A stretch of 64,000 nucleotides of DNA from Desulfovibrionaceae bacterium (GTDB lineage: Bacteria; Desulfobacterota; Desulfovibrionia; Desulfovibrionales; Desulfovibrionaceae), in the NCBI GenBank assembly GCA_016932995.1, contig JAFGBU010000006.1, forward strand, positions 1-64,000, given 5' to 3'. The position numbers and the translations under genes are program-made. The number at the start of each line of letters is the position of its first letter. The stretch's first letter is position 1. The notes under the pieces are model-generated. The model had not been told where the DNA came from and searched no databases. It saw only the letters and a list, made by a program, of their open reading frames with translations. Positions 1 to 64,000 of the stretch are shown here, piece after piece.

Positions 1-85
1 ACTCGGGGCACCAGTCCTCGAATTTCTGAAGGAAACCGTCCTCGTCAACCTCAAAGTTTTTTCCCTGAAATTCAACAACCGCCAT
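1..85 (-). CDS. dsrC: DsrC, N-terminal fragment (cut by the window edge)
   Basis: Twenty-eight codons read leftward from ATG at 85 and run off the window. The visible protein starts MAVVEFQGKNFEVDEDGFLQ and continues to an F-x-DWCPE segment, the hallmark N-terminus of the DsrC/TusE family. DsrC carries sulfur as a trisulfide for dissimilatory sulfite reductase DsrAB and passes it to the membrane DsrMKJOP complex; the C-terminal redox cysteines lie outside the window. A strong Shine-Dalgarno (GAGGAGG) sits about 6 nt before the ATG. TusE would look similar, but the N-terminus is closest to what I recall of Desulfovibrio DsrC. The gene points away from the next gene. Confidence 0.88.
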   Translation of the reverse strand, partial: MAVVEFQGKNFEVDEDGFLQKFEDWCPE

Positions 86-350
86 ACCGAAAACCTCCTC
101 AAGGTATTTTAAAACCTTTCTCTGATAACCAATTTGGAAAACAGTTGAAATTAGCGGCTCGTGACACCGGACCCGCGGCTTCGCCGATGTCGAAGCATAT
201 AGTTAAATCCTGCCGGAAAAAAATTCAAGAGAAATTTTCCATCAACTCGTCGTCTCTGATCCGATCCCCGGACGGACGCGGGCAAACGCGCTTTATTTTT
301 CGGCCGCCTGCTGGTACAAGCGGCCATAACCACGATCAAGAGGCCGAGAA
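86..350. other. Intergenic region between divergent dsrC and HD gene
   Basis: This 265-nt stretch is clearly less GC-rich than its surroundings. It must hold the dsrC promoter and leader, but I see no convincing -35/-10 pair. A GGCCGC/GCGGCC stem with a 12-nt loop lies near 301-324 without a proper T-run. A short open frame at 145-354 has unbiased third positions and no recognisable protein, so I do not call it. Confidence 0.5.
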
Positions 351-971
351 TTGAAACACCAGCACAAGCCCGGCGGCGGCCTGCTGTCCACCACCCTCCC
401 GCCCCCCCCGCGCACCATGTCCGAAGCGTCCTGGAACACGCCCGACGACCGGGAGTGCGAACGCTACTGGGACCTGTACTCCATGCCCGAGCACATCAGG
501 GAGCACAGCCGCATGGTGGCCAAGGTCTCAGGATACTTGGCAGAGCAGGCCCGAAAGACCGGGCTCGAGGTCTGCGTCCAGGCGGTCAGGGCCTCGGCCC
601 TGCTCCACGACCTGGCCAAGGACTACACCATAAGACACAGCGGGAACCACAGCCAGCTCGGCGCGTCCTGGGTCCTGGACCTGACCGGCAACCCGCTCCT
701 GGCCCAGGGGGTGATGCACCACGTGTTCTGGCCCTTTGAGATCGACGTGGCCAAATACTTCCTGCCCCTGGCCGTGCTCTACGGCGACAAGAGGGTGATC
801 CACGAGCGCCTCACAAGCCTGGAGCAACGCTTCCGGGACCTCCTTGAACGCTATGGAAAAACCGTTGAAATACATGAAAAAATAATGGAAACCAAACGCC
901 AGGCCGAGGTCATTGAGCAGGCCTTCGGCCGGTTCATCAAGGTCGATCTGTCGTGCGCGTGCTTCTCATAG
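351..971 (+). CDS. HD-domain phosphohydrolase
   Basis: A 206-residue soluble protein with the metal-binding signature of the HD superfamily: H52, the H86-D87 pair in LLHDLAKD, and H123/H124 further on. HD proteins of this size usually hydrolyse phosphoester bonds in nucleotides; the substrate is unknown, and a YqeK-like diadenosine tetraphosphatase role is one possibility. TTG at 351 has AAGAGG 7 nt upstream, and the first 22 codons already have G/C third positions. ATG at 417 is an alternative start but has no Shine-Dalgarno. The 3' end overlaps ddl by 19 nt, suggesting coupled translation and an envelope-biogenesis operon. Confidence 0.75.
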
Positions 972-1858
972 CCGGCGGCTGGTCCGGAGAACGCAAGGTC
1001 TCGCTCGCAGGGGCCGAGAGGATCAACTCGGCCCTCAAGCGGCTGGGCCACGCCGTCAGCCTGCTCGACCCGGCCGAGGAGTTCGCCCGGCTCACGCGCC
1101 GGGCCTCGGCCAGCGACTTCGCCTTCATCAACCTGCACGGCGCGCCCGGCGAGGACGGCCTCATCCAGGCCATGCTCGAGCGCTGCGGCTGCCCCTACCA
1201 GGGTTCGGGCCCGGCGGCCTCGTTTCTGGCCCTGAACAAGGCCGCGGCCAAGGACGTGTTCGACCGCCAGGGCATACCGACCCCTGAATGGGAGCTGATC
1301 TGCCCGGGCTGGGAGGCCGAGGCCCTCGGCCTCAGTGCCCCGCTGTTCGTCAAGCCGGTCAACGGCGGCTCCAGCCTGGGCATGACCCTGGTCCACAGCC
1401 TGGACGAGCTGGAGCCGGCCCTGGAGCTGGTCTTCGGCCGGGGCGAGGCGGCCCTGGTGGAGAGGCGCGTCGAGGGCCCGGAGCTGACCTGCGCGATCCT
1501 GGGCCGCGCGCCCCTGCCCCTGGTCATGATCCGGCCCTCGGCCGGGGCGGCCTTTTTCGACTACCGGAGCAAGTACCTGCCGGGCGGGGCCGAGGAGACA
1601 TGTCCGGCGCCCGTGGACCGCTCGGTGACCGAGGCCGTTCAGGACCTGAGCCTCAGGGCCCACGACGCCCTCGGGCTCTCGGGCTACAGCCGGGCCGACT
1701 ACATCCTGGGCCAGGACGGGCCCATGCTCCTGGAGGTCAACACCCTTCCGGGCATGACCCCGACCAGTCTCCTGCCCCAGGCGGCCGCGGCCGCGGGCTA
1801 CGGATTCGAGGACCTGGTGGCCGAGCTCATCCGCCTGGGCCTTGAGGGGCGCTCCTAG
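953..1858 (+). CDS. ddl: D-alanine--D-alanine ligase
   Basis: An ATP-grasp enzyme of 301 residues that joins two D-alanines for peptidoglycan precursors in the cytoplasm. The HG-x-x-GEDG segment (62-69), the K134-P-x-x-GGSS ATP-binding loop and the C-terminal EVNTLPGMT metal/substrate loop are all intact. Length is typical of Ddl. The GTG start at 953 lies inside the preceding HD gene. The next gene, waaA, begins 2 nt after the stop, so this belongs to a cell-wall/LPS operon. Confidence 0.93.
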
Positions 1859-1860
1859 GC

Positions 1861-3132
1861 ATGGCTTGCGGGCACCCGGACCCGTTCTTCGGACTCTACG
1901 GCCTGGCCTGGCGCGCGGCCATGACCCTGCTGGCCAGAAACCAGAGGCTCAGGGAGGGCTGGGCCCAGAGGGTCGTTTCGCAATCGCCGGGCCGGGCCGA
2001 GGTCTGGATCCAGGCGGCCAGCGCGGGCGAGGCCCTTCTGGCCGGCGAGATTCTCGACCGCCTGGCCAGGGACCCGGACAAGGCCCTAAGCGTGCTCATG
2101 ACCAGCAACACCAAACAGGGCCTGGACATCCTGGAGGACGCGGCCAAGCGGAACCCGGGCCTGTCCGCCCAGGCCGCGTACTTCCCGTTCGACGCGCCCC
2201 GGCTCATGGACCGGGCCCTGGACCGGGTCCGGCCCAGGGCGGCGGTCCTCTTGGAGGGCGAGCTGTGGCCCGCGTTCATCCGGGCCTGCCGCCGGGCCGG
2301 GACCAGGGTCCTTGTGGCCAACGCCAGGATGACCTCCAAGAGCCTGGCCAGATACCTGGCCTGGCCCGGCCTGACCAGGCGCCTGGCCCCGGACGAGGTC
2401 CTGGCCGTGTCCGAGCAGGACGCCAGGCGCTACGCCGCGCTGTTCGGCCGGGACCGGGTCGAGGTCATGCCGAACATCAAGTTCGACCGGGTCGCGGCCA
2501 AAGGCCCCGGGCCCGGCAAGGACAACCCCCTGGCCGGTCTGGTCGGGCCCAAGGCCCGCTTCGTGGTCCTGGGCTCGGTGCGCGAGGAGGAGGAGCCCGA
2601 GGCCGCCCTGGTGGTCAAGGGCCTGATGCAGAGGATGCCGGAGGCCCTGATCGGCCTCTTCCCCCGGCACATGCACCGGGTCGAGGCCTGGGCCTCGCGC
2701 CTCAAGGCCCTGGGCCTGGCCTGGACCCTGCGCTCGGCGCTTGACGGCCGGGCCGGGCCGGGCCAAGTGATCCTCTGGGACCGATTCGGGGAGCTCGCTT
2801 CGGCCTACGGCCTGGCCAGGGCCGCCTTTGTGGGCGGCAGCCTGGCCCCGCTCGGGGGCCAGAACTTCCTGGAGCCCCTGGCCTGCGGGGTGGTCCCGGT
2901 CATCGGGCCGCACTGGTCCAACTTCGCCTGGGTGGGCCGGGAGATATTCGAGCAGGGCCTGGCGCGCGAGGCCAGGGACTGGACCGGGGTCCTGGACGAG
3001 CTGGCCGGATTGGCCCTGAAACCGCCCTCGAGAACGAACACGGCCAAGGCCGCGGCCCGGTACGTGGACGCCCGGCGGGGCGGGGCGGACATGGTCTGCG
3101 GGCGTATTGCCCTCTTGCTCGATAAAGCTTAG
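1861..3132 (+). CDS. waaA: 3-deoxy-D-manno-octulosonic acid (Kdo) transferase
   Basis: A 423-residue GT30-family protein that moves Kdo from CMP-Kdo to lipid A, the first inner-core LPS step. The ASAGE motif (general base glutamate) follows a short N-terminal segment, and the C-terminal GT-B half has [20 protein letters not shown], the usual nucleotide-binding end of WaaA. The N-terminal membrane anchor common in the family is weak here. kdsB, which makes the CMP-Kdo donor, follows 24 nt later, consistent with the assignment. Confidence 0.93.
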
Positions 3133-3156
3133 ATACAAGGTCAACGACGGTCAGCC

Positions 3157-3894
3157 ATGGACAGCCCGCCAAAATTCTTCGGCGTTATCCCGGCGCGCTA
3201 CGCGTCCAGCCGGTTTCCGGGCAAGCCCCTGGCCCAGATACTCGGAAGGCCCATGTTCTGGCACGTGTACGAGCGGGCCGCGCGCTGTCCGGAGCTGGAA
3301 AGGGTCGTGCTGGCCACCGACGACCAGAGGATACTCGTTGCGGCCGAGGATCTCGGCGTGCCCGCGCTGATGACCGCCCGCGGGCACCAGAGCGGCACGG
3401 ACCGGGTCCTGGAGGCGGCCAGGCTCATGGAGCTGCCCGGGGACTGCGTGGTGCTCAACATCCAGGGCGACGAGCCCGCCCTGGACCCGGCCATGCTCTC
3501 CGAGCTCGTCGGGCCTTTTGTTTCGCCCGAGGTCCGGGTGAGCACCCTGGCCAGGCGGATCGGCCCGGAGGAGGCCAAGAGCCCGGACAGGGTCAAGGTC
3601 GTGGTGGACAGACGCGGCCGGGCGCTCTACTTCTCCAGGGCGGCCATCCCCTTCGGCCGGGACGGGGGCCATCTCCTGCACCTGGGCCTCTACGCCCTGC
3701 GCATGGAGACCCTGGAGATGTTCGCCTCACTTTCGCGCGGCCCACTGGAGCTGCGCGAGGGCCTGGAGCAGCTCAGGCTCCTGGAGAACGGCGTGCCCGT
3801 CCAGGTCATTATTACAGAACACCGCTGCCTCGGGGTGGACAGGCCAGAGGACCTGGAGGCGGCGACGAGGATGATCTTGGAGCAAAGGCAATGA
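3157..3894 (+). CDS. kdsB: CMP-Kdo synthetase (3-deoxy-manno-octulosonate cytidylyltransferase)
   Basis: A 245-residue nucleotidyltransferase that activates Kdo with CTP. It opens with [19 protein letters not shown], the canonical CTP-binding loop, followed by an ATDD segment and the [11 protein letters not shown] motif that binds Mg2+. Length matches KdsB. The stop overlaps the carA start by 4 nt (ATGA), indicating translational coupling. Together with waaA it supplies and uses CMP-Kdo. Confidence 0.95.
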
Positions 3895-5015
3895 GAGCCG
3901 TACTGGCCCTGGAGGACGGGACCCTTTTCGAGGGCTCCTCGTTCACCGGCCCCGGCGAGGCCGGGGGCGAGGTGATCTTCAACACCGGCATGACCGGCTA
4001 CCAGGAAATACTCACCGACCCGTCCTACGCGGGCCAGATGGTCTGCATGACCTACCCGCTGATCGGCAACTACGGGGTCAACCACGAGGACGTGGAGTCC
4101 TCCGGGGTCCACGCCGCGGCCCTGATCGTCAGGGAATGCTGCAAGAGGCCGAGCAACTGGCGGGCGGCCATGTCCCTGCCCGAATACCTTTCCCGGGCCG
4201 GGGTCGTGGGCGTGGAGGGCGTGGACACCAGGGCCCTGACCCGGCACCTGCGCCTGGCCGGGGCCATGCGCGGCCTGATCAGCACCCAGGACCTCGCGGC
4301 CAAGGACCTGGTGGCCCGGGCCCGGGCCCTGCCCTCCATGGAGGGGCTCAACCTGGCCGACTCCGTGAGCCTGAAGTCCGCCTGCGCCTGGACCGGAGAG
4401 GGCCTCTCCCCGCTCGACCCCTCGGGCGGCCGGACCTGGTCGGGCAAAGGCCCCAGGCTAGCGGTCCTGGACTGCGGGACCAAGTGGAACATCTTCAGGC
4501 TGCTCGCGGACCAGGGCTTCGAGATCATCGCCGCGCCCTCGACCTGGACGGCGGACGACATCCGGGCCCTCGAACCGGACGCGGTCTTTCTGTCCAACGG
4601 ACCCGGGGACCCTGCCGCCCTGGGCCACGTGGTCGAGACCGCGCGCGACCTGGCCCGGGACCTGCCCGTGGCCGGGATCTGCCTCGGGCACCAGATACTC
4701 GGCCTGGCCCTGGGCGGCAGGACCTTCAAGCTCAAGTTCGGGCATCACGGCTGCAACCATCCGGTCATGGACCTGGAGAGCGGCAAGATCGAGATATCCT
4801 CCCAGAACCACGGGTTCTGCGTGGACCTTTCCGGGCTGGACAGGGTCAGGCCCACGCACCGGAACCTGAACGACGGGACCCTGGAGGGCTTCGCCCACAA
4901 GGACCTGCCGGTCATGGCCATCCAATACCACCCCGAGGCGGCGCCCGGACCGCACGACAGCAGATATTTCTTCAAGCGCTTCAGGGACATGGTCCGGGAA
5001 CACAGGGGTAAATAG
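3891..5015 (+). CDS. carA: Carbamoyl-phosphate synthase small (glutaminase) subunit
   Basis: A 374-residue class I glutamine amidotransferase subunit releasing ammonia for carbamoyl phosphate (pyrimidine and arginine synthesis). The N-terminal CarA-specific domain (1-180) precedes the GATase domain with nucleophile C264 in GICLGHQ and the H347/E349 dyad in YHPEA. The large subunit carB is not in this window. The ATG overlaps the kdsB stop. Confidence 0.96.
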
Positions 5016-5067
5016 ACCTCCCGGACCAGCAAAGACAAGGCGGCCGTCCCGCCGGGGAGAGGCGAAC

Positions 5068-5871
5068 ATGTCCACTGAACTCATAACCGCCCGCAAGAAG
5101 ATCAGCTCGGTGGGGACCCTGCTCAAGCAGAAGCGCCACATGCCGGCGGTCCAGAGCCTCCACGACGCCCTGATCATGGTCCTGAAGCACACCCTGATGC
5201 GCAGCGAGCGCGACGAGTTCGAGCGCATGATCGCCCAGGCCGTGGACACCCTGAACAACGACAAGGGCCTGCGCCAGCTCTACCCGCTGATCATCCGCTA
5301 CAACCCGGGCAAGGAAAAGGAGCTCCTGGAGGCCATGCGCGAGCTCCTGGTCGAGCTGCAGCGGGTGGTCACGGAAAACGCCCAGCAGGACCTGGCCGAG
5401 ATCGAGCGGCGCAAGCAGGAGGGCCTTCAGAAGGGCCAGGAGCTCATCGACCGGGGCGAGTATGACGAGGCCAGGAGGGTCTTTGACCAGCTGGTAGGTG
5501 AGTTCCAGTCGGACACGGACCTCAAGGCGGACATCGCCGACCGCTTCCTCAAGGTGGAGCGCTACGAGGACGCCCTGGTCTACTTGGAGGAGGCCCTGCG
5601 CCACGACCCCAACGCCATCTATCTGTACAACCGCATCGGCATCGTCCTGCGCAAGATGAGGGACTTCGAGACCGCGGAAAAGTACTACAAGAAGGCCCTG
5701 GAAATATCGGCCCAGGACGAGTACCTGCACTTCAACATCGGACGGCTGTACATAGACTGGCAGAAGTGGGACAAGGTCAGGGAGGCCGCGGAAAAGGCCC
5801 TCAAGGTCAACCCCGAGTTCGCCGAGGCCCACAAGATGCTCGCCTTCGCGAGCCGCAAGCTGGGCGGCTAG
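5068..5871 (+). CDS. Tetratricopeptide repeat protein
   Basis: A 267-residue protein with no signal peptide or membrane segment. The N-terminal half is helical and charged; residues about 130-267 contain at least three TPR units, seen as alternating A/Y/A positions such as GEYDEARRVFDQLV and RDFETAEKYYKKAL. TPR proteins bind partner proteins; the partner is not evident. A good Shine-Dalgarno (GGGGAGAGG) precedes the ATG. It lies between carA and a flavoprotein gene, both on the same strand with short gaps. Confidence 0.8.
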   Translation: MSTELITARKKISSVGTLLKQKRHMPAVQSLHDALIMVLKHTLMRSERDEFERMIAQAVDTLNNDKGLRQLYPLIIRYNPGKEKELLEAMRELLVELQRVVTENAQQDLAEIERRKQEGLQKGQELIDRGEYDEARRVFDQLVGEFQSDTDLKADIADRFLKVERYEDALVYLEEALRHDPNAIYLYNRIGIVLRKMRDFETAEKYYKKALEISAQDEYLHFNIGRLYIDWQKWDKVREAAEKALKVNPEFAEAHKMLAFASRKLGG

Positions 5872-5916
5872 GTCCGTCCAGCGCCCCCTGCCGGACAACA
5901 GGGCCTTGGGGCCGCC

Positions 5917-7353
5917 ATGCATCCGATCCACGACGCCGAGGTCCTGATCCTCGGAGCCGGCCTGAGCGGCCTGCGCGCGGCCATGGCCGCGCGCAAGGCC
6001 GGGCCCACGGCCAGAATCACTGTCGCCTCCCTGGCGCGCGGGGCCTCGGGATCGAGCTTCGCCAACCAAAACAACGCCCTGGGCATGCAGGTTCCGGCCG
6101 ACGACCCGGACCGGGAGGCCTTTGTGCGCGAGGTCCTGGACCTGGCAGGGCCGGGGACAGCGCGCAGGAGGCTGGTCGAGGTCATGGCCGCCGAGGCCCT
6201 GCCCAGGCTCAGGGACCTGGAGGCCCTGGGCCTGAAGTTCCGCCGGAACGCGGACCGAAAACTTCGGCTCGCAACAGGCTGCTTCAGTGCGGCCAGGCGC
6301 TGCGCCGTGTTCGACGACCTGAACCACGCATACAATCAATTCATCAAAAAACTGGATGGTTGCGAGATCACGTTTTTAACCGAGCAGGAGGTCCTGGGGC
6401 TGGTCGTGGAGGCCGATGCAATCCGGGGCGCGGTGTTGTCCGGCCCAAAGGGGGAGCCCCTGCCGGTCCGGGCCGGGGCGGTGATCGCGGCCCTGGGGGG
6501 CCCGGCGGCCCTGTACGCCAGGGACATGTCCGGCCCGGGCAACACCGGCTCGTCCTACGGGCTCCTGGCCGAGGCCGGGGCCGAGATGGCCAACGCGGGG
6601 TTCATCCAGTTCATGTGGGCCGAGCCCGAGGGCATGGCCTTCGTGTCCCCGGCCCGGCTGCTCGGCCCGGAGTCCAGGATCAAGACCCCGGACGACCGCC
6701 GGCTGGACCCGGCCGAGGTCTTGGCCGGACGCGGCGATCCGGACCGGCTCCGAGAGTCGCGGGCCGGGCACTGCCCGGCCGGGTACGGCCTTGAGGACGC
6801 CTGCCTGGACGAGGTCCTGATCAGAAACCTGGACCCCGAGGGAATCGCCCGCCTGGACACGGCCGAGGGCGAGATCAGGGTCGGGCTGTTCGCCCAGGCC
6901 GGAAACGGCGGGGCGCTCATCGACGAGCACGGCCGCACGAAGGTGAGCGGGCTTTTCGCCTGCGGCGAATGCGCCACGGGCATGCACGGGGCCAACCGCC
7001 TGGGCGGGGGCATGGTCCTGGCCACCCAGGTCTTCGGGGCCAGGGCCGGCCGGGCGGCGGCCCTGGAGGCGGACCGGGCCGCGGCCGGCTCCGAGGAGGC
7101 CCTCCTGGAATCGGCTTCGGAACTTGTTCAGGACCGGGACCAACAGCGCACCGGCCCGCCAAAATGGATCAGGCAGGGGATGCAGGGTCACGTCCTGCTG
7201 GGCCGCAGGCCGGGCCTTGAAGGGTTCAAAAAGAGGCTGGAGCAGGCGGCCGGGGGCCCGGAGCGCCGGGCCGCCCTGGCGGCCCGATCCGCCCTGGCAA
7301 TCATCGCCCAGTGCCCGCAACCATGCGCCTGGCCAGATCCAGGGCGGCCTTGA
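5917..7353 (+). CDS. FAD-dependent oxidoreductase of the fumarate reductase/L-aspartate oxidase type
   Basis: A 478-residue flavoprotein. A Rossmann GxGxxG motif (residues 13-18, GAGLSG) binds FAD, and the C-terminal [16 protein letters not shown] segment is the signature of the FrdA/SdhA/NadB/AprA group. No signal peptide or cytochrome domain is present. It is somewhat shorter than NadB (about 530), and no nadA or Fe-S subunit lies beside it, so the substrate is open. The last 53 nt overlap the end of convergent pdxA; codon bias supports both frames. Confidence 0.75.
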
Positions 7354-8272
7354 AGCTGTCCAGACAGGCCCGGCCCGTGCCCACCAGGTCGTAGCCCGTG
7401 CCGTGGTCCGGCGAGGTGCGCGGACAGGGCAGGCCCAGGGTCACGTTGACCGCCTCGCTGAAGTGCAGGAGCTTGAGCGGTCCCAGGCCCTGGTCGTGGT
7501 ACATGGCCAGGACCGCGGCGTAGTCGCCCCGGGCCGCGAAATAAAAGACCGTGTCCGCGGCCAGGGGCCCGACAACGTCCAGGCCCTCGGACTTGGCCTG
7601 GTCCACGGCCGGGCCGATGACCTCGATCTCCTCCCGGCCGATGCGGCCGGACTCCCCGGCGTGCGGGTTCAGGCCGCAGACCGCCAGCGGACCGGTGTGG
7701 CCCAGGCCGCGCACAAAGTCCGAGGTCAGCCGCAGGCAGCGCAGGATGCGCTCGCGGGTGATCAGGCCGGGCACGTCCTTGAGCGGCGGATGGGTGGTGA
7801 CCAGGCTGACCCTGAGCCTGGGCCCGCACAGGTGCATGCACACGTTGTCCCGGCCCACGCCCAGGCCCTGGGCCAGGAACTCGGTGTGCCCGGGAAAGTC
7901 AAAGCCCGCGGCCTGGAGCATGGCCTTGTTCAGGGGGCAGGTCACCAGGCCCTGGCACACGCCGGAGCCAAGCAGCGAAATTGCGGCCTCAAGGCTCAGG
8001 CCCGCGGCCAGCCCGCCCTCGGGCGAGGCCAGGCCGGGCCGGAACACAAGCCCTGAAAGGCCCGGGGGCTCAAAGGCGTAGACCCCGGCGGGCAGATAGG
8101 CGATCTCCCCGGGCTCGGCCAGGGCCCGGACCCGCAGGCCGGCCAGCCCGGACAGGGGCCCGAGGATGAGAAGCCTCTCGTTCGGCCCGGGCCGGGCCTT
8201 TGAAAGGGTCCGGACCACGAGCTCCGGGCCCAGCCCGGCCGGGTCGCCCAGGGTGACGCAGAGGGTCCTCAC
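7301..8272 (-). CDS. pdxA: 4-hydroxythreonine-4-phosphate dehydrogenase
   Basis: A 323-residue protein beginning RTLCVTLGDPAGLGPELV, the conserved PdxA N-terminus. It oxidises and decarboxylates 4-phosphohydroxy-L-threonine in the DXP-dependent pyridoxal phosphate pathway. The family's metal-binding histidines are present, including GHTEF, LCGLNPHAGE and AMYHDQGL. The GTG start at 8272 overlaps the Nudix stop by 4 nt, so the two genes form one minus-strand unit. Confidence 0.94.
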   Translation of the reverse strand: MRTLCVTLGDPAGLGPELVVRTLSKARPGPNERLLILGPLSGLAGLRVRALAEPGEIAYLPAGVYAFEPPGLSGLVFRPGLASPEGGLAAGLSLEAAISLLGSGVCQGLVTCPLNKAMLQAAGFDFPGHTEFLAQGLGVGRDNVCMHLCGPRLRVSLVTTHPPLKDVPGLITRERILRCLRLTSDFVRGLGHTGPLAVCGLNPHAGESGRIGREEIEVIGPAVDQAKSEGLDVVGPLAADTVFYFAARGDYAAVLAMYHDQGLGPLKLLHFSEAVNVTLGLPCPRTSPDHGTGYDLVGTGRACLDSFKAALDLARRMVAGTGR

Positions 8273-8739
8273 CCGGCCTCCGAAGGGGGGTTCAAGACCT
8301 CGATCCGGCGCCTGAAGTCAGCCACTATCCGGCCGTGGTCAAAGGCCAGGTCCGGCAGCCTGTCGAGGCCGAAGAACCGGGCCCCGGCCGCGTCGTCCCC
8401 GGCCCTCAGGGCCTTGGGGTCCACGGCCTGGGCAATGTAGACCACGCTTATGGTGTGCATCCTGGGGTCGCGCGCGGGATCGGAATAGACCCCGAGCAGC
8501 CCGGTCAGGACCACATCGAGCCCGGTCTCCTCAAGGGCCTCGCGCACCGCGGCCCGCTCGCAGGTCTCGCCGTGGTCCACGAACCCGCCGGGCAGGGCCC
8601 AGCCGGGCGGCGGGTTCCTGCGCTCCACCAGGACAATCCCGAGCCCGGGCTCGAAGACCACCACGTCCACGGTGGGAAACGGGTTGTCATAGACCTCGAC
8701 AGCCGCCCCGCAGGCCGGACAGCTCTTCATCCTGCGCAC
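8269..8739 (-). CDS. Nudix hydrolase with N-terminal zinc-ribbon-like cysteines
   Basis: A 156-residue protein whose Nudix box GGFVDHGETCERAAVREALEETGL fits the GX5EX7REUXEEXGU pattern, binding Mg2+ to hydrolyse a nucleoside diphosphate linked to another group. A CPAC pair near the N-terminus is a partial zinc ribbon. The substrate is unknown; ADP-ribose or NADH are plausible. GTG at 8739 has a GGAGG-type site just upstream; ATG at 8730 is possible but the site would then be far away. Translationally coupled to pdxA. Confidence 0.85.
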   Translation of the reverse strand: MRRMKSCPACGAAVEVYDNPFPTVDVVVFEPGLGIVLVERRNPPPGWALPGGFVDHGETCERAAVREALEETGLDVVLTGLLGVYSDPARDPRMHTISVVYIAQAVDPKALRAGDDAAGARFFGLDRLPDLAFDHGRIVADFRRRIEVLNPPSEAG

Positions 8740-8820
8740 ATTTCCCCCTCCTCTCCCGGGCCAAACCCGGACCTGATCTGGTTTCGGCCTATCCCCAGGC
8801 AGGGTGCTTCGTCAAATCAG

Positions 8821-8850
8821 GGCCCGGGGTAAAATTTATTATACCCGGCC
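8821..8850 (+). repeat. Hairpin with CGGGGTAAAA side, first of three related
   Basis: GGCC-GGG-TA pairs with TACCCGGCC around an AT-rich loop, allowing single-base bulges. CGGGGTAAAA in this orientation also occurs on the minus strand in the hairpins at 9562-9594 and 9612-9644. It is upstream of the Nudix gene on the opposite strand to transcription. The relation is weaker than between the other two copies. Confidence 0.4.
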
Positions 8851-8957
8851 AATAAACGGCCCGCGGCCGGCCAAGGCCTGATCGAGACCTGCGGTCCGGC
8901 CCGGCGGCCGGGGCCTGAAAAGCCCCGCGGCCCGGGCGCGCAGGCAGGTCCTTGAAA

Positions 8958-9017
8958 CGAAAGCAGCCTCCCGCGGGACCGCCCCGGGGAAGCTGACTTC
9001 GGCAAAAGAAGGAAGGT
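8958..9017 (+). repeat. Repeated hairpin plus A/G tail, copy 1
   Basis: Arms CGAAAGCAGC and GCTGACTTCG pair at 8 of 10 positions around a core with CTCC, GCGGGACCG and CCCGGGGAA. It is followed by GCAAAAGAAGGAAGGT at 9002-9017. Copy 2 at 9372-9444 has the same core plan and the identical 16-nt tail but different arm sequences. Could be a repetitive extragenic palindrome or a structured RNA. Confidence 0.6.
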
Positions 9018-9371
9018 TCTGTGTCGTCTCTTGCTTTACCTCCTGCATTTTTGAGGCCAAAAACAAAGATTTCCCGGCCTTAAAAATAAATACAGCTATT
9101 TTAAATACTTGCCTCGACAGGCCAGGACCGGGCCATGGGTCCGGAGGCCGTGGGGCGGTACAAGGTTTTTGACCCGCCTCCCGGGGCCGGGCGCGGGCCG
9201 CCTCCCAGGGCCGGGGCCGGTATGGGATACCGGGCCGGGTCTGGGGGGCCCGGCCCCGGGGCTCCAGTCTGGTGGCCCGGCCAACAGGCAAGAGGCCCGG
9301 GCCCAAAGGCCGCCTTTGGCCCGGCGGGCCGATTCGCGGGCTCTGCGGGCGATGTCGGCCCTTGGCCGAAA

Positions 9372-9444
9372 ACGAATCAGGCCTCCTGCGGGACCGTCCC
9401 GAGGAAGCCTGATTCGTGCTTCACGCATGCAAAAGAAGGAAGGT
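9372..9444 (+). repeat. Repeated hairpin plus A/G tail, copy 2
   Basis: ACGAATCAGGC (9372-9382) and GCCTGATTCGT (9407-9417) are a perfect 11-bp stem enclosing a second, nearly perfect stem (TCCT-CGGG with CCCG-AGGA) and a short loop. After an 11-nt linker comes GCAAAAGAAGGAAGGT (9429-9444), identical to copy 1. The stem is far stronger than chance. Confidence 0.65.
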
Positions 9445-9561
9445 GCCCTGGTTATTGCATCCGGCATGCCAAAGTTTGAGCAATGGTCAATGCAACTTTT
9501 TATAAAACTATTTCAAAATGTTACCTGTTTAAAACAACGACCGGGGCCAGGCCCTGGCCGG

Positions 9562-9594
9562 GGATTCGGGTTCAAGTTTTTTTACCCCGAATCC
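9562..9594 (-). repeat. Hairpin with conserved T-rich loop, copy A
   Basis: GGATTCGGG and CCCGAATCC form a 9-bp stem. The loop and stem tops read GGTTCAA, a run of Ts, then ACCCCG; 19 of 21 positions match the hairpin at 9612-9644 although the outer arms differ. Confidence 0.5.
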
Positions 9595-9611
9595 AACCGC
9601 GGCCTGTGCCG

Positions 9612-9644
9612 GGCCCGGGCGGTTCAACTATTTTTACCCCGGCC
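9612..9644 (-). repeat. Hairpin with conserved T-rich loop, copy B, overlapping the tsaC stop
   Basis: GGCCCGGG pairs with CCCCGGCC with one mismatch. The loop is nearly identical to that of copy A. The tsaC stop codon lies inside the loop, so the element also encodes the last residues of TsaC. On the minus strand it lacks a classic terminator T-run after the stem. Confidence 0.5.
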
Positions 9645-10262
9645 GAGGGGCTCGACCAGGTAGCCCTTGTCCCTTAAGGCCGAGGGCGGCACGGCCCCGG
9701 CCCGGACCAGGAAAACGGCCCGGCCCTTGCGGCCGGGCATGGGGCTGACCACCGTGGACGGCGGCCCGCCCCCGGGCCAGGGCCGGTCGAGCAGCGCGCC
9801 GTCCGCCTGGGCCAGGATGTCCGGGTCCAGCTCCCCGGGCGTGGCCGCCGGGGCACGTCCGCTCCTGTTGGCGCTGGTGGCCACCAGGGCGGCGTCGGCC
9901 AGGCGGCAGATCTCGGCCGCCGAGGCGTGCGGGGTCCAGCGCACCGAGGTCCGGCCCAAATCGTCCTTGAGCGCGTCCGGAAGCTCCGGCCTGGCCCGGA
10001 CCAGCACGGACAAGGGCCCGGGCCAGAAGTCAGCGGCCAGGTCCAGGACCACCTGGGGGACCTCGGCCGCGATCCTGTCCAGCCAGTCCAGGCCGGCGAT
10101 GATCACCGGCAGGGGCTTGTCCTTCAAGCGGCCCTTGATCCGGGCCACGCGCGCCGCGGCCCAGGCGTCAAAGGCGTCGCAGCCCAGGGCGTACAGGGTC
10201 TCGGTGGGGTACACGACCACCCCGCCCGAGCTGATTATTTCGGATATCCGGAGAGCATCCAT
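9624..10262 (-). CDS. tsaC: L-threonylcarbamoyladenylate synthase (Sua5/YrdC/YciO family)
   Basis: A 212-residue YrdC-domain protein that makes threonylcarbamoyl-AMP from threonine, bicarbonate and ATP for the t6A37 tRNA modification. The N-terminal GGVVVYPTETLYALGCDA, the KxR/KxK basic set (IKGRLKDKPLPV) and TSANRSG are the conserved active-site elements. There is no Sua5 C-terminal domain, hence the TsaC name. The last codons run into a repeated hairpin. Confidence 0.9.
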   Translation of the reverse strand: MDALRISEIISSGGVVVYPTETLYALGCDAFDAWAAARVARIKGRLKDKPLPVIIAGLDWLDRIAAEVPQVVLDLAADFWPGPLSVLVRARPELPDALKDDLGRTSVRWTPHASAAEICRLADAALVATSANRSGRAPAATPGELDPDILAQADGALLDRPWPGGGPPSTVVSPMPGRKGRAVFLVRAGAVPPSALRDKGYLVEPLGRGKNS

Positions 10263-10340
10263 GGGAGGGCACCGACATCTTCTCGATCACTTTTCAATGT
10301 TTGTCAATTGCCGTATCAATCCCTGAACCAAGGATTAAGG

Positions 10341-11987
10341 ATGATCGAGAAGAACGCCGACCCGGCCGGGCTCAGGCAGGCCTTTCCCTGCTGGCCCCTG
10401 GGCGTCGAGGAGATTGGCGTGCGCAACGCCCTGGCCGGCCGGGCCGCGGGCCTGGCCGCCGGGGACGCGGCCTGGCTGCCCCTGGCCCGGGCCATTGGCT
10501 GCTGGGCCTGGGCCAGGCAACCCCTGGACAGCGCGGCCCTGGCCAATGTGCGCGCCCTGGACGACTCGGCCGGGTTCCTGCCCGAAAAAAAGCGCGGCTT
10601 CCTGGACCACCTGGCCGAGAGGCTCCAGGGACCCGGACCGGGCCCGGAGTGGGGCGCGCTGCTCGCCTCGGGCGAGCACGCCCTGGCCTTGAGGCGCCTC
10701 CTGCCCGGGCTCAGGGACCCGGCCTCGGGCCCGGCCTGGCTGGCCGCGGGCTGGGACTACCTCCTGCGCCTGGGACGACCGGACCTGCCCCTGGCCATGA
10801 TCGAGGCCCTGGCCGAGCCCGGGACCATCGCCCCGCTCATCCAGCGCCTCAAGGCCGAATGGGCCTTTTTCTACGCCGACCCGGACCAGGCCCTGGACCT
10901 GCTCCAGGCCCTGGACCAGGACCTGTTCGGGACCTGGTCCGAATACATGTCCGCCGAGGTCTGTCTCAAGCAGGGCGCACACGCGCGGGGGATCGAGCTT
11001 CTGTCCAGGGCCTGGCGGGCCTTCCCCCTCCACCCGCACCTGACCCTCAAGCTCCACTGCCTGCTGAACCCGGAGCCGGACCCCGGGCGGATCACCGAGG
11101 ACGTCGGGTGCTGCGTGCTCATCTACTCCTGGAACAAGGCCGGGCCGCTCGCCGCGACCCTGAAGAACCTCGCGGACACGGACACCGGCCGGGCCCGAAT
11201 AGTGGTCCTTAACAACGGCTCGACCGACGGCTCGGCCGAGGTGATCGAAAGCGCCGCCCGACTGTTCCCCGAGGGCCTGTTCCGGGCCGTTTCCCTGCCC
11301 ATAAACGTGGGCGCCCCGGCCGCGCGCAACTGGCTGCTGTCCCTGCCCGAGGTCAGGGCCGGACAGTTCGCCGCGTTTCTGGACGACGACGTGATCCTGC
11401 CCCAAGACTGGCTGGCCAGGCTGCTCGGCGCGGCCAGGTCAAGGCCCGGGGCCGGGTCCGTGGGCTGCCGCATCGTGTCCGCGGACGAGCCCGCGGCCCT
11501 GCAGTCCGCGGACTACGGCCTGCTCCCGCCCGCGGGCCGCAAGGGCGGCTTCAGGGACCTTGCGGAGCGCGTGTTCGTGTTCGACAACTGCGCCGGGGCC
11601 CTGGACAGCGGGCTTTTCACCTACTGCCGGCCGGCCCTGTCCGTGTCCGGGTGCTGCCATCTGCTGTCCATGGCCTCGGTCCAAGAGGCCGGGGGCTTTG
11701 ACATCCGCTTCAGCCCGACCCAGTTCGACGACCTGGAAAGGGACCTGCGCCAGGCCCTGGCCGGTTTCGAGTCCTTTTACGCCGGGGACCTGAGGGTCAG
11801 GCACATCCAGCACTCCAGCCTGGCCAGGGCCCGGACCGTCGCGGCCGCGGCCCAGGTCATGGGCAACAAGATCAAGCTCGAGGGGCTGTTCGAGGCCAAG
11901 GAGGTGGAAGGCCTGGCCGAGCAGGGCCTCGATCGACTGTGGGCCGATCTAAAGGCCCGCTGGCAGGACCTCGAAGCGGCCCGCTGA
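10341..11987 (+). CDS. Glycosyltransferase family 2 with a long N-terminal extension
   Basis: A 548-residue protein from ATG 10341, which has AAGGATTAAGG just upstream; the frame is open further left but that part lies over tsaC. Residues 1-250 are alpha-helical, possibly degenerate TPR-like, with no recognised function. A GT-A domain follows at about 255-460: NNGSTDGS (291-298) for the nucleotide and LDDD (347-350) as the metal-binding DxD. Acceptor and sugar are unknown. No membrane segment. Divergent from tsaC, convergent with trmH. Confidence 0.82.
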   Translation: MIEKNADPAGLRQAFPCWPLGVEEIGVRNALAGRAAGLAAGDAAWLPLARAIGCWAWARQPLDSAALANVRALDDSAGFLPEKKRGFLDHLAERLQGPGPGPEWGALLASGEHALALRRLLPGLRDPASGPAWLAAGWDYLLRLGRPDLPLAMIEALAEPGTIAPLIQRLKAEWAFFYADPDQALDLLQALDQDLFGTWSEYMSAEVCLKQGAHARGIELLSRAWRAFPLHPHLTLKLHCLLNPEPDPGRITEDVGCCVLIYSWNKAGPLAATLKNLADTDTGRARIVVLNNGSTDGSAEVIESAARLFPEGLFRAVSLPINVGAPAARNWLLSLPEVRAGQFAAFLDDDVILPQDWLARLLGAARSRPGAGSVGCRIVSADEPAALQSADYGLLPPAGRKGGFRDLAERVFVFDNCAGALDSGLFTYCRPALSVSGCCHLLSMASVQEAGGFDIRFSPTQFDDLERDLRQALAGFESFYAGDLRVRHIQHSSLARARTVAAAAQVMGNKIKLEGLFEAKEVEGLAEQGLDRLWADLKARWQDLEAAR

Positions 11988-11993
11988 CCGCGC

Positions 11994-12584
11994 TCACCTG
12001 CCGCGCCAGGTGAGGGCCAGGGCCTCCAGCTCCGCGGCCTCGAGGCCCGGGGCGTCGTACATGCCCCGGGACAGGCGCTGCCTGAAGGCCTCGTAGAGGA
12101 TCACGGCCGCGGCCACGGACACGTTCAGGCTCTGGACCATGCCCTGCATGGGTATGTAGAGCTCGTCCGGGACCAGCTCGACCAGCTCGGGCGACGCGCC
12201 CCGGTGCTCGTTGCCGACGATTATCGCCGCGGGCGCGGCCAGGTCCCAGTCCATGAGCGGCCTGGCGGTGTCCGAGAAGCCGGTCCTGAGGACCCTGAAG
12301 CCCTGGGCCTTGAGATCGCCGATCATGGACCCGGCGTCCCGGTGGGCCACGCGCTCGACCCACTTCCTGGCCGAGGCCGAGGACTTCCTGCCCAGCTCGG
12401 GCCACTTCTCGCTGGTGTAGTAGAGGTGCACGCGCAACAGGCCGAAGGCGTCGCAGCTCCTGAGTATGGCGGACACGTTGTGCGGGTCCCAGACATTGTC
12501 CACCACCAGGGTCAGATCCTTCTGGCGTCTTTCGAGCACCTCCCGGATGCGGCGCTCCCTCTCGGGCGTGACCTCGTTGCGCAT
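11994..12584 (-). CDS. trmH: tRNA (guanosine-2'-O-)-methyltransferase, SpoU family
   Basis: A 196-residue SPOUT methyltransferase. The three SpoU motifs are present: VWDPHNVSAILRSCDAFG with the catalytic arginine, IIVGNEHRGAS and the knot-forming IPMQGMVQSLNVSVAAAVILYE. The C-terminal RxRL and N-terminal extension match TrmH (Gm18 of tRNA) better than TrmL. The stop is 6 nt from the convergent glycosyltransferase stop. Confidence 0.9.
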   Translation of the reverse strand: MRNEVTPERERRIREVLERRQKDLTLVVDNVWDPHNVSAILRSCDAFGLLRVHLYYTSEKWPELGRKSSASARKWVERVAHRDAGSMIGDLKAQGFRVLRTGFSDTARPLMDWDLAAPAAIIVGNEHRGASPELVELVPDELYIPMQGMVQSLNVSVAAAVILYEAFRQRLSRGMYDAPGLEAAELEALALTWRGR

Positions 12585-12613
12585 GACCGGGCTCGTACAC
12601 GATCAAAAGCCCG

Positions 12614-12645
12614 TTGCGCAAGTTCGCCTGAAAACTATATTGACA
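12614..12645 (+). promoter_or_regulatory. Possible promoter of the CheY/CheA-like operon
   Basis: The 120 nt between trmH and the receiver gene are AT-rich. TTGCGC (12614-12619) and TATATT (12636-12641) are 16 nt apart and resemble a sigma-70 promoter. A perfect TTGACA at 12640-12645 has no good -10 at the right distance. A run of TATATATA follows. Confidence 0.3.
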
Positions 12646-12704
12646 ACACTATTTATATATAGGATTGTCGTATAAAGAGCATTTAACCGGCAAAGGAGAC
12701 GCGC

Positions 12705-13097
12705 GTGCGGGCTTTGATAGTCGAGGACGAGTTCCTGGGCCGGAGATACCTCAAGGCGCTCATGAACCCCCTGTTCGAGGTGGACATCGTGGTCAACGGG
12801 GTCGAGGCCGTGGAGGCCTTCAGGCTGGCCCACGCCGAGGGCCGGCCCTACGGCCTGATCCTCATGGACATCATGCTCCCGCAAAAGGACGGCATCGAGG
12901 CCCTGAAGGACATCCGGGCCCTGGAGCGCGAGCAGGACCGCGTCCCGGCCAAGGTGGTCATGATCACCGCCCTGAGCGACCCCAAGACCGTGCTGGCCTC
13001 CTTTGACCAGGGCGGGGCCTCGGGCTACGTGGTCAAGCCCCTGGACAGGGAGAGGCTGTACGCCGAGCTCAGGAAGATCGGCCTGATAGGCGGATAG
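12705..13097 (+). CDS. CheY-like single-domain response regulator
   Basis: A 130-residue receiver with no output domain. The acidic pocket (E7, D8), phospho-acceptor D55 in LILMDIMLP, the conserved T in MITALS and the K in VVKPLD are present. GTG start with AAAGGAG 6 nt upstream. It heads an operon with the Hpt-STAS gene (17-nt gap) and a CheA-type kinase, so it is the likely phosphate receiver of that kinase. It could act on the flagellar motor or on another target. Confidence 0.88.
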   Translation: MRALIVEDEFLGRRYLKALMNPLFEVDIVVNGVEAVEAFRLAHAEGRPYGLILMDIMLPQKDGIEALKDIRALEREQDRVPAKVVMITALSDPKTVLASFDQGGASGYVVKPLDRERLYAELRKIGLIGG

Positions 13098-13114
13098 CGC
13101 GCCCGGAGGAAGCG

Positions 13115-13849
13115 GTGAACGAGAACGAGGCCCTGGTCGAGGAGTTCATGGCCGAGCTGAACGACAAGTACTATCCCCAGGTGGCCCGGGGCCTGGAGCT
13201 CGTCGAGGCCGGAGAGATCGGCCCGGGCATGGACATGTTGGCCCGGCCGCTGCACACCATAAAGGGCGTGACCGGGTTCATGTCCGGGTTCGAGCCGGCC
13301 TCGCGCTTCACCCACAAGGTCGAGAACCTGCTCAAGCGCATCCGCTCGGCCCAAGCCCGGCCCGAGCGCTCGGACCTGGACCTGTTCTCGCGTTCGGTGA
13401 ACGCGATCTTCTCGCTCATCGAGAACATCAAGGACCAGGGCCGGGCCGACCTTGAACAGCTCGACGAATTGACCGCCCTGCTCGAGGCGGCCGCGGGCCA
13501 GAAAATCGCGGCCGCGCCCAGTCAAGACCCGGGGCTCGCGCGCCTGGAAAACGGGCCGAACGGCGCGATCATCGGCTTCAGGCCGGGCCGGGTGCACCTG
13601 GAACCCGAGCGCCGGGCCCTGGCCGAGGCCTTGAAATCCCTGCCCCCGGACGCCGGGCTGACGATCGACCTCACGGGCGTGGCCAGCTTCGGCTCGGCCG
13701 CCTGGGAGGTCCTGGCCGACTCGACCCAAGGCAGGAGAGTCTCGGTGACCGGCATGGCCCCGGCCTGCAGGGAGGTGTTCTACGCCTACGGCTACGACCG
13801 GGAGATCCGCGTGCTGGCGGACGAAGACGGCCGGGACCGGGGGGCCTGA
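13115..13849 (+). CDS. Hpt domain - STAS-like domain protein
   Basis: A 244-residue protein. Residues about 1-115 are a histidine phosphotransfer domain with H47 in LHTIKGVTGF, as in the P1 domain of CheA. Residues about 155-235 look like a STAS fold (LTIDLTGVASFGSAAWEVLA and a closing beta strand), as in anti-sigma-factor antagonists. GTG start with GGAGGAA. The stop is 3 nt before the CheA-like gene, which lacks an Hpt, so this protein probably supplies the phosphorylatable histidine. The STAS call rests on pattern reading and is less sure. Confidence 0.75.
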   Translation: MNENEALVEEFMAELNDKYYPQVARGLELVEAGEIGPGMDMLARPLHTIKGVTGFMSGFEPASRFTHKVENLLKRIRSAQARPERSDLDLFSRSVNAIFSLIENIKDQGRADLEQLDELTALLEAAAGQKIAAAPSQDPGLARLENGPNGAIIGFRPGRVHLEPERRALAEALKSLPPDAGLTIDLTGVASFGSAAWEVLADSTQGRRVSVTGMAPACREVFYAYGYDREIRVLADEDGRDRGA

Positions 13850-13852
13850 GGC

Positions 13853-15478
13853 GTGCGCAAGGGCATCGAAGAGTGCGTGGACGCGCTGCAGAATTGCGTC
13901 CTGGAGCTGGAGTCCCGGGCCGCGCCGGACGCCTCCGAGGTCATAAGCCGCCTGGGCCTGGCCCATCTCAAGCTGCCCGCGCCCCAGGTCATAACCCTGC
14001 TGGACATGTTCGCCGACGGCCTGACCCCGGTCAACGCCGAGATCGCCACCGCCCTGCTTGGCCTGTGCGAGGCCCACAAGAGGCTGCTTTTGGCCCTGGC
14101 CGGGCTTCCCCTGCGGTCCGGTCCCCAAGCCGGGGCCGAGACAGAAAAACAGCCGGGCCCCGAGGCCGAGACACCGGCCGCAAAGGCCGAAACCGAGGAG
14201 CAGGCCTTGATGTCCGGGCCCGAGGTCTCCGGGCCCGAGACCCTGGAGCCCCGGACCGAGGCCCCGGAGCCCCGGGCCCAGGCGTCCATAGCCTCGGTCA
14301 GGGTGCCCACGGAGCGGCTCAACCGGCTCATCGAGCTCGTGGGCAAGCTCATGGTCGGGTTCGCGGTCGTGTCCCAGGCCGGGATCAACCGCGAGGTCTC
14401 CAATGTCGCCGGGCTCAGGGAGCTGGACGCGGTCATCGGCGAGCTGCAGTCCGAGGTCGACGCCATCAGGCTGGTGCCGCTCAAACAATTGTTCACGCCC
14501 ATGCACAGGCTGGTCAAGGGCCTGGCCCAAAAGACCGGAAAGAGGCTGCGCCTGGAGATCAAGGGCGAGGAGATCGCCCTGGACAAGTCCATTGTCGAGG
14601 ACCTCAACGAGCCCCTGGTCCACCTGCTCAGAAACGCCGTGGACCACGGCCTGGAGGCCCCGCAGGAGCGCCTGGCCGCGGGCAAGCCCGAGGAGGGGCT
14701 GATCCGCATATCGGCCTCGCGCAAGGGCGAAAGCGCGGTCATCGAGGTTTCGGACGACGGCCGGGGCCTGGACCCGAATGCCATCTGGGCCAAGGCCGTG
14801 GAAAAGGGCCTGGCCGCCGGGGCCCGGCGGCCGGACGACAGCGAGGTGCTGCGCCTGGTGCTCAGGCCCGGGTTCAGCATGGCCCAGGAGGTCACGGACC
14901 TCTCGGGCCGGGGCGTGGGCATGGACGCGGTGCGAAGCGTGGTCAAGGACGTCCTGGCCGGCGAGCTGGACATCTCGGGCAGCCCGGGCCAAGGCGCGCG
15001 CTTCACCCTGACCCTGCCGCTCAGGCGCTCGGCCAACGAGGGCATTGTGGACGCCCTGGTCTGCCGGGCCGGGGACGGCACGTTCATCATCCCCAGCCGG
15101 GACGTGGTCGAGATATACGTGCCCGGGGAAAACGAGGTCACCGAGCTGCCCGACGGACGCGAGGCCGTGGACGTGCGCGGCGAGGTCCACGCCCTGCTCC
15201 GGCTGGGCGAGCGCCTGGGCAATCCCGCGTCCGGGTCCGGGCCCGGGGCCCAGGCCGTGGTGGTCCGCTCGGGCGAGTTCAGGGCGGCCATCCTGGTGGA
15301 CGAGGTCCTGAGGCAGCAGCAGGTCGTGGTCACCGGGTTCACGGTCCCGGTCCAGGACATCTTCTCCCTGCCCCTGGCCGGATACGGCATGATGGGCGAG
15401 TCCGACGCCCTGGTCGTGGACACCGAGACCCTGATCCGCACCGCCCGGCCAAGGCCGCCCGGCGCGGTCCGGCCTTGA
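13853..15478 (+). CDS. CheA-type histidine kinase without a functional Hpt domain
   Basis: A 541-residue protein. Residues 1-80 are helical with no HxxKG phospho-site; 85-148 form a P/E/A-rich linker. The P3 dimerisation helices begin at 150. The P4 ATPase has the N box HLLRNAVDHGLE (257-268), G1 DDGRGLD (301-307) and G2 GRGVGMD (352-358). A CheW-like P5 domain fills 395-530. CheA normally carries its own P1 domain; here it is encoded separately by the preceding gene. No cheW, cheR, cheB or receptor gene is nearby. Confidence 0.88.
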   Translation: MRKGIEECVDALQNCVLELESRAAPDASEVISRLGLAHLKLPAPQVITLLDMFADGLTPVNAEIATALLGLCEAHKRLLLALAGLPLRSGPQAGAETEKQPGPEAETPAAKAETEEQALMSGPEVSGPETLEPRTEAPEPRAQASIASVRVPTERLNRLIELVGKLMVGFAVVSQAGINREVSNVAGLRELDAVIGELQSEVDAIRLVPLKQLFTPMHRLVKGLAQKTGKRLRLEIKGEEIALDKSIVEDLNEPLVHLLRNAVDHGLEAPQERLAAGKPEEGLIRISASRKGESAVIEVSDDGRGLDPNAIWAKAVEKGLAAGARRPDDSEVLRLVLRPGFSMAQEVTDLSGRGVGMDAVRSVVKDVLAGELDISGSPGQGARFTLTLPLRRSANEGIVDALVCRAGDGTFIIPSRDVVEIYVPGENEVTELPDGREAVDVRGEVHALLRLGERLGNPASGSGPGAQAVVVRSGEFRAAILVDEVLRQQQVVVTGFTVPVQDIFSLPLAGYGMMGESDALVVDTETLIRTARPRPPGAVRP

Positions 15479-15550
15479 TAACCGGCCCGGGCTGTGCCAT
15501 ATCTCGGGCGCGTCGGCGGCCGCAGCAATCCGGCCCGGCGCGGCACAGAC

Positions 15551-16345
15551 ATGAGCACGGCGATACTCTTGGCGGCATTCGGGTCCAGGCACCCCCAGTC
15601 CAGGGCCGCCCTTGAGGCCATGGTCCACAGGGTCCGCCAGAGATACCCAAACGCGGCCTGCGGCCTGTGCTACACCTCCGGGACCATCCGCGACCACCTG
15701 GCCCGGCGGGGCGAGGAGCCGGACAGCGCGGACCAGGCCCTGGAAAGGCTGCTCGGCCAGGGCCTGCGCCGGGTCGCGGTCCAGTCCCTGCACATGATCC
15801 CGGGCGAGGAGTTCCACAACCTCCTGACCCTGGCCAACAGGCTGATGCTTAAAAAGGGCGGCTTCGAGCGCATCGAGGTCGGCTTTCCCCTGCTGGCCGG
15901 GGAAGAGGACATCCAAAACGTGGCCCGGGCCCTGCTCAGGGTCCTGCCCGAGCACTCGGGCCCGGGCGAGGCCGTGCTGCTCATGGGCCACGGCACCCCG
16001 CACGCGGGCAACGTCTACTACCAGGCCCTGGAGTCCCGGCTGCGCCGAACCGACCCCGACGTCTACGTCGGGGCCATGGACGCGGACCCGGGCATATCGG
16101 CCGTGTGCGACCGGCTGGTCAAGGACGGCCGCAACAAGGTCCAGCTCATGCCCCTGCTCTTCGGCGCGGGCATGCACGCGGCCACGGACATGACCGGCGA
16201 GGGCCCGGACTCCTGGAAGAACACCCTCTCCAGGCGGGGCATAGACTGCCTCACGGTGCTCAAGGGCGCGGCCGAGCACGAACCCCTGGCCGACATCTGG
16301 CTCGCCCACCTGGACGACGCCGTGCGCCGCCTGGAGCGGCGCTAG
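15551..16345 (+). CDS. cbiK: Sirohydrochlorin cobaltochelatase
   Basis: A 264-residue class II chelatase inserting Co2+ into sirohydrochlorin in the anaerobic cobalamin pathway. H147 in MGHGTP and H209 in GAGMHA correspond to the two metal-binding histidines of CbiK (145 and 207 in the Salmonella enzyme). There is no signal peptide from ATG 15551, so this is a cytoplasmic form; Desulfovibrio also has periplasmic CbiK. In sulfate reducers the product can also feed siroheme chemistry. The RACo-like corrinoid activator follows. Confidence 0.92.
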   Translation: MSTAILLAAFGSRHPQSRAALEAMVHRVRQRYPNAACGLCYTSGTIRDHLARRGEEPDSADQALERLLGQGLRRVAVQSLHMIPGEEFHNLLTLANRLMLKKGGFERIEVGFPLLAGEEDIQNVARALLRVLPEHSGPGEAVLLMGHGTPHAGNVYYQALESRLRRTDPDVYVGAMDADPGISAVCDRLVKDGRNKVQLMPLLFGAGMHAATDMTGEGPDSWKNTLSRRGIDCLTVLKGAAEHEPLADIWLAHLDDAVRRLERR

Positions 16346-16400
16346 GGCCGACGCCATTTACACCCGCCCCGGCCTGGGCTAGGAATGGGCAGGCCCGGCC

Positions 16401-17954
16401 ATGAATCAGATCGTCATCCACCGCCCCGACGGCCGCAAGGCCACGACCCGGCCGGACCAGGACCTGAGCCTGTCCCAGGCCCTGTTCCTGGCCGGGCTGT
16501 GGCCGGACGCGCCCCTGTGCTCGGGGCTGGGCCGCTGCGGCCTGTGCCGGGTCAGGTTCCTGAGCGACCCGCCGAACCCCAGGCCCGAGGAGCTGCGCAG
16601 GCTGGGGCCTGCGGCCCTTGAACAGGGCTGGCGGCTGTCCTGCCTGCACCCGGCTAGGGCCTGCGAGATACTGGCGCCCGACCAGGCCGGGTCCGAAATC
16701 CAGGCCCAGGTCCTGAAACAGGCCCGGCCGGGCCAAGAACTGGACCTGGCCGTGGACCTGGGCACCACGACCATCCACTGGTCGGCCTCGCACCAGGGCC
16801 GACGCCTGGCCCAGGGCGGCCGGCTCAATCCCCAAAGCGGCCTGGGCAGCGAGATCATGTCCAGGCTGGCCTTCGCCTCGACTCCCGCCAGGCGGGACAT
16901 CCTGCGCGGCCTGGCCCTCAGCGCGATCAAGGACATCGCAGGCCGGCTGCCCGGCCCGGTGAAACGCCTGGCCGTGGCCGGAAACCCGACCATGATCCAC
17001 CTGCTCCTGGGCCTGGACGTCTCGGGCCTGTGCCGCGCGCCGTACTCCCTGGCCTATGCGGGCGGCGACGAGCAGGACCTGGGGCCGGATCTGCCCAGGG
17101 CCTACATACCGCCGCTCCTGGCCCCGTTCGTGGGCGCGGACCTGAGCGCGGGCCTGGCCGCACTGCTCTTCGACGACTCCGGGCCGCCCGAGAGGCCGTT
17201 CATCCTCGCGGACATGGGCACCAACGGCGAGTTCGTCCTGGCCCCGGCCTCGGGCGGATTCGTGTGCGCCAGCGTGCCCATGGGACCGGCCCTGGAGGGC
17301 GTGGGCCTGAGCCTGGGACGCCTGGCCGGGCCGGGCGCGGTCTCCGGGTTCACCCTGTCCCCGGACGGCCCCAGGCCGGAATACGTGGACCGGCGGCCCG
17401 AAAACCGCGAGACCCCGGGCCTGACCGGGACCGGCTATCTCTCCCTGGCCGCGCTGCTCCTGCGCGCCGGCCTGCTCAAACCGGACGGCCGCTTCGAGCC
17501 GAACGACTCGCCCCTGGCCGCGAGGCTGGCCCTGGGCCTGACCCAAATCCACGGCGAGCGGGCCTTCAACGCCGCGGGCCTGAGCGTGCCCGCCTCGGAC
17601 CTGGAGGAGATACTCAAGGTCAAGGCGGCCTTCAACCTGGCCCTGTCCGCCCTGCTGGCCGAAACAGGCCTTGAGCCGGCCGGGATACGCTGCCTGCATC
17701 TGGCCGGGGCCATGGGCGAGCACGTCCGGGTTGAGGACCTGGAGACCCTCGGCTTTATCCCGCCGGGCATGGCCTCCAGGACCGTTAAGGCGGGCAACGC
17801 CTCGCTCAGGGGCGCGGAGACCCTGCTCAAGGACCCGGCGGCCAGGCACTGGGCGCGCTCCCTGCCCGGCGAGTCGCGGACCATCGAACTCGCCTCCGGG
17901 GCCGGGGCCGGGGACATGTTCGTGCGCAGGATGGTCTTCAGCTATGTGCCCTGA
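16401..17954 (+). CDS. RACo-like ferredoxin/ASKHA ATPase (corrinoid protein reductive activator)
   Basis: A 517-residue protein. An N-terminal 2Fe-2S ferredoxin domain has C40, C46, C49 and C81. A linker leads into an ASKHA ATPase (DUF4445 type) with [19 protein letters not shown]-like glycine loops and [13 protein letters not shown]. Such proteins (RACo, RamA) use ATP to drive one-electron reduction of inactive cob(II)amide in corrinoid methyltransfer proteins. No corrinoid protein or methyltransferase gene lies in the window, so the partner is elsewhere. cbiK sits just upstream, which fits a corrinoid role. Confidence 0.82.
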
Positions 17955-18600
17955 GCCCGGCCTGCGGGTGATCGACCTCGGCCTGATCCGCTACCACGAG
18001 GCCCTGGACATCCAGCTCGCCCGGCGGGACCGGGTCGAACAGGGCGCAGCGGAGACCCTCTTTCTCCTGGAGCACCCGGCCGTGGTCACCCTGGGCCGCC
18101 AGGGCGGCCGGGAGCATTTGCTGGTCCCGGAAAAGGCCCTTGCGGCCAGGGGCGTGGAAGTGGTCCAGACCACCCGGGGCGGCAACATCACCTGCCACTT
18201 CCCGGGCCAGGTGGTGGCCTACCCGGTGCTGCGCATCCAGAAACGGCCCGGCGGGGTCAGGGCCCTTTTCGCGGACCTGGAGGAAACAATCATCCGCGCC
18301 TGCCGCGCCTTCGGCCTTGAGGCCAACAGGCGCGAGGGCCATCCCGGGGTCTGGGTCGGGGAACGCAGGAAGATCTGCTCCATGGGCCTGGCCGTGCGCC
18401 GCTGGGTGACCTACCACGGCCTGGCCCTGAACGTAGGGCCGGACCTGTCCCTGTTCGAGCTGATGACGCCCTGCGGGGTCCCGGACGCCGCGGCCACCTC
18501 CCTGAGCCGGGAGACGGGCCGGGACATAGGGGTGAAAGAGGTCAAGGATGTCCTTGCCGAAGAGTTCGAAAAGTCCTTCGCGCCTGCCGCCGTGGCTTAG
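17944..18600 (+). CDS. lipB: Octanoyl-[ACP]:protein N-octanoyltransferase
   Basis: A 218-residue LipB. The [18 protein letters not shown] substrate loop, the lysine of [13 protein letters not shown] and the cysteine of LMTPCGV (catalytic Lys/Cys pair) are all present. It transfers octanoate from ACP to lipoyl domains such as GcvH. ATG 17944 overlaps the previous gene by 11 nt and the stop overlaps lipA by 53 nt, so translation of the three is tightly linked. Confidence 0.94.
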
Positions 18601-19426
18601 GACCGGCCTGCCCTCGGGGCCCGGGTTCGGGGCCACGCAGAGGCTTCTGGCCGACCTGGGGCTCAAGACCGTGTGCCAGGACGCCAAGTGCCCCAACCGC
18701 TGGGAGTGCTTCTCCCGGAACACGGCCGCGTTCCTGGTCCTGGGCCCGGCCTGCACCAGGAACTGCGCCTTCTGCAACATCGAGTCCGGGCCCCCGGCAG
18801 CGCCCGATCCGGACGAGCCGCGCCGCCTGGCCCAGGCCGCGGCAAGGCTCGGGCTCAGGCACGTGGTCGTGACCTCGGTGACCAGGGACGACCTGGCCGA
18901 CGGCGGGGCCGGGCACTTCAGGGAGGTCATCGGCCGGATCCGAAATCTTCTGCCCCAGGCCGCGGTCGAGGTCCTGGTCCCGGACTTCCAAGGCGACCAG
19001 AGGGCCCTTGAAGAGGTGCTCGGGGCCGGGCCCGAGGTCTTCAACCACAACCTGGAGACCGTGCCCAGGCTGTACCCGCAAATCAGGCCCAAGGCCGACT
19101 ACCAAAGGAGCCTGGAGCTGCTCTCGCGGGCCGCGGGCCGCGGGCCGGGCCGGGCCCTGTGCAAGAGCGGGCTCATGGCCGGGCTCGGCGAGGACCCCGA
19201 GGAGCTCAAGGCCGCGGTCCGGGACCTGGCCCGCGCGGGCTGCGACATCGTGACCATCGGCCAGTACATGAAGCCCTCCAGGGCCCACGCCCCGGTCTCG
19301 CGCTACCTCGATCCGGCCGAGTTCGAGGCCCTGGCCGAGTACGGCCGCTCCCAGGGCGTCAGGCACATGTACTGCGCCCCGCTGGTCCGCTCCAGCTACA
19401 ACGCGGACATGTTCACCCGGACCTGA
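18548..19426 (+). CDS. lipA: Lipoyl synthase
   Basis: A 292-residue radical SAM enzyme inserting two sulfurs into octanoyl groups on lipoyl domains. Auxiliary cluster cysteines C43, C48 and C54 ([13 protein letters not shown]) and the SAM cluster CTRNCAFC (C69, C73, C76) are intact, and the RSSY serine that ligates the auxiliary cluster is near the C-terminus. ATG 18548 has AAGAGGTCAAGG upstream. The 5' end overlaps lipB by 53 nt and the 3' end overlaps convergent recJ by 31 nt. Confidence 0.95.
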
Positions 19427-21120
19427 CCGGGTCGCTCCCAGTCCTTGACGCTGAGCTCGATCCTGGGCGCGCCCCTGAAGGTGTCCAGCTTGGGCGTGTA
19501 GGCAAAGGACATGCTCCGGCCCAGGACCTCGGGGGGCAGGGAGGCGGCCATGCGCCAGGCCTTGCCCGTGAGCACGGCCCCGGCCTGCTCGTCGGCCAGG
19601 ACCAGCCGGACGTGGTCCTGGCCGAATACGCTGTAGTCGCGCACCACAACCGGCGGGGACAAAAACACCGGCTCGGGGTTGCCCACGCCGAAGGGCTGGA
19701 GGGCCTCCAGCTCCTTGAGCAGGCCCTGGTCGATTTCCTTGAACCCCAGGCGGCTGTCCAGCTTGAGGGTCGGGTTCAGGGGCTCGCCGCCCAGGGCCCG
19801 GGCCACGACCCGGTGAAAGCCCTCGCGCAGGGCCTCCAGGTTCTCGGGCTCAAGGGACAGGCCCGCGGCCTGCCTGTGGCCGCCGAACCCGAGGAGCAGG
19901 CCCTCCAGCTCGGCCAGCCCGGAGTAGAGATCGAACTCCTCGACGCTGCGGCCCGAGCCCTTGAGCCTGCCGTCCTCGGCGCAGAGCATGATCGTGGGCC
20001 GGTAGAAGCGCTCCACGACCCTGGAGGCGACTATGCCGATGATCCCGGGGTGCCAGTCCGGCCCGAAGAGCACCAGGCCCATGCGCCCGGCCTGGGACTC
20101 GGCCTGGGCCATGGCCTGTTCGAGTATCGCCTGCTCCTCGCGCCTGCGCTCGGCGTTGACCCTGTCGAGCCTGGCGGCGATGGGCCTGGCCGTTTCCAGG
20201 TCCCGGGCCAAGAGCAGATCCAGGGCCCGGTCCGGGTCGCCCATGCGGCCGGCGGCGTTCAATCGCGGGGCCAGGCCGAAGCCTATGCGCCCGGCGCTCA
20301 AGGGCGCGAAGCGCTCCAGGCCGCAGACCTCCTTGAGCGCGGCTATGCCGGGCCGCTCCGCGTCCTTGAGCAGGAGCAGGCCGTTCTTGACCAGGATGCG
20401 GTTCTGGCCGGTCAGCTCGACCACGTCGGCCACCGTGCCCAGGGCGACCAGGTCCAAAAGCCGGCGCAGGTCCATGGATGAGCCGGGCAGAAGCCTGTCC
20501 AGGGCGGCCATGAGCATGAAGGCCACGCCGCAGCCGGCCAGGTTGGAGCACGGCCCGTCCGAGAGCCTGGGGTTGCAGACCGCGTCGGCCAAGGGCAGCT
20601 CGGGCCCGGGCAGGTGATGGTCGGACACGACCACGCCCATGCCCAGCTCCCTGGCCCTGGCCACGGCCTGGGTGTCGCTGACCCCGCAGTCCACGGTCAG
20701 AAGCAGGTCCACGCCCTGGGCGGCCAGGGCCTCGACCCCGGCCGGGTTCAGGCCGTAGCCCTCCTTGAGCCGGTTGGGCAGATAGTGGCGGGCCTCGATC
20801 CCCCGCGAGGCGAGGTACTCCTTGACCACGGCCGTGGCCGTGATCCCGTCCACGTCGTAGTCGCCCCACACGGCCAGGGTCCGGCCCTGGTCCAGGCCGC
20901 GGGCCAGGACGCGGGCGGCCTGGTCCAGGCCGGGTATCGCGCCGGGATCGGACAGGTGCCTGAGGCCCGGGCTCAGGAAGCGGTCCATGTCCGCAAGCGT
21001 CCTCAGCCCCCGGCGCCAGAGTATCCCGGCCACGACCCTGGAGATCGAAAGCTCCTCGGCCATGGACGAGACGGCCTCGGGGACCGGGTCCCCGGACCTC
21101 GGTTTCCAGTTGTTCGGCAC
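19396..21120 (-). CDS. recJ: Single-stranded-DNA-specific exonuclease RecJ
   Basis: A 574-residue DHH-family 5'-3' exonuclease for RecFOR recombination and mismatch repair. The phosphoesterase motifs include WGDYDVDGITAT, VDCGVSD and VVSDHHLPG; the DHHA1 domain contains the GGHRQAAG motif. A C-terminal OB-like domain ends at VNMSAL. GTG start. The final codons overlap the end of lipA on the other strand. Confidence 0.95.
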   Translation of the reverse strand: MPNNWKPRSGDPVPEAVSSMAEELSISRVVAGILWRRGLRTLADMDRFLSPGLRHLSDPGAIPGLDQAARVLARGLDQGRTLAVWGDYDVDGITATAVVKEYLASRGIEARHYLPNRLKEGYGLNPAGVEALAAQGVDLLLTVDCGVSDTQAVARARELGMGVVVSDHHLPGPELPLADAVCNPRLSDGPCSNLAGCGVAFMLMAALDRLLPGSSMDLRRLLDLVALGTVADVVELTGQNRILVKNGLLLLKDAERPGIAALKEVCGLERFAPLSAGRIGFGLAPRLNAAGRMGDPDRALDLLLARDLETARPIAARLDRVNAERRREEQAILEQAMAQAESQAGRMGLVLFGPDWHPGIIGIVASRVVERFYRPTIMLCAEDGRLKGSGRSVEEFDLYSGLAELEGLLLGFGGHRQAAGLSLEPENLEALREGFHRVVARALGGEPLNPTLKLDSRLGFKEIDQGLLKELEALQPFGVGNPEPVFLSPPVVVRDYSVFGQDHVRLVLADEQAGAVLTGKAWRMAASLPPEVLGRSMSFAYTPKLDTFRGAPRIELSVKDWERPGQVRVNMSAL

Positions 21121-21140
21121 TCGGGACCTCCGACCGGGTC

Positions 21141-22001
21141 CTAGACCAGCATGCTCACGAAGTGGTCCACCGCGGCCTCGTCCAGGACCTCCGCGGCGTC
21201 GGCCTCGACAGCCGCGGGGTCCAGCCCGAACCCGGCGCAGACGGTCTCCACGGCCTGGACATAGGTGCCCTTGGGATCGATCATGCAGTGGGCCAGGCCG
21301 TCGGCCAGGCAGAGCAGGGAGGCCTCGGCCTTGAACTCCGGGGCCAGCTCCGGGGAATGGTGCCAGTTGACCGGCTCGCAGAGCTCGGGGGGGAAATCCC
21401 AGGACTTGAGGGTCAGGGACCCGACCACCCCGTGGTCCAGGCCCCAGTAGCGGTCCTCGGCCTCGCTGTCGGACAGGCCGAGCTTGGCGGCCAGGGCGTT
21501 GATCTCGACCCAGCGCTCGGGCCGGTACATGGCCACGATGAGCTTTCCCAGGTCGTGCAGCAGCCCGGCGGTGAACATGTTGTCGGAGTTGATGTCCGGC
21601 ATGCCCTGGGCCATGGACTTGGCGATCAGGGCCACGAAGAACTGATGCTTCCAGTAGTCCAGGAGCTTGAACTCCTCGGGCACCGGGCGCTTCCTGGTCA
21701 GGGTGCGGATGCCCAGGGAGACCACGATGTTGCGTATCTCCTTGAGCCCGAGGACCGCGGCGGCGCGGCCGACCGAGGTCACCTGGGACTGGAGGCCGTA
21801 AAAGGCCGAGTTGGCCACGGCCAGTATCTTGGTGGTCAGGCCCTGGTCCTTGCTGACGGTCATGGCTATGTCCTCCAGCGAGGCCAGGGAGCGCTCGCCG
21901 GTCTGGACAAAGAGCTTTTGGAGGAGCACGGGGGAAAAAGGCAGGTCGTGCTTTATGTTCGAGAGCTCGATGAGCAGCTTCTGGGCCTGGTCGTGAAACA
22001 T
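21141..22001 (-). CDS. HDOD domain protein
   Basis: A 286-residue protein with an HDOD domain over most of its length (LLQKLFVQTGE...LASLEDIA, then FTAGLLHDLGKLIVAM). HDOD proteins are signalling adapters related to HD phosphohydrolases; this one keeps an HD pair at LLHDLGK. Partners are unknown. ATG 22001 overlaps the upstream TPR gene's stop by one base (TGATG), so the two are translationally coupled. Confidence 0.85.
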   Translation of the reverse strand: MFHDQAQKLLIELSNIKHDLPFSPVLLQKLFVQTGERSLASLEDIAMTVSKDQGLTTKILAVANSAFYGLQSQVTSVGRAAAVLGLKEIRNIVVSLGIRTLTRKRPVPEEFKLLDYWKHQFFVALIAKSMAQGMPDINSDNMFTAGLLHDLGKLIVAMYRPERWVEINALAAKLGLSDSEAEDRYWGLDHGVVGSLTLKSWDFPPELCEPVNWHHSPELAPEFKAEASLLCLADGLAHCMIDPKGTYVQAVETVCAGFGLDPAAVEADAAEVLDEAAVDHFVSMLV

Positions 22002-22867
22002 CAGAGCACTATCTTCTTTTTTTGGCCCTCGGCCGGCCCCGACGCGCCCCTGCTCCCGCCGGACGCCTCGGGGCGGACCTCGCCGTCCTTGACGTAGCCG
22101 TTCTTTTTCAAATATTCCATAAACTTGACCGCCTCTTCCATGTCTGGTTTGAGCCTGAGGCACTTGTCCAAGTACTGGACGCACTTTTCTATATCGCCCT
22201 TTTCATAGTAGGCCCGGGCGATGTTGTGGTAAAGGTTCTCGTCGTTCTCCACGAGCTTCTCGGCGCGCAGGTAGTAGTCCAGGGCCTGTTCGAGCATCTT
22301 GTTCTTGCGCAGGTTGATGCCGAAGTCGTTGAACAGGTGCTTGTGCTCCTTGTCGAACGAGGCCTCCAGGTTGACCAGACGCTTGAATATGTCGTTGGCC
22401 TTCACGGTTTCGCCGCGCTCAAGATAGGTCAGGCCCAGTCCGAAGTTGGCCTTGACGTTGTCGTCGTCGACCTTGGCCGCGTTCTTGAACTCGAACTCGG
22501 CGCTGTAGAGCGCCCCGCGCTCCCTGGCCTGCTCGCCCCTGGAGATGGTTTCGTTGAGCTCGCGCATCTTGGGGTAGACCGTGCTCAGGTAAAACTCCGG
22601 CTCGGGGCTGAACTTGGCCAGGAAGTCCTCCTTGGGCACCTCGCGCTTGGGCCCGGAGGGAACGTAGTTCTTGTTCAGCGGCTGGACCGAGACCACCCCG
22701 GCCTTCTTCTCCTCCACGAACCAGAAGGTCTTCTGGATGGTCTTGCGCTGGGTGGTGCCGGTTCCCACCCTGGCCACGGACTGGGTGGAGAAGACGCCCC
22801 TGATCTTCTCCTCCCCGCTCCTCTTGACCTGGGCGGCCTTGGCCCCTGTGTCTTCCTTGCCGCTCAT
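22001..22867 (-). CDS. TPR protein coupled to the HDOD protein
   Basis: A 288-residue cytoplasmic protein. Residues 1-90 are basic/polar without a known domain (FSTQSVARVGTG, VQPLNKNYVP). TPR units occupy about 110-250 (VKANFGLGLTYLERGETVKA, NLYHNIARAYYEKGDIEKCV). The C-terminus is disordered and lysine-rich. ATG 22867 is preceded by GAGGG; the frame extends further left but with poor codon bias. The shared TGATG junction suggests it acts with the HDOD protein. Confidence 0.8.
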   Translation of the reverse strand: MSGKEDTGAKAAQVKRSGEEKIRGVFSTQSVARVGTGTTQRKTIQKTFWFVEEKKAGVVSVQPLNKNYVPSGPKREVPKEDFLAKFSPEPEFYLSTVYPKMRELNETISRGEQARERGALYSAEFEFKNAAKVDDDNVKANFGLGLTYLERGETVKANDIFKRLVNLEASFDKEHKHLFNDFGINLRKNKMLEQALDYYLRAEKLVENDENLYHNIARAYYEKGDIEKCVQYLDKCLRLKPDMEEAVKFMEYLKKNGYVKDGEVRPEASGGSRGASGPAEGQKKKIVL

Positions 22868-22981
22868 AAACCCGCCCTCACGCCCGCGGGCGTGCGCACA
22901 TCGATTGGCCTGCGAACTCTTCAGGGCAACAATGCGTCCATTTAAAGGCCAGGTCAAGACGGCCAAGGGGCCGTGAAAATC

Positions 22982-23605
22982 CTAGCCGGAGCGGTCCCAG
23001 GACCCGAGCACGGCCTTGAGCCGGTCCGCCTGTCCGGCGGACCTGGCCAGGCCGGCCAGATAGACCGCCCTGAGCACCTGATAGGCCCGTTCGAGGTCGT
23101 CGTTGAAGACCCAGTAATCGAACTCCCCGGCGGCCTCGATCTCGCCCCTGGCGTTGGCCAGACGCCGCTGCACGGCCTCGGCCGAGTCCAGGCCCCTGCT
23201 GCCCAGCCTCCTGGCCAGCTCGCCCCTGGACGGGGGCATGATGAACACGAACAGCCCGTCCGGAAAGCTGCTCTTGAGCCTTCGCGCGCCCTGCACGTCC
23301 ACGTCGAAGACCAGATCCCGGCCCCGGGCCAGGAGATTCTCGACCGGCCCCTTGGGCGTGGCGTAGAAGTTGCCGTGGACCTCGGCCCATTCCGCGAACT
23401 CCCCGGCCTCGCGCATGGACTCGAAGGCCTCCCTGTCCAGGAAGCGGTAGTCCACGCCGTCCACCTCGCCCGGCCTGGGCGGCCTGGTGGTGCAGGACAC
23501 CGAGAAGCCGAGGTCCGGATACTCGGCCATGAGCCTGTGGATCAGCGTGCTCTTGCCCGCGCCCGAGGGCGCGCACACGACCATGACCAGACCCCGGCGG
23601 GACAC
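22982..23605 (-). CDS. gmk: Guanylate kinase
   Basis: A 207-residue kinase phosphorylating GMP/dGMP. The P-loop APSGAGKST, the GMP-binding SVSCTTRPPRPGEVDGVDY and DVDVQGARR are canonical. GTG start, 1 nt after the remA stop. It belongs to the mtaB-DUF4416-yicC-remA-gmk operon, an order I recall from deltaproteobacteria. Confidence 0.96.
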   Translation of the reverse strand: MSRRGLVMVVCAPSGAGKSTLIHRLMAEYPDLGFSVSCTTRPPRPGEVDGVDYRFLDREAFESMREAGEFAEWAEVHGNFYATPKGPVENLLARGRDLVFDVDVQGARRLKSSFPDGLFVFIMPPSRGELARRLGSRGLDSAEAVQRRLANARGEIEAAGEFDYWVFNDDLERAYQVLRAVYLAGLARSAGQADRLKAVLGSWDRSG

Positions 23606-23606
23606 C

Positions 23607-23870
23607 CTAGCCGTCCTCCTGGCTGAAGCGCTGGCCGATGGTCTCGGCCTGGATGGCCGAGAGGATGACGTGGTTGGAGTCGGTGATGATTATCGCCCTG
23701 GTCTTGCGGCCCTGGGTGGCGTCGATCAGCCGGCCCTCCTGGCGCGCGTCCTCGCGCAGGCGGCGCATGGGCGCGGGCGAGGGGTTGACGATGGACACGA
23801 CCCTGGAGGCGATCACGAAGTTCCCGAAGCCGATGTTCAACAATCCCTGTTTGGGTCCCTGCCGTTGCAT
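23607..23870 (-). CDS. RemA-like DUF370 protein
   Basis: An 87-residue protein matching the RemA/YlzA (DUF370) family: [27 protein letters not shown] and the [22 protein letters not shown] strand set. In Bacillus RemA is a DNA-binding regulator of biofilm matrix genes; in Gram-negative bacteria next to gmk its role is undefined. Gaps of 7 nt to yicC and 1 nt to gmk show operon membership. Confidence 0.88.
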
Positions 23871-23877
23871 GTCCGTC

Positions 23878-24759
23878 CTATTCCAGGTTTTGCGCCTGTT
23901 CGCGGCACTTCTCCAACTCGACCTTGAAATCCACGGCCAGCCCGCTGAGCTCGGAGTCCTGGGCCTTGTTTCCGCAGGTGTTTATCTCCCTGAACGCCTC
24001 CTGGAGCAGAAAGTCCAGGCGCTTGCCCGCCTCGTTGTCCTGGGCCAGGGCCTCGGCCAGCCTGTCCAGGTGGACGCAGAGCCGGGTCAGCTCCTCGGAC
24101 ACGTCCAGCCTGTCGGTCAACAGCGCGACCTCCTGGAGCATGCGCTCCTCGGAGTACGCGGCCCCGGCGGCCTCCAGGTTCTCCCTGATCCTCTGGCGCA
24201 GGGCCTCGGTCTTGCGCGAGACGACCTCGGGCGCCCGGGCGCCTATGTCCTTGGCCAAACCCTTGAGCCGGGCCAGGCGCTCGAGCATGTCCCCGGCCAA
24301 AGCCCGGCCCTCGGCGAGCCTGGAGGCCTGCCAGTCGTCCAGGGCCTGGCCAAGGCCCTGGGACAGGCTCTCGACCAGGCCGGAGTCGGCCAGGGCCGCG
24401 TCCTCCCGCCAGAGCGAGGAGATGAACATCAGCCTGTTGAAGTCCGGGGTGAACACGTGCCCGTACTTCTTGGACAAAAGCTCCAACTGGTCGAGCATGG
24501 CCTTGGCCTGGGCCTGGTTCAGGCGCATGCCGAGCAGGTCCGGCCGCCTGACGTCCAGGTTCAGGCCGATCTCGATCCGGCCCCTGGAGGCCCGGCGGCG
24601 GACCTCCTTTTCCCAGTCCGGCTCCAGGGCCCTCAGGTGCGCGGGCAGCCGCCACTTGACGTCCAGAAACCGGCCGTTGACGCTTTTGATCTCCCAGACG
24701 AGGCTCCAGTTCTCCTCGTTTATCTCGAAACGGCCGTAACCGGTCATGCTCACCGGCAT
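23878..24759 (-). CDS. yicC: YicC family endoribonuclease
   Basis: A 293-residue YicC/YloC-type protein starting [13 protein letters not shown] and continuing with [18 protein letters not shown], the family's N-terminal signature; the C-terminal DUF1732 part ends in [35 protein letters not shown]-like sequence. E. coli YicC is an RNase acting on small RNAs. It overlaps DUF4416 by 10 nt and is followed by remA and gmk. Confidence 0.9.
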
Positions 24760-25325
24760 TCCTGTCCCCCTGGTTTCAGCCCGGCCTCTCCGGCCAGGGC
24801 CGTCAATTTCAGTTTATACGACTGCCTGAGCCTTGTCAGCTCTGACTTGACCGCCTGAGTGCGGTAGTCGGGAAAGGTCCAGGCAAGGTCCTGCCACGCC
24901 CCGGCCCTGAACACAAGGGTCAGGTCGGCCCAGATCCCGCCCCCCAGGTATATCCTGTGGCCGAAGTTCTTGCCTGTGGCCAGGACCAGGCGCTCCAGGG
25001 TCAGAAACCCCGGGTCCAGGTTGAAGACCCGGTCCCCGGAGGGCCGCGCCGCCTCCAGCTCGAGCCTGTTGGTCAAGAGCTTTATGCGCGCCAGGCCGTC
25101 CATGGGCTGGAGGCGCTCAAAACCCAGGAAACACCTGAATATGGGGCTTCCCAGCTCCCGGTCGTAGTACTCGGTCTGGGTGAAGGCCAGGGCCTCGGAC
25201 TCGTGGTCCAGGGGCCCGAACAGGTCCTGGAGCGGGGCCTTGAGCCCGGGCCAGAAGGACTCCCAGTCCGCGCCAAGGACCGAGACCACGAGCTGGGCCG
25301 GGGCCGGCTCCCTGGGCCTGCTCAC
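24750..25325 (-). CDS. DUF4416 family protein
   Basis: A 191-residue soluble protein recognised as DUF4416 by its overall pattern: ESEALAFTQTEYYDRELG near the N-terminus, LDPGFLTLERLVLATGKNF in the middle and FPDYRTQAVKSELTRLRQSYKL near the end. Function is unknown. It overlaps mtaB by 4 nt and yicC by 10 nt, so it is cotranslated with RNA-modification and RNA-processing genes. Confidence 0.78.
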   Translation of the reverse strand: MSRPREPAPAQLVVSVLGADWESFWPGLKAPLQDLFGPLDHESEALAFTQTEYYDRELGSPIFRCFLGFERLQPMDGLARIKLLTNRLELEAARPSGDRVFNLDPGFLTLERLVLATGKNFGHRIYLGGGIWADLTLVFRAGAWQDLAWTFPDYRTQAVKSELTRLRQSYKLKLTALAGEAGLKPGGQECR

Positions 25326-26584
25326 GACCCCGCCGCCTCGGCCAGGACGAGCCCGGCCTCAATAGCCGCCGGCCTGGCCCGGACCAGGGTCTTGGGAACC
25401 GCCGGGCCCGCGGAAGTGATCCGGCAGGCCGCGTACTGGCTGCAAAGGCCAAGGCCCGACTCATCCTGGACCAGGACCTCGATCTCGGGCAGCCCGGCCA
25501 GGGCCTCGGCAAAGGCCCTTTTCCTGGTCCCGGCCAGGTCCCTGAGCCGCTTGGCCCTGGCCCGCCTGACCGGGTCCGGGACCTGGTCGGGCATGGTCTG
25601 GGCCCTGGTCCCGGGCCGGGGGGAAAACGGGAACACGTGGGCGTAGGTCAGGGGCAGGAGGCGGCAAAAGGCGCAGGTGTTCTCAAAGCCCTGCTCGTCC
25701 TCGCCCGGAAAACCGACCAGGATGTCCGCGCCGAGCCCGAAGACCGGCCAGGCGTCCCTCAGGCGGTCCAGAAAATCAATGGCCTGCTCCGGCCGGTAGT
25801 GGCCCCGGCCCATGAGTTCGAGCACCCCGGGGTCCCCGCTCTGCAAGGACAAATGCAGGTGGCGGCAGACCAAATCCGAGGAGGCCAAAACCTCCAGGGC
25901 CTTGGCCCCCAGCTGGCCGGGCTCCAGGGAGCTCAGCCTCAGCCTGGCCCGGCCGGCCCAGCGCGGGGCCAGGGCCGAGTCCAGAAAGGACAACAGGTCC
26001 CAGAAGTCCGGGCGGCCGGGCAGATCCAGGCCGTACTGCCTCAGGTTGACCCCGCAGACCACCAGCTCCCTGAACCCGGCGGCCAAAAGCCTGTTGATCT
26101 CGACCAGGACCGCGCCTCCGGGCCGGCTCCGGCTGGGACCCCTGGCCCGGGGCACGACGCAGTAGGAGCAGGCGTGCGAGCAGCCGTCCTGGACCAGGAC
26201 CACGGCCCTGGCCCTGGGGTAGTCGCTGATGCCGAAGTCCTGGTTTGCGCCGTTGGGCGCGCAGCCCAACAGGGTCTTCTTGCGGCTCTGGGGCACGACC
26301 CTGAAGACCCCGGGCAGGGCCTCCAGCCCCTCGGCCGCGACCTCGGCGGCGCAGCCGGTCACCAGTATCTCCGAGGCCGGGTTGAGGCGGTTGATCCGGC
26401 GCACGGCGCGGCGCAGGTCGGCAACCGCCCTGGCCGTGACCGCGCAGGAGTTGACCAGGACCAGGTCCGCCTCGGCCGGGTCCTGGGTCCGGACCAGGCC
26501 CAGGCCGGTCCAGGCCTCGCAGATGGCCTGGGTCTCGTACTGGTTGACCTTGCAGCCAAGGGTCTGGGCGTAAAACTTTCTCAT
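25322..26584 (-). CDS. mtaB: tRNA-t6A37 methylthiotransferase (MtaB-type)
   Basis: A 420-residue radical SAM methylthiotransferase adding a methylthio group to t6A37 in tRNA. It opens KFYAQTLGCKVNQYETQAI, typical of the MtaB N-terminal cluster domain, and has the radical SAM motif CSHACSYC. ATG 26584 is chosen because the homologous N-terminus starts there; upstream codons over the divergent lipoprotein gene are not convincing. TsaC in this window supplies the t6A substrate. Confidence 0.9.
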   Translation of the reverse strand: MRKFYAQTLGCKVNQYETQAICEAWTGLGLVRTQDPAEADLVLVNSCAVTARAVADLRRAVRRINRLNPASEILVTGCAAEVAAEGLEALPGVFRVVPQSRKKTLLGCAPNGANQDFGISDYPRARAVVLVQDGCSHACSYCVVPRARGPSRSRPGGAVLVEINRLLAAGFRELVVCGVNLRQYGLDLPGRPDFWDLLSFLDSALAPRWAGRARLRLSSLEPGQLGAKALEVLASSDLVCRHLHLSLQSGDPGVLELMGRGHYRPEQAIDFLDRLRDAWPVFGLGADILVGFPGEDEQGFENTCAFCRLLPLTYAHVFPFSPRPGTRAQTMPDQVPDPVRRARAKRLRDLAGTRKRAFAEALAGLPEIEVLVQDESGLGLCSQYAACRITSAGPAVPKTLVRARPAAIEAGLVLAEAAGS

Positions 26585-26653
26585 TGCCAAATGTCCGCTG
26601 TGGGCGGATATTGATGAAAAAAGCGCCGCAAAGCGCGCCAGGGGAAACAAACC

Positions 26654-27184
26654 ATGAAAAAAATCCCGGCCCCGACCCGAAACCCGGCCCTGGTCCCGGC
26701 CCTCGCCCTGGTCCTGGCCCTGGCCGCGGCCTGCTCTACGGCCAGCCGCGGGAGCATGGCCCTTGAGTCCGGCGACTACCAAAGCGCCCTGGATATGTAC
26801 CAGCAGGCCCTGGCCCAGGACCCCGGCTCCGCGCACCTGAGAGCCAGGCTCGGCCTGACCCGGTTCCGCATGGGCGACTACCCCGGGGCGGTCAGGGAGT
26901 TCGAGCAGGCCCTGGCCATTACGCCGGGCAACGACTTCGCGACCCTGTACCTGGGCCTGTCCCTGATCGGCAACTCCGAGCGCGAACGGGGCTTCGAGGT
27001 CCTGGAAACCTACCGCGTGCCGTTCAAGTTTGTCCAGAGCCGGGTGGTGGCCGACGAGGCCCGGCGCCTCAGGGGCCACCCCGAGATGTCCCTGGCCGAG
27101 ATCACAAGGGCCATGGAGGCGGCCGTGACCAGCGGCGTGGAGGAGCAGCGCCAGGCCGACGAGCCCATGAGCCGGGACAGATAG
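26654..27184 (+). CDS. TPR lipoprotein
   Basis: A 176-residue protein with a lipoprotein signal peptide: basic MKKIPAPTRNP, a hydrophobic LVLALAAAC lipobox with C27, then two or three TPR units (GDYQSALDMYQQALAQDPGSAHL, GDYPGAVREFEQALAITPGND). It should be anchored to the inner or outer membrane facing the periplasm. No partner is evident. It ends 6 nt before convergent mnmA. Confidence 0.82.
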   Translation: MKKIPAPTRNPALVPALALVLALAAACSTASRGSMALESGDYQSALDMYQQALAQDPGSAHLRARLGLTRFRMGDYPGAVREFEQALAITPGNDFATLYLGLSLIGNSERERGFEVLETYRVPFKFVQSRVVADEARRLRGHPEMSLAEITRAMEAAVTSGVEEQRQADEPMSRDR

Positions 27185-27190
27185 GCGGGC

Positions 27191-28240
27191 CTACTCCGTT
27201 ATCCGGGCTATGACCGCCCCGGCCAGGACCTCGCCCGCCCGGGAGTAGACCGCGACCGCCTGGCCCGGGGCGGGCCTCGGCCGGGGCTCGAGGTACTCGA
27301 CCTCCAGGTCCGGGCCCCGGACCCGGACCCTGGCCGGCAGCGCCTTCTGGCGGTAGCGGGTCTGGACCAGGACCTCGGCCGGCCACAGGCCCGGGTCGAG
27401 CATGACGTTCACCTCCCGGGCCAGGCAGCCCCGGCAGAGCATCTCGGTCTTGGTCCCGACCACCAGGGTGTTTAAGGCCGGGTCCTTGTCCAGGACGTAC
27501 AAGGGCTCGGCGTGGGCTATGCCCAGGCCCCGGCGCTGGCCCTGGGTGTGCCGCCAAAGGCCCCGGTGCCCGCCGACGCGGGTCCCGTCCCTGAGCACGA
27601 CCCGGCCCGGGCCGGGCAAATCCATACCCCGGGCCAGCAAAAAGGCCCTGTAGTCGTCGCCGGGCACAAAGCAGATCTCCCGGCTGGCCGCGGCAAGGGG
27701 CGGGGCCAGGCCCCTGGGTCCGAGCCCGGCCGAGACCTCGGCCTTGGACCTCCGGGCCAGGGGGAACACGGCCCTGGCCAGGCGCTCCCTTGGCGCCAGG
27801 CACAGAAAGTAGCTCTGGTCCCTGGACGCGTCCCGGCCGCGCATAAGCAGGGGCCGTCCGTCCGGGCCCGGGCCCAGGGAGGCGAAATGCCCGCTGGCCA
27901 GGCCCCGGGCCCCGAGCCGCGACGCGGCCAGGTCCATGAACGCGCCGAACTTGATCTCCCGGTTGCAGGCCAGGCAGGGGTTGGGGGTCAGGCCCGCGGC
28001 GTATTGGGCCGCGAACCTTGCGACCACGCGCTGCTCGAACTCCCGGACCAGGTCCAGGACCTCGAAATCCACGCCCAGGCCCCGGCAGATCCGGGCAAGG
28101 TCCCGCTCCAGCGCGGCCCGGGCCGGATCAAGGGCCAAAAACCTGCCGTGGACCGCGACCAGGTCCCGGCCGGCCTCCTTGAGCAAGGCCAGGGCCAGGA
28201 GGCTGTCCCCGCCGCCGCTCAGCGCGACCGCCAGCCTCAT
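27191..28240 (-). CDS. mnmA: tRNA-specific 2-thiouridylase
   Basis: A 349-residue enzyme for the 2-thio group of mnm5s2U34 in tRNA. The PPi loop is SGGGDS (8-13) where most MnmA have SGGVDS. NPCLACN holds catalytic C89 and REICFVPGDDY holds C190, the persulfide cysteine. The middle and C-terminal beta-barrel domains are present; length is slightly short. Divergent from the C69 peptidase gene with a 185-nt gap. Confidence 0.9.
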   Translation of the reverse strand: MRLAVALSGGGDSLLALALLKEAGRDLVAVHGRFLALDPARAALERDLARICRGLGVDFEVLDLVREFEQRVVARFAAQYAAGLTPNPCLACNREIKFGAFMDLAASRLGARGLASGHFASLGPGPDGRPLLMRGRDASRDQSYFLCLAPRERLARAVFPLARRSKAEVSAGLGPRGLAPPLAAASREICFVPGDDYRAFLLARGMDLPGPGRVVLRDGTRVGGHRGLWRHTQGQRRGLGIAHAEPLYVLDKDPALNTLVVGTKTEMLCRGCLAREVNVMLDPGLWPAEVLVQTRYRQKALPARVRVRGPDLEVEYLEPRPRPAPGQAVAVYSRAGEVLAGAVIARITE

Positions 28241-28425
28241 CCCGCTGCCCCTGAAACGCTCATCGGATCATTCATCCGGGGCACAATGTCATTTCCAAGC
28301 CTGTTGGGCAAGGTCCGGCCGGGGCCGGAAAAAAACATGTTGAGATCAACGGGCAAGATGCTAGAAAAAAAGAATGCGCCCGGCTTAGCCGGGACGCCCG
28401 CGCAACCCCGAACCCGGAGCCAGCC

Positions 28426-30144
28426 ATGAAAAAGACCCTTTGCCTGCTGCTCGCGGCGCTTTTGACAACCGCCCTCGCCCAAATCCCGGCCCAGGCCTGC
28501 ACGACCATGATCGTGACCAAGGGCGCGAGCGCCGACGGCTCCATGATCGTGGCCCACTCGGACGACGACGAGCTCGGAGACCAGCGCGTCATCTTTGTCC
28601 CGGCCATGGACCACGAGCCCGGGGCCGAGCGGCCGGTGTACCGGGAGGGCTTCGCCTACCCCAGGCTGGTGGCCAAGGACCGCGGTCCGGGCTACGACAC
28701 CCCGGGCCGGGCCCAGAGCGAGATACTGGGCTACATCCCCCAGGTCCGGCACACCTACGCCTACTTCGACGGCAACTACGGGATCATGAACGAGCGCCAG
28801 CTGCTCATCGGCGAGTGCACCGACGGCGCGAAGTACGAGCCAAAGGCCCGGCCCAGGGCCGGAGACAACGAGCCCAGGCGGATGTTCTACAGCACCCAGC
28901 TCTCGCGCGTCGCCCTGGAGCGCTGCGAAAAGGCCGCGGACGCGGTCAGGCTCATGGGCCGGCTGATCGACGAGTACGGCTACTACGGCACGGGCGAGAC
29001 CCTCTTGGTGGCCGATGTCGACGAGGCCTGGGTCTTGGAGATGTGCGCCCTGCCGGATGAGACCCACCACTCGGCCTGGGTGGCCAAGAGGGTCCCGGAC
29101 GGCGAGTTCTTCGTGGCCGCCAACGAGTTCCGCATCCGGGAGATCAACAAGGACGACCCGGACACCCTGTACTCCAAACACCTGTTCCCGGGCCTCAAGA
29201 AGGTCGGCTGGTGGGGCCCGAAAAAGGGCGCCCTGGACTGGCTGAGGGCGGTGAGCAACGGCGAGTACAACCACCCCTACTACTCCCTGCGCCGGGTCTG
29301 GCGGGTCATGGACCGGGTCAATCCGGACCTGGCCCTGAATCCCTGGGTCGAGGACGGCTTCACCACGGCCTATCCGTTTTCCATAACACCGGCCAAGAAG
29401 ATCGAGGTGGCCGAGGTCTTCGCCCTGTACCGCGACCACTACGAGGGCACGCCCTTTGACCTGACCGCGGGCCTGGCCGCCGGGCCCTACGGCGAGCCCA
29501 ACCGCTTCGCCGGGCCCTACGAGGGCGGCCAGAACGACGTGTCCGACAAGAAGCCCGCGGGCGCGTGGGAGCGGCCGATCTCGGTCTACTACCAGGGCTA
29601 CACCTACGTCTGCCAGGCCCGGGGCTGGCTGCCCGACGCGATCGGCGGCCTGGCCTGGTTCGGGGTGGACGTGTCCTACACGACCTGCTTCGTCCCCTTT
29701 TACGCCGGGGTCAACGACCTGCCCAGGGCCTGGCAGATCGGCGACCCCCAGAAGTTCAGCCGCGAGCCCGCGTTCTGGGCCTTCAACCTGGTCAACAACT
29801 GGGCGCGCCTGAGCTTCAGGCGCATGACCCGAAACGACATCCTGCCCAGGCAGGCGGAGATAGAGGCCGCCGAGGCGGCCAAGACCCCGGAGATAGAGGC
29901 CGCGGCCATGGCCCTGTACAAAAAGGACCCGGTCCAGGCCAGGGCCTTTTTGACCAGGTTCTGCGCCAGGAACGCCGACCAGGTGCTCAGGACGTGGTGG
30001 GACCTGGCCGACGGGCTCATCGCCAAGTACTCGGACGGGTATGTCAACCTGCCGGGCAAGGCGGCCAGGGACGTCGGGTATCCGGCCTGGTGGCTCAAGT
30101 CCGCGGGCTACATGGACGGCCCGACCGGGTACGGCATGCGCTGA
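28426..30144 (+). CDS. Exported dipeptidase of family C69
   Basis: A 572-residue protein. The signal peptide (KKTLCLLLAALLTTALAQIPAQA) ends immediately before CTTMIVTKGAS, so cleavage exposes the N-terminal nucleophile cysteine typical of family C69 (PepD, Ntn-hydrolases). Following motifs such as ADGSMIVAHSDD and the W-rich middle (YHPYYSLRRVW-like, PYGEPNRFAGPYEGGQ) match secreted dipeptidases. It likely trims dipeptides in the periplasm. Could alternatively be a lipoprotein if the cysteine is lipidated. A strong terminator follows. Confidence 0.87.
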   Translation: MKKTLCLLLAALLTTALAQIPAQACTTMIVTKGASADGSMIVAHSDDDELGDQRVIFVPAMDHEPGAERPVYREGFAYPRLVAKDRGPGYDTPGRAQSEILGYIPQVRHTYAYFDGNYGIMNERQLLIGECTDGAKYEPKARPRAGDNEPRRMFYSTQLSRVALERCEKAADAVRLMGRLIDEYGYYGTGETLLVADVDEAWVLEMCALPDETHHSAWVAKRVPDGEFFVAANEFRIREINKDDPDTLYSKHLFPGLKKVGWWGPKKGALDWLRAVSNGEYNHPYYSLRRVWRVMDRVNPDLALNPWVEDGFTTAYPFSITPAKKIEVAEVFALYRDHYEGTPFDLTAGLAAGPYGEPNRFAGPYEGGQNDVSDKKPAGAWERPISVYYQGYTYVCQARGWLPDAIGGLAWFGVDVSYTTCFVPFYAGVNDLPRAWQIGDPQKFSREPAFWAFNLVNNWARLSFRRMTRNDILPRQAEIEAAEAAKTPEIEAAAMALYKKDPVQARAFLTRFCARNADQVLRTWWDLADGLIAKYSDGYVNLPGKAARDVGYPAWWLKSAGYMDGPTGYGMR

Positions 30145-30154
30145 GCTGAGGCCG

Positions 30155-30187
30155 AAAAAAAGGCCGGGCGAATGCCCGGCCTTTTTT
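30155..30187. terminator. Bidirectional rho-independent terminator
   Basis: GGCCGGGC (30162-30169) and GCCCGGCC (30174-30181) form an 8-bp stem around a 4-nt loop, with seven As on the left and six Ts on the right. It lies between the convergent C69 peptidase and gatA genes and can stop transcription from both sides. Confidence 0.9.
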
Positions 30188-30202
30188 CTTGGCGTATCGG
30201 CC

Positions 30203-31669
<1,467 letters not shown>

Positions 31670-31703
31670 GCGCGCAGCGCCTCCTGGTCTGATGCCCGCG
31701 GCC

Positions 31704-31988
31704 CTAGACGATCCTGGGCACGATGAAGAACCGGCCGTCGTTCTCCGGGGCGTTGGACAGGACCTCGTCCCTGGAGCAGTCCCTGGCCGTCCGGTCGCAC
31801 CTGAGCACGGTTGCGTGCTCCACCGGGCCGTACATGGGCTCGACCCCCTCGGTGTCCACCTCGGAGAGCTTGTCCATGTAGTCCAGGATGTCGTTGAACT
31901 GCTCGGCGAACTGCCCGACCTTGGCCGGGTCGATCTCCAGCCGGGCCAGGGCGGCGATCCTGGCCACCTCTTCCGGGCCTATCTTCAT
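31704..31988 (-). CDS. gatC: Asp/Glu-tRNA amidotransferase subunit C
   Basis: A 94-residue Gat[16 protein letters not shown] at the start, [22 protein letters not shown] in the middle and [12 protein letters not shown] at the end are standard. It stabilises GatA. GGAGG lies 9 nt before ATG 31988; the in-frame ATG at 31997 touches the same site and is less likely. Confidence 0.95.
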
Positions 31989-32004
31989 GACAGACATCCT
32001 CCGG

Positions 32005-34041
32005 CTAGTCGTTGGTTGCGGGCCGGACAAGGGCCTTGGCGGCCTTTTCCTGGTCCATGCGCCGGCGGTAGGTCTCCTGCCTGCGCTGCCTGCGCTCCTT
32101 GGCCGCCTCTATGCCCGCGGCCAGGGCCGAGGGCTCGGCCAGGAACTTGCCGCCCCTGGCCGGGCTGAACAGATACAGGTCCTGGCTGGCCCGGCCGAAC
32201 GCGTCCCAGGTCAGGGGCGCCATGCCGAAGCGCATGTCCTGGGCGGCCCTTATGCGCTCGTTGACCATATCCGGGGTCCAGGCCGCCGGAAGCACACCGA
32301 GCCCGGCCGCGAAACGCACGAAGTCGAAGCCCAGGGCGACCCAGAAATCGGCCCCGCCCAGGCCCTCGGAGGTCAGGGTCTCCTGGAGCTCGGCGGCCCC
32401 GGGGCTGCCCGGCCACCAGGCCCCCGGGCACACGGCCAGGCGGAAGTACTGGCTGTCCAGGTCCTGGGACCTGTCCAGGGACCGGCTCCAGAGCTCGGTG
32501 CCCATGAGCAGCAGCTGGTCGGCCTCGTAGAAGAAGAAGTTGGAGACCAGGAGCTGGGCCTGGAACCAGCCGTCGGGCAGGAACACCGCCCCGAACCTGG
32601 GGCTGGGCAGGGGGGCCTCCTTGTTGTCCTGAAAGTCCGGGGGCACGTCCAGGATCTTGGCTATGCTCCTGCCCCACTCGGTGTGCTTGCCCGGCGGGTA
32701 GGACTCCGAGGCGCTGACCACCGCGCCCCGGTTCCGGGCCTCGTCCGCGAACAGCCGGCCCATGCGCAGCCCGAACTTCTCGTCCGGATACAGGACCGCC
32801 AGCCTGTCTATGCCCAGCCTGTCCAGGGCCAGGCCGAGCAGGGCCCGGACCTGGTCCCTGGGGCTGGAAAAAAACCTCCAGGCCCGGCGGCCCTCCTCGA
32901 CCTCGCCCAGCTCGGGCAAGAAGGCGAAAAAGGCCCGGCCGGACAAGAGCCGGGCCTCGATCTCCCGGAAGGCCTCGACCCTCAACGGGCCGCCGACCAC
33001 GGAGTAGTGGCCGGGCAGGCGCTCGATGCGCCCGGTCCAGCCCGGGACGTCGGTGTTCACGACCTTGATGTCCACGTCCTTTCCGGTCCCGGAAAGCAGC
33101 CACTGCGCCGCCCCGGCGCCCCTCAGTATCTTGCGGCCCACGGCCTGGTAGCGGCCGGTCAGGGGCAGGGCCAGGGCCAGGCCGACCCGGGGCACGCCGA
33201 AGCGCCGCTCCAGGTCATCGAGGGCCCGCCTCAGGTTCGCGGTCTCCACCAGCCCGGCCCCGGCCACCACGTCGCGCATGGTCCGCCAGGCCCCGGACCA
33301 GTTCGAGCGCCCCTCGGCCCGGCGCCTGGCCCGTTCGAAGAGCACCAGGTTAAAGGGGAAGTCGCGCTGGTTCTTGGAGGTCACGGCCTCGGACAGGGCC
33401 AGGACCTCCCTGTCGGCCATTGCGCTCAGCCGCCCGTAGGCCAGGGCCTCGAGCGAGGCCCGGGCCTCGATCCCCGGGGCCGTGGCCCAGGCCGCGGCCA
33501 GAAAGCTCAGGCCCAGGTCCGACCGGTCCCGCCTGCCGGACTCGGCCAGGTACCACAGGGCCGCCGAGTCCAGGGCCTGCCTGGACAGGCCCTGCTTGGT
33601 CAACATCCAGGACAGGTGCCTGTCCACGGCCTCGAACGAGTCCAGGCCGTCCAGGGTCTTCAGGCGCAAGAGGTTCCAGTCCGCTCCGTCCTTGGACCCG
33701 GGCGACATCTGGGCCCAGCCGTCCAGGGCCAGCCTGGCCTGGTGCAGATGCCCGGCCCCGAAGGCGCTCCGGGCCAGGCGCTCCATGACCGGGCCGCGCT
33801 CGGTCAGCGGCAGGTCCGGCCGCTCCGAGAGCCGGAGGTAAAAGAGCTCGCTCTTGGGGAAGTTGCCCTGCCTGAAGGCCGCGTCGGCCTCGGAGAGCAG
33901 CTCCGAGGTGCCCAGGCCGCCGGCGGTCTTGATCTCGGCCGGGGTCCAGACCCTGGCCTTGCAGGACAAGACCAGGCAGGCCAGGACCGCCAGGACGATC
34001 ATGGCCCGCCACGGGGAGGGGCTGGGGCGGGAGTCGATCAT
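32005..34041 (-). CDS. LppC/LpoA-like lipoprotein, penicillin-binding-protein activator family
   Basis: A 678-residue protein with a lipoprotein signal ([12 protein letters not shown], lipobox cysteine C27). An N-terminal TPR-like helical domain (about 50-280) is followed by a periplasmic-binding-protein fold (about 285-600, [24 protein letters not shown]). This layout is that of LpoA/LppC, outer-membrane activators of PBP1A, although substrate-binding ABC components share the second fold. It ends in a highly charged tail and sits directly upstream of gatC in the same direction. Confidence 0.78.
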
Positions 34042-34074
34042 ATGACGCTGTTCCTCTTCATTGCGGAGCGGCGC

Positions 34075-34108
34075 AAAAAAGCCCGGCCCGCCTGATCGCG
34101 GGCCGGGC
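34075..34108 (-). terminator. Rho-independent terminator of dnaK
   Basis: On the minus strand a perfect 11-bp GC stem (34081-34091 with 34098-34108, 6-nt loop) is followed by six Ts. It is 50 nt past the dnaK stop and separates the chaperone unit from the LppC-gat unit. Confidence 0.9.
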
Positions 34109-34157
34109 TAAGCTACATGTCTTGGGACCGCATGGCAAGGCCGGGCGGATGTCCCGG

Positions 34158-36065
<1,908 letters not shown>

Positions 36066-36156
36066 TATTCAATCCTCCTGGATTCAGTGCCCCTGAAGTG
36101 GGGTTCAAATAAGACCGCGTTCAAAAAAGTAAAGCCCAAAGAGGCCTTTTCCCGGC

Positions 36157-36726
36157 TCACTGCCGGACCAGGACCTTGGCCGGCCTAAGCAGCCTGCCCC
36201 TGAGCAGATAGCCCTTCTGGACCACCCGGGCCACGTGGCCCTCGGGCACGTCCGCGTCCGGGGCCACGCCCACGGCCTCGTGGACCTGCGGGTCAAAGGC
36301 CTGCCCGGGCTCGCCGGCCCGCTCCAGGCCGTGCCTCCTCAGGGTGTCCAGAAAGACGCTCCTGGTCATGTCCACGCCCTGGATGAAGTCCCGGCAGCCC
36401 TCAAGGCCCTCGGCGTGGGCCAGGGCCAGGTCCAGGTTGTCCAGCACGGGCAGAAGGTCGGCCAAAACCGACTCGGCCGCGTACCGGCGCGTCTCCTCGG
36501 CCTCCCGCAAAAGGCGCTTGCGCAGGTTCTCGCCGTCCGCCAGGGACCTGAGCCGGATGTCCTCGGCCTCGCGCATGACCTCGCACCCGGGGCAGACATT
36601 CTCCCTGCACAGGGCTGAAAGGTCGTCGACACTCAGTTCCCGGCCCAGGGCCTCGGCCTCGGGCTCCTTGTGAGTGGGCTCCTCGCGCCTGGGCTCCGGC
36701 TCATTGCCTCTGTCTTTGTCGGTCAT
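36157..36726 (-). CDS. grpE: Nucleotide exchange factor GrpE
   Basis: A 189-residue GrpE releasing ADP from DnaK. The coiled-coil region (EAEDIRLRSLADGENLRKRLLREAEE) and the C-terminal beta domain with FDPQVHEAVGVAPD, then VVQKGYLLRGRLLRPAKVLV are typical. Unusual is a C40-x4-C45-x2-C48 cysteine set just before the coiled coil, which could bind metal or respond to redox state. ATG 36726 is chosen for GGAG upstream and codon bias. Confidence 0.92.
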   Translation of the reverse strand: MTDKDRGNEPEPRREEPTHKEPEAEALGRELSVDDLSALCRENVCPGCEVMREAEDIRLRSLADGENLRKRLLREAEETRRYAAESVLADLLPVLDNLDLALAHAEGLEGCRDFIQGVDMTRSVFLDTLRRHGLERAGEPGQAFDPQVHEAVGVAPDADVPEGHVARVVQKGYLLRGRLLRPAKVLVRQ

Positions 36727-36746
36727 CTTAGCTCCGCTCGGTCTTG

Positions 36747-36809
36747 AAAAAAATCGAGCGCCAAAGGCGCGCTGGTTTTTTTGAGTAAGCACTCACAAGT
36801 GGTTGTCAA
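36747..36809 (-). promoter_or_regulatory. grpE leader: terminator-like hairpin and inverted repeat
   Basis: Reading on the minus strand: TTGACA (36809-36804), then the inverted repeat TGAGT-AAGC-ACTCA (36782-36795), then a hairpin GCGCC-AAA-GGCGC (36758-36770) with a T-run on each strand's exit side. The hairpin can end the clpB-aminopeptidase transcript and also lies inside the grpE leader. The repeat resembles an operator but is neither CIRCE nor HAIR. Confidence 0.45.
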
Positions 36810-36831
36810 CAGCCCCGAGCCCGACCGAGGC

Positions 36832-38033
36832 CTAAAGCCTGAACTCCCCGTTCTCGTACACCAGCCGCTTCTTGCCCCCGGCCAGGGCCGCGGTCACGGA
36901 CTTGGGCTCGGTGTTGACCAGGTCCCAGTGCATGGCCGAGGCGTTGAACCCGAGCTGGGCGCCCATCTCCGGGGTGAGTATCTCGGCCGGACCGGAAAAG
37001 CTCTCGGGCAGGGCCGCGCCCAGGGCGATGTGGCAGCTCCCGGACTCGCCGCCCAGGTTCTCGTCCAGCAGGGTGTGGGCCATGAACCTGTCCACCAGGG
37101 ACAGGTGCCTGACCGTGAGCGAGAACTCGCCGACGCGCCTGGCCCCGCCGTCCGAGGACAGCCTGGAAAGGAAGAACCCGGACCCCCTGGCCGCCTCGAC
37201 GCTCAGCGCCACGCCGTCGTGAAACTCCAGGCGCACGCCCTGGACCAGCCGGCCCATGCACAGGCAGGGCTGGTCCGCGAAGTACACCCCCCTGACCCCG
37301 CGCCAGTCCGGGGACACATAGACCTCGCAGGCCGGGATGTTCCGGCCGGTGAAGCCCACGAACCTCCGGTTCCTGCCCGGCTCGACCGTAAGGTCCACGC
37401 GGCTCGAACGGACGTGGAAGCCCACGGCCCCAAGCCCGTCCAGCCAGGCGCAGATCTCGGCCAGCTCGCGCTTCAGGTTGCGCCACTGCCTGATCGGCTC
37501 GGGCATCCTCAGGCAGCAGGCCCTCATGACCCGGTCGGCGTACTCCTCCGGGCTCATGCCGCTGGCCGCGGCCAGGGCCTCGGTGGGGTACAGGCACACG
37601 GTCCAGCCCAGCGCGCCGCTGCGCCTGCGCCGCTCCAGGGACTGGTCCAGGGGCCTGCGGGCCTGCCCGGCCTCGTCCATGTTCCTGGGGTCCACGCCCT
37701 GGAGGTGGAAGAGGTGCTCCGGGGCCAGGATCGTGGCCACGGCCGAGGCCCGGCGCAGAAGCTCCTCCTGGCCCGGGTCCTGGAACATGAGCTGGGCGAA
37801 GCTGGCGTTCCTGTAGAGCTCGTTCTCCATGGCCGCGGTGGGCCTCGCGACCATGACCGGCCTCATGTGCGCGTCCAGGAGCTTGGCGTACAGGGCCTCG
37901 GCCAGGGGCACGCCCGGCAAATCGAAGCGCACGGCCACTATGTCGCCCTTTTCAAGGGGCTCGCGCCTGGACTCGTTCAGGGCCCAGAAAAGGACCTCGG
38001 CGTAGTTCTCCAGGTCCTGATTGTCGACAACGA

Positions 38034-38037
<4 letters not shown>
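36832..38037 (-). CDS. Aminopeptidase of family M29 (AmpS-like)
   Basis: A 401-residue metallo-aminopeptidase. [15 protein letters not shown] (E238) corresponds to the family's N-P-x-G/C-E-V motif, and [20 protein letters not shown] plus a distal MHWDLV supply other metal ligands. It removes N-terminal residues in the cytoplasm. The start overlaps clpB by 4 nt, so peptide trimming is coupled to disaggregation. Confidence 0.82.
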
Positions 38038-40655
<2,618 letters not shown>

Positions 40656-40694
40656 GTATGTTCGCTCCTTGATTCGCGATCCTGCTCCCGGCGG

Positions 40695-41030
40695 CTAGAG
40701 CAGCCGGCGCAGCTCGCGGATGTCCTTTTCCAGAATCTCGATGCGTTCGAGCAGGTCCACGATGATGCTCCCGCCGCTGAACGAGACCTCCAGGTCCCGG
40801 CAGAGCCGCAGCAGCTTCTGTATCCGGTACACGTCCCGCTGCCTGAAAAGGTACTGCTCGCTGCTCGTGACCACCGGCTCGATCCAGCCCATGTCCAAGA
40901 GCTGGGCCATGTCCGAGGGCGATATCCGGGTGGTCTCCACGAGCTGGGACCAGGCCACCAGCTCCGAATTCTTGGGCAGGCCCCCGGGGGCCTGGTTCTG
41001 GACCGAACCGCCTCTGTCCTTCCGGGTCAT
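40695..41030 (-). CDS. MerR-like / CbpM-type chaperone modulator
   Basis: A 111-residue protein: a winged-helix region (VETTRISPSDMAQLLDMGWIEPV, then YLFRQRDVYRIQKLLRLCRDLEVS) and a leucine-rich C-terminal helix (DLLERIEILEKDIRELRRLL). It resembles CbpM, which inhibits CbpA, and HspR-like MerR regulators. The gene lies 18 nt after cbpA and 39 nt before clpB, which supports either a direct J-protein modulator or a heat-shock repressor. No HAIR operator was found upstream of cbpA. Confidence 0.75.
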   Translation of the reverse strand: MTRKDRGGSVQNQAPGGLPKNSELVAWSQLVETTRISPSDMAQLLDMGWIEPVVTSSEQYLFRQRDVYRIQKLLRLCRDLEVSFSGGSIIVDLLERIEILEKDIRELRRLL

Positions 41031-41048
41031 CTCGAGCAGCCTCTCGTG

Positions 41049-42023
41049 TTAATCGTTCCTGGGCTTGAAGTCCGACTTGTCCGCCAACTGCCGCCAGAGC
41101 CTTTCCTGCTCCTCGTTAAGCCCGGCCGGGGTCTTGATCATCACCCGGACTATCTGGTCGCCGCGCTCCTCTCCGCTGCCCAGGCCCCGGCCCTTGAGCT
41201 TGAACTTCTTGCCGCTGCCCGTGCCGGCCGGGACCTTTAGGTCCACCGCCCCGTCCAGGGTCTGGACCCTGACCGTGGCCCCGAGGGCCGCCTCCCAGGG
41301 CGCCAGGGGCAGGTCCAGGACCAGGTCCGCGCCCCGGACCTTGAACCTCGGGTGGGGCAGTATCCTCAGCTTGAGGTACAAATCCCCGGCCGGGCCTCCG
41401 CCAAGGCCCGGATTGCCCTGGCCGCTCAGCCGGATGCGCTGGCCGTCCTTGACCCCGGCCGGGATCTTGACCGACAGGGTCTTGGTGCGCAGGCTGGGCC
41501 GGTTGTCCGGGCCCAGGGCCTGCTCCTGGAGGCTCACGGACCTGTCCCCGCCGTGATAGGCGTCCTCCAGGCCGATCTCGAACACGGCCTCGGAGTCGGC
41601 CCCGCGCCTGGGCCGCGGCCTGAACTCCCGGCCCCCGCCGAAGCCGGTCCCGAAGCCCGCGCCGCCGCCGAACAGGGTCTCGAAGAAGTCGCTGAAGCCC
41701 GTGGCCTCGAAACCGCCCGCGCCTCCCCCGCCCGGGCCGCCGAAATGAAAACGCGCGTTCTCGAACCCCGACGGGCGCTGGAAGTTCTGTCCGTCCTGCC
41801 AGCCCGGGCCGAGGGTGTCGTACATCCTGCGCTTCTCGGGGTCCTTGAGGACCTCGTTGGCCTCGTTGAGCTCCTTGAACCTGGCCTCGGCGTCCTTGTC
41901 CCCGGGGTTCAGGTCCGGGTGGTGCTTCCGGGCCAGCCTCTTGAAGGCCTTGGAGATGTCTTCCTTGGAGGCGTCCTTGGAAACCCCGAGTATCTTGTAA
42001 TAGTCCTTGTACTTGACGCTCAT
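41049..42023 (-). CDS. cbpA: DnaJ-class co-chaperone CbpA
   Basis: A 324-residue type II J-protein: J domain with HHPDLN (HPD motif), then a G/F-rich stretch (about 92-135), then two C-terminal beta domains. It lacks the zinc-finger CxxCxGxG repeats of DnaJ, so CbpA fits better. It stimulates DnaK ATPase. First gene of the cbpA-cbpM-clpB-M29 unit. Confidence 0.93.
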   Translation of the reverse strand: MSVKYKDYYKILGVSKDASKEDISKAFKRLARKHHPDLNPGDKDAEARFKELNEANEVLKDPEKRRMYDTLGPGWQDGQNFQRPSGFENARFHFGGPGGGGAGGFEATGFSDFFETLFGGGAGFGTGFGGGREFRPRPRRGADSEAVFEIGLEDAYHGGDRSVSLQEQALGPDNRPSLRTKTLSVKIPAGVKDGQRIRLSGQGNPGLGGGPAGDLYLKLRILPHPRFKVRGADLVLDLPLAPWEAALGATVRVQTLDGAVDLKVPAGTGSGKKFKLKGRGLGSGEERGDQIVRVMIKTPAGLNEEQERLWRQLADKSDFKPRND

Positions 42024-42202
42024 GTCTGTGCGGCTCCCAGGCAGCGGCCCGAACCGGCCGCCGCGCCAGTATGAAGAGTTAATTAGAAAACCGCCTTAGT
42101 CAAGCCGGGCCGGGCGCAGACAATTGAGCGCCCAAACCCGCGGGACGGACGGGAGAATGTCCGCGGCCGGACGCGGGCGCAAGGAGGCGGGAGCGTCCGG
42201 GC
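42024..42202. other. cbpA upstream region
   Basis: On the minus strand an AT-rich segment contains CTTGACT (42104-42098) followed about 12 nt later by TAATTA, which could be part of a heat-shock or housekeeping promoter but has poor spacing. No CIRCE (TTAGCACTC-N9-GAGTGCTAA) is present. Confidence 0.3.
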
Positions 42203-42367
42203 TCAGGGCCCCGGGATGCGGTGTTCCTTGTTGCTCGGGTCGTAGGAGTAGCGGCAGGGCCTCTTTGTGCGGGACACGAAGATCAGCGCCGCCCCGAACA
42301 ACGCCGGGGTGTTGCCCGGGCCAAAGTCAGGGTCGGCTCGAACCGAGGGCGTTGTCCCTGACCGGAA
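42203..42367 (-). CDS. Possible small protein or 3' extension downstream of coaE
   Basis: Immediately after the TGA of the rluD-coaE gene, the same frame stays open for 54 codons to a TGA at 42203. From the residues DPDFGPGNTPALFGAAL onward nearly every third base is G or C, like real genes here; the protein ends NKEHRIPGP. No ATG or clear ribosome site starts it; TTG or GTG codons exist inside. It may be a short gene, a decayed fragment, or chance. Confidence 0.3.
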   Translation of the reverse strand, partial: FRSGTTPSVRADPDFGPGNTPALFGAALIFVSRTKRPCRYSYDPSNKEHRIPGP

Positions 42368-44008
42368 TCACTCCCAGTCCTCGCGGCCGAGGCGCTCCCA
42401 GAGCCTGTCCAGCCAGGCCTCGAAGCGCCCGGCCCGGGACGCGGCGAGCCCTTGCCCGGCCCGGATCAGGGCCGCGGCCCGTTCCCTCAGGCCCTGGATG
42501 TCGCCGGAGTTGTCCACGATCAGGCCGCAGCGGCCGAGCTTGTCCGGGGTCGGCCACTGCCAGGAATCAAAGACCGCCAGCCGCTCCGGGGACAGGCCCC
42601 TGGCCCGGGCCAGGGGCCCCAGCCTCAGGGACTCGGGGCAGAACACCCCGGCCAACTCATCGGCCAGGCCCTTCTCGGCCCAGGCCTGCTCCAGGAACAG
42701 GGGCAGCTCGGCAAAGGCCAGGTCCCGGTCCTGGTTCGCGGCCCAGAACCCGCGCAGGCCGTGCTCGACCAGCGGATGCACCAGGTCCATGACCTCGCGG
42801 CGCAGGCCGGGGTCCCCGGCCATGGCCTTAAACAGCACGGCCCTGTCCACCCCGCCCTCGCGGGCCAGGAACCGGGACCCGAAGCGGCGCTCCAAAAGCA
42901 GCGCGCCGTCGCCCCCGGCCGCGTAGGCCCGGGCCACGAACTGGTCGGCGCTGAACACGGCCTGGCCCTGCTCGGCCAGGCAGGCCAGCAGGGCGGACTT
43001 GCCGCTGCCGGCCGCGCCGATCACGGCCACCCGCAGGCAGGAGCGCTCAAGCGCGGCCACAAGGGCCGAGAAATCCTCGGGCGGCGGGGCAAAAAAATCC
43101 ATGTCCCGGCCCGTGGCCGGGTGCCTGAAGGCCAGCCTGAAGGCGTGGAGCATCTGGCGCCGGGCCAGGCCGCCCGGCCCGGGAAAGCGCTCCCGGAAAC
43201 GCCTGTTCTCGGGCCCGCCGTAGACCGCGTCCCCGAGCAGGGGGTGGCCCAGGTGGGCCAGGTGGACCCTGATCTGGTGGGTCCGGCCGGTGAATATGCG
43301 AACCATCAGCAGGCTGGCCCTGGACCCGGGATCGGTCCACAGGACCCGGTAGGCGCTGCGGGCCTCGCGGCCGTCCCTGGCCGACACAGCCATCCTGGTC
43401 CTGATCCGCGGGTGCCTGGCGATGGGCGCGTCGATCAGGCCCCGATCCGGGTCCGGACGGCCCAGGACCACGGCCAGATAGGCCTTGGACACCCGGCGCA
43501 GCTCAAAGTCCCGGGCCAGGCGCAGCCGGGCGGCCTCGTTCAGGGCGACCACCAGAAGGCCCGAGGTGTCCTTGTCCAGGCGGTGCACGATCCCGGGCCG
43601 CCAGGCGTCCATGCGCGCGAGCCCGGGAAAGCGGCCCGCCAGGCGCTGGGCCAGGGTGTTCTCGGGCTGGCTGGGCGCGGGATGGGTGGTCAGGCCCGCG
43701 GGCTTGTCCACCACCAACAGGTCCTCGTCGGCGTGGACCAGATCGACCTCGCCCTGCTCGGGTCCGGCCGCGGCCAGGGCCGGTCCGGCCACAAGGACCA
43801 GGCGCTCGCCCCCGACCAGGTTCAGGTCCGCTTCAAGGCAGACCCGGCCGTCCACCCGGGCCAGGCCCAGGCCGATCCACTGCTTGACCCTCTGCCTGGA
43901 CACGCCAAGGCCGGCGAGCTCGCGGCCCCAAAAGCGGTCCAGCCTGAGCCCGGCGTCCTCCGGCCCGGCCCCGCGCTCCCAAACCTCGTCCGGCGTCCAG
44001 GTGTCCAT
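42368..44008 (-). CDS. Fused RluD-type pseudouridine synthase and dephospho-CoA kinase
   Basis: A 546-residue bifunctional protein. Residues 20-75 are an S4 RNA-binding domain; 88-300 are an RluA/RluD catalytic domain with HRLDKDTSG (142-150, catalytic D145) and GRTHQIRVHL (241-250). Residues 325-546 are CoaE: P-loop GAAGSGKS (331-338), SADQ (353-356), the HP pair (411-412) and the ELPLFLE lid (434-440). The first half should modify 23S rRNA, the second performs the last step of CoA synthesis. ATG 44008 is chosen because upstream codons are not biased. Both halves look intact. Confidence 0.9.
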   Translation of the reverse strand: MDTWTPDEVWERGAGPEDAGLRLDRFWGRELAGLGVSRQRVKQWIGLGLARVDGRVCLEADLNLVGGERLVLVAGPALAAAGPEQGEVDLVHADEDLLVVDKPAGLTTHPAPSQPENTLAQRLAGRFPGLARMDAWRPGIVHRLDKDTSGLLVVALNEAARLRLARDFELRRVSKAYLAVVLGRPDPDRGLIDAPIARHPRIRTRMAVSARDGREARSAYRVLWTDPGSRASLLMVRIFTGRTHQIRVHLAHLGHPLLGDAVYGGPENRRFRERFPGPGGLARRQMLHAFRLAFRHPATGRDMDFFAPPPEDFSALVAALERSCLRVAVIGAAGSGKSALLACLAEQGQAVFSADQFVARAYAAGGDGALLLERRFGSRFLAREGGVDRAVLFKAMAGDPGLRREVMDLVHPLVEHGLRGFWAANQDRDLAFAELPLFLEQAWAEKGLADELAGVFCPESLRLGPLARARGLSPERLAVFDSWQWPTPDKLGRCGLIVDNSGDIQGLRERAAALIRAGQGLAASRAGRFEAWLDRLWERLGREDWE

Positions 44009-44144
44009 GTCCCGGCTATACCGGGAAACAGGGTCGGGCGAAAGTCCGGCACTTGACCCCGCGGCGCATAGACATTTAATACAGCCAGGGGAAATCCCAA
44101 AAACGACCACTACAAGCGGCGAAAACCGCCGCCCGGAGCTTGGC

Positions 44145-44921
44145 ATGCCCCAGACCGTCACCGGGCTGGTCCTGACCTACAACGGCGAGCGCCTGCTGGA
44201 CGAGTGCCTGAGGTCCCTGGACTTCTGCGACCAGGTCCTGGTCGTTGACTCGCAGAGCACGGACAGGACCGCGGACATCGCCCGGGCCAGGGGCGCGCGC
44301 CTGGACATCCACGCCTGGCCCGGGCCCGTGGCCCAGTTCAGACGCGCCCTGGGCATGGTCACCACGGACTGGGTGGTCAGCCTGGACCAGGACGAGATGC
44401 TCTCCCCAAAGCTCAGGCAGTCCGTGATCCAGGCCCTGGGCCAGGAGCGGATCGACCCGGACCTGGCCGGATTCTACGTCAACAGACGCTCGTTCTACTT
44501 CAACCGGTTCATGAAACACAGCGGCTGGTACCCGGACCGGCTGTTCAGGGTCTTCAGGACCAGGTCCATGGAGGTCAGCGCCCAGGGCGCGCACTACCGG
44601 TTCCGGCCCCTGGGGCCCGCGGCCGGGCTCGCCGGCGACATCATCCACCACCCCTACTCCTGCTTCAGGGAGCACATGGACAAGATCAACTACTACGCGG
44701 AGCAGGCCGCGGAGGAGATGCGCGGCAGGGGCGCAAGGGGCGGCCTGGCCAGGGCCCTGGTCCACGCCAAGGTGCGCTTCGTCAAGCTCTACCTGCTCAA
44801 GGCCGGGTTCCTGGACGGCCGGGCCGGGCTGATCAACGCCGCGTTCGGGGCCTTCTACGCCTTCCAGAAATACATCCGCGTAAACGAGGCCCGGCCCTGG
44901 ACCGGCAAGGGGGGCGACTAA
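44145..44921 (+). CDS. Glycosyltransferase family 2 (WaaE/KdtX-like)
   Basis: A 258-residue GT-A enzyme: LVLTYNGERLLDECLRSLDF, VVDSQSTDRTADIA and SLDQDEML (metal-binding DQD) match the family of LPS-core glucosyltransferases such as WaaE. The C-terminal half is basic and amphipathic, as in membrane-associated enzymes. The ATG at 44145 is set by codon bias. Its stop is adjacent to the aguB start with no gap, but a functional link is unclear. Confidence 0.85.
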   Translation: MPQTVTGLVLTYNGERLLDECLRSLDFCDQVLVVDSQSTDRTADIARARGARLDIHAWPGPVAQFRRALGMVTTDWVVSLDQDEMLSPKLRQSVIQALGQERIDPDLAGFYVNRRSFYFNRFMKHSGWYPDRLFRVFRTRSMEVSAQGAHYRFRPLGPAAGLAGDIIHHPYSCFREHMDKINYYAEQAAEEMRGRGARGGLARALVHAKVRFVKLYLLKAGFLDGRAGLINAAFGAFYAFQKYIRVNEARPWTGKGGD

Positions 44922-45809
44922 ATGGCCGAGCGCAGGCCGTTCACCCTGGGCCTGGTCCAGGCCCAGGCCGGGCCCGACCGCCGGAAGAACCTGGAGCGCG
45001 CGGCCCGGGCCGTGGAGCGGGCCGCGGCCGACGGGGCCGAGGTGATCTGCCTCCAGGAGCTCTTCGCTGACAGATACTTCTGCCAGACCGAGGACCCGGC
45101 CCTGTTCGACCTGGCCGAGACCGTGCCCGGCCCGTGCACCGGGCGCATGGCCGAGGTCGCCAGGCGCACGGGCGCGGCCCTGGTGGTCCCGGTGTTCGAG
45201 CGCCGGGCCCCGGGCGTGTTCCACAACACGGCCGCGGTCCTGGGCCGGGACGGCGAAATCATCGGGCTGTACCGCAAGATGCACATCCCGGACGACCCGG
45301 GCTACTGCGAGAAGTTCTACTTCGCGCCCGGGGACCTGGGGTTCAGGTCCTTTGAGACCCACGTCGGCCGGATCGGGGTGCTCATCTGCTGGGACCAGTG
45401 GTTTCCCGAGGCGGCCAGGCTCACGGCCATGGCCGGGGCCGAGGTCCTGGTCTATCCCACGGCCATCGGCTGGCACCCGGCCGAGAAGGCTAATCGCGGC
45501 CGAGAACAGCTCGAGGCCTGGCAGGCGGTGCAGCGCGGCCACGCCGTGGCCAACGGGGTCTATGTGGCCGCGGCCAACCGCGTGGGCCTGGAGGTCCCGG
45601 CCACGGGCGGGCCGGGCATCGAGTTCTGGGGCGCGAGCCTGGCCTTCGGGCCCATGGGCGAGGTCCTGGCCCAGGCCCCGGCCGACCGCGAACAGATCGT
45701 CCTGGTCGAGGTCGATCCTTCCAGGGTCGAGGAGTGCAGGCGGGGCTGGCCGTTCTTCAGGGACCGGCGCATCGACGCCTACCAGGGCCTGCTCAAGCGC
45801 TTCGGGTGA
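44922..45809 (+). CDS. aguB: N-carbamoylputrescine amidase
   Basis: A 295-residue nitrilase-superfamily amidase with the Glu-Lys-Cys triad at E46 (CLQELF), K119 (YRKMHIPDDPGY) and C156 (ICWDQWFPE). The IPDDPGYCEKFYF stretch and GWHPAEK region mark AguB. It hydrolyses N-carbamoylputrescine to putrescine, CO2 and ammonia, the last step of the agmatine route. The pathway's other enzymes follow at 45913-48646. Confidence 0.94.
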   Translation: MAERRPFTLGLVQAQAGPDRRKNLERAARAVERAAADGAEVICLQELFADRYFCQTEDPALFDLAETVPGPCTGRMAEVARRTGAALVVPVFERRAPGVFHNTAAVLGRDGEIIGLYRKMHIPDDPGYCEKFYFAPGDLGFRSFETHVGRIGVLICWDQWFPEAARLTAMAGAEVLVYPTAIGWHPAEKANRGREQLEAWQAVQRGHAVANGVYVAAANRVGLEVPATGGPGIEFWGASLAFGPMGEVLAQAPADREQIVLVEVDPSRVEECRRGWPFFRDRRIDAYQGLLKRFG

Positions 45810-45830
45810 GATGCAGAATCTGTATTTTTT

Positions 45831-45877
45831 GCGAAAAAAAGGCTAATTTGGGCTGGCCTTTTGGGCGAAAAAAGTAT
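45831..45877. other. Hairpin between aguB and pdaD
   Basis: AAAAGGC and GCCTTTT form a 7-bp arm pair around a 12-nt loop, flanked by A-runs. It could be a weak terminator or part of the pdaD leader. The 103-nt gap is the only sizeable gap in the polyamine cluster, so pdaD may also have its own promoter here. Confidence 0.35.
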
Positions 45878-45912
45878 AGCCCCTGGCACCCATCATTTGA
45901 CGGAGGTGCGAC

Positions 45913-46467
45913 ATGACTCTCGGACCACTCGTTCCCACCAAGGCATTTTTCACCACCGGCATCGGCCGCCACAAGAACAAGCTCCAGGCCTTCGAGCTGG
46001 CCCTGCGCGCCGCGGGCATCGAAAAACAGAACCTGGTCTACGTGTCGAGCATATTCCCGCCCAACTGCGAGATGATCACCCTGGAACAGGCCAGGGAGCA
46101 TCTCTTCCCCGGCCAGATCACCTTCTGCGTCATGGCCCGCAACCAGACCAACGAGAAGGGCCGGCTGGTGGGCTCGGCCGTGGGCATGGCCTTTCCGGCC
46201 AGCAAGGAGCACTACGGCTACATCTCCGAGCACACGGCCTTCGGCGAGGACGAAAAGGAGATGGGCGACTTCGCCGAGGACCTGGCCTCGACCATGCTGG
46301 CCACGACCCTGGGCGTGGACTTCAACCCGGAAACCGCCTACGACGAGAGACGCGAGGTCTACCTCATGAGCGGCAAGATCATCGACTCGGCCTCGGCGCC
46401 CTGCGCCACCCACGGCCAGGCCGGGATGTGGACCACCACGGTCTCGGCGGTGGTCTTCCTGTTCTAG
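45913..46467 (+). CDS. pdaD: Pyruvoyl-dependent arginine decarboxylase
   Basis: A 184-residue proenzyme. LVYVSSIFPPNC contains the S45-S46 self-cleavage site that yields the pyruvoyl cofactor on the larger chain. The rest follows the PvlArgDC family (FCVMARNQTNEKGRLVGSAVG, SEHTAFGEDEKEMGDFAEDLA). It makes agmatine from arginine without PLP. GGAGGTGCGAC precedes the ATG. Neighbours process agmatine to putrescine. Confidence 0.94.
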   Translation: MTLGPLVPTKAFFTTGIGRHKNKLQAFELALRAAGIEKQNLVYVSSIFPPNCEMITLEQAREHLFPGQITFCVMARNQTNEKGRLVGSAVGMAFPASKEHYGYISEHTAFGEDEKEMGDFAEDLASTMLATTLGVDFNPETAYDERREVYLMSGKIIDSASAPCATHGQAGMWTTTVSAVVFLF

Positions 46468-46491
46468 GCCAAAGGGCGCCGGGCAACGCGA

Positions 46492-47568
46492 ATGAAGAAG
46501 AGAAGGTTCCAGAACCTGCGCGACGGCCTCGAGGACGGGCTCGTGCCCCTGCGCACCCTGGACCCGGACGAGATCGAGGACTTCGACGGCCTGCTCTCGG
46601 CCATGTCCAGGACCGCCTTCGGCGGCAGGCGGCTCGGCGAGGCCCTGGACGTGCTCGAGGCCATGGTCCTGGACAAGGACTGCCTGGTGGTCGGGACCTT
46701 CTCCGGGGCCATGACCGTGGCCAAGATGTCCAAGCTGCTCATCAAGATGATCGACCAGGGCTGGCTGGACGTGGTCATCAGCACCGGCGCGCTCATGGCC
46801 CACGGCCTGATCGAGTCCATCGGCCTCAAGCACTTCAAGCACGACCCCCTGACCATGAACGATCAGGACCTGTTCAAGTCCGGCTACAACCGGGTCTACG
46901 ACACCCTGGAGCCGGAGCTCAACTTCGTCCAGGCCGAGGAGGACCTCAGGCGGGTCATGGGCGAGCTCAGGGCCGAGGGGACCATCTGCTCCGAGACCTT
47001 CTGCCGCGTCATAGGCCGGCATCTGAGCCGAAACTACGACGGCCCGGGCATACTCAAGAGCGCCTATGAGAAGGGCGTGCCGGTGTTCATCCCCGCGTTC
47101 ACGGACAGCGAGCTGGCCCTGGACCTGGCCAAGAACATGCTCGAGGAGCGCTTCGACCTGCTCACGGGCGAGGCCGGACCAGAGGCCATGCCCTTTCAGT
47201 TCAACCCCTTCCTGGACCTCATGGGCTACACCAGGCGGCTGCTCAAGGCCGAGAGGCTCGGCATCTTCACCATCGGCGGCGGCGTGCCGCGCAACTGGGC
47301 CCAGCAGGTCGGCCCGTTCGTGGAGACCATAAACAGCCGCATGCCGGAAAAGAACCTGCCCGCCAAACGCTTCTCATACGCCCTGCGCGTCTGCCCGGAG
47401 CCCGACCATTGGGGCGGGCTGTCGGGCTGCACCTACAAGGAGGGCGTGTCCTGGGGCAAGTTCACGCCACCCTCGGAGGGCGGCCGCTTCGCCGAGGTCC
47501 ACTGCGACGCGACCATCGCCTGGCCCATCCTGGTCAGGGGCCTCATGGACCGGCTGGCCAAAAAATAG
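46492..47568 (+). CDS. Deoxyhypusine-synthase-like enzyme (possible homospermidine synthase)
   Basis: A 358-residue protein of the DHS family. The NAD-binding segments TFSGAM, ISTGALMAHGLIESI and IGGGVPRNWAQQ are present, and K323 in VSWGK matches the lysine that forms the imine intermediate in DHS. Bacteria lack eIF5A, so the eukaryotic reaction is unlikely; bacterial relatives have been reported to make homospermidine. Position between arginine decarboxylase and agmatine deiminase genes supports a polyamine substrate. Confidence 0.87.
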   Translation: MKKRRFQNLRDGLEDGLVPLRTLDPDEIEDFDGLLSAMSRTAFGGRRLGEALDVLEAMVLDKDCLVVGTFSGAMTVAKMSKLLIKMIDQGWLDVVISTGALMAHGLIESIGLKHFKHDPLTMNDQDLFKSGYNRVYDTLEPELNFVQAEEDLRRVMGELRAEGTICSETFCRVIGRHLSRNYDGPGILKSAYEKGVPVFIPAFTDSELALDLAKNMLEERFDLLTGEAGPEAMPFQFNPFLDLMGYTRRLLKAERLGIFTIGGGVPRNWAQQVGPFVETINSRMPEKNLPAKRFSYALRVCPEPDHWGGLSGCTYKEGVSWGKFTPPSEGGRFAEVHCDATIAWPILVRGLMDRLAKK

Positions 47569-47572
47569 GACC

Positions 47573-48646
47573 ATGGACGCGCCGAACGGCCCCGGATACA
47601 GGCTGCCAGCGGAGTGGGAGCCCCATGAGGCCACCTGGCTGGCCTGGCCGCACAACGCCTCGGACTGGCCCGGCAAGTTCCGGACCGTGCCCTGGGTCTT
47701 CGCGGAGATAGTCCGCCACGCGGCCAGGGGCGAGACGGTCCGCATCCTGGTCCAGTCCCAAAAACACGAGGCCAGGGCCAGAGGCGTGCTGGCAAGGGCC
47801 GGCGCGCCCCTTGAGCGGCTGGCCTTCCTGCGCCTGCCCACGGACCGGGGCTGGCTGCGCGACAGCGGCCCGGCCTTCGTGCTCAGGGACAAGGAGCCGC
47901 GCCCGGCCGTGCCCGATTTCGACTTCAACGCCTGGGCCAGGTACCCGGACTTCGCCCGGGACGCCCTTGTGCCCCGAAAGCTGGCCAAACACCTGGGCCT
48001 GGCCCTGATCCCGGCGGTGAAGAACGGCCGCAGGCCGGTCATGGAGGGCGGCGCGATCGAGGCCAACGGCCAAGGGACCCTGCTGGCCGGGGAACAATGC
48101 CTCCTGGACCGGACCCGCCAGGTCCGCAATCCCGGATTCGCGAAAAAGGACTACGAGGATATGTTCAGGGACCTCTTCGGGGCCGAAAAGGTCGTCTGGC
48201 TCGGCCCGGGCATCGAGGGCGACGACACCCACGGCCACGTGGACGACTTCTGCCGGTTCGTGAATCAGGAGACCGTGGTCCTGTGCCAAGAGCGCGACCC
48301 CGGCGACCCGAACCACGCCGCCCTGGAGCAGAACCGCGAACGCCTGGAGGGAGCTCGCCTCGCGCACGGCGCAAGACCCAAGATAATCAGGCTGCCCATG
48401 CCCGGCCGGGTGGCCTGGGGGTCGCAGCGCCTGCCCGCCAGCTACGCCAACTTCTACGTCTGCAACGCCGCGGTCCTGGTACCGACCTTCAACCACGAGA
48501 ACGACCGCCTGGCCCTGGGCATCCTGGCCGAGGCCTTTGACCGGCCGGTGGTCGGAATCCACTGCCTGGACCTGGTCCTGGGCCTGGGCGCCGTCCACTG
48601 CCTGACCAGGGAGCAGCCCCTGGCCGGGATCACTCCGAGAACATGA
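47573..48646 (+). CDS. aguA: Agmatine deiminase
   Basis: A 357-residue guanidino-group-modifying enzyme converting agmatine to N-carbamoylputrescine. The WLRDSGPAFV, EGGAIEANG and THGHVDDFCRF motifs and catalytic C343 (GAVHCLTREQP) are intact. It lies 4 nt after the DHS-like gene. The last 17 nt overlap the end of the convergent receiver-kinase gene. Confidence 0.94.
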   Translation: MDAPNGPGYRLPAEWEPHEATWLAWPHNASDWPGKFRTVPWVFAEIVRHAARGETVRILVQSQKHEARARGVLARAGAPLERLAFLRLPTDRGWLRDSGPAFVLRDKEPRPAVPDFDFNAWARYPDFARDALVPRKLAKHLGLALIPAVKNGRRPVMEGGAIEANGQGTLLAGEQCLLDRTRQVRNPGFAKKDYEDMFRDLFGAEKVVWLGPGIEGDDTHGHVDDFCRFVNQETVVLCQERDPGDPNHAALEQNRERLEGARLAHGARPKIIRLPMPGRVAWGSQRLPASYANFYVCNAAVLVPTFNHENDRLALGILAEAFDRPVVGIHCLDLVLGLGAVHCLTREQPLAGITPRT

Positions 48647-49649
48647 TCCGGTAGGACGTGCCGCTGGACCTGGAGATGGTCATGCCCCCGCGCAGGTCCC
48701 CGACCACCAGGGACCTGACTATCTTAAGCCCCATGGTCTCGGATTCGCAGGGATCGACGTTGGCGGGCATGCCCACCCCGTTGTCCTCGACCTTGAGCGC
48801 GTAGCCCTCGCCCTCGCGCTTCAAAGACACCGAGATGAGCCCCTTGCGGTTGTCCGGAAAGGCGTACTTGACCGCGTTGGTGACCAGCTCGGTCAGGATC
48901 AGGCCCAGGGGCAGAATCTTCTTGTGCGAAAGGCGGACGTCCGGGATGTCCATCTCCAGACTCAACTGGCCGTCTATGTCGTAGGCGTCCCTCAAGGCCA
49001 ACATAATATCCTCGAGGTACTCCCGACAAGGCAGGGTCTCCAGGTCATCCGAGCGGTAGAGCTTGTCGTGGACCAGGATCATGGACAATATCTTGAGCCG
49101 GACCTTCTTGATCATCTCCAGGCACTCGCGGTCGTTGATGCGCATGGAGTGCAGGCACAGGTAGCTGGAGATGACGTTGAAGTTGGTCTTCAGGCGGTGG
49201 TGTATCTCGCGGAGCTGGGCGTCCTTGGTCCTGACCTGACCGAGCAGATCCTTCACATCCTCCCGCTGACCGATGCGCTTGGCGTGCTCCCTCATAGCCG
49301 CCAAAATGATCTTCCTCAGGCTCTCCCAAGGGCAGGGCTTGGTCAGGAACCTGAACACGCCGCACTTGTTGATGCTGTCCACGGCGTTCTCCAGGTCCGG
49401 ATACGCGGTCAGCAGCACGAGCACGGCCTCCGGGTCCTGGTCCCTGGCCCGCCTCAAAAACTCCACCCCGTCCATGCCGGGCATGCGCAAGTCGGAGACG
49501 ATCACCGCAAAGGGGCCGGAGTCCTCCATTGCGGCCAGGCCGGACACGCCGTCCAGGGCGGTCTCAAGCTCGAACTCCCGGCCCAGGGTCCGGCCAAAGG
49601 CGCTGAGCAGCTTCTGGTCGTCGTCAACGATGAGAATCTTGCTGGCCAC
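48630..49649 (-). CDS. Hybrid receiver - HisKA_2 histidine kinase
   Basis: A 339-residue protein. A receiver domain (D53 in VSDLRMP, T-A, K in LTKPCPW) is followed by a short linker, a HisKA_2 dimerisation/phospho-acceptor segment (EIHHRLKTN, likely H150) and a HATPase domain with LTELVTNAVKYAFP and VEDNGVGMP. There is no sensor or membrane segment, so it is cytoplasmic and probably takes its signal as phosphate. GTG start. No cognate gene is adjacent. Confidence 0.88.
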   Translation of the reverse strand: MASKILIVDDDQKLLSAFGRTLGREFELETALDGVSGLAAMEDSGPFAVIVSDLRMPGMDGVEFLRRARDQDPEAVLVLLTAYPDLENAVDSINKCGVFRFLTKPCPWESLRKIILAAMREHAKRIGQREDVKDLLGQVRTKDAQLREIHHRLKTNFNVISSYLCLHSMRINDRECLEMIKKVRLKILSMILVHDKLYRSDDLETLPCREYLEDIMLALRDAYDIDGQLSLEMDIPDVRLSHKKILPLGLILTELVTNAVKYAFPDNRKGLISVSLKREGEGYALKVEDNGVGMPANVDPCESETMGLKIVRSLVVGDLRGGMTISRSSGTSYRIMFSE

Positions 49650-49787
49650 GATGAAAAACCCTTGTCTACCGTTGAGCGCTCGGCGCGGACGATCAAATCA
49701 GGGTAGCTATAACAAATACACTATATTGATACAAGACATTTTATGGCAAACCCAAACGCCCCCGAAAGGCGGCGCCCGTCCCCCGGC
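49650..49787. other. Gap between hisA end and kinase start
   Basis: About 138 nt with an AT-rich block (49700-49745) including TATATTGATACAAGACATTTTATGG-like sequence that could hold the promoter of the minus-strand kinase; no clear -35/-10 pair was fixed. No gene. Confidence 0.3.
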
Positions 49788-50513
49788 CTAATGCCTGAGC
49801 CATTCCAGGGCCGCCCTGAAGTCCAGGCTGCCGGTGTATATGGCCCGGCCGGTTATTATCCCCTGCAGGCCCCTGTTGCGCAGATGCCAGAGGCCCTTGA
49901 TGTCTTCCAGGGTATGCACCCCGCCCGCGGCGATGACCGGAAGATTGGTCTTGTCGCACAGCGCGGACAGGGCCTCCACGTTGACCCCGGACTGCATGCC
50001 GTCCCGGCTGATGTCCGTGTAGACCACAAAGGCCGCCCCGGCCTTCTCCATGTCCTCGACCACGTCCAGGACAATGCGGCCGAAGTCCCTGACCCAGCCG
50101 CGGGTCTTGAGCCTGCCGTCGACCGCGTCCAGGGAGACCCCGACCTTGCCCGGCAGGGCCCGGCACATGGCGGAAAAGGCCTCCGGATCCTCCAGTGCCA
50201 GGGTCCCGATGATCAGCCTGTTGACCCCGGCCTTGAGGTAGGACCTGGCCGTGGCCAGGTCCCGGATGCCGCCGCCGAGCTGGATCGGGATGTCCAGGCT
50301 GCCGCAGATGTCCTCGATGAGCTCGAAGTTGCGCGGCCGGCCGCTGAAGGCCCCGTCCAGATCGACCACGTGCAGGAACTCGGCCCCGAGCTCGGCCCAA
50401 TATCTGGCCTGGGCCACGGGGTCCGTGGAAAAGACCGTTACCTCGTCCTCCCTGCCCTGGGCCAGCCGGACGCACTGGCCGTCCTTGATGTCCACGGCCG
50501 GGAAGAGGATCAT
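49788..50513 (-). CDS. hisA: ProFAR isomerase (histidine biosynthesis)
   Basis: A 241-residue TIM barrel with the two phosphate-binding repeats of His[17 protein letters not shown] with D8, VVDLDGAF and IQLGGGIRD in the first half, [12 protein letters not shown] (second catalytic Asp) and IAAGGVHT in the second. It isomerises ProFAR to PRFAR. The start overlaps the lipoprotein stop by 4 nt. Confidence 0.95.
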
Positions 50514-51160
50514 AGCCCGAGAGCCCTCAGACCCTGGTCCAGGCCCTCCCTTGCGAGCTCCAGGGCCGGCACCCAGCGGCCCTTGCGCCTGAAGAACTTG
50601 CCCGCCTCGAGCAGGTTCTCGGACAAGGGCTGCTGGGTCTCGTCGTAGTGATAGCGGCCGGCCACGGTCTCGGCCTTGACGTCTATCAGGTAGATGTCCA
50701 GGACCACCGAGGCCGGCTCCTCAACGCCCGCGCTCCCGCCCTCGCGCTCGCGCCAGAAGAGCACCTGGGGCACGAGCAGAAAGTCCGCCGGGAGGCACTT
50801 GCCCACGGACAGCCAGTACTTCCAGGCCGACTCCCGCGTGCAGCCGGTCTGCTCGAAGACCACGATCTCCTGGCACTGCCTGGTGACCCCGGGCGGGGTG
50901 TAGCCGCGCACGCCGTGGGCCTGCAGGGTCTCGGTCAGGACCTGGTCCAGGGACCTGACGACCTCGTTGGACAGGTTCAGGCCCTCCTCGGGCAAATACC
51001 CGGCCAGGAGCTCCCAACTGAACTTGGGGTGGGAAAACCCGGCCACGGCCAGGGTCCCCTCGGGCTTGGCCATCGGGGGCAGCGGCTTCTCGGCGCAGCC
51101 CCAGGCCGCGAACAAGGCCACGGCCGCGAGCAGGCCAAGGCGCCATGCGATGCGTTTCAT
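50510..51160 (-). CDS. Predicted lipoprotein of unknown function
   Basis: A 216-residue protein with a lipoprotein signal ([16 protein letters not shown]22). The mature part has [22 protein letters not shown], a [12 protein letters not shown] segment and a conserved-looking [20 protein letters not shown] end. I do not recognise the family. It sits between hisB and hisA with overlaps of 1 and 4 nt, so it is cotranscribed with histidine genes although a histidine role is not implied. Confidence 0.75.
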
Positions 51161-51747
51161 CAGTCAAGACTCCCTTTGGTGCTCGGCACTCCACGCCGGG
51201 CCTTTGAAATCGCCCGGCCCAGGGCCAGGCCCAGGGCCTTGCAGGCCGCCTCCAGCAAGTGGTGCCCGTTCTGGCCGTAGAGATAGCGGATGTGCAGGTT
51301 CATGCCCGCCTTGAAGGCCACGGACTTGAAAAACTCCCTCCAGACGTCCTTTTCCTCCCCGGCTATGAGCGCGGGCAGGACCGCGTCGTCATAGACCAGA
51401 TAGGGCCTGCCCGAGAGGTCGACCACGGCCTCGGCCAGGGCCTCGTCCATGGGCACCTTGGCCTCACCAATCCTCTGGATGCCCATCTTGTCGCCCAGGG
51501 CCTCGGCCAGGGCCTGGCCCAGGCACAGGCCCGCGTCCTCGAGGCTGTGGTGGGCGTCGACCTCCAGGTCGCCCTTGCAGGTCAGCTCCAGGTCAAAGCC
51601 GGCCCAGAAGCAGAGCAGGGTCAGCATGTGGTCGGCGAAGCCGAAGCCCGTGTCCACGGACACCCTGCCCTCGCCGTCCAGGCGCAGCTTGAGGTCTATG
51701 TCGGTTTCCCTGGTCTTCCGGGTGATCGAGGATTTCCTGACGGCCAC
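51160..51747 (-). CDS. hisB: Imidazoleglycerol-phosphate dehydratase
   Basis: A 195-residue IGPD with the two metal-binding motifs DAHHSLED and the HxxxE-type second set ([23 protein letters not shown]). It is the stand-alone dehydratase without the phosphatase half. Stop overlaps the lipoprotein start by one base (TGATG). Confidence 0.95.
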
Positions 51748-51775
51748 GGCAAACTCCTTTGGCCCGACTATGCAG

Positions 51776-51801
51776 AAAAAAGGCCGAAAAGTGAAGCGGC
51801 C
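51776..51801 (-). terminator. Terminator between tatC and hisB
   Basis: On the minus strand GGCCG and CGGCC pair around a 10-nt loop and are followed by six Ts. It is 38 nt past the tatC stop and 29 nt before hisB, suggesting the tat unit ends here. Confidence 0.65.
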
Positions 51802-51838
51802 GCGCGGACACGGACGCGCCGGACAAATCCCTCGGGGC

Positions 51839-52813
51839 CTAGGGCCCGGCCTTGTCTTCGGCCTTGTCTCCGTCCCCGGCCTCGGCCGCCTCGGCCTCCC
51901 CGGCCTTGGCCTCCTCGCGCCTGTCCTTTTCCTTGCCGAAGAAATAGGCCACCCAGATGCCGAGCTCGTAGAGGATCACCAGCGGACCGGCCATCAGGGT
52001 CTGGGTGAACGGGTCCGGCGGGGTGAGGATGGCCGCCAGGATGAAGGCGCACAGTATGGCGTACTTGCGTTGCTTGCGCAGGGCCTTGGAGCTGACCACC
52101 CCCAGTCTGGCCAGGAAGAATATGAACAGCGGCAGCTCAAAGACCAGGCCGAAGGCGAACAACAGGCGCAGGGAAAAGCTGGTGTACTCGTTCAGCTTGG
52201 GAATGAACTGGATCTTGTCGCTGGAAAAGCTGGCAAAGAACTCGAAGCCGAAGGGGAAGACGATGAAGTAGCCGAACAGCGCCCCGCAGACGAAAAAAAG
52301 CGCCGAGAACACGGCTATGGGCACTATCCACTTGCGCTCGTGCCTGTACAGGCCCGGCGAGACGAACGACCAGACCTGATAGAAGATGTACGGGCTGACC
52401 ACGAAAAACCCGGCCACGAACGAGACCTTGAGGTAGGTGAAGAAGGCCTCGGGCGGGCTGGTGTACTGGAAATGGCTGTCGTGGAGCACCCCGGCCATGG
52501 GCAGGATCAGGATGTCGAACAGGCGCTCCGAAAACCCGTAGCAGGCCACGAACCCGACGGCCAGCGCGATGACGGAAAACAGCAGCCTCTTGCGCAGCTC
52601 GCCCAGGTGGCCCATGAGGCTCATCGGGGCGTCCTCGGGCGAGGGCTCCTCCGACTCGCCGGACTCCTCGGGCTCTGCGGGCTCCCCGGGCCCGGCGCTC
52701 TCGGCCGGGACCTCGGGGCCGTCCGCGCGCTCCGGGAGCTCCTCGACCCCGGGGTCGTCGTCCCCGGCCGGCTCCTGGCCGGAGCCCGGGAGATCTTCTT
52801 CAGGGGGGATCAT
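51839..52813 (-). CDS. tatC: Sec-independent translocase subunit TatC
   Basis: A 324-residue membrane protein. The first 62 residues are an acidic, P/E/D-rich extension before [17 protein letters not shown], where TatC usually begins. Six transmembrane segments follow, with [13 protein letters not shown] and the cytoplasmic loops of TatC; the C-terminus is a charged tail. TatC recognises twin-arginine signals. It overlaps tatB by 4 nt. Confidence 0.93.
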
Positions 52814-53154
52814 GCGGACTCCCCCTCGCCGGCCTTGGCCTGGGACTCGGGCCCGGCCTCGGGCTCGGCCGCCTCGGACCCGGGCTCGGCCTTGGACTCG
52901 GACTCGGCCTTGGACTCGGACTCGGCCTTGGCCTTTTCAGGGAACAGCTTCTTCTTGGCCTCTTTCTTGCGCTCTTCCTGCTCGGCCAGCTCGACCTCCC
53001 TGTCCAGGGTGTGCTTGACGTCCGCGCCGACCCGCTTGAACTCGGCCAGGCCCTTGCCCAGGGAGCGCATCAGGCCGGGGAGCTTCTGGGGCCCGATGAC
53101 CAGCAGGGCGACCACGACTATGATCAACAGCTCAGTTGAACCGATTCCAAACAT
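52810..53154 (-). CDS. tatB: Sec-independent translocase subunit TatB
   Basis: A 114-residue protein: MFGIGSTELLIIVVVALLVIGPQKLP membrane anchor, the FGxGxxE/GP hinge and an amphipathic helix (SLGKGLAEFKR), then a charged region with ESKAES repeats. A TatA could not be ruled out, but length and C-terminal tail fit TatB. ATG 53154 is used; an in-frame TTG at 53160 is less likely. Confidence 0.88.
   Translation of the reverse strand: MFGIGSTELLIIVVVALLVIGPQKLPGLMRSLGKGLAEFKRVGADVKHTLDREVELAEQEERKKEAKKKLFPEKAKAESESKAESESKAEPGSEAAEPEAGPESQAKAGEGESA
52885..52930. repeat. 18-bp tandem repeat inside tatB
   Basis: Two perfect 18-bp units (52885-52902 and 52903-52920) and a partial third encode repeated ESKAES in the TatB C-terminal tail. 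Slippage could change copy number in frame. Confidence 0.8.
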
Positions 53155-53194
53155 ATTCAATCCACGCTTGTTTCAGGCCACGGGTCCGGGGACG

Positions 53195-54739
53195 CTACTC
53201 CCACTCTATGGTGCTGGGCGGCTTGGAGGAGATGTCCAGGACCACCCTGTTCACCCCCTTGACCTCGTTGATTATCCGGTTGGATATCCTGGCCAGGAGC
53301 TCGGACGGGAGCCTGGACCAGTCCGCGGTCATGGCGTCCAGGCTGTCGACCACGCGCAGGGCGGCCACGTTCTCGTAGGTCCGGTCGTCGCCCATGACCC
53401 CCACGGTCTTGAGCGGCAGCAGGACCGCGAAGCCCTGCCAGACCTTGCGGTACCAGCCCGAGGCCAGAAGCTCGGCCTGGACGATCCTGTCCGCGCGGCG
53501 CAGGACCTCCAGGCGCTCTTCCGTGACCTCGCCGATGATCCGGATGGCCAGGCCCGGACCCGGGAACGGATGACGCCAGATGATCGCCTCGGGCAGGCCC
53601 AATTCGTAGGCCACCTTGCGGACCTCGTCCTTGAACAGCTCCCTGAGCGGCTCGACCAGCTTGAGGTCCATCTTCTCGGGCAGCCCGCCCACGTTGTGGT
53701 GGCTCTTGATGACCGCCGAGGGGCCCCTGAAGGACTCGGACTCGATGACGTCCGGATACAGGGTGCCCTGGGCCAGAAACTCCACGCCCTCCAGGGCCCG
53801 GGCCTCGCGCTCGAATATCTCGATGAAGGTCGCGCCGATGATCTTGCGCTTGGCCTCCGGGTCCACGACCCCGGCCAGCCGGCCCACGAACAGCTCGGCC
53901 GCGTCCACGCACTTGACGTTGAGCTCGAAGTGCTCCTCCAAAAAACCGATGACCTCCTGGCGCTCGCCCATGCGCAACAGGCCGTTGTCCACGAAGATGC
54001 AGCGCAGCCTCCTGCCGATGGCCTTGTGCAGGAGCACCGCGGTGACCGTGGAGTCTATGCCCCCGGACAGGCCCAGGACCACGCCCGCGTCGCCTATCTT
54101 CCCGGCCATGTCGCGCACGCTCTTGTCCACGAAGGAGGCCATGGTCCAGCCGGGCCTGATCCCGGCGACCTTGAACAAAAAATTATTGACTATGCGCTCG
54201 CCGCGCTCGGTGTGGGCGACCTCGGGATGGAACTGGAGGGCGTATATCCGGCGGTCCGGGTCGCCGATCGCGGCCATGTCCACGCTCTGGGTGCGGCCCA
54301 GGACCCTGAAGCCCGCGGGCAGGGCCTCGACCTTGTCCCCGTGGGACATCCAGACCTTGAGCCGGGCCTGGTCCAGGCCCTCCCACAACGGGCAGTCCTC
54401 GATGATCTCGAACTCGGCCCGGCCGTACTCGCGGTCCATGGCCGAGGCCACCCGGCCGCCCAGGTCGCGGGCCAGAAGCTGCATGCCGTAGCAGATGCCG
54501 AGCACCGGCAGGCCCGAGGACAGAAATTCGGGGTTCAGGCCCGGCGAGCCGGGCTCGAGCACGCTGGCCGGGCCGCCGGAAAGGACCAGGGCCCTGGGCC
54601 CCAGGGCCTTTATCGCCGCCGGGTCCGCAGTGCAGGGATGGATCTCGGAGTAGACCCCGGCCTCGCGGATGCGCCGGGCGATCAACTGGGTGTATTGGGA
54701 ACCGAAATCAAGGACAACGACCAAGTCTTCGTGCTGCAT
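53195..54739 (-). CDS. guaA: GMP synthase (glutamine-hydrolysing)
   Basis: A 514-residue enzyme. The N-terminal class I amidotransferase has [11 protein letters not shown] (catalytic Cys) and the FHPEV His/Glu pair; the ATP-PPase domain has GLSGGIDST; the C-terminal dimerisation domain ends in IEWE. It makes GMP from XMP. Located 62 nt after guaB in the same direction, so purine genes form one unit. Confidence 0.97.
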
Positions 54740-54801
54740 GGGCCCCTCTATATGACAAGGCCGGGCCGAGGGAAAGACCTTTTTCCCGGCCGGCCCCGGA
54801 C

Positions 54802-56259
<1,458 letters not shown>

Positions 56260-56355
56260 GTCCGAGCACCTCGGTGAGGTTTGAGGCCGCAGGAGGCGCG
56301 CAGGACCCGGGCCCCGCGCGCGGGACAAGCCGAAAACCCGCCTCCGGAATCAAAA

Positions 56356-56384
56356 AATATTGACGATATTAAAAGCCTTGTCAA
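56356..56384 (-). promoter_or_regulatory. Candidate guaB promoter
   Basis: On the minus strand TTGACA (56384-56379) is followed 17 nt later by AATATT (56361-56356), a weak -10. An inverted repeat AATAT-TGACG-ATATT (56356-56370) overlaps it and may be an operator. The leader to the ATG would be about 90 nt. Confidence 0.4.
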
Positions 56385-56396
56385 CCGGCCCGGGGA

Positions 56397-56981
56397 TCAG
56401 CCGCCCAGCTCCCGCCTGGCGTTGTCCTTGACCTCCGGCCCGGCCTGGTCCGAGTCCAGCACGGCCCGGAAATGGGCCTCGGCGTCCCCGGGCCGGCCCA
56501 GATAGTGCTTGAGCACTATGGCCAGGTTGTAGTGGGCCAGGCCGTCGTTCGGGCTCAGGACCAGTATGCGCGCAAACAGGTCCGCGGCCTTCTGGTGCTC
56601 CTTTTTCTGGAACCGGCACACGGCCAGGCCCATGAGCACGGACACGTCGTCCGGGGACAGGTTCCGGGCCTGTTCGAGAAAGATCAGGGCCTTGTCCCAG
56701 GCGCCCATCATCATGAACGTGTTGCCCAGATCGGTCAGCGCGGGCACGTCCTCGGGGTTGTCCTTGATCCGGGCCATGAGCTCCTGGATGCGGCCCATGT
56801 CCATGGCCTGCTCCATTCCGGCGCGCTCCTGGCGTATCTCCACGCGCATGGTCGGGTGCTCCATGCGGTACCAGAAGGACGCGGCGAACATGGCCAGGAC
56901 CGCGGCCCCGAGCAGCAGGACCATGAGCCTCTGGCCCGAGGCCAGGGACCAGCCCCGCTCGTGCGCCGGGCTAGTCTTCAC
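56397..56981 (-). CDS. CcmI/CycH-like TPR membrane protein
   Basis: A 194-residue protein starting at GTG 56981: one transmembrane helix (LMVLLLGAAVLAMFAASFW) and a C-terminal TPR domain (VPALTDLGNTFMMMGAWDKALIF, GLAVCRFQKKEHQKAADLF). CcmI-type proteins hold apocytochrome c for heme attachment; position at the end of the ccm operon supports that. It is shorter than full CcmI. The start overlaps ccmD by 11 nt. Confidence 0.78.
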   Translation of the reverse strand: MKTSPAHERGWSLASGQRLMVLLLGAAVLAMFAASFWYRMEHPTMRVEIRQERAGMEQAMDMGRIQELMARIKDNPEDVPALTDLGNTFMMMGAWDKALIFLEQARNLSPDDVSVLMGLAVCRFQKKEHQKAADLFARILVLSPNDGLAHYNLAIVLKHYLGRPGDAEAHFRAVLDSDQAGPEVKDNARRELGG

Positions 56982-57108
56982 CAAGCCGCTCCAGGCGCTC
57001 TATGCGCCGCGCAAGCGAGGCCGTCCTCGCGGCCAGAAAGCCCAGATATCCGGCCAGACCCAGCCACACGGCCGCGTTGGCGGCAAAGAGAAAGCCTGTG
57101 CTCGACAC
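56971..57108 (-). CDS. ccmD: CcmD-like small membrane protein
   Basis: A 45-residue protein: NAAVWLGLAGYLGFLAARTASLARRIERLERLGED, one transmembrane helix then a basic helix, as in CcmD. It would help release holo-CcmE from CcmABC. GTG 57108 has AAGGAGG 5 nt upstream. It sits 12 nt after ccmC. Confidence 0.8.
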   Translation of the reverse strand: MSSTGFLFAANAAVWLGLAGYLGFLAARTASLARRIERLERLGED

Positions 57109-57120
57109 CTCCACCTCCTT

Positions 57121-57789
57121 TTATCGGCCCTGCCGCGCGGCCAGGGCCTCGATCCCGGCCTCGGCCCGGACCTGGGAGAAACGGACCAGGAGCATGGCCA
57201 GCCAGAGCAGGCCGAACGCGGCCAGGTTGACCAGGACCGTGTGCCACATCTCCGGCTCCAGGCCGCCGCCCCTGCTGGCCAGCACGGCCGGGTGCACGCT
57301 GCGCCACAGCCTGGCCGACAAAAAGACCAGGGGCACGTCGGCAAAGGCGACCACGCCCAGGACCGCGCAGACCATGGCCCGCCGCTCCCGGCCCATGGGC
57401 GAGGAGCGCAGGGCCAGGTACCCGGCGTACACGAACCACATTATCAGGGCCGTGCTCAGGCGCGGGTCCCAGGTCCACCAGACGTTCCAGGCCGCCCGGG
57501 CCCAGAGCATGCCGCTGATCAGGGACAGGCCGCTGAAGAGCACGCCCAATCCGGCCGCGGCCCCGGCCAGGTCGTCGAACACCGGCCGCCTCTTGATCAG
57601 GTAGCCCAGGCTGGCCGCGAAGACCACGCCGAAGCTGACAAGGGCCCACCAGCTCATGGGCAGGTGCAGGTAGAATATCTTCTGCACCAGGCCCATGGTC
57701 CGCTCCACGGGCGCGTAGAACCAGACGCAGTACTGGCCGACGCACAGGCCCAGCCCGGCGAGCAGGGCGAGGAACTTGATCTTGGACAT
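57121..57789 (-). CDS. ccmC: Heme exporter protein CcmC
   Basis: A 222-residue six-helix protein with the heme-handling tryptophan-rich motif WNVWWTWDPRLS and flanking histidines (YLHLPMSWW and RSVHPAV). It loads heme on CcmE in the periplasm together with CcmA and CcmB. Confidence 0.94.
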   Translation of the reverse strand: MSKIKFLALLAGLGLCVGQYCVWFYAPVERTMGLVQKIFYLHLPMSWWALVSFGVVFAASLGYLIKRRPVFDDLAGAAAGLGVLFSGLSLISGMLWARAAWNVWWTWDPRLSTALIMWFVYAGYLALRSSPMGRERRAMVCAVLGVVAFADVPLVFLSARLWRSVHPAVLASRGGGLEPEMWHTVLVNLAAFGLLWLAMLLVRFSQVRAEAGIEALAARQGR

Positions 57790-57912
57790 CTCTCATCGGC
57801 CCCCTTGGGGATGGCAACCCCATACAGCATCCCGGTCCGAACTCCAAGGCCCGGACCGGGCCGATCAAGGCTGAAAAAACCGCCCCCTGCCCAAGGGCCC
57901 GGGGCCCCGGGC

Positions 57913-58590
57913 CTAGTCCTCCCCGGCGTAGACAAAGGGGAAGAGCGCCAGCCCGGCCGCGGTGAACAGGGCGTCGAAGGCCAGAATCAGGCCCAGCCAG
58001 GAGCCCGCGTCCGCGAACGGCTCGCCGGAAAAGGCCGCCGAGAACACGCGCACCCCGCCCAAAAGCACGGGCAGAAGCAGGGGAAAGAGGATCACGGACA
58101 ACAGGGACTCCCTGGCCGCCTGGCCCTGGGACAGGGCTCCCAGCAGCGCGCCCAGGGCGACCAGGCCCCAGTCAGCGGCCGCGAGCCCCAGGACCAGGGA
58201 AAAGACCGAGCCGTTCAGGTCCTGGCCCAGAAACACGGCCACGGCCGGAAAAAACACCAGCTGCGAGGCGGCAAGCAGGACCAGCCCGGCCGCGCCCTTG
58301 CCCAGCCAGACCGCGTGCAGGGGCGCGGGGCAGGACATGAGCCCGAGCCTGGAGGCGTTCAGCTCCTCGATGCCGAACAGGCCGTTGAAGACCAGGACCA
58401 GCCCGAAGCACGAGGCCAGCCAGAAGATGGTCGCCGCGGCCTGGGCCGAGACCGCCTGGCCCGCGGGCCGGGACAGGCTGAACAGAAAGATGAGCAGCAG
58501 GCCCAGGAGCACGGCCTGGACCGGGCCCTGGCCCCCGGCCACTGACAGGCGCAGGTCCTTGGCCGCGATGTACGCCGCCCGCCTAAGCAC
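57913..58590 (-). CDS. ccmB: Heme exporter protein CcmB
   Basis: A 225-residue membrane protein with six predicted helices: ILFPLLLPVLLGGVRVFSAAF and GIEELNASRLGLMSCPAPLH match CcmB. GTG 58590 overlaps ccmA by 8 nt; the frame is open further upstream but that part lies in ccmA. A 123-nt gap with GC-rich palindromes separates it from ccmC. Confidence 0.88.
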   Translation of the reverse strand: MLRRAAYIAAKDLRLSVAGGQGPVQAVLLGLLLIFLFSLSRPAGQAVSAQAAATIFWLASCFGLVLVFNGLFGIEELNASRLGLMSCPAPLHAVWLGKGAAGLVLLAASQLVFFPAVAVFLGQDLNGSVFSLVLGLAAADWGLVALGALLGALSQGQAARESLLSVILFPLLLPVLLGGVRVFSAAFSGEPFADAGSWLGLILAFDALFTAAGLALFPFVYAGED

Positions 58591-59268
58591 GGCCGGCCTC
58601 CGGCCCGGGGCCGGGGTCAAAGCCCGCGGCCGGGCCGTAGTAGTCCACCCCGGCCCGGGCCAGGCAAAGCACAAAGTCGGCCAGGGCGGCGTCCTCGCGC
58701 AGCTGGTGGCTGACCCAGACCACGGCCGCGCCGTCCTCCCTCAACCCGGCTATGTCCGCGCGCAGAACGGCCAGGGAGCGGGCGTCCAGCCCGGTGCCCG
58801 GCTCGTCCAGAAAGACCATCCGGGGCCGGACCATGAGCACCCTGGCCAGGTTCAGGCGCTGGGCCATGCCCCTGGAGAACGACCCGGCGCGCTCCTCGGC
58901 CGCCCCGGCCAGGCCGACCCGGTCCAAAACAGCCACCAGCTCGTCCCGATCAAGGCCCAGTCCGTACATCCTGGCCCAGAAGCGCAGGTTGGCCAGGGCC
59001 GTGAGCCCGGGATAGATGAACGTGGCGTGTCCCAGGTACGCGGTCCTCTGGGCCGGCGCGGCGACCGTCACCCGGCCGGCCGAGGGCCTGGACAGCCCGG
59101 CCATTATCCTGAGCAGGGTGGACTTGCCGGCCCCGTTGTCCCCGGCCACGAGCAGTATCTCGCCCGGCCGGACCGAACAGGACACGTCCCTGAACACCAG
59201 CTTGCGGCCGTAGAACTTGGCCGCCCCGTGCACGGCGAGGACCGCCTTCGGGTCTCGGCCCGGGTTCA

Positions 59269-59269
<1 letters not shown>
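58583..59269 (-). CDS. ccmA: Heme exporter ATP-binding protein CcmA
   Basis: A 228-residue ABC ATPase with Walker A GDNGAGKST, signature SRGMAQRLNLARVL (a degenerate LSGGQ) and Walker B VFLDEP. It powers release of heme-loaded CcmE. Overlaps ccmF by one base. Confidence 0.92.
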
Positions 59270-61149
<1,880 letters not shown>

Positions 61150-61264
61150 GGCCCCTCCGTATCCCGGCGGCAAGAGGTCGGCGGCCCGCAAGGGCCGCCG
61201 CAAAGGGGCTTTGTATAGACCGCCGGGGGACAAAAACACAAGCCCCGCCCGAGACAGGCGGGGC

Positions 61265-61696
61265 TCACGCCTTCCGCTCCCGGCTCATCTTCTCGTATTT
61301 CGAGGGGCACTTGGTGATCAGGGTGCTGGCCCCGAAGGTCCTGTCGGCCGGGGAAAAGGAGCCCTCCACAATGACCTCGGCCCCGGGCATGAAGGTGTCG
61401 GGCACCGCGCCCTTGTACTCGACGCGGATGGACTGCGAGCCGTTGTCCTTGTCCACAAGGTCGAAGCTCACGCCCAGGACCCCGTCCCGGCGCTCGAGAC
61501 CCTGCCCCGAGACCCTGCCGAACAGCCTGGCCTGGCGCAGCTCGGCCGGGTCCATGGCCAGGGCCTCGGACACGTTGAGGAAGTACACGCTGTCCTGGGT
61601 CAGGCCGGTGTATATCAGATAGCCAAGGCCGCCCAGGAACAGGATCAGGGCCGCCAGATAGACGCCTTTGCCGCCTCTCTTGTCCACGCGCCTCAC
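61265..61696 (-). CDS. ccmE: Heme chaperone CcmE with a CxxxY motif
   Basis: A 143-residue protein: one N-terminal helix (VYLAALILFLGGLGYLIY) and an OB-fold domain. The usual HxxxY heme-binding motif is replaced by C130-x3-Y134 in TKCPSKYEK. This CxxxY form is known in Desulfovibrio and some archaea. GTG start overlaps the CBS protein by 4 nt. Confidence 0.92.
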   Translation of the reverse strand: MRRVDKRGGKGVYLAALILFLGGLGYLIYTGLTQDSVYFLNVSEALAMDPAELRQARLFGRVSGQGLERRDGVLGVSFDLVDKDNGSQSIRVEYKGAVPDTFMPGAEVIVEGSFSPADRTFGASTLITKCPSKYEKMSRERKA

Positions 61697-62742
61697 TCCT
61701 CGGAAGGTCCGCCGCCGGCCTTCAACAGTTCATCCCTGCGGCGCCGGGCCAGCTCGCGCATGTCCGGCACCTCGTCGGTCTCGTCCATTATCTCGCTGCC
61801 GAGTATCTCCTCGACCACGTCCTCCAGGGTCACCAGGCCGGACACCCCGCCGTACTCGTCCAGGACCACGAACAGGTGGTTGCGGCTCTCCAGGAGCTGG
61901 GCCAGGAGCCGGTCCAGACTCAGGTTTTCGAGCACGAAGCGCACGGGCTTCATGATGTCCGAAAGCCTCAGGTCGTCCCTGTCCCGGGCCAGGGCCTCCA
62001 GGACCAGACGGCGGTAGACCACGCCCACGATGTCCTCGGGGTTGTCGTCGTAGACCGGGATCCTGCTGTGCGTCCAGTCGGCGTGCCGGGCCCTGACCTC
62101 GGCCACGGTCATGTCCGCGGGCAGCGAGAACATCACCGTGCGCGGGGTCATTATCTCCTCGACCGTCCTGGTGTCCAGGGACAGGATGTTGCGTATCGAC
62201 TTCTCCTCAAAGGGCTTTATGCCCCCGGACCGCCTGGTCAGGCTGACCAGGGCCCGGATGTCGTCCTCGGTGGTCTCCGGGCCCCGCTTCCTGCGCTGCA
62301 CCGCCCGGGCCAGATAACCGCAGACCAGGATCACCGGGCTGAAGATCAAGACCAGGACCCGGATGGGCTTGGCCAGGGCCGGGGCCAGGGTCCGGTTGTA
62401 CTCGACCCCCAGGGTCTTGGGCAGTATCTCGGAGACGATAAGTATGGCCGAGGTGAAGGCAAGGGCGAACCAGCCCAGATTCTCGGCCCCGAACAGCCGG
62501 GCCCAGGCCGCCCCGGCTATGGACGCCCCGGCCGTGTTGGCCAGGGTGTTCAGGGTCAGGATGGCCGTGATCGGCCTGTCCACCTCGCGGCGCAGCCCGA
62601 AGAGTATCTCGCCCGCGGGCCGGCCCTGCTTCCTGAGCTGCTCGATCCTGCTCCAGGGAAATGAATAGAATGCGGCCTCGCTGATGGAGCAGAAGGCCGA
62701 GGCGACGATGGCCAAGCCCACCGCGAGGATGAGTTCTAACAC
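61693..62742 (-). CDS. DUF21/CBS domain membrane protein (HlyC/CorC-CNNM type)
   Basis: A protein of about 349 residues: four transmembrane helices of the DUF21 (CNNM) transporter core (FCSISEAAFYS, LTLNTLANTAG, SEILPKTLG), then a CBS pair (MTPRTVMFSLP, VLDEYGGVSGLVTLEDVVEEI). Such proteins move Mg2+/Co2+. GTG 62742 is used as start; TTG 62754 is possible but touches the Shine-Dalgarno. First gene of the ccm unit, with a 4-nt overlap into ccmE. Confidence 0.85.
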   Translation of the reverse strand: MLELILAVGLAIVASAFCSISEAAFYSFPWSRIEQLRKQGRPAGEILFGLRREVDRPITAILTLNTLANTAGASIAGAAWARLFGAENLGWFALAFTSAILIVSEILPKTLGVEYNRTLAPALAKPIRVLVLIFSPVILVCGYLARAVQRRKRGPETTEDDIRALVSLTRRSGGIKPFEEKSIRNILSLDTRTVEEIMTPRTVMFSLPADMTVAEVRARHADWTHSRIPVYDDNPEDIVGVVYRRLVLEALARDRDDLRLSDIMKPVRFVLENLSLDRLLAQLLESRNHLFVVLDEYGGVSGLVTLEDVVEEILGSEIMDETDEVPDMRELARRRRDELLKAGGGPSEE

Positions 62743-62904
62743 GGTGTTCTGCAATCTCCCGGCGGACGGCCCTCGCAGGGGCCGATGCCGCAGCTATGCC
62801 TTTAGCAGAAGGCGCATTTCAAGGCAACACGGCCGCCTTGACTTGGCCGCCCGTTCCGGGACATGAGAGCCTTCAGTCCGCCAACCCAAAAACAGGGCTC
62901 TCGC

Positions 62905-63930
62905 ATGCACCTCTCACCGGCCCCGGAAACCTGGCTCGCCTTCCGCCTCTCGGCCCTGGGCGACGTGGTCCTGACCACCGGGGTCCTGGAGTACTGGCGG
63001 CGCAAGAACAGGCGCTTCGTGTTCGTGACCCGCGAGGCCCTGGCCCCGATCCTGGAAGGCCATCCGGCGATCATCAAGACCGTGGGCCTGAAGGACCATG
63101 AGCTTCGCGGCCCGGCCTGGCTCGGCCTGGCCAGGGGCCTGGCCGACGAGTACCAGGGCCTCGGGCTCCTGGACCTGCACGGCAGCCTGCGCTCCCGGGT
63201 CCTGGCCCTGGTCTGGAAGGGCGAGGTCAGGCGCTACCCCAAGCACGGCCTGGCCAGGCGGCTGTTCCTGCACACCAAGAGCCCGGCCCTGAAAAGGCTC
63301 CTGGAGCAGGCCTGCGTGACCCAGCGCTACGCCATGGCCCTGGAGCAGACGCCGCCCCCGGCCGGCGAGCTCTTGCCCCTGATCAGGCTGACCCCGGCCG
63401 AGCAGGACCGGGCCGCAAAGGATTTGGCCGGCACGGGCCGACCGCTCGTGGCCCTGCACCCCTACGCCACGCACCCGGACAAGGCCTGGCCCAGGGGCCA
63501 CTGGCTGGCCCTGGCCGAGCTCTTGGCCGGCCGCGGCCTGGCCTGGTTCGTGGTCGGCAGGGACCCGGCCCCGCTGTTCCCGGACCACCCCCTGGACTTC
63601 ACCAACAAATGCGAGCTGCGCCGGACAGCGGCCCTTTTGTCCCTGGCCTCGGTCCTGGTGACCAACGACTCCGGGCCCATGCACCTGGCCTCGGCCGTGG
63701 GCGCGCCCGTGGTCGGGCTGTTCGGCCCGACCTGCCGGGCCTGGGGCTTCTACCCGGCCGGGCCGCGCGACCGGGTCCTGGAGCAGGACCTGGACTGCCG
63801 GCCGTGCTCCCTGCACGGCAAAAGCCGCTGCCGGATCGAGCGCAGATGCCTGTCCTCGACCTCCCCGCAGATGGTCCTGGAGGCGGTCGAGGAGGTCCTT
63901 TTTTCAGGTCCGGGCCCGGGCGCGCATTGA
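62905..63930 (+). CDS. Glycosyltransferase family 9 (heptosyltransferase-like)
   Basis: A 341-residue GT-B protein: FRLSALGDVVLTTGVLEYWRR at the N-terminus, VALHPYATHPDKAWP for the donor and TNDSGPMHLASAVGAPVVGLFGPT near the C-terminus identify the WaaC/WaaF/RfaF family adding heptose to LPS. ATG 62905 is used; the frame opens at 62863 but those 14 codons lack local G/C third-position bias. Confidence 0.86.
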   Translation: MHLSPAPETWLAFRLSALGDVVLTTGVLEYWRRKNRRFVFVTREALAPILEGHPAIIKTVGLKDHELRGPAWLGLARGLADEYQGLGLLDLHGSLRSRVLALVWKGEVRRYPKHGLARRLFLHTKSPALKRLLEQACVTQRYAMALEQTPPPAGELLPLIRLTPAEQDRAAKDLAGTGRPLVALHPYATHPDKAWPRGHWLALAELLAGRGLAWFVVGRDPAPLFPDHPLDFTNKCELRRTAALLSLASVLVTNDSGPMHLASAVGAPVVGLFGPTCRAWGFYPAGPRDRVLEQDLDCRPCSLHGKSRCRIERRCLSSTSPQMVLEAVEEVLFSGPGPGAH

Positions 63931-64000
63931 CACCCGCAACACCTTTTGCTTAATAGTTATCAGGCTAAAAAAAATCGGCCCTCCCCATTGCTTCAAAGGG

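Follow-up and report, generated by a model that had tools for sequence, protein, structure and literature searches.

In the analyzed stretch of Desulfovibrionaceae DNA (64,000 nucleotides, herein referred to as the window), the intergenic region between the sua5 and NUDIX genes probably contains a tandem pair of small-RNA (sRNA) genes on the minus strand, being two copies of one gene. On the sequence and comparative data, this pair quite likely represents a family of Hfq-free, base-pairing sRNAs controlled by sigma-54 and an enhancer-binding protein (EBP). In the proposed mechanism, the EBP would bind palindromes upstream of the -24 box, at a distance of 115 nt and, for copy 2, also of 167 nt, and would trigger transcription of both sRNAs from the minus strand by the sigma-54 RNA polymerase. 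The resulting transcript of ~65-78 nt would have an unstructured 5' end that is CU-rich and resembles an anti-Shine-Dalgarno sequence; an intrinsic terminator hairpin would come after it. Most likely, this 5' end would pair, independently of Hfq, with ribosome-binding sites that are purine-rich and belong to trans-encoded mRNAs, and it would thereby repress translation. Sequence and comparative analysis support the strand, promoter, enhancer sites, hairpin covariation, synteny, and lack of detectable Hfq; transcription, EBP action, pairing mechanism, and targets are what we infer.

Both hairpins (plus-strand positions 8958-9001 and 9372-9417) and both copies of the 16-nt segment GCAAAAGAAGGAAGGT (9002-9017 and 9429-9444) were confirmed in the window. 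The preliminary description had presented the segment as a tail adjoining each hairpin, which holds for copy 1, but in copy 2 the two elements are separated by an 11-nt linker (9418-9428). The hairpin core pattern, with up to three mismatches allowed, has 2 matches per 64 kb versus 0.00 on average in shuffled sequences, and the 16-nt segment, with up to two mismatches, has 2 matches versus 0.05. In the whole genome (2,483,598 bases in 49 contigs), exactly two copies each of the core and the segment were found; the genome-wide count proposed in the preliminary description thus recovered both known copies of the segment but no further ones. Both copies lie within a ~880-bp region flanked by two minus-strand genes in conserved synteny, namely sua5/yrdC (9624..10262; PF01300, E 1.8e-40) and the NUDIX hydrolase gene (8269..8739; PF00293, E 1.1e-24). 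A search of public genomes with the plus-strand hairpin core yielded 13 exact matches. Only one of them, in a Desulfovibrio metagenome-assembled genome (L017), was real; the others lacked the segment and the arms.

The strand of the predicted RNA was assessed from several features. The fold z-scores of copies 1 and 2 are -2.1 and -3.8 for the plus strand and -2.2 and -4.2 for the minus strand. The A.C mismatches found in the arms on the plus strand (two of three in copy 1 and the single one in copy 2) mostly correspond to G.U pairs on the minus strand, so the latter appears to be the functional RNA strand. The third copy, in L017, forms a perfect hairpin and has the same neighbors in the same order; with it as the reference, the window copies have four imperfect arm positions, of which three read A.C on the plus strand but G.U on the minus strand. 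Of 90 relatives, 59 have the more stable fold on the sense strand and 21 on the antisense strand (p 4e-7), and the number of T residues at the 3' edge of the hairpin is 4.2 for the sense strand versus 2.3 (p 2e-11). The preliminary description had considered a plus-strand RNA with a purine-rich, GGA-containing tail to which a CsrA-like protein or ribosomes could bind. The plus strand does carry GGAAGG, but the asymmetries in folding and in the U run, the G.U versus A.C changes, and the minus-strand orientation of the promoter and enhancers make such an RNA extremely improbable. Read from the minus strand, the RNA would lack a GGA-rich tail at its 3' end that CsrA or ribosomes could recognize and would instead have a pyrimidine-rich 5' end, itself able to pair with ribosome-binding sites.

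Read on the minus strand, each copy starts with ACCUUCCUUCUUUUGC, continues with the hairpin, and ends with UUU(U). ACCUUCCUUCUUUUGC is the anti-Shine-Dalgarno-like, CU-rich 5' end of the predicted RNA, and the hairpin, together with the U run, is a predicted intrinsic terminator. The CU-rich segment lies outside the hairpin, i.e., in a single-stranded region, in nearly all members. Copy 2 is complete, having a promoter (9472-9456), enhancer sites at -115 and -167, and a predicted RNA of ~76 nt (9369..9444, minus strand; Infernal score 85.4 bits). Its +1 position, counted from the sigma-54 spacing, is at ~9444, where the 16-nt segment begins, and the UUUU end is at 9372-9369. The 5' segment of this copy (9429..9444) is almost identical in relatives, and the terminator hairpin (9373..9417; fold z -4.2) shows covariation. 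For copy 1, the predicted transcript of ~78 nt (8955..9032, minus strand; 93.2 bits) has a promoter of its own and starts 15 nt before the segment, which gives an extra leader of this length. Its anti-Shine-Dalgarno-like segment (9002..9017) is identical to that of copy 2, and its terminator hairpin (8958..9001) contains two G.U pairs and one mismatch. Both the promoter and the terminator are weak in copy 1. With a divergent promoter, only one enhancer site, and a short U run (UUU), this copy looks partly degenerate and may be a weakened duplicate. The hairpin of copy 1 is nearly identical to that of L017, which belongs to a different genus, although the promoter of copy 1 has drifted; for copy 2 the opposite was observed.

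Upstream of copy 2, a predicted sigma-54 promoter, TTGGCATGCCGGATGCA (9456..9472, minus strand), matches the -24/-12 elements and is also matched by a model described below (R2). The promoter predicted for copy 1, TTGGCCTCAAAAATGCA (9044..9060, minus strand), is divergent and retains GG and GC at the correct spacing; it lies 115 nt from its upstream activating sequence (UAS), as in the relatives. The pattern TTGGCNCG-N4-TTGCT was found directly upstream of the segment, at fixed spacing, in nearly every member, and a TTGGC-type -24/-12 element precedes the segment by a fixed 9-14 nt in nearly all members. This family promoter matches the published Desulfovibrio sigma-54 motif, tGGcacg/tTGCt (PMC4641369). 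The +1 position counted from the -12 element coincides with the start of YAYCCUUC (YA|YCCUUC). RpoN is encoded in the source genome. As judged from sequence, the predicted sRNA has the features of the sigma-54 class: -24 GG/-12 GC promoter spacing, enhancer sites, and RpoN.

The palindrome GGTAmAAAATTTTkTACC is common to the upstream regions, usually as two sites ~52 or 41 bp apart. It scored above 8 bits in all 90 upstream regions versus 1.8% of shuffled sequences, with a matrix trained on the same regions that it scored, which had themselves been selected for having a promoter. Support for the enhancer sites was therefore taken from their fixed phasing and their uniqueness in the source genome. 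The distances of the sites from the -24 box are 94/105/115/125 and 147/157/168/178 nt, i.e., they change in helically phased steps of ~10.5 bp, and in the 2.48-Mb source genome the pattern, with up to one mismatch, is confined to the sua5-NUDIX intergenic region. Copy 2 has one site 115 nt upstream of its promoter (9568..9587; 24.7 bits, exact pattern match) and a second one 167 nt upstream (9620..9639; 21.3 bits, one mismatch), 52 bp or five helical turns from the first. The site of copy 1 (9156..9175; 18.1 bits) is at -115. A further UAS-like palindrome (8827..8846; 22.0 bits, exact pattern match) is located 107 nt before the NUDIX start and is followed by no sigma-54 promoter. Similar sites precede the NUDIX gene in several relatives; the TATAAT inside this palindrome could alternatively be a -10 box. 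The enhancer motif is also matched by a conserved palindrome, GGCCAGTTCAAAAAATTGAACCAGG, that lies downstream of the RNA, apparently inside a convergent heptosyltransferase gene (L083, L084, L086, L154-L157, and others).

Because the palindrome is common to the upstream regions, phased, and unique to this locus in the source genome, one shared EBP is implied. The source genome has 17 strong EBP matches. An EBP gene was found near the RNA in only one of ~75 loci (L102), at a distance of 2.5 kb. In six loci (L091, L092, L103, L117, L177, and L178), a gene for a receiver/histidine-kinase hybrid is located directly between Sua5 and the RNA. This hybrid histidine kinase may sense the signal of the activator; its comparison with the EBPs of the source genome revealed generic domain similarity and no specific link.

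Two models were used for analysis of the family distribution. Of the 288 genomes of the family, 69 contain matches to the covariance model R1, which was built from three copies (the two window copies and L017); these 69 genomes belong to 25 of 44 genera and often contain tandem copies. Some of the weaker R1 matches were false and were removed after inspection; those in L063, L067, L069, L072, L073, and L076, having neither promoter nor segment, were dropped. The model R2 comprises only the promoter and the 5' segment and is blind to the hairpin. Members detected with R2 were also found in at least two further families of the order (f5 and f6), and a hairpin follows in all 40 inspected matches. 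Each of the 90 distinct RNAs examined has a hairpin with a z-score below -2. In an alignment of 49 matches, 96.7% of the cells are paired, and changes on both sides were found at 18 of the 20 pairs. The covariation score is 0.52 versus 0.20 for shuffled and at most 0.14 for slid controls; as the alignment was fitted to the model, it favors covariation somewhat, which should be read against the slid controls. The proposal of a structured RNA with preserved pairing is thus strongly supported across the 49 relatives. The preliminary description had also called for a covariance-model search and had counted a lack of further copies and of compensatory changes against its proposal; the search found further copies in the 69 genomes as well as covariation among the relatives, and so did not refute the RNA proposal. 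The predicted family is widespread in Desulfovibrio-like sulfate reducers. Extra tandem RNA copies with promoter and segment, beyond the lists from the model searches, were observed in L175, L183, and L189, and a second CU-rich motif (CCTCC) lies between the first motif and the hairpin in L166-L168 and L171.

In most loci, Sua5 is followed by one to three RNAs and then by NUDIX and glycogen genes (GlgA and GlgB). The Sua5-RNA adjacency is kept in the family f5, where the downstream genes are different, and in some genera further copies are located elsewhere, beside SecA, GltX, or SerS. This distribution bears on two other explanations. The idea of mobile palindromes, raised in the preliminary description, would here mean a REP/RAYT-like family or a miniature element; it would agree with two near copies having inverted-repeat arms and with the few copies found dispersed within one genus (e.g., in G260 and G259). 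It is barely plausible given that the source genome has two adjacent copies rather than many dispersed ones, that each copy carries a promoter and enhancer sites of its own, and that the same syntenic site is occupied across genera and families. The hairpins could also be ordinary intrinsic terminators, of sua5 and of another transcript, with the common segment being incidental: they have a U run on the sua5/NUDIX strand, and their stems diverge while pairing is kept, as is usual for terminators. This is very unlikely, as it would account neither for the conservation of the 15-nt segment nor for the fixed spacing of the sigma-54 promoter or the phasing of the enhancer sites, and several genomes have copies that do not lie near sua5.

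A search of 348 genomes of the order detected no Hfq but did find the positive controls, so any pairing by the predicted sRNAs would be Hfq-free. In several lineages the exposed 5' end is CCUUCCUCC, close to the 16S anti-Shine-Dalgarno sequence. A search for long complements before ATG in 12 genomes yielded one convincing match to a ribosome-binding site, GCAAAGAAGGAAAGAAGGAAGGAGGG, belonging to an autotransporter beta-domain (beta-barrel) gene of the relative G194, with a predicted duplex energy of -21.6 kcal/mol. This candidate target was not found to be conserved. Nor was a conserved target set found: the only place where an extended complement preceding ATG recurs among relatives is the lepA coding sequence, and other matches are scattered. 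The evidence for pairing thus consists of the 5' sequence and a single candidate target. Under another explanation, the sigma-54-dependent sRNA is real and acts, instead of pairing with mRNA, as a decoy titrating a CU-preferring RNA-binding protein or ribosomes. A CU-rich 5' end that is very uniform across genera, one to three tandem copies as in sponge RNAs, undetected Hfq, and the lack of a conserved target with extended complement would all fit a decoy. Most members, however, have one CU segment per RNA rather than an array of sites, this segment is exactly at the 5' end and resembles Shine-Dalgarno complements, and the candidate pairing in G194 is strong; we regard the decoy as unlikely, though worth considering. 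Returning to base pairing, a broader proposal has somewhat less than even chances in our estimation. These order-wide minimal sRNAs, composed of a CU-rich 5' end and a terminator, would mimic the anti-Shine-Dalgarno end of 16S rRNA without detectable Hfq, and in the source genome a dedicated sigma-54 activator would have almost no regulon beyond these sRNAs, tandem-amplified to tune dose.

Little work has been done on post-transcriptional control in sulfate-reducing bacteria, and no Hfq was detected in the order studied here. An sRNA family that is widespread and syntenic, and whose promoter, enhancer sites, and seed are clear, would provide a testable system for Hfq-free riboregulation and for identification of the signal and the activator behind it. 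If the pairing is true, ribosome-binding sites of the GAAGGAAG type are those expected to respond to the sRNA.

Qrr RNAs are short trans-acting sRNAs having a sigma-54 promoter and an upstream enhancer-binding protein, and many species have multiple copies. The Qrr of Vibrio, controlled by sigma-54 and LuxO, are the closest precedent for the promoter logic, but they differ from the family found here in sequence, structure, and synteny, and work on them is tied to Hfq (PMC10162802), undetected in this order. For pairing, the closest precedent is LhrC1-5 of Listeria (PMC5880928), a multi-copy family whose CU-rich segments pair with Shine-Dalgarno regions rich in AG. LhrC contains three CU-rich regions, and its promoter is controlled in another way, whereas the family described here usually has a sigma-54 promoter and a single CU segment, placed at the very 5' end. 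CrcZ/CrcY of Pseudomonas and Azotobacter (CbrB, sigma-54) are likewise sigma-54-dependent and often paired (PMC6292655), but CrcZ is a far longer RNA with repeats of an A-rich Hfq/Crc site. The Rfam 15 covariance models gave no match to the sRNA, either at the gathering score or at a relaxed E-value, in the window and 20 relatives (tRNAs only), and a 2024 survey of ncRNAs in a related species reported Rfam families only (PMC11124144). The family appears to be undescribed. In the same order, four ncRNAs of D. vulgaris Hildenborough, including Dv_sRNA2, are likewise controlled by sigma-54 and EBPs; their function is unknown, and expression was confirmed for one of them (PMC4641369, PMC3333781). 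Unlike the family described here, they are listed in the main texts by neighboring gene, without sequence, structure, or mechanism (PMC4641369, PMC3333781), and because these texts give no sequences, the two groups may overlap. The family is absent from Rfam and may supply a sequence and structure for the sigma-54 ncRNA class of D. vulgaris.
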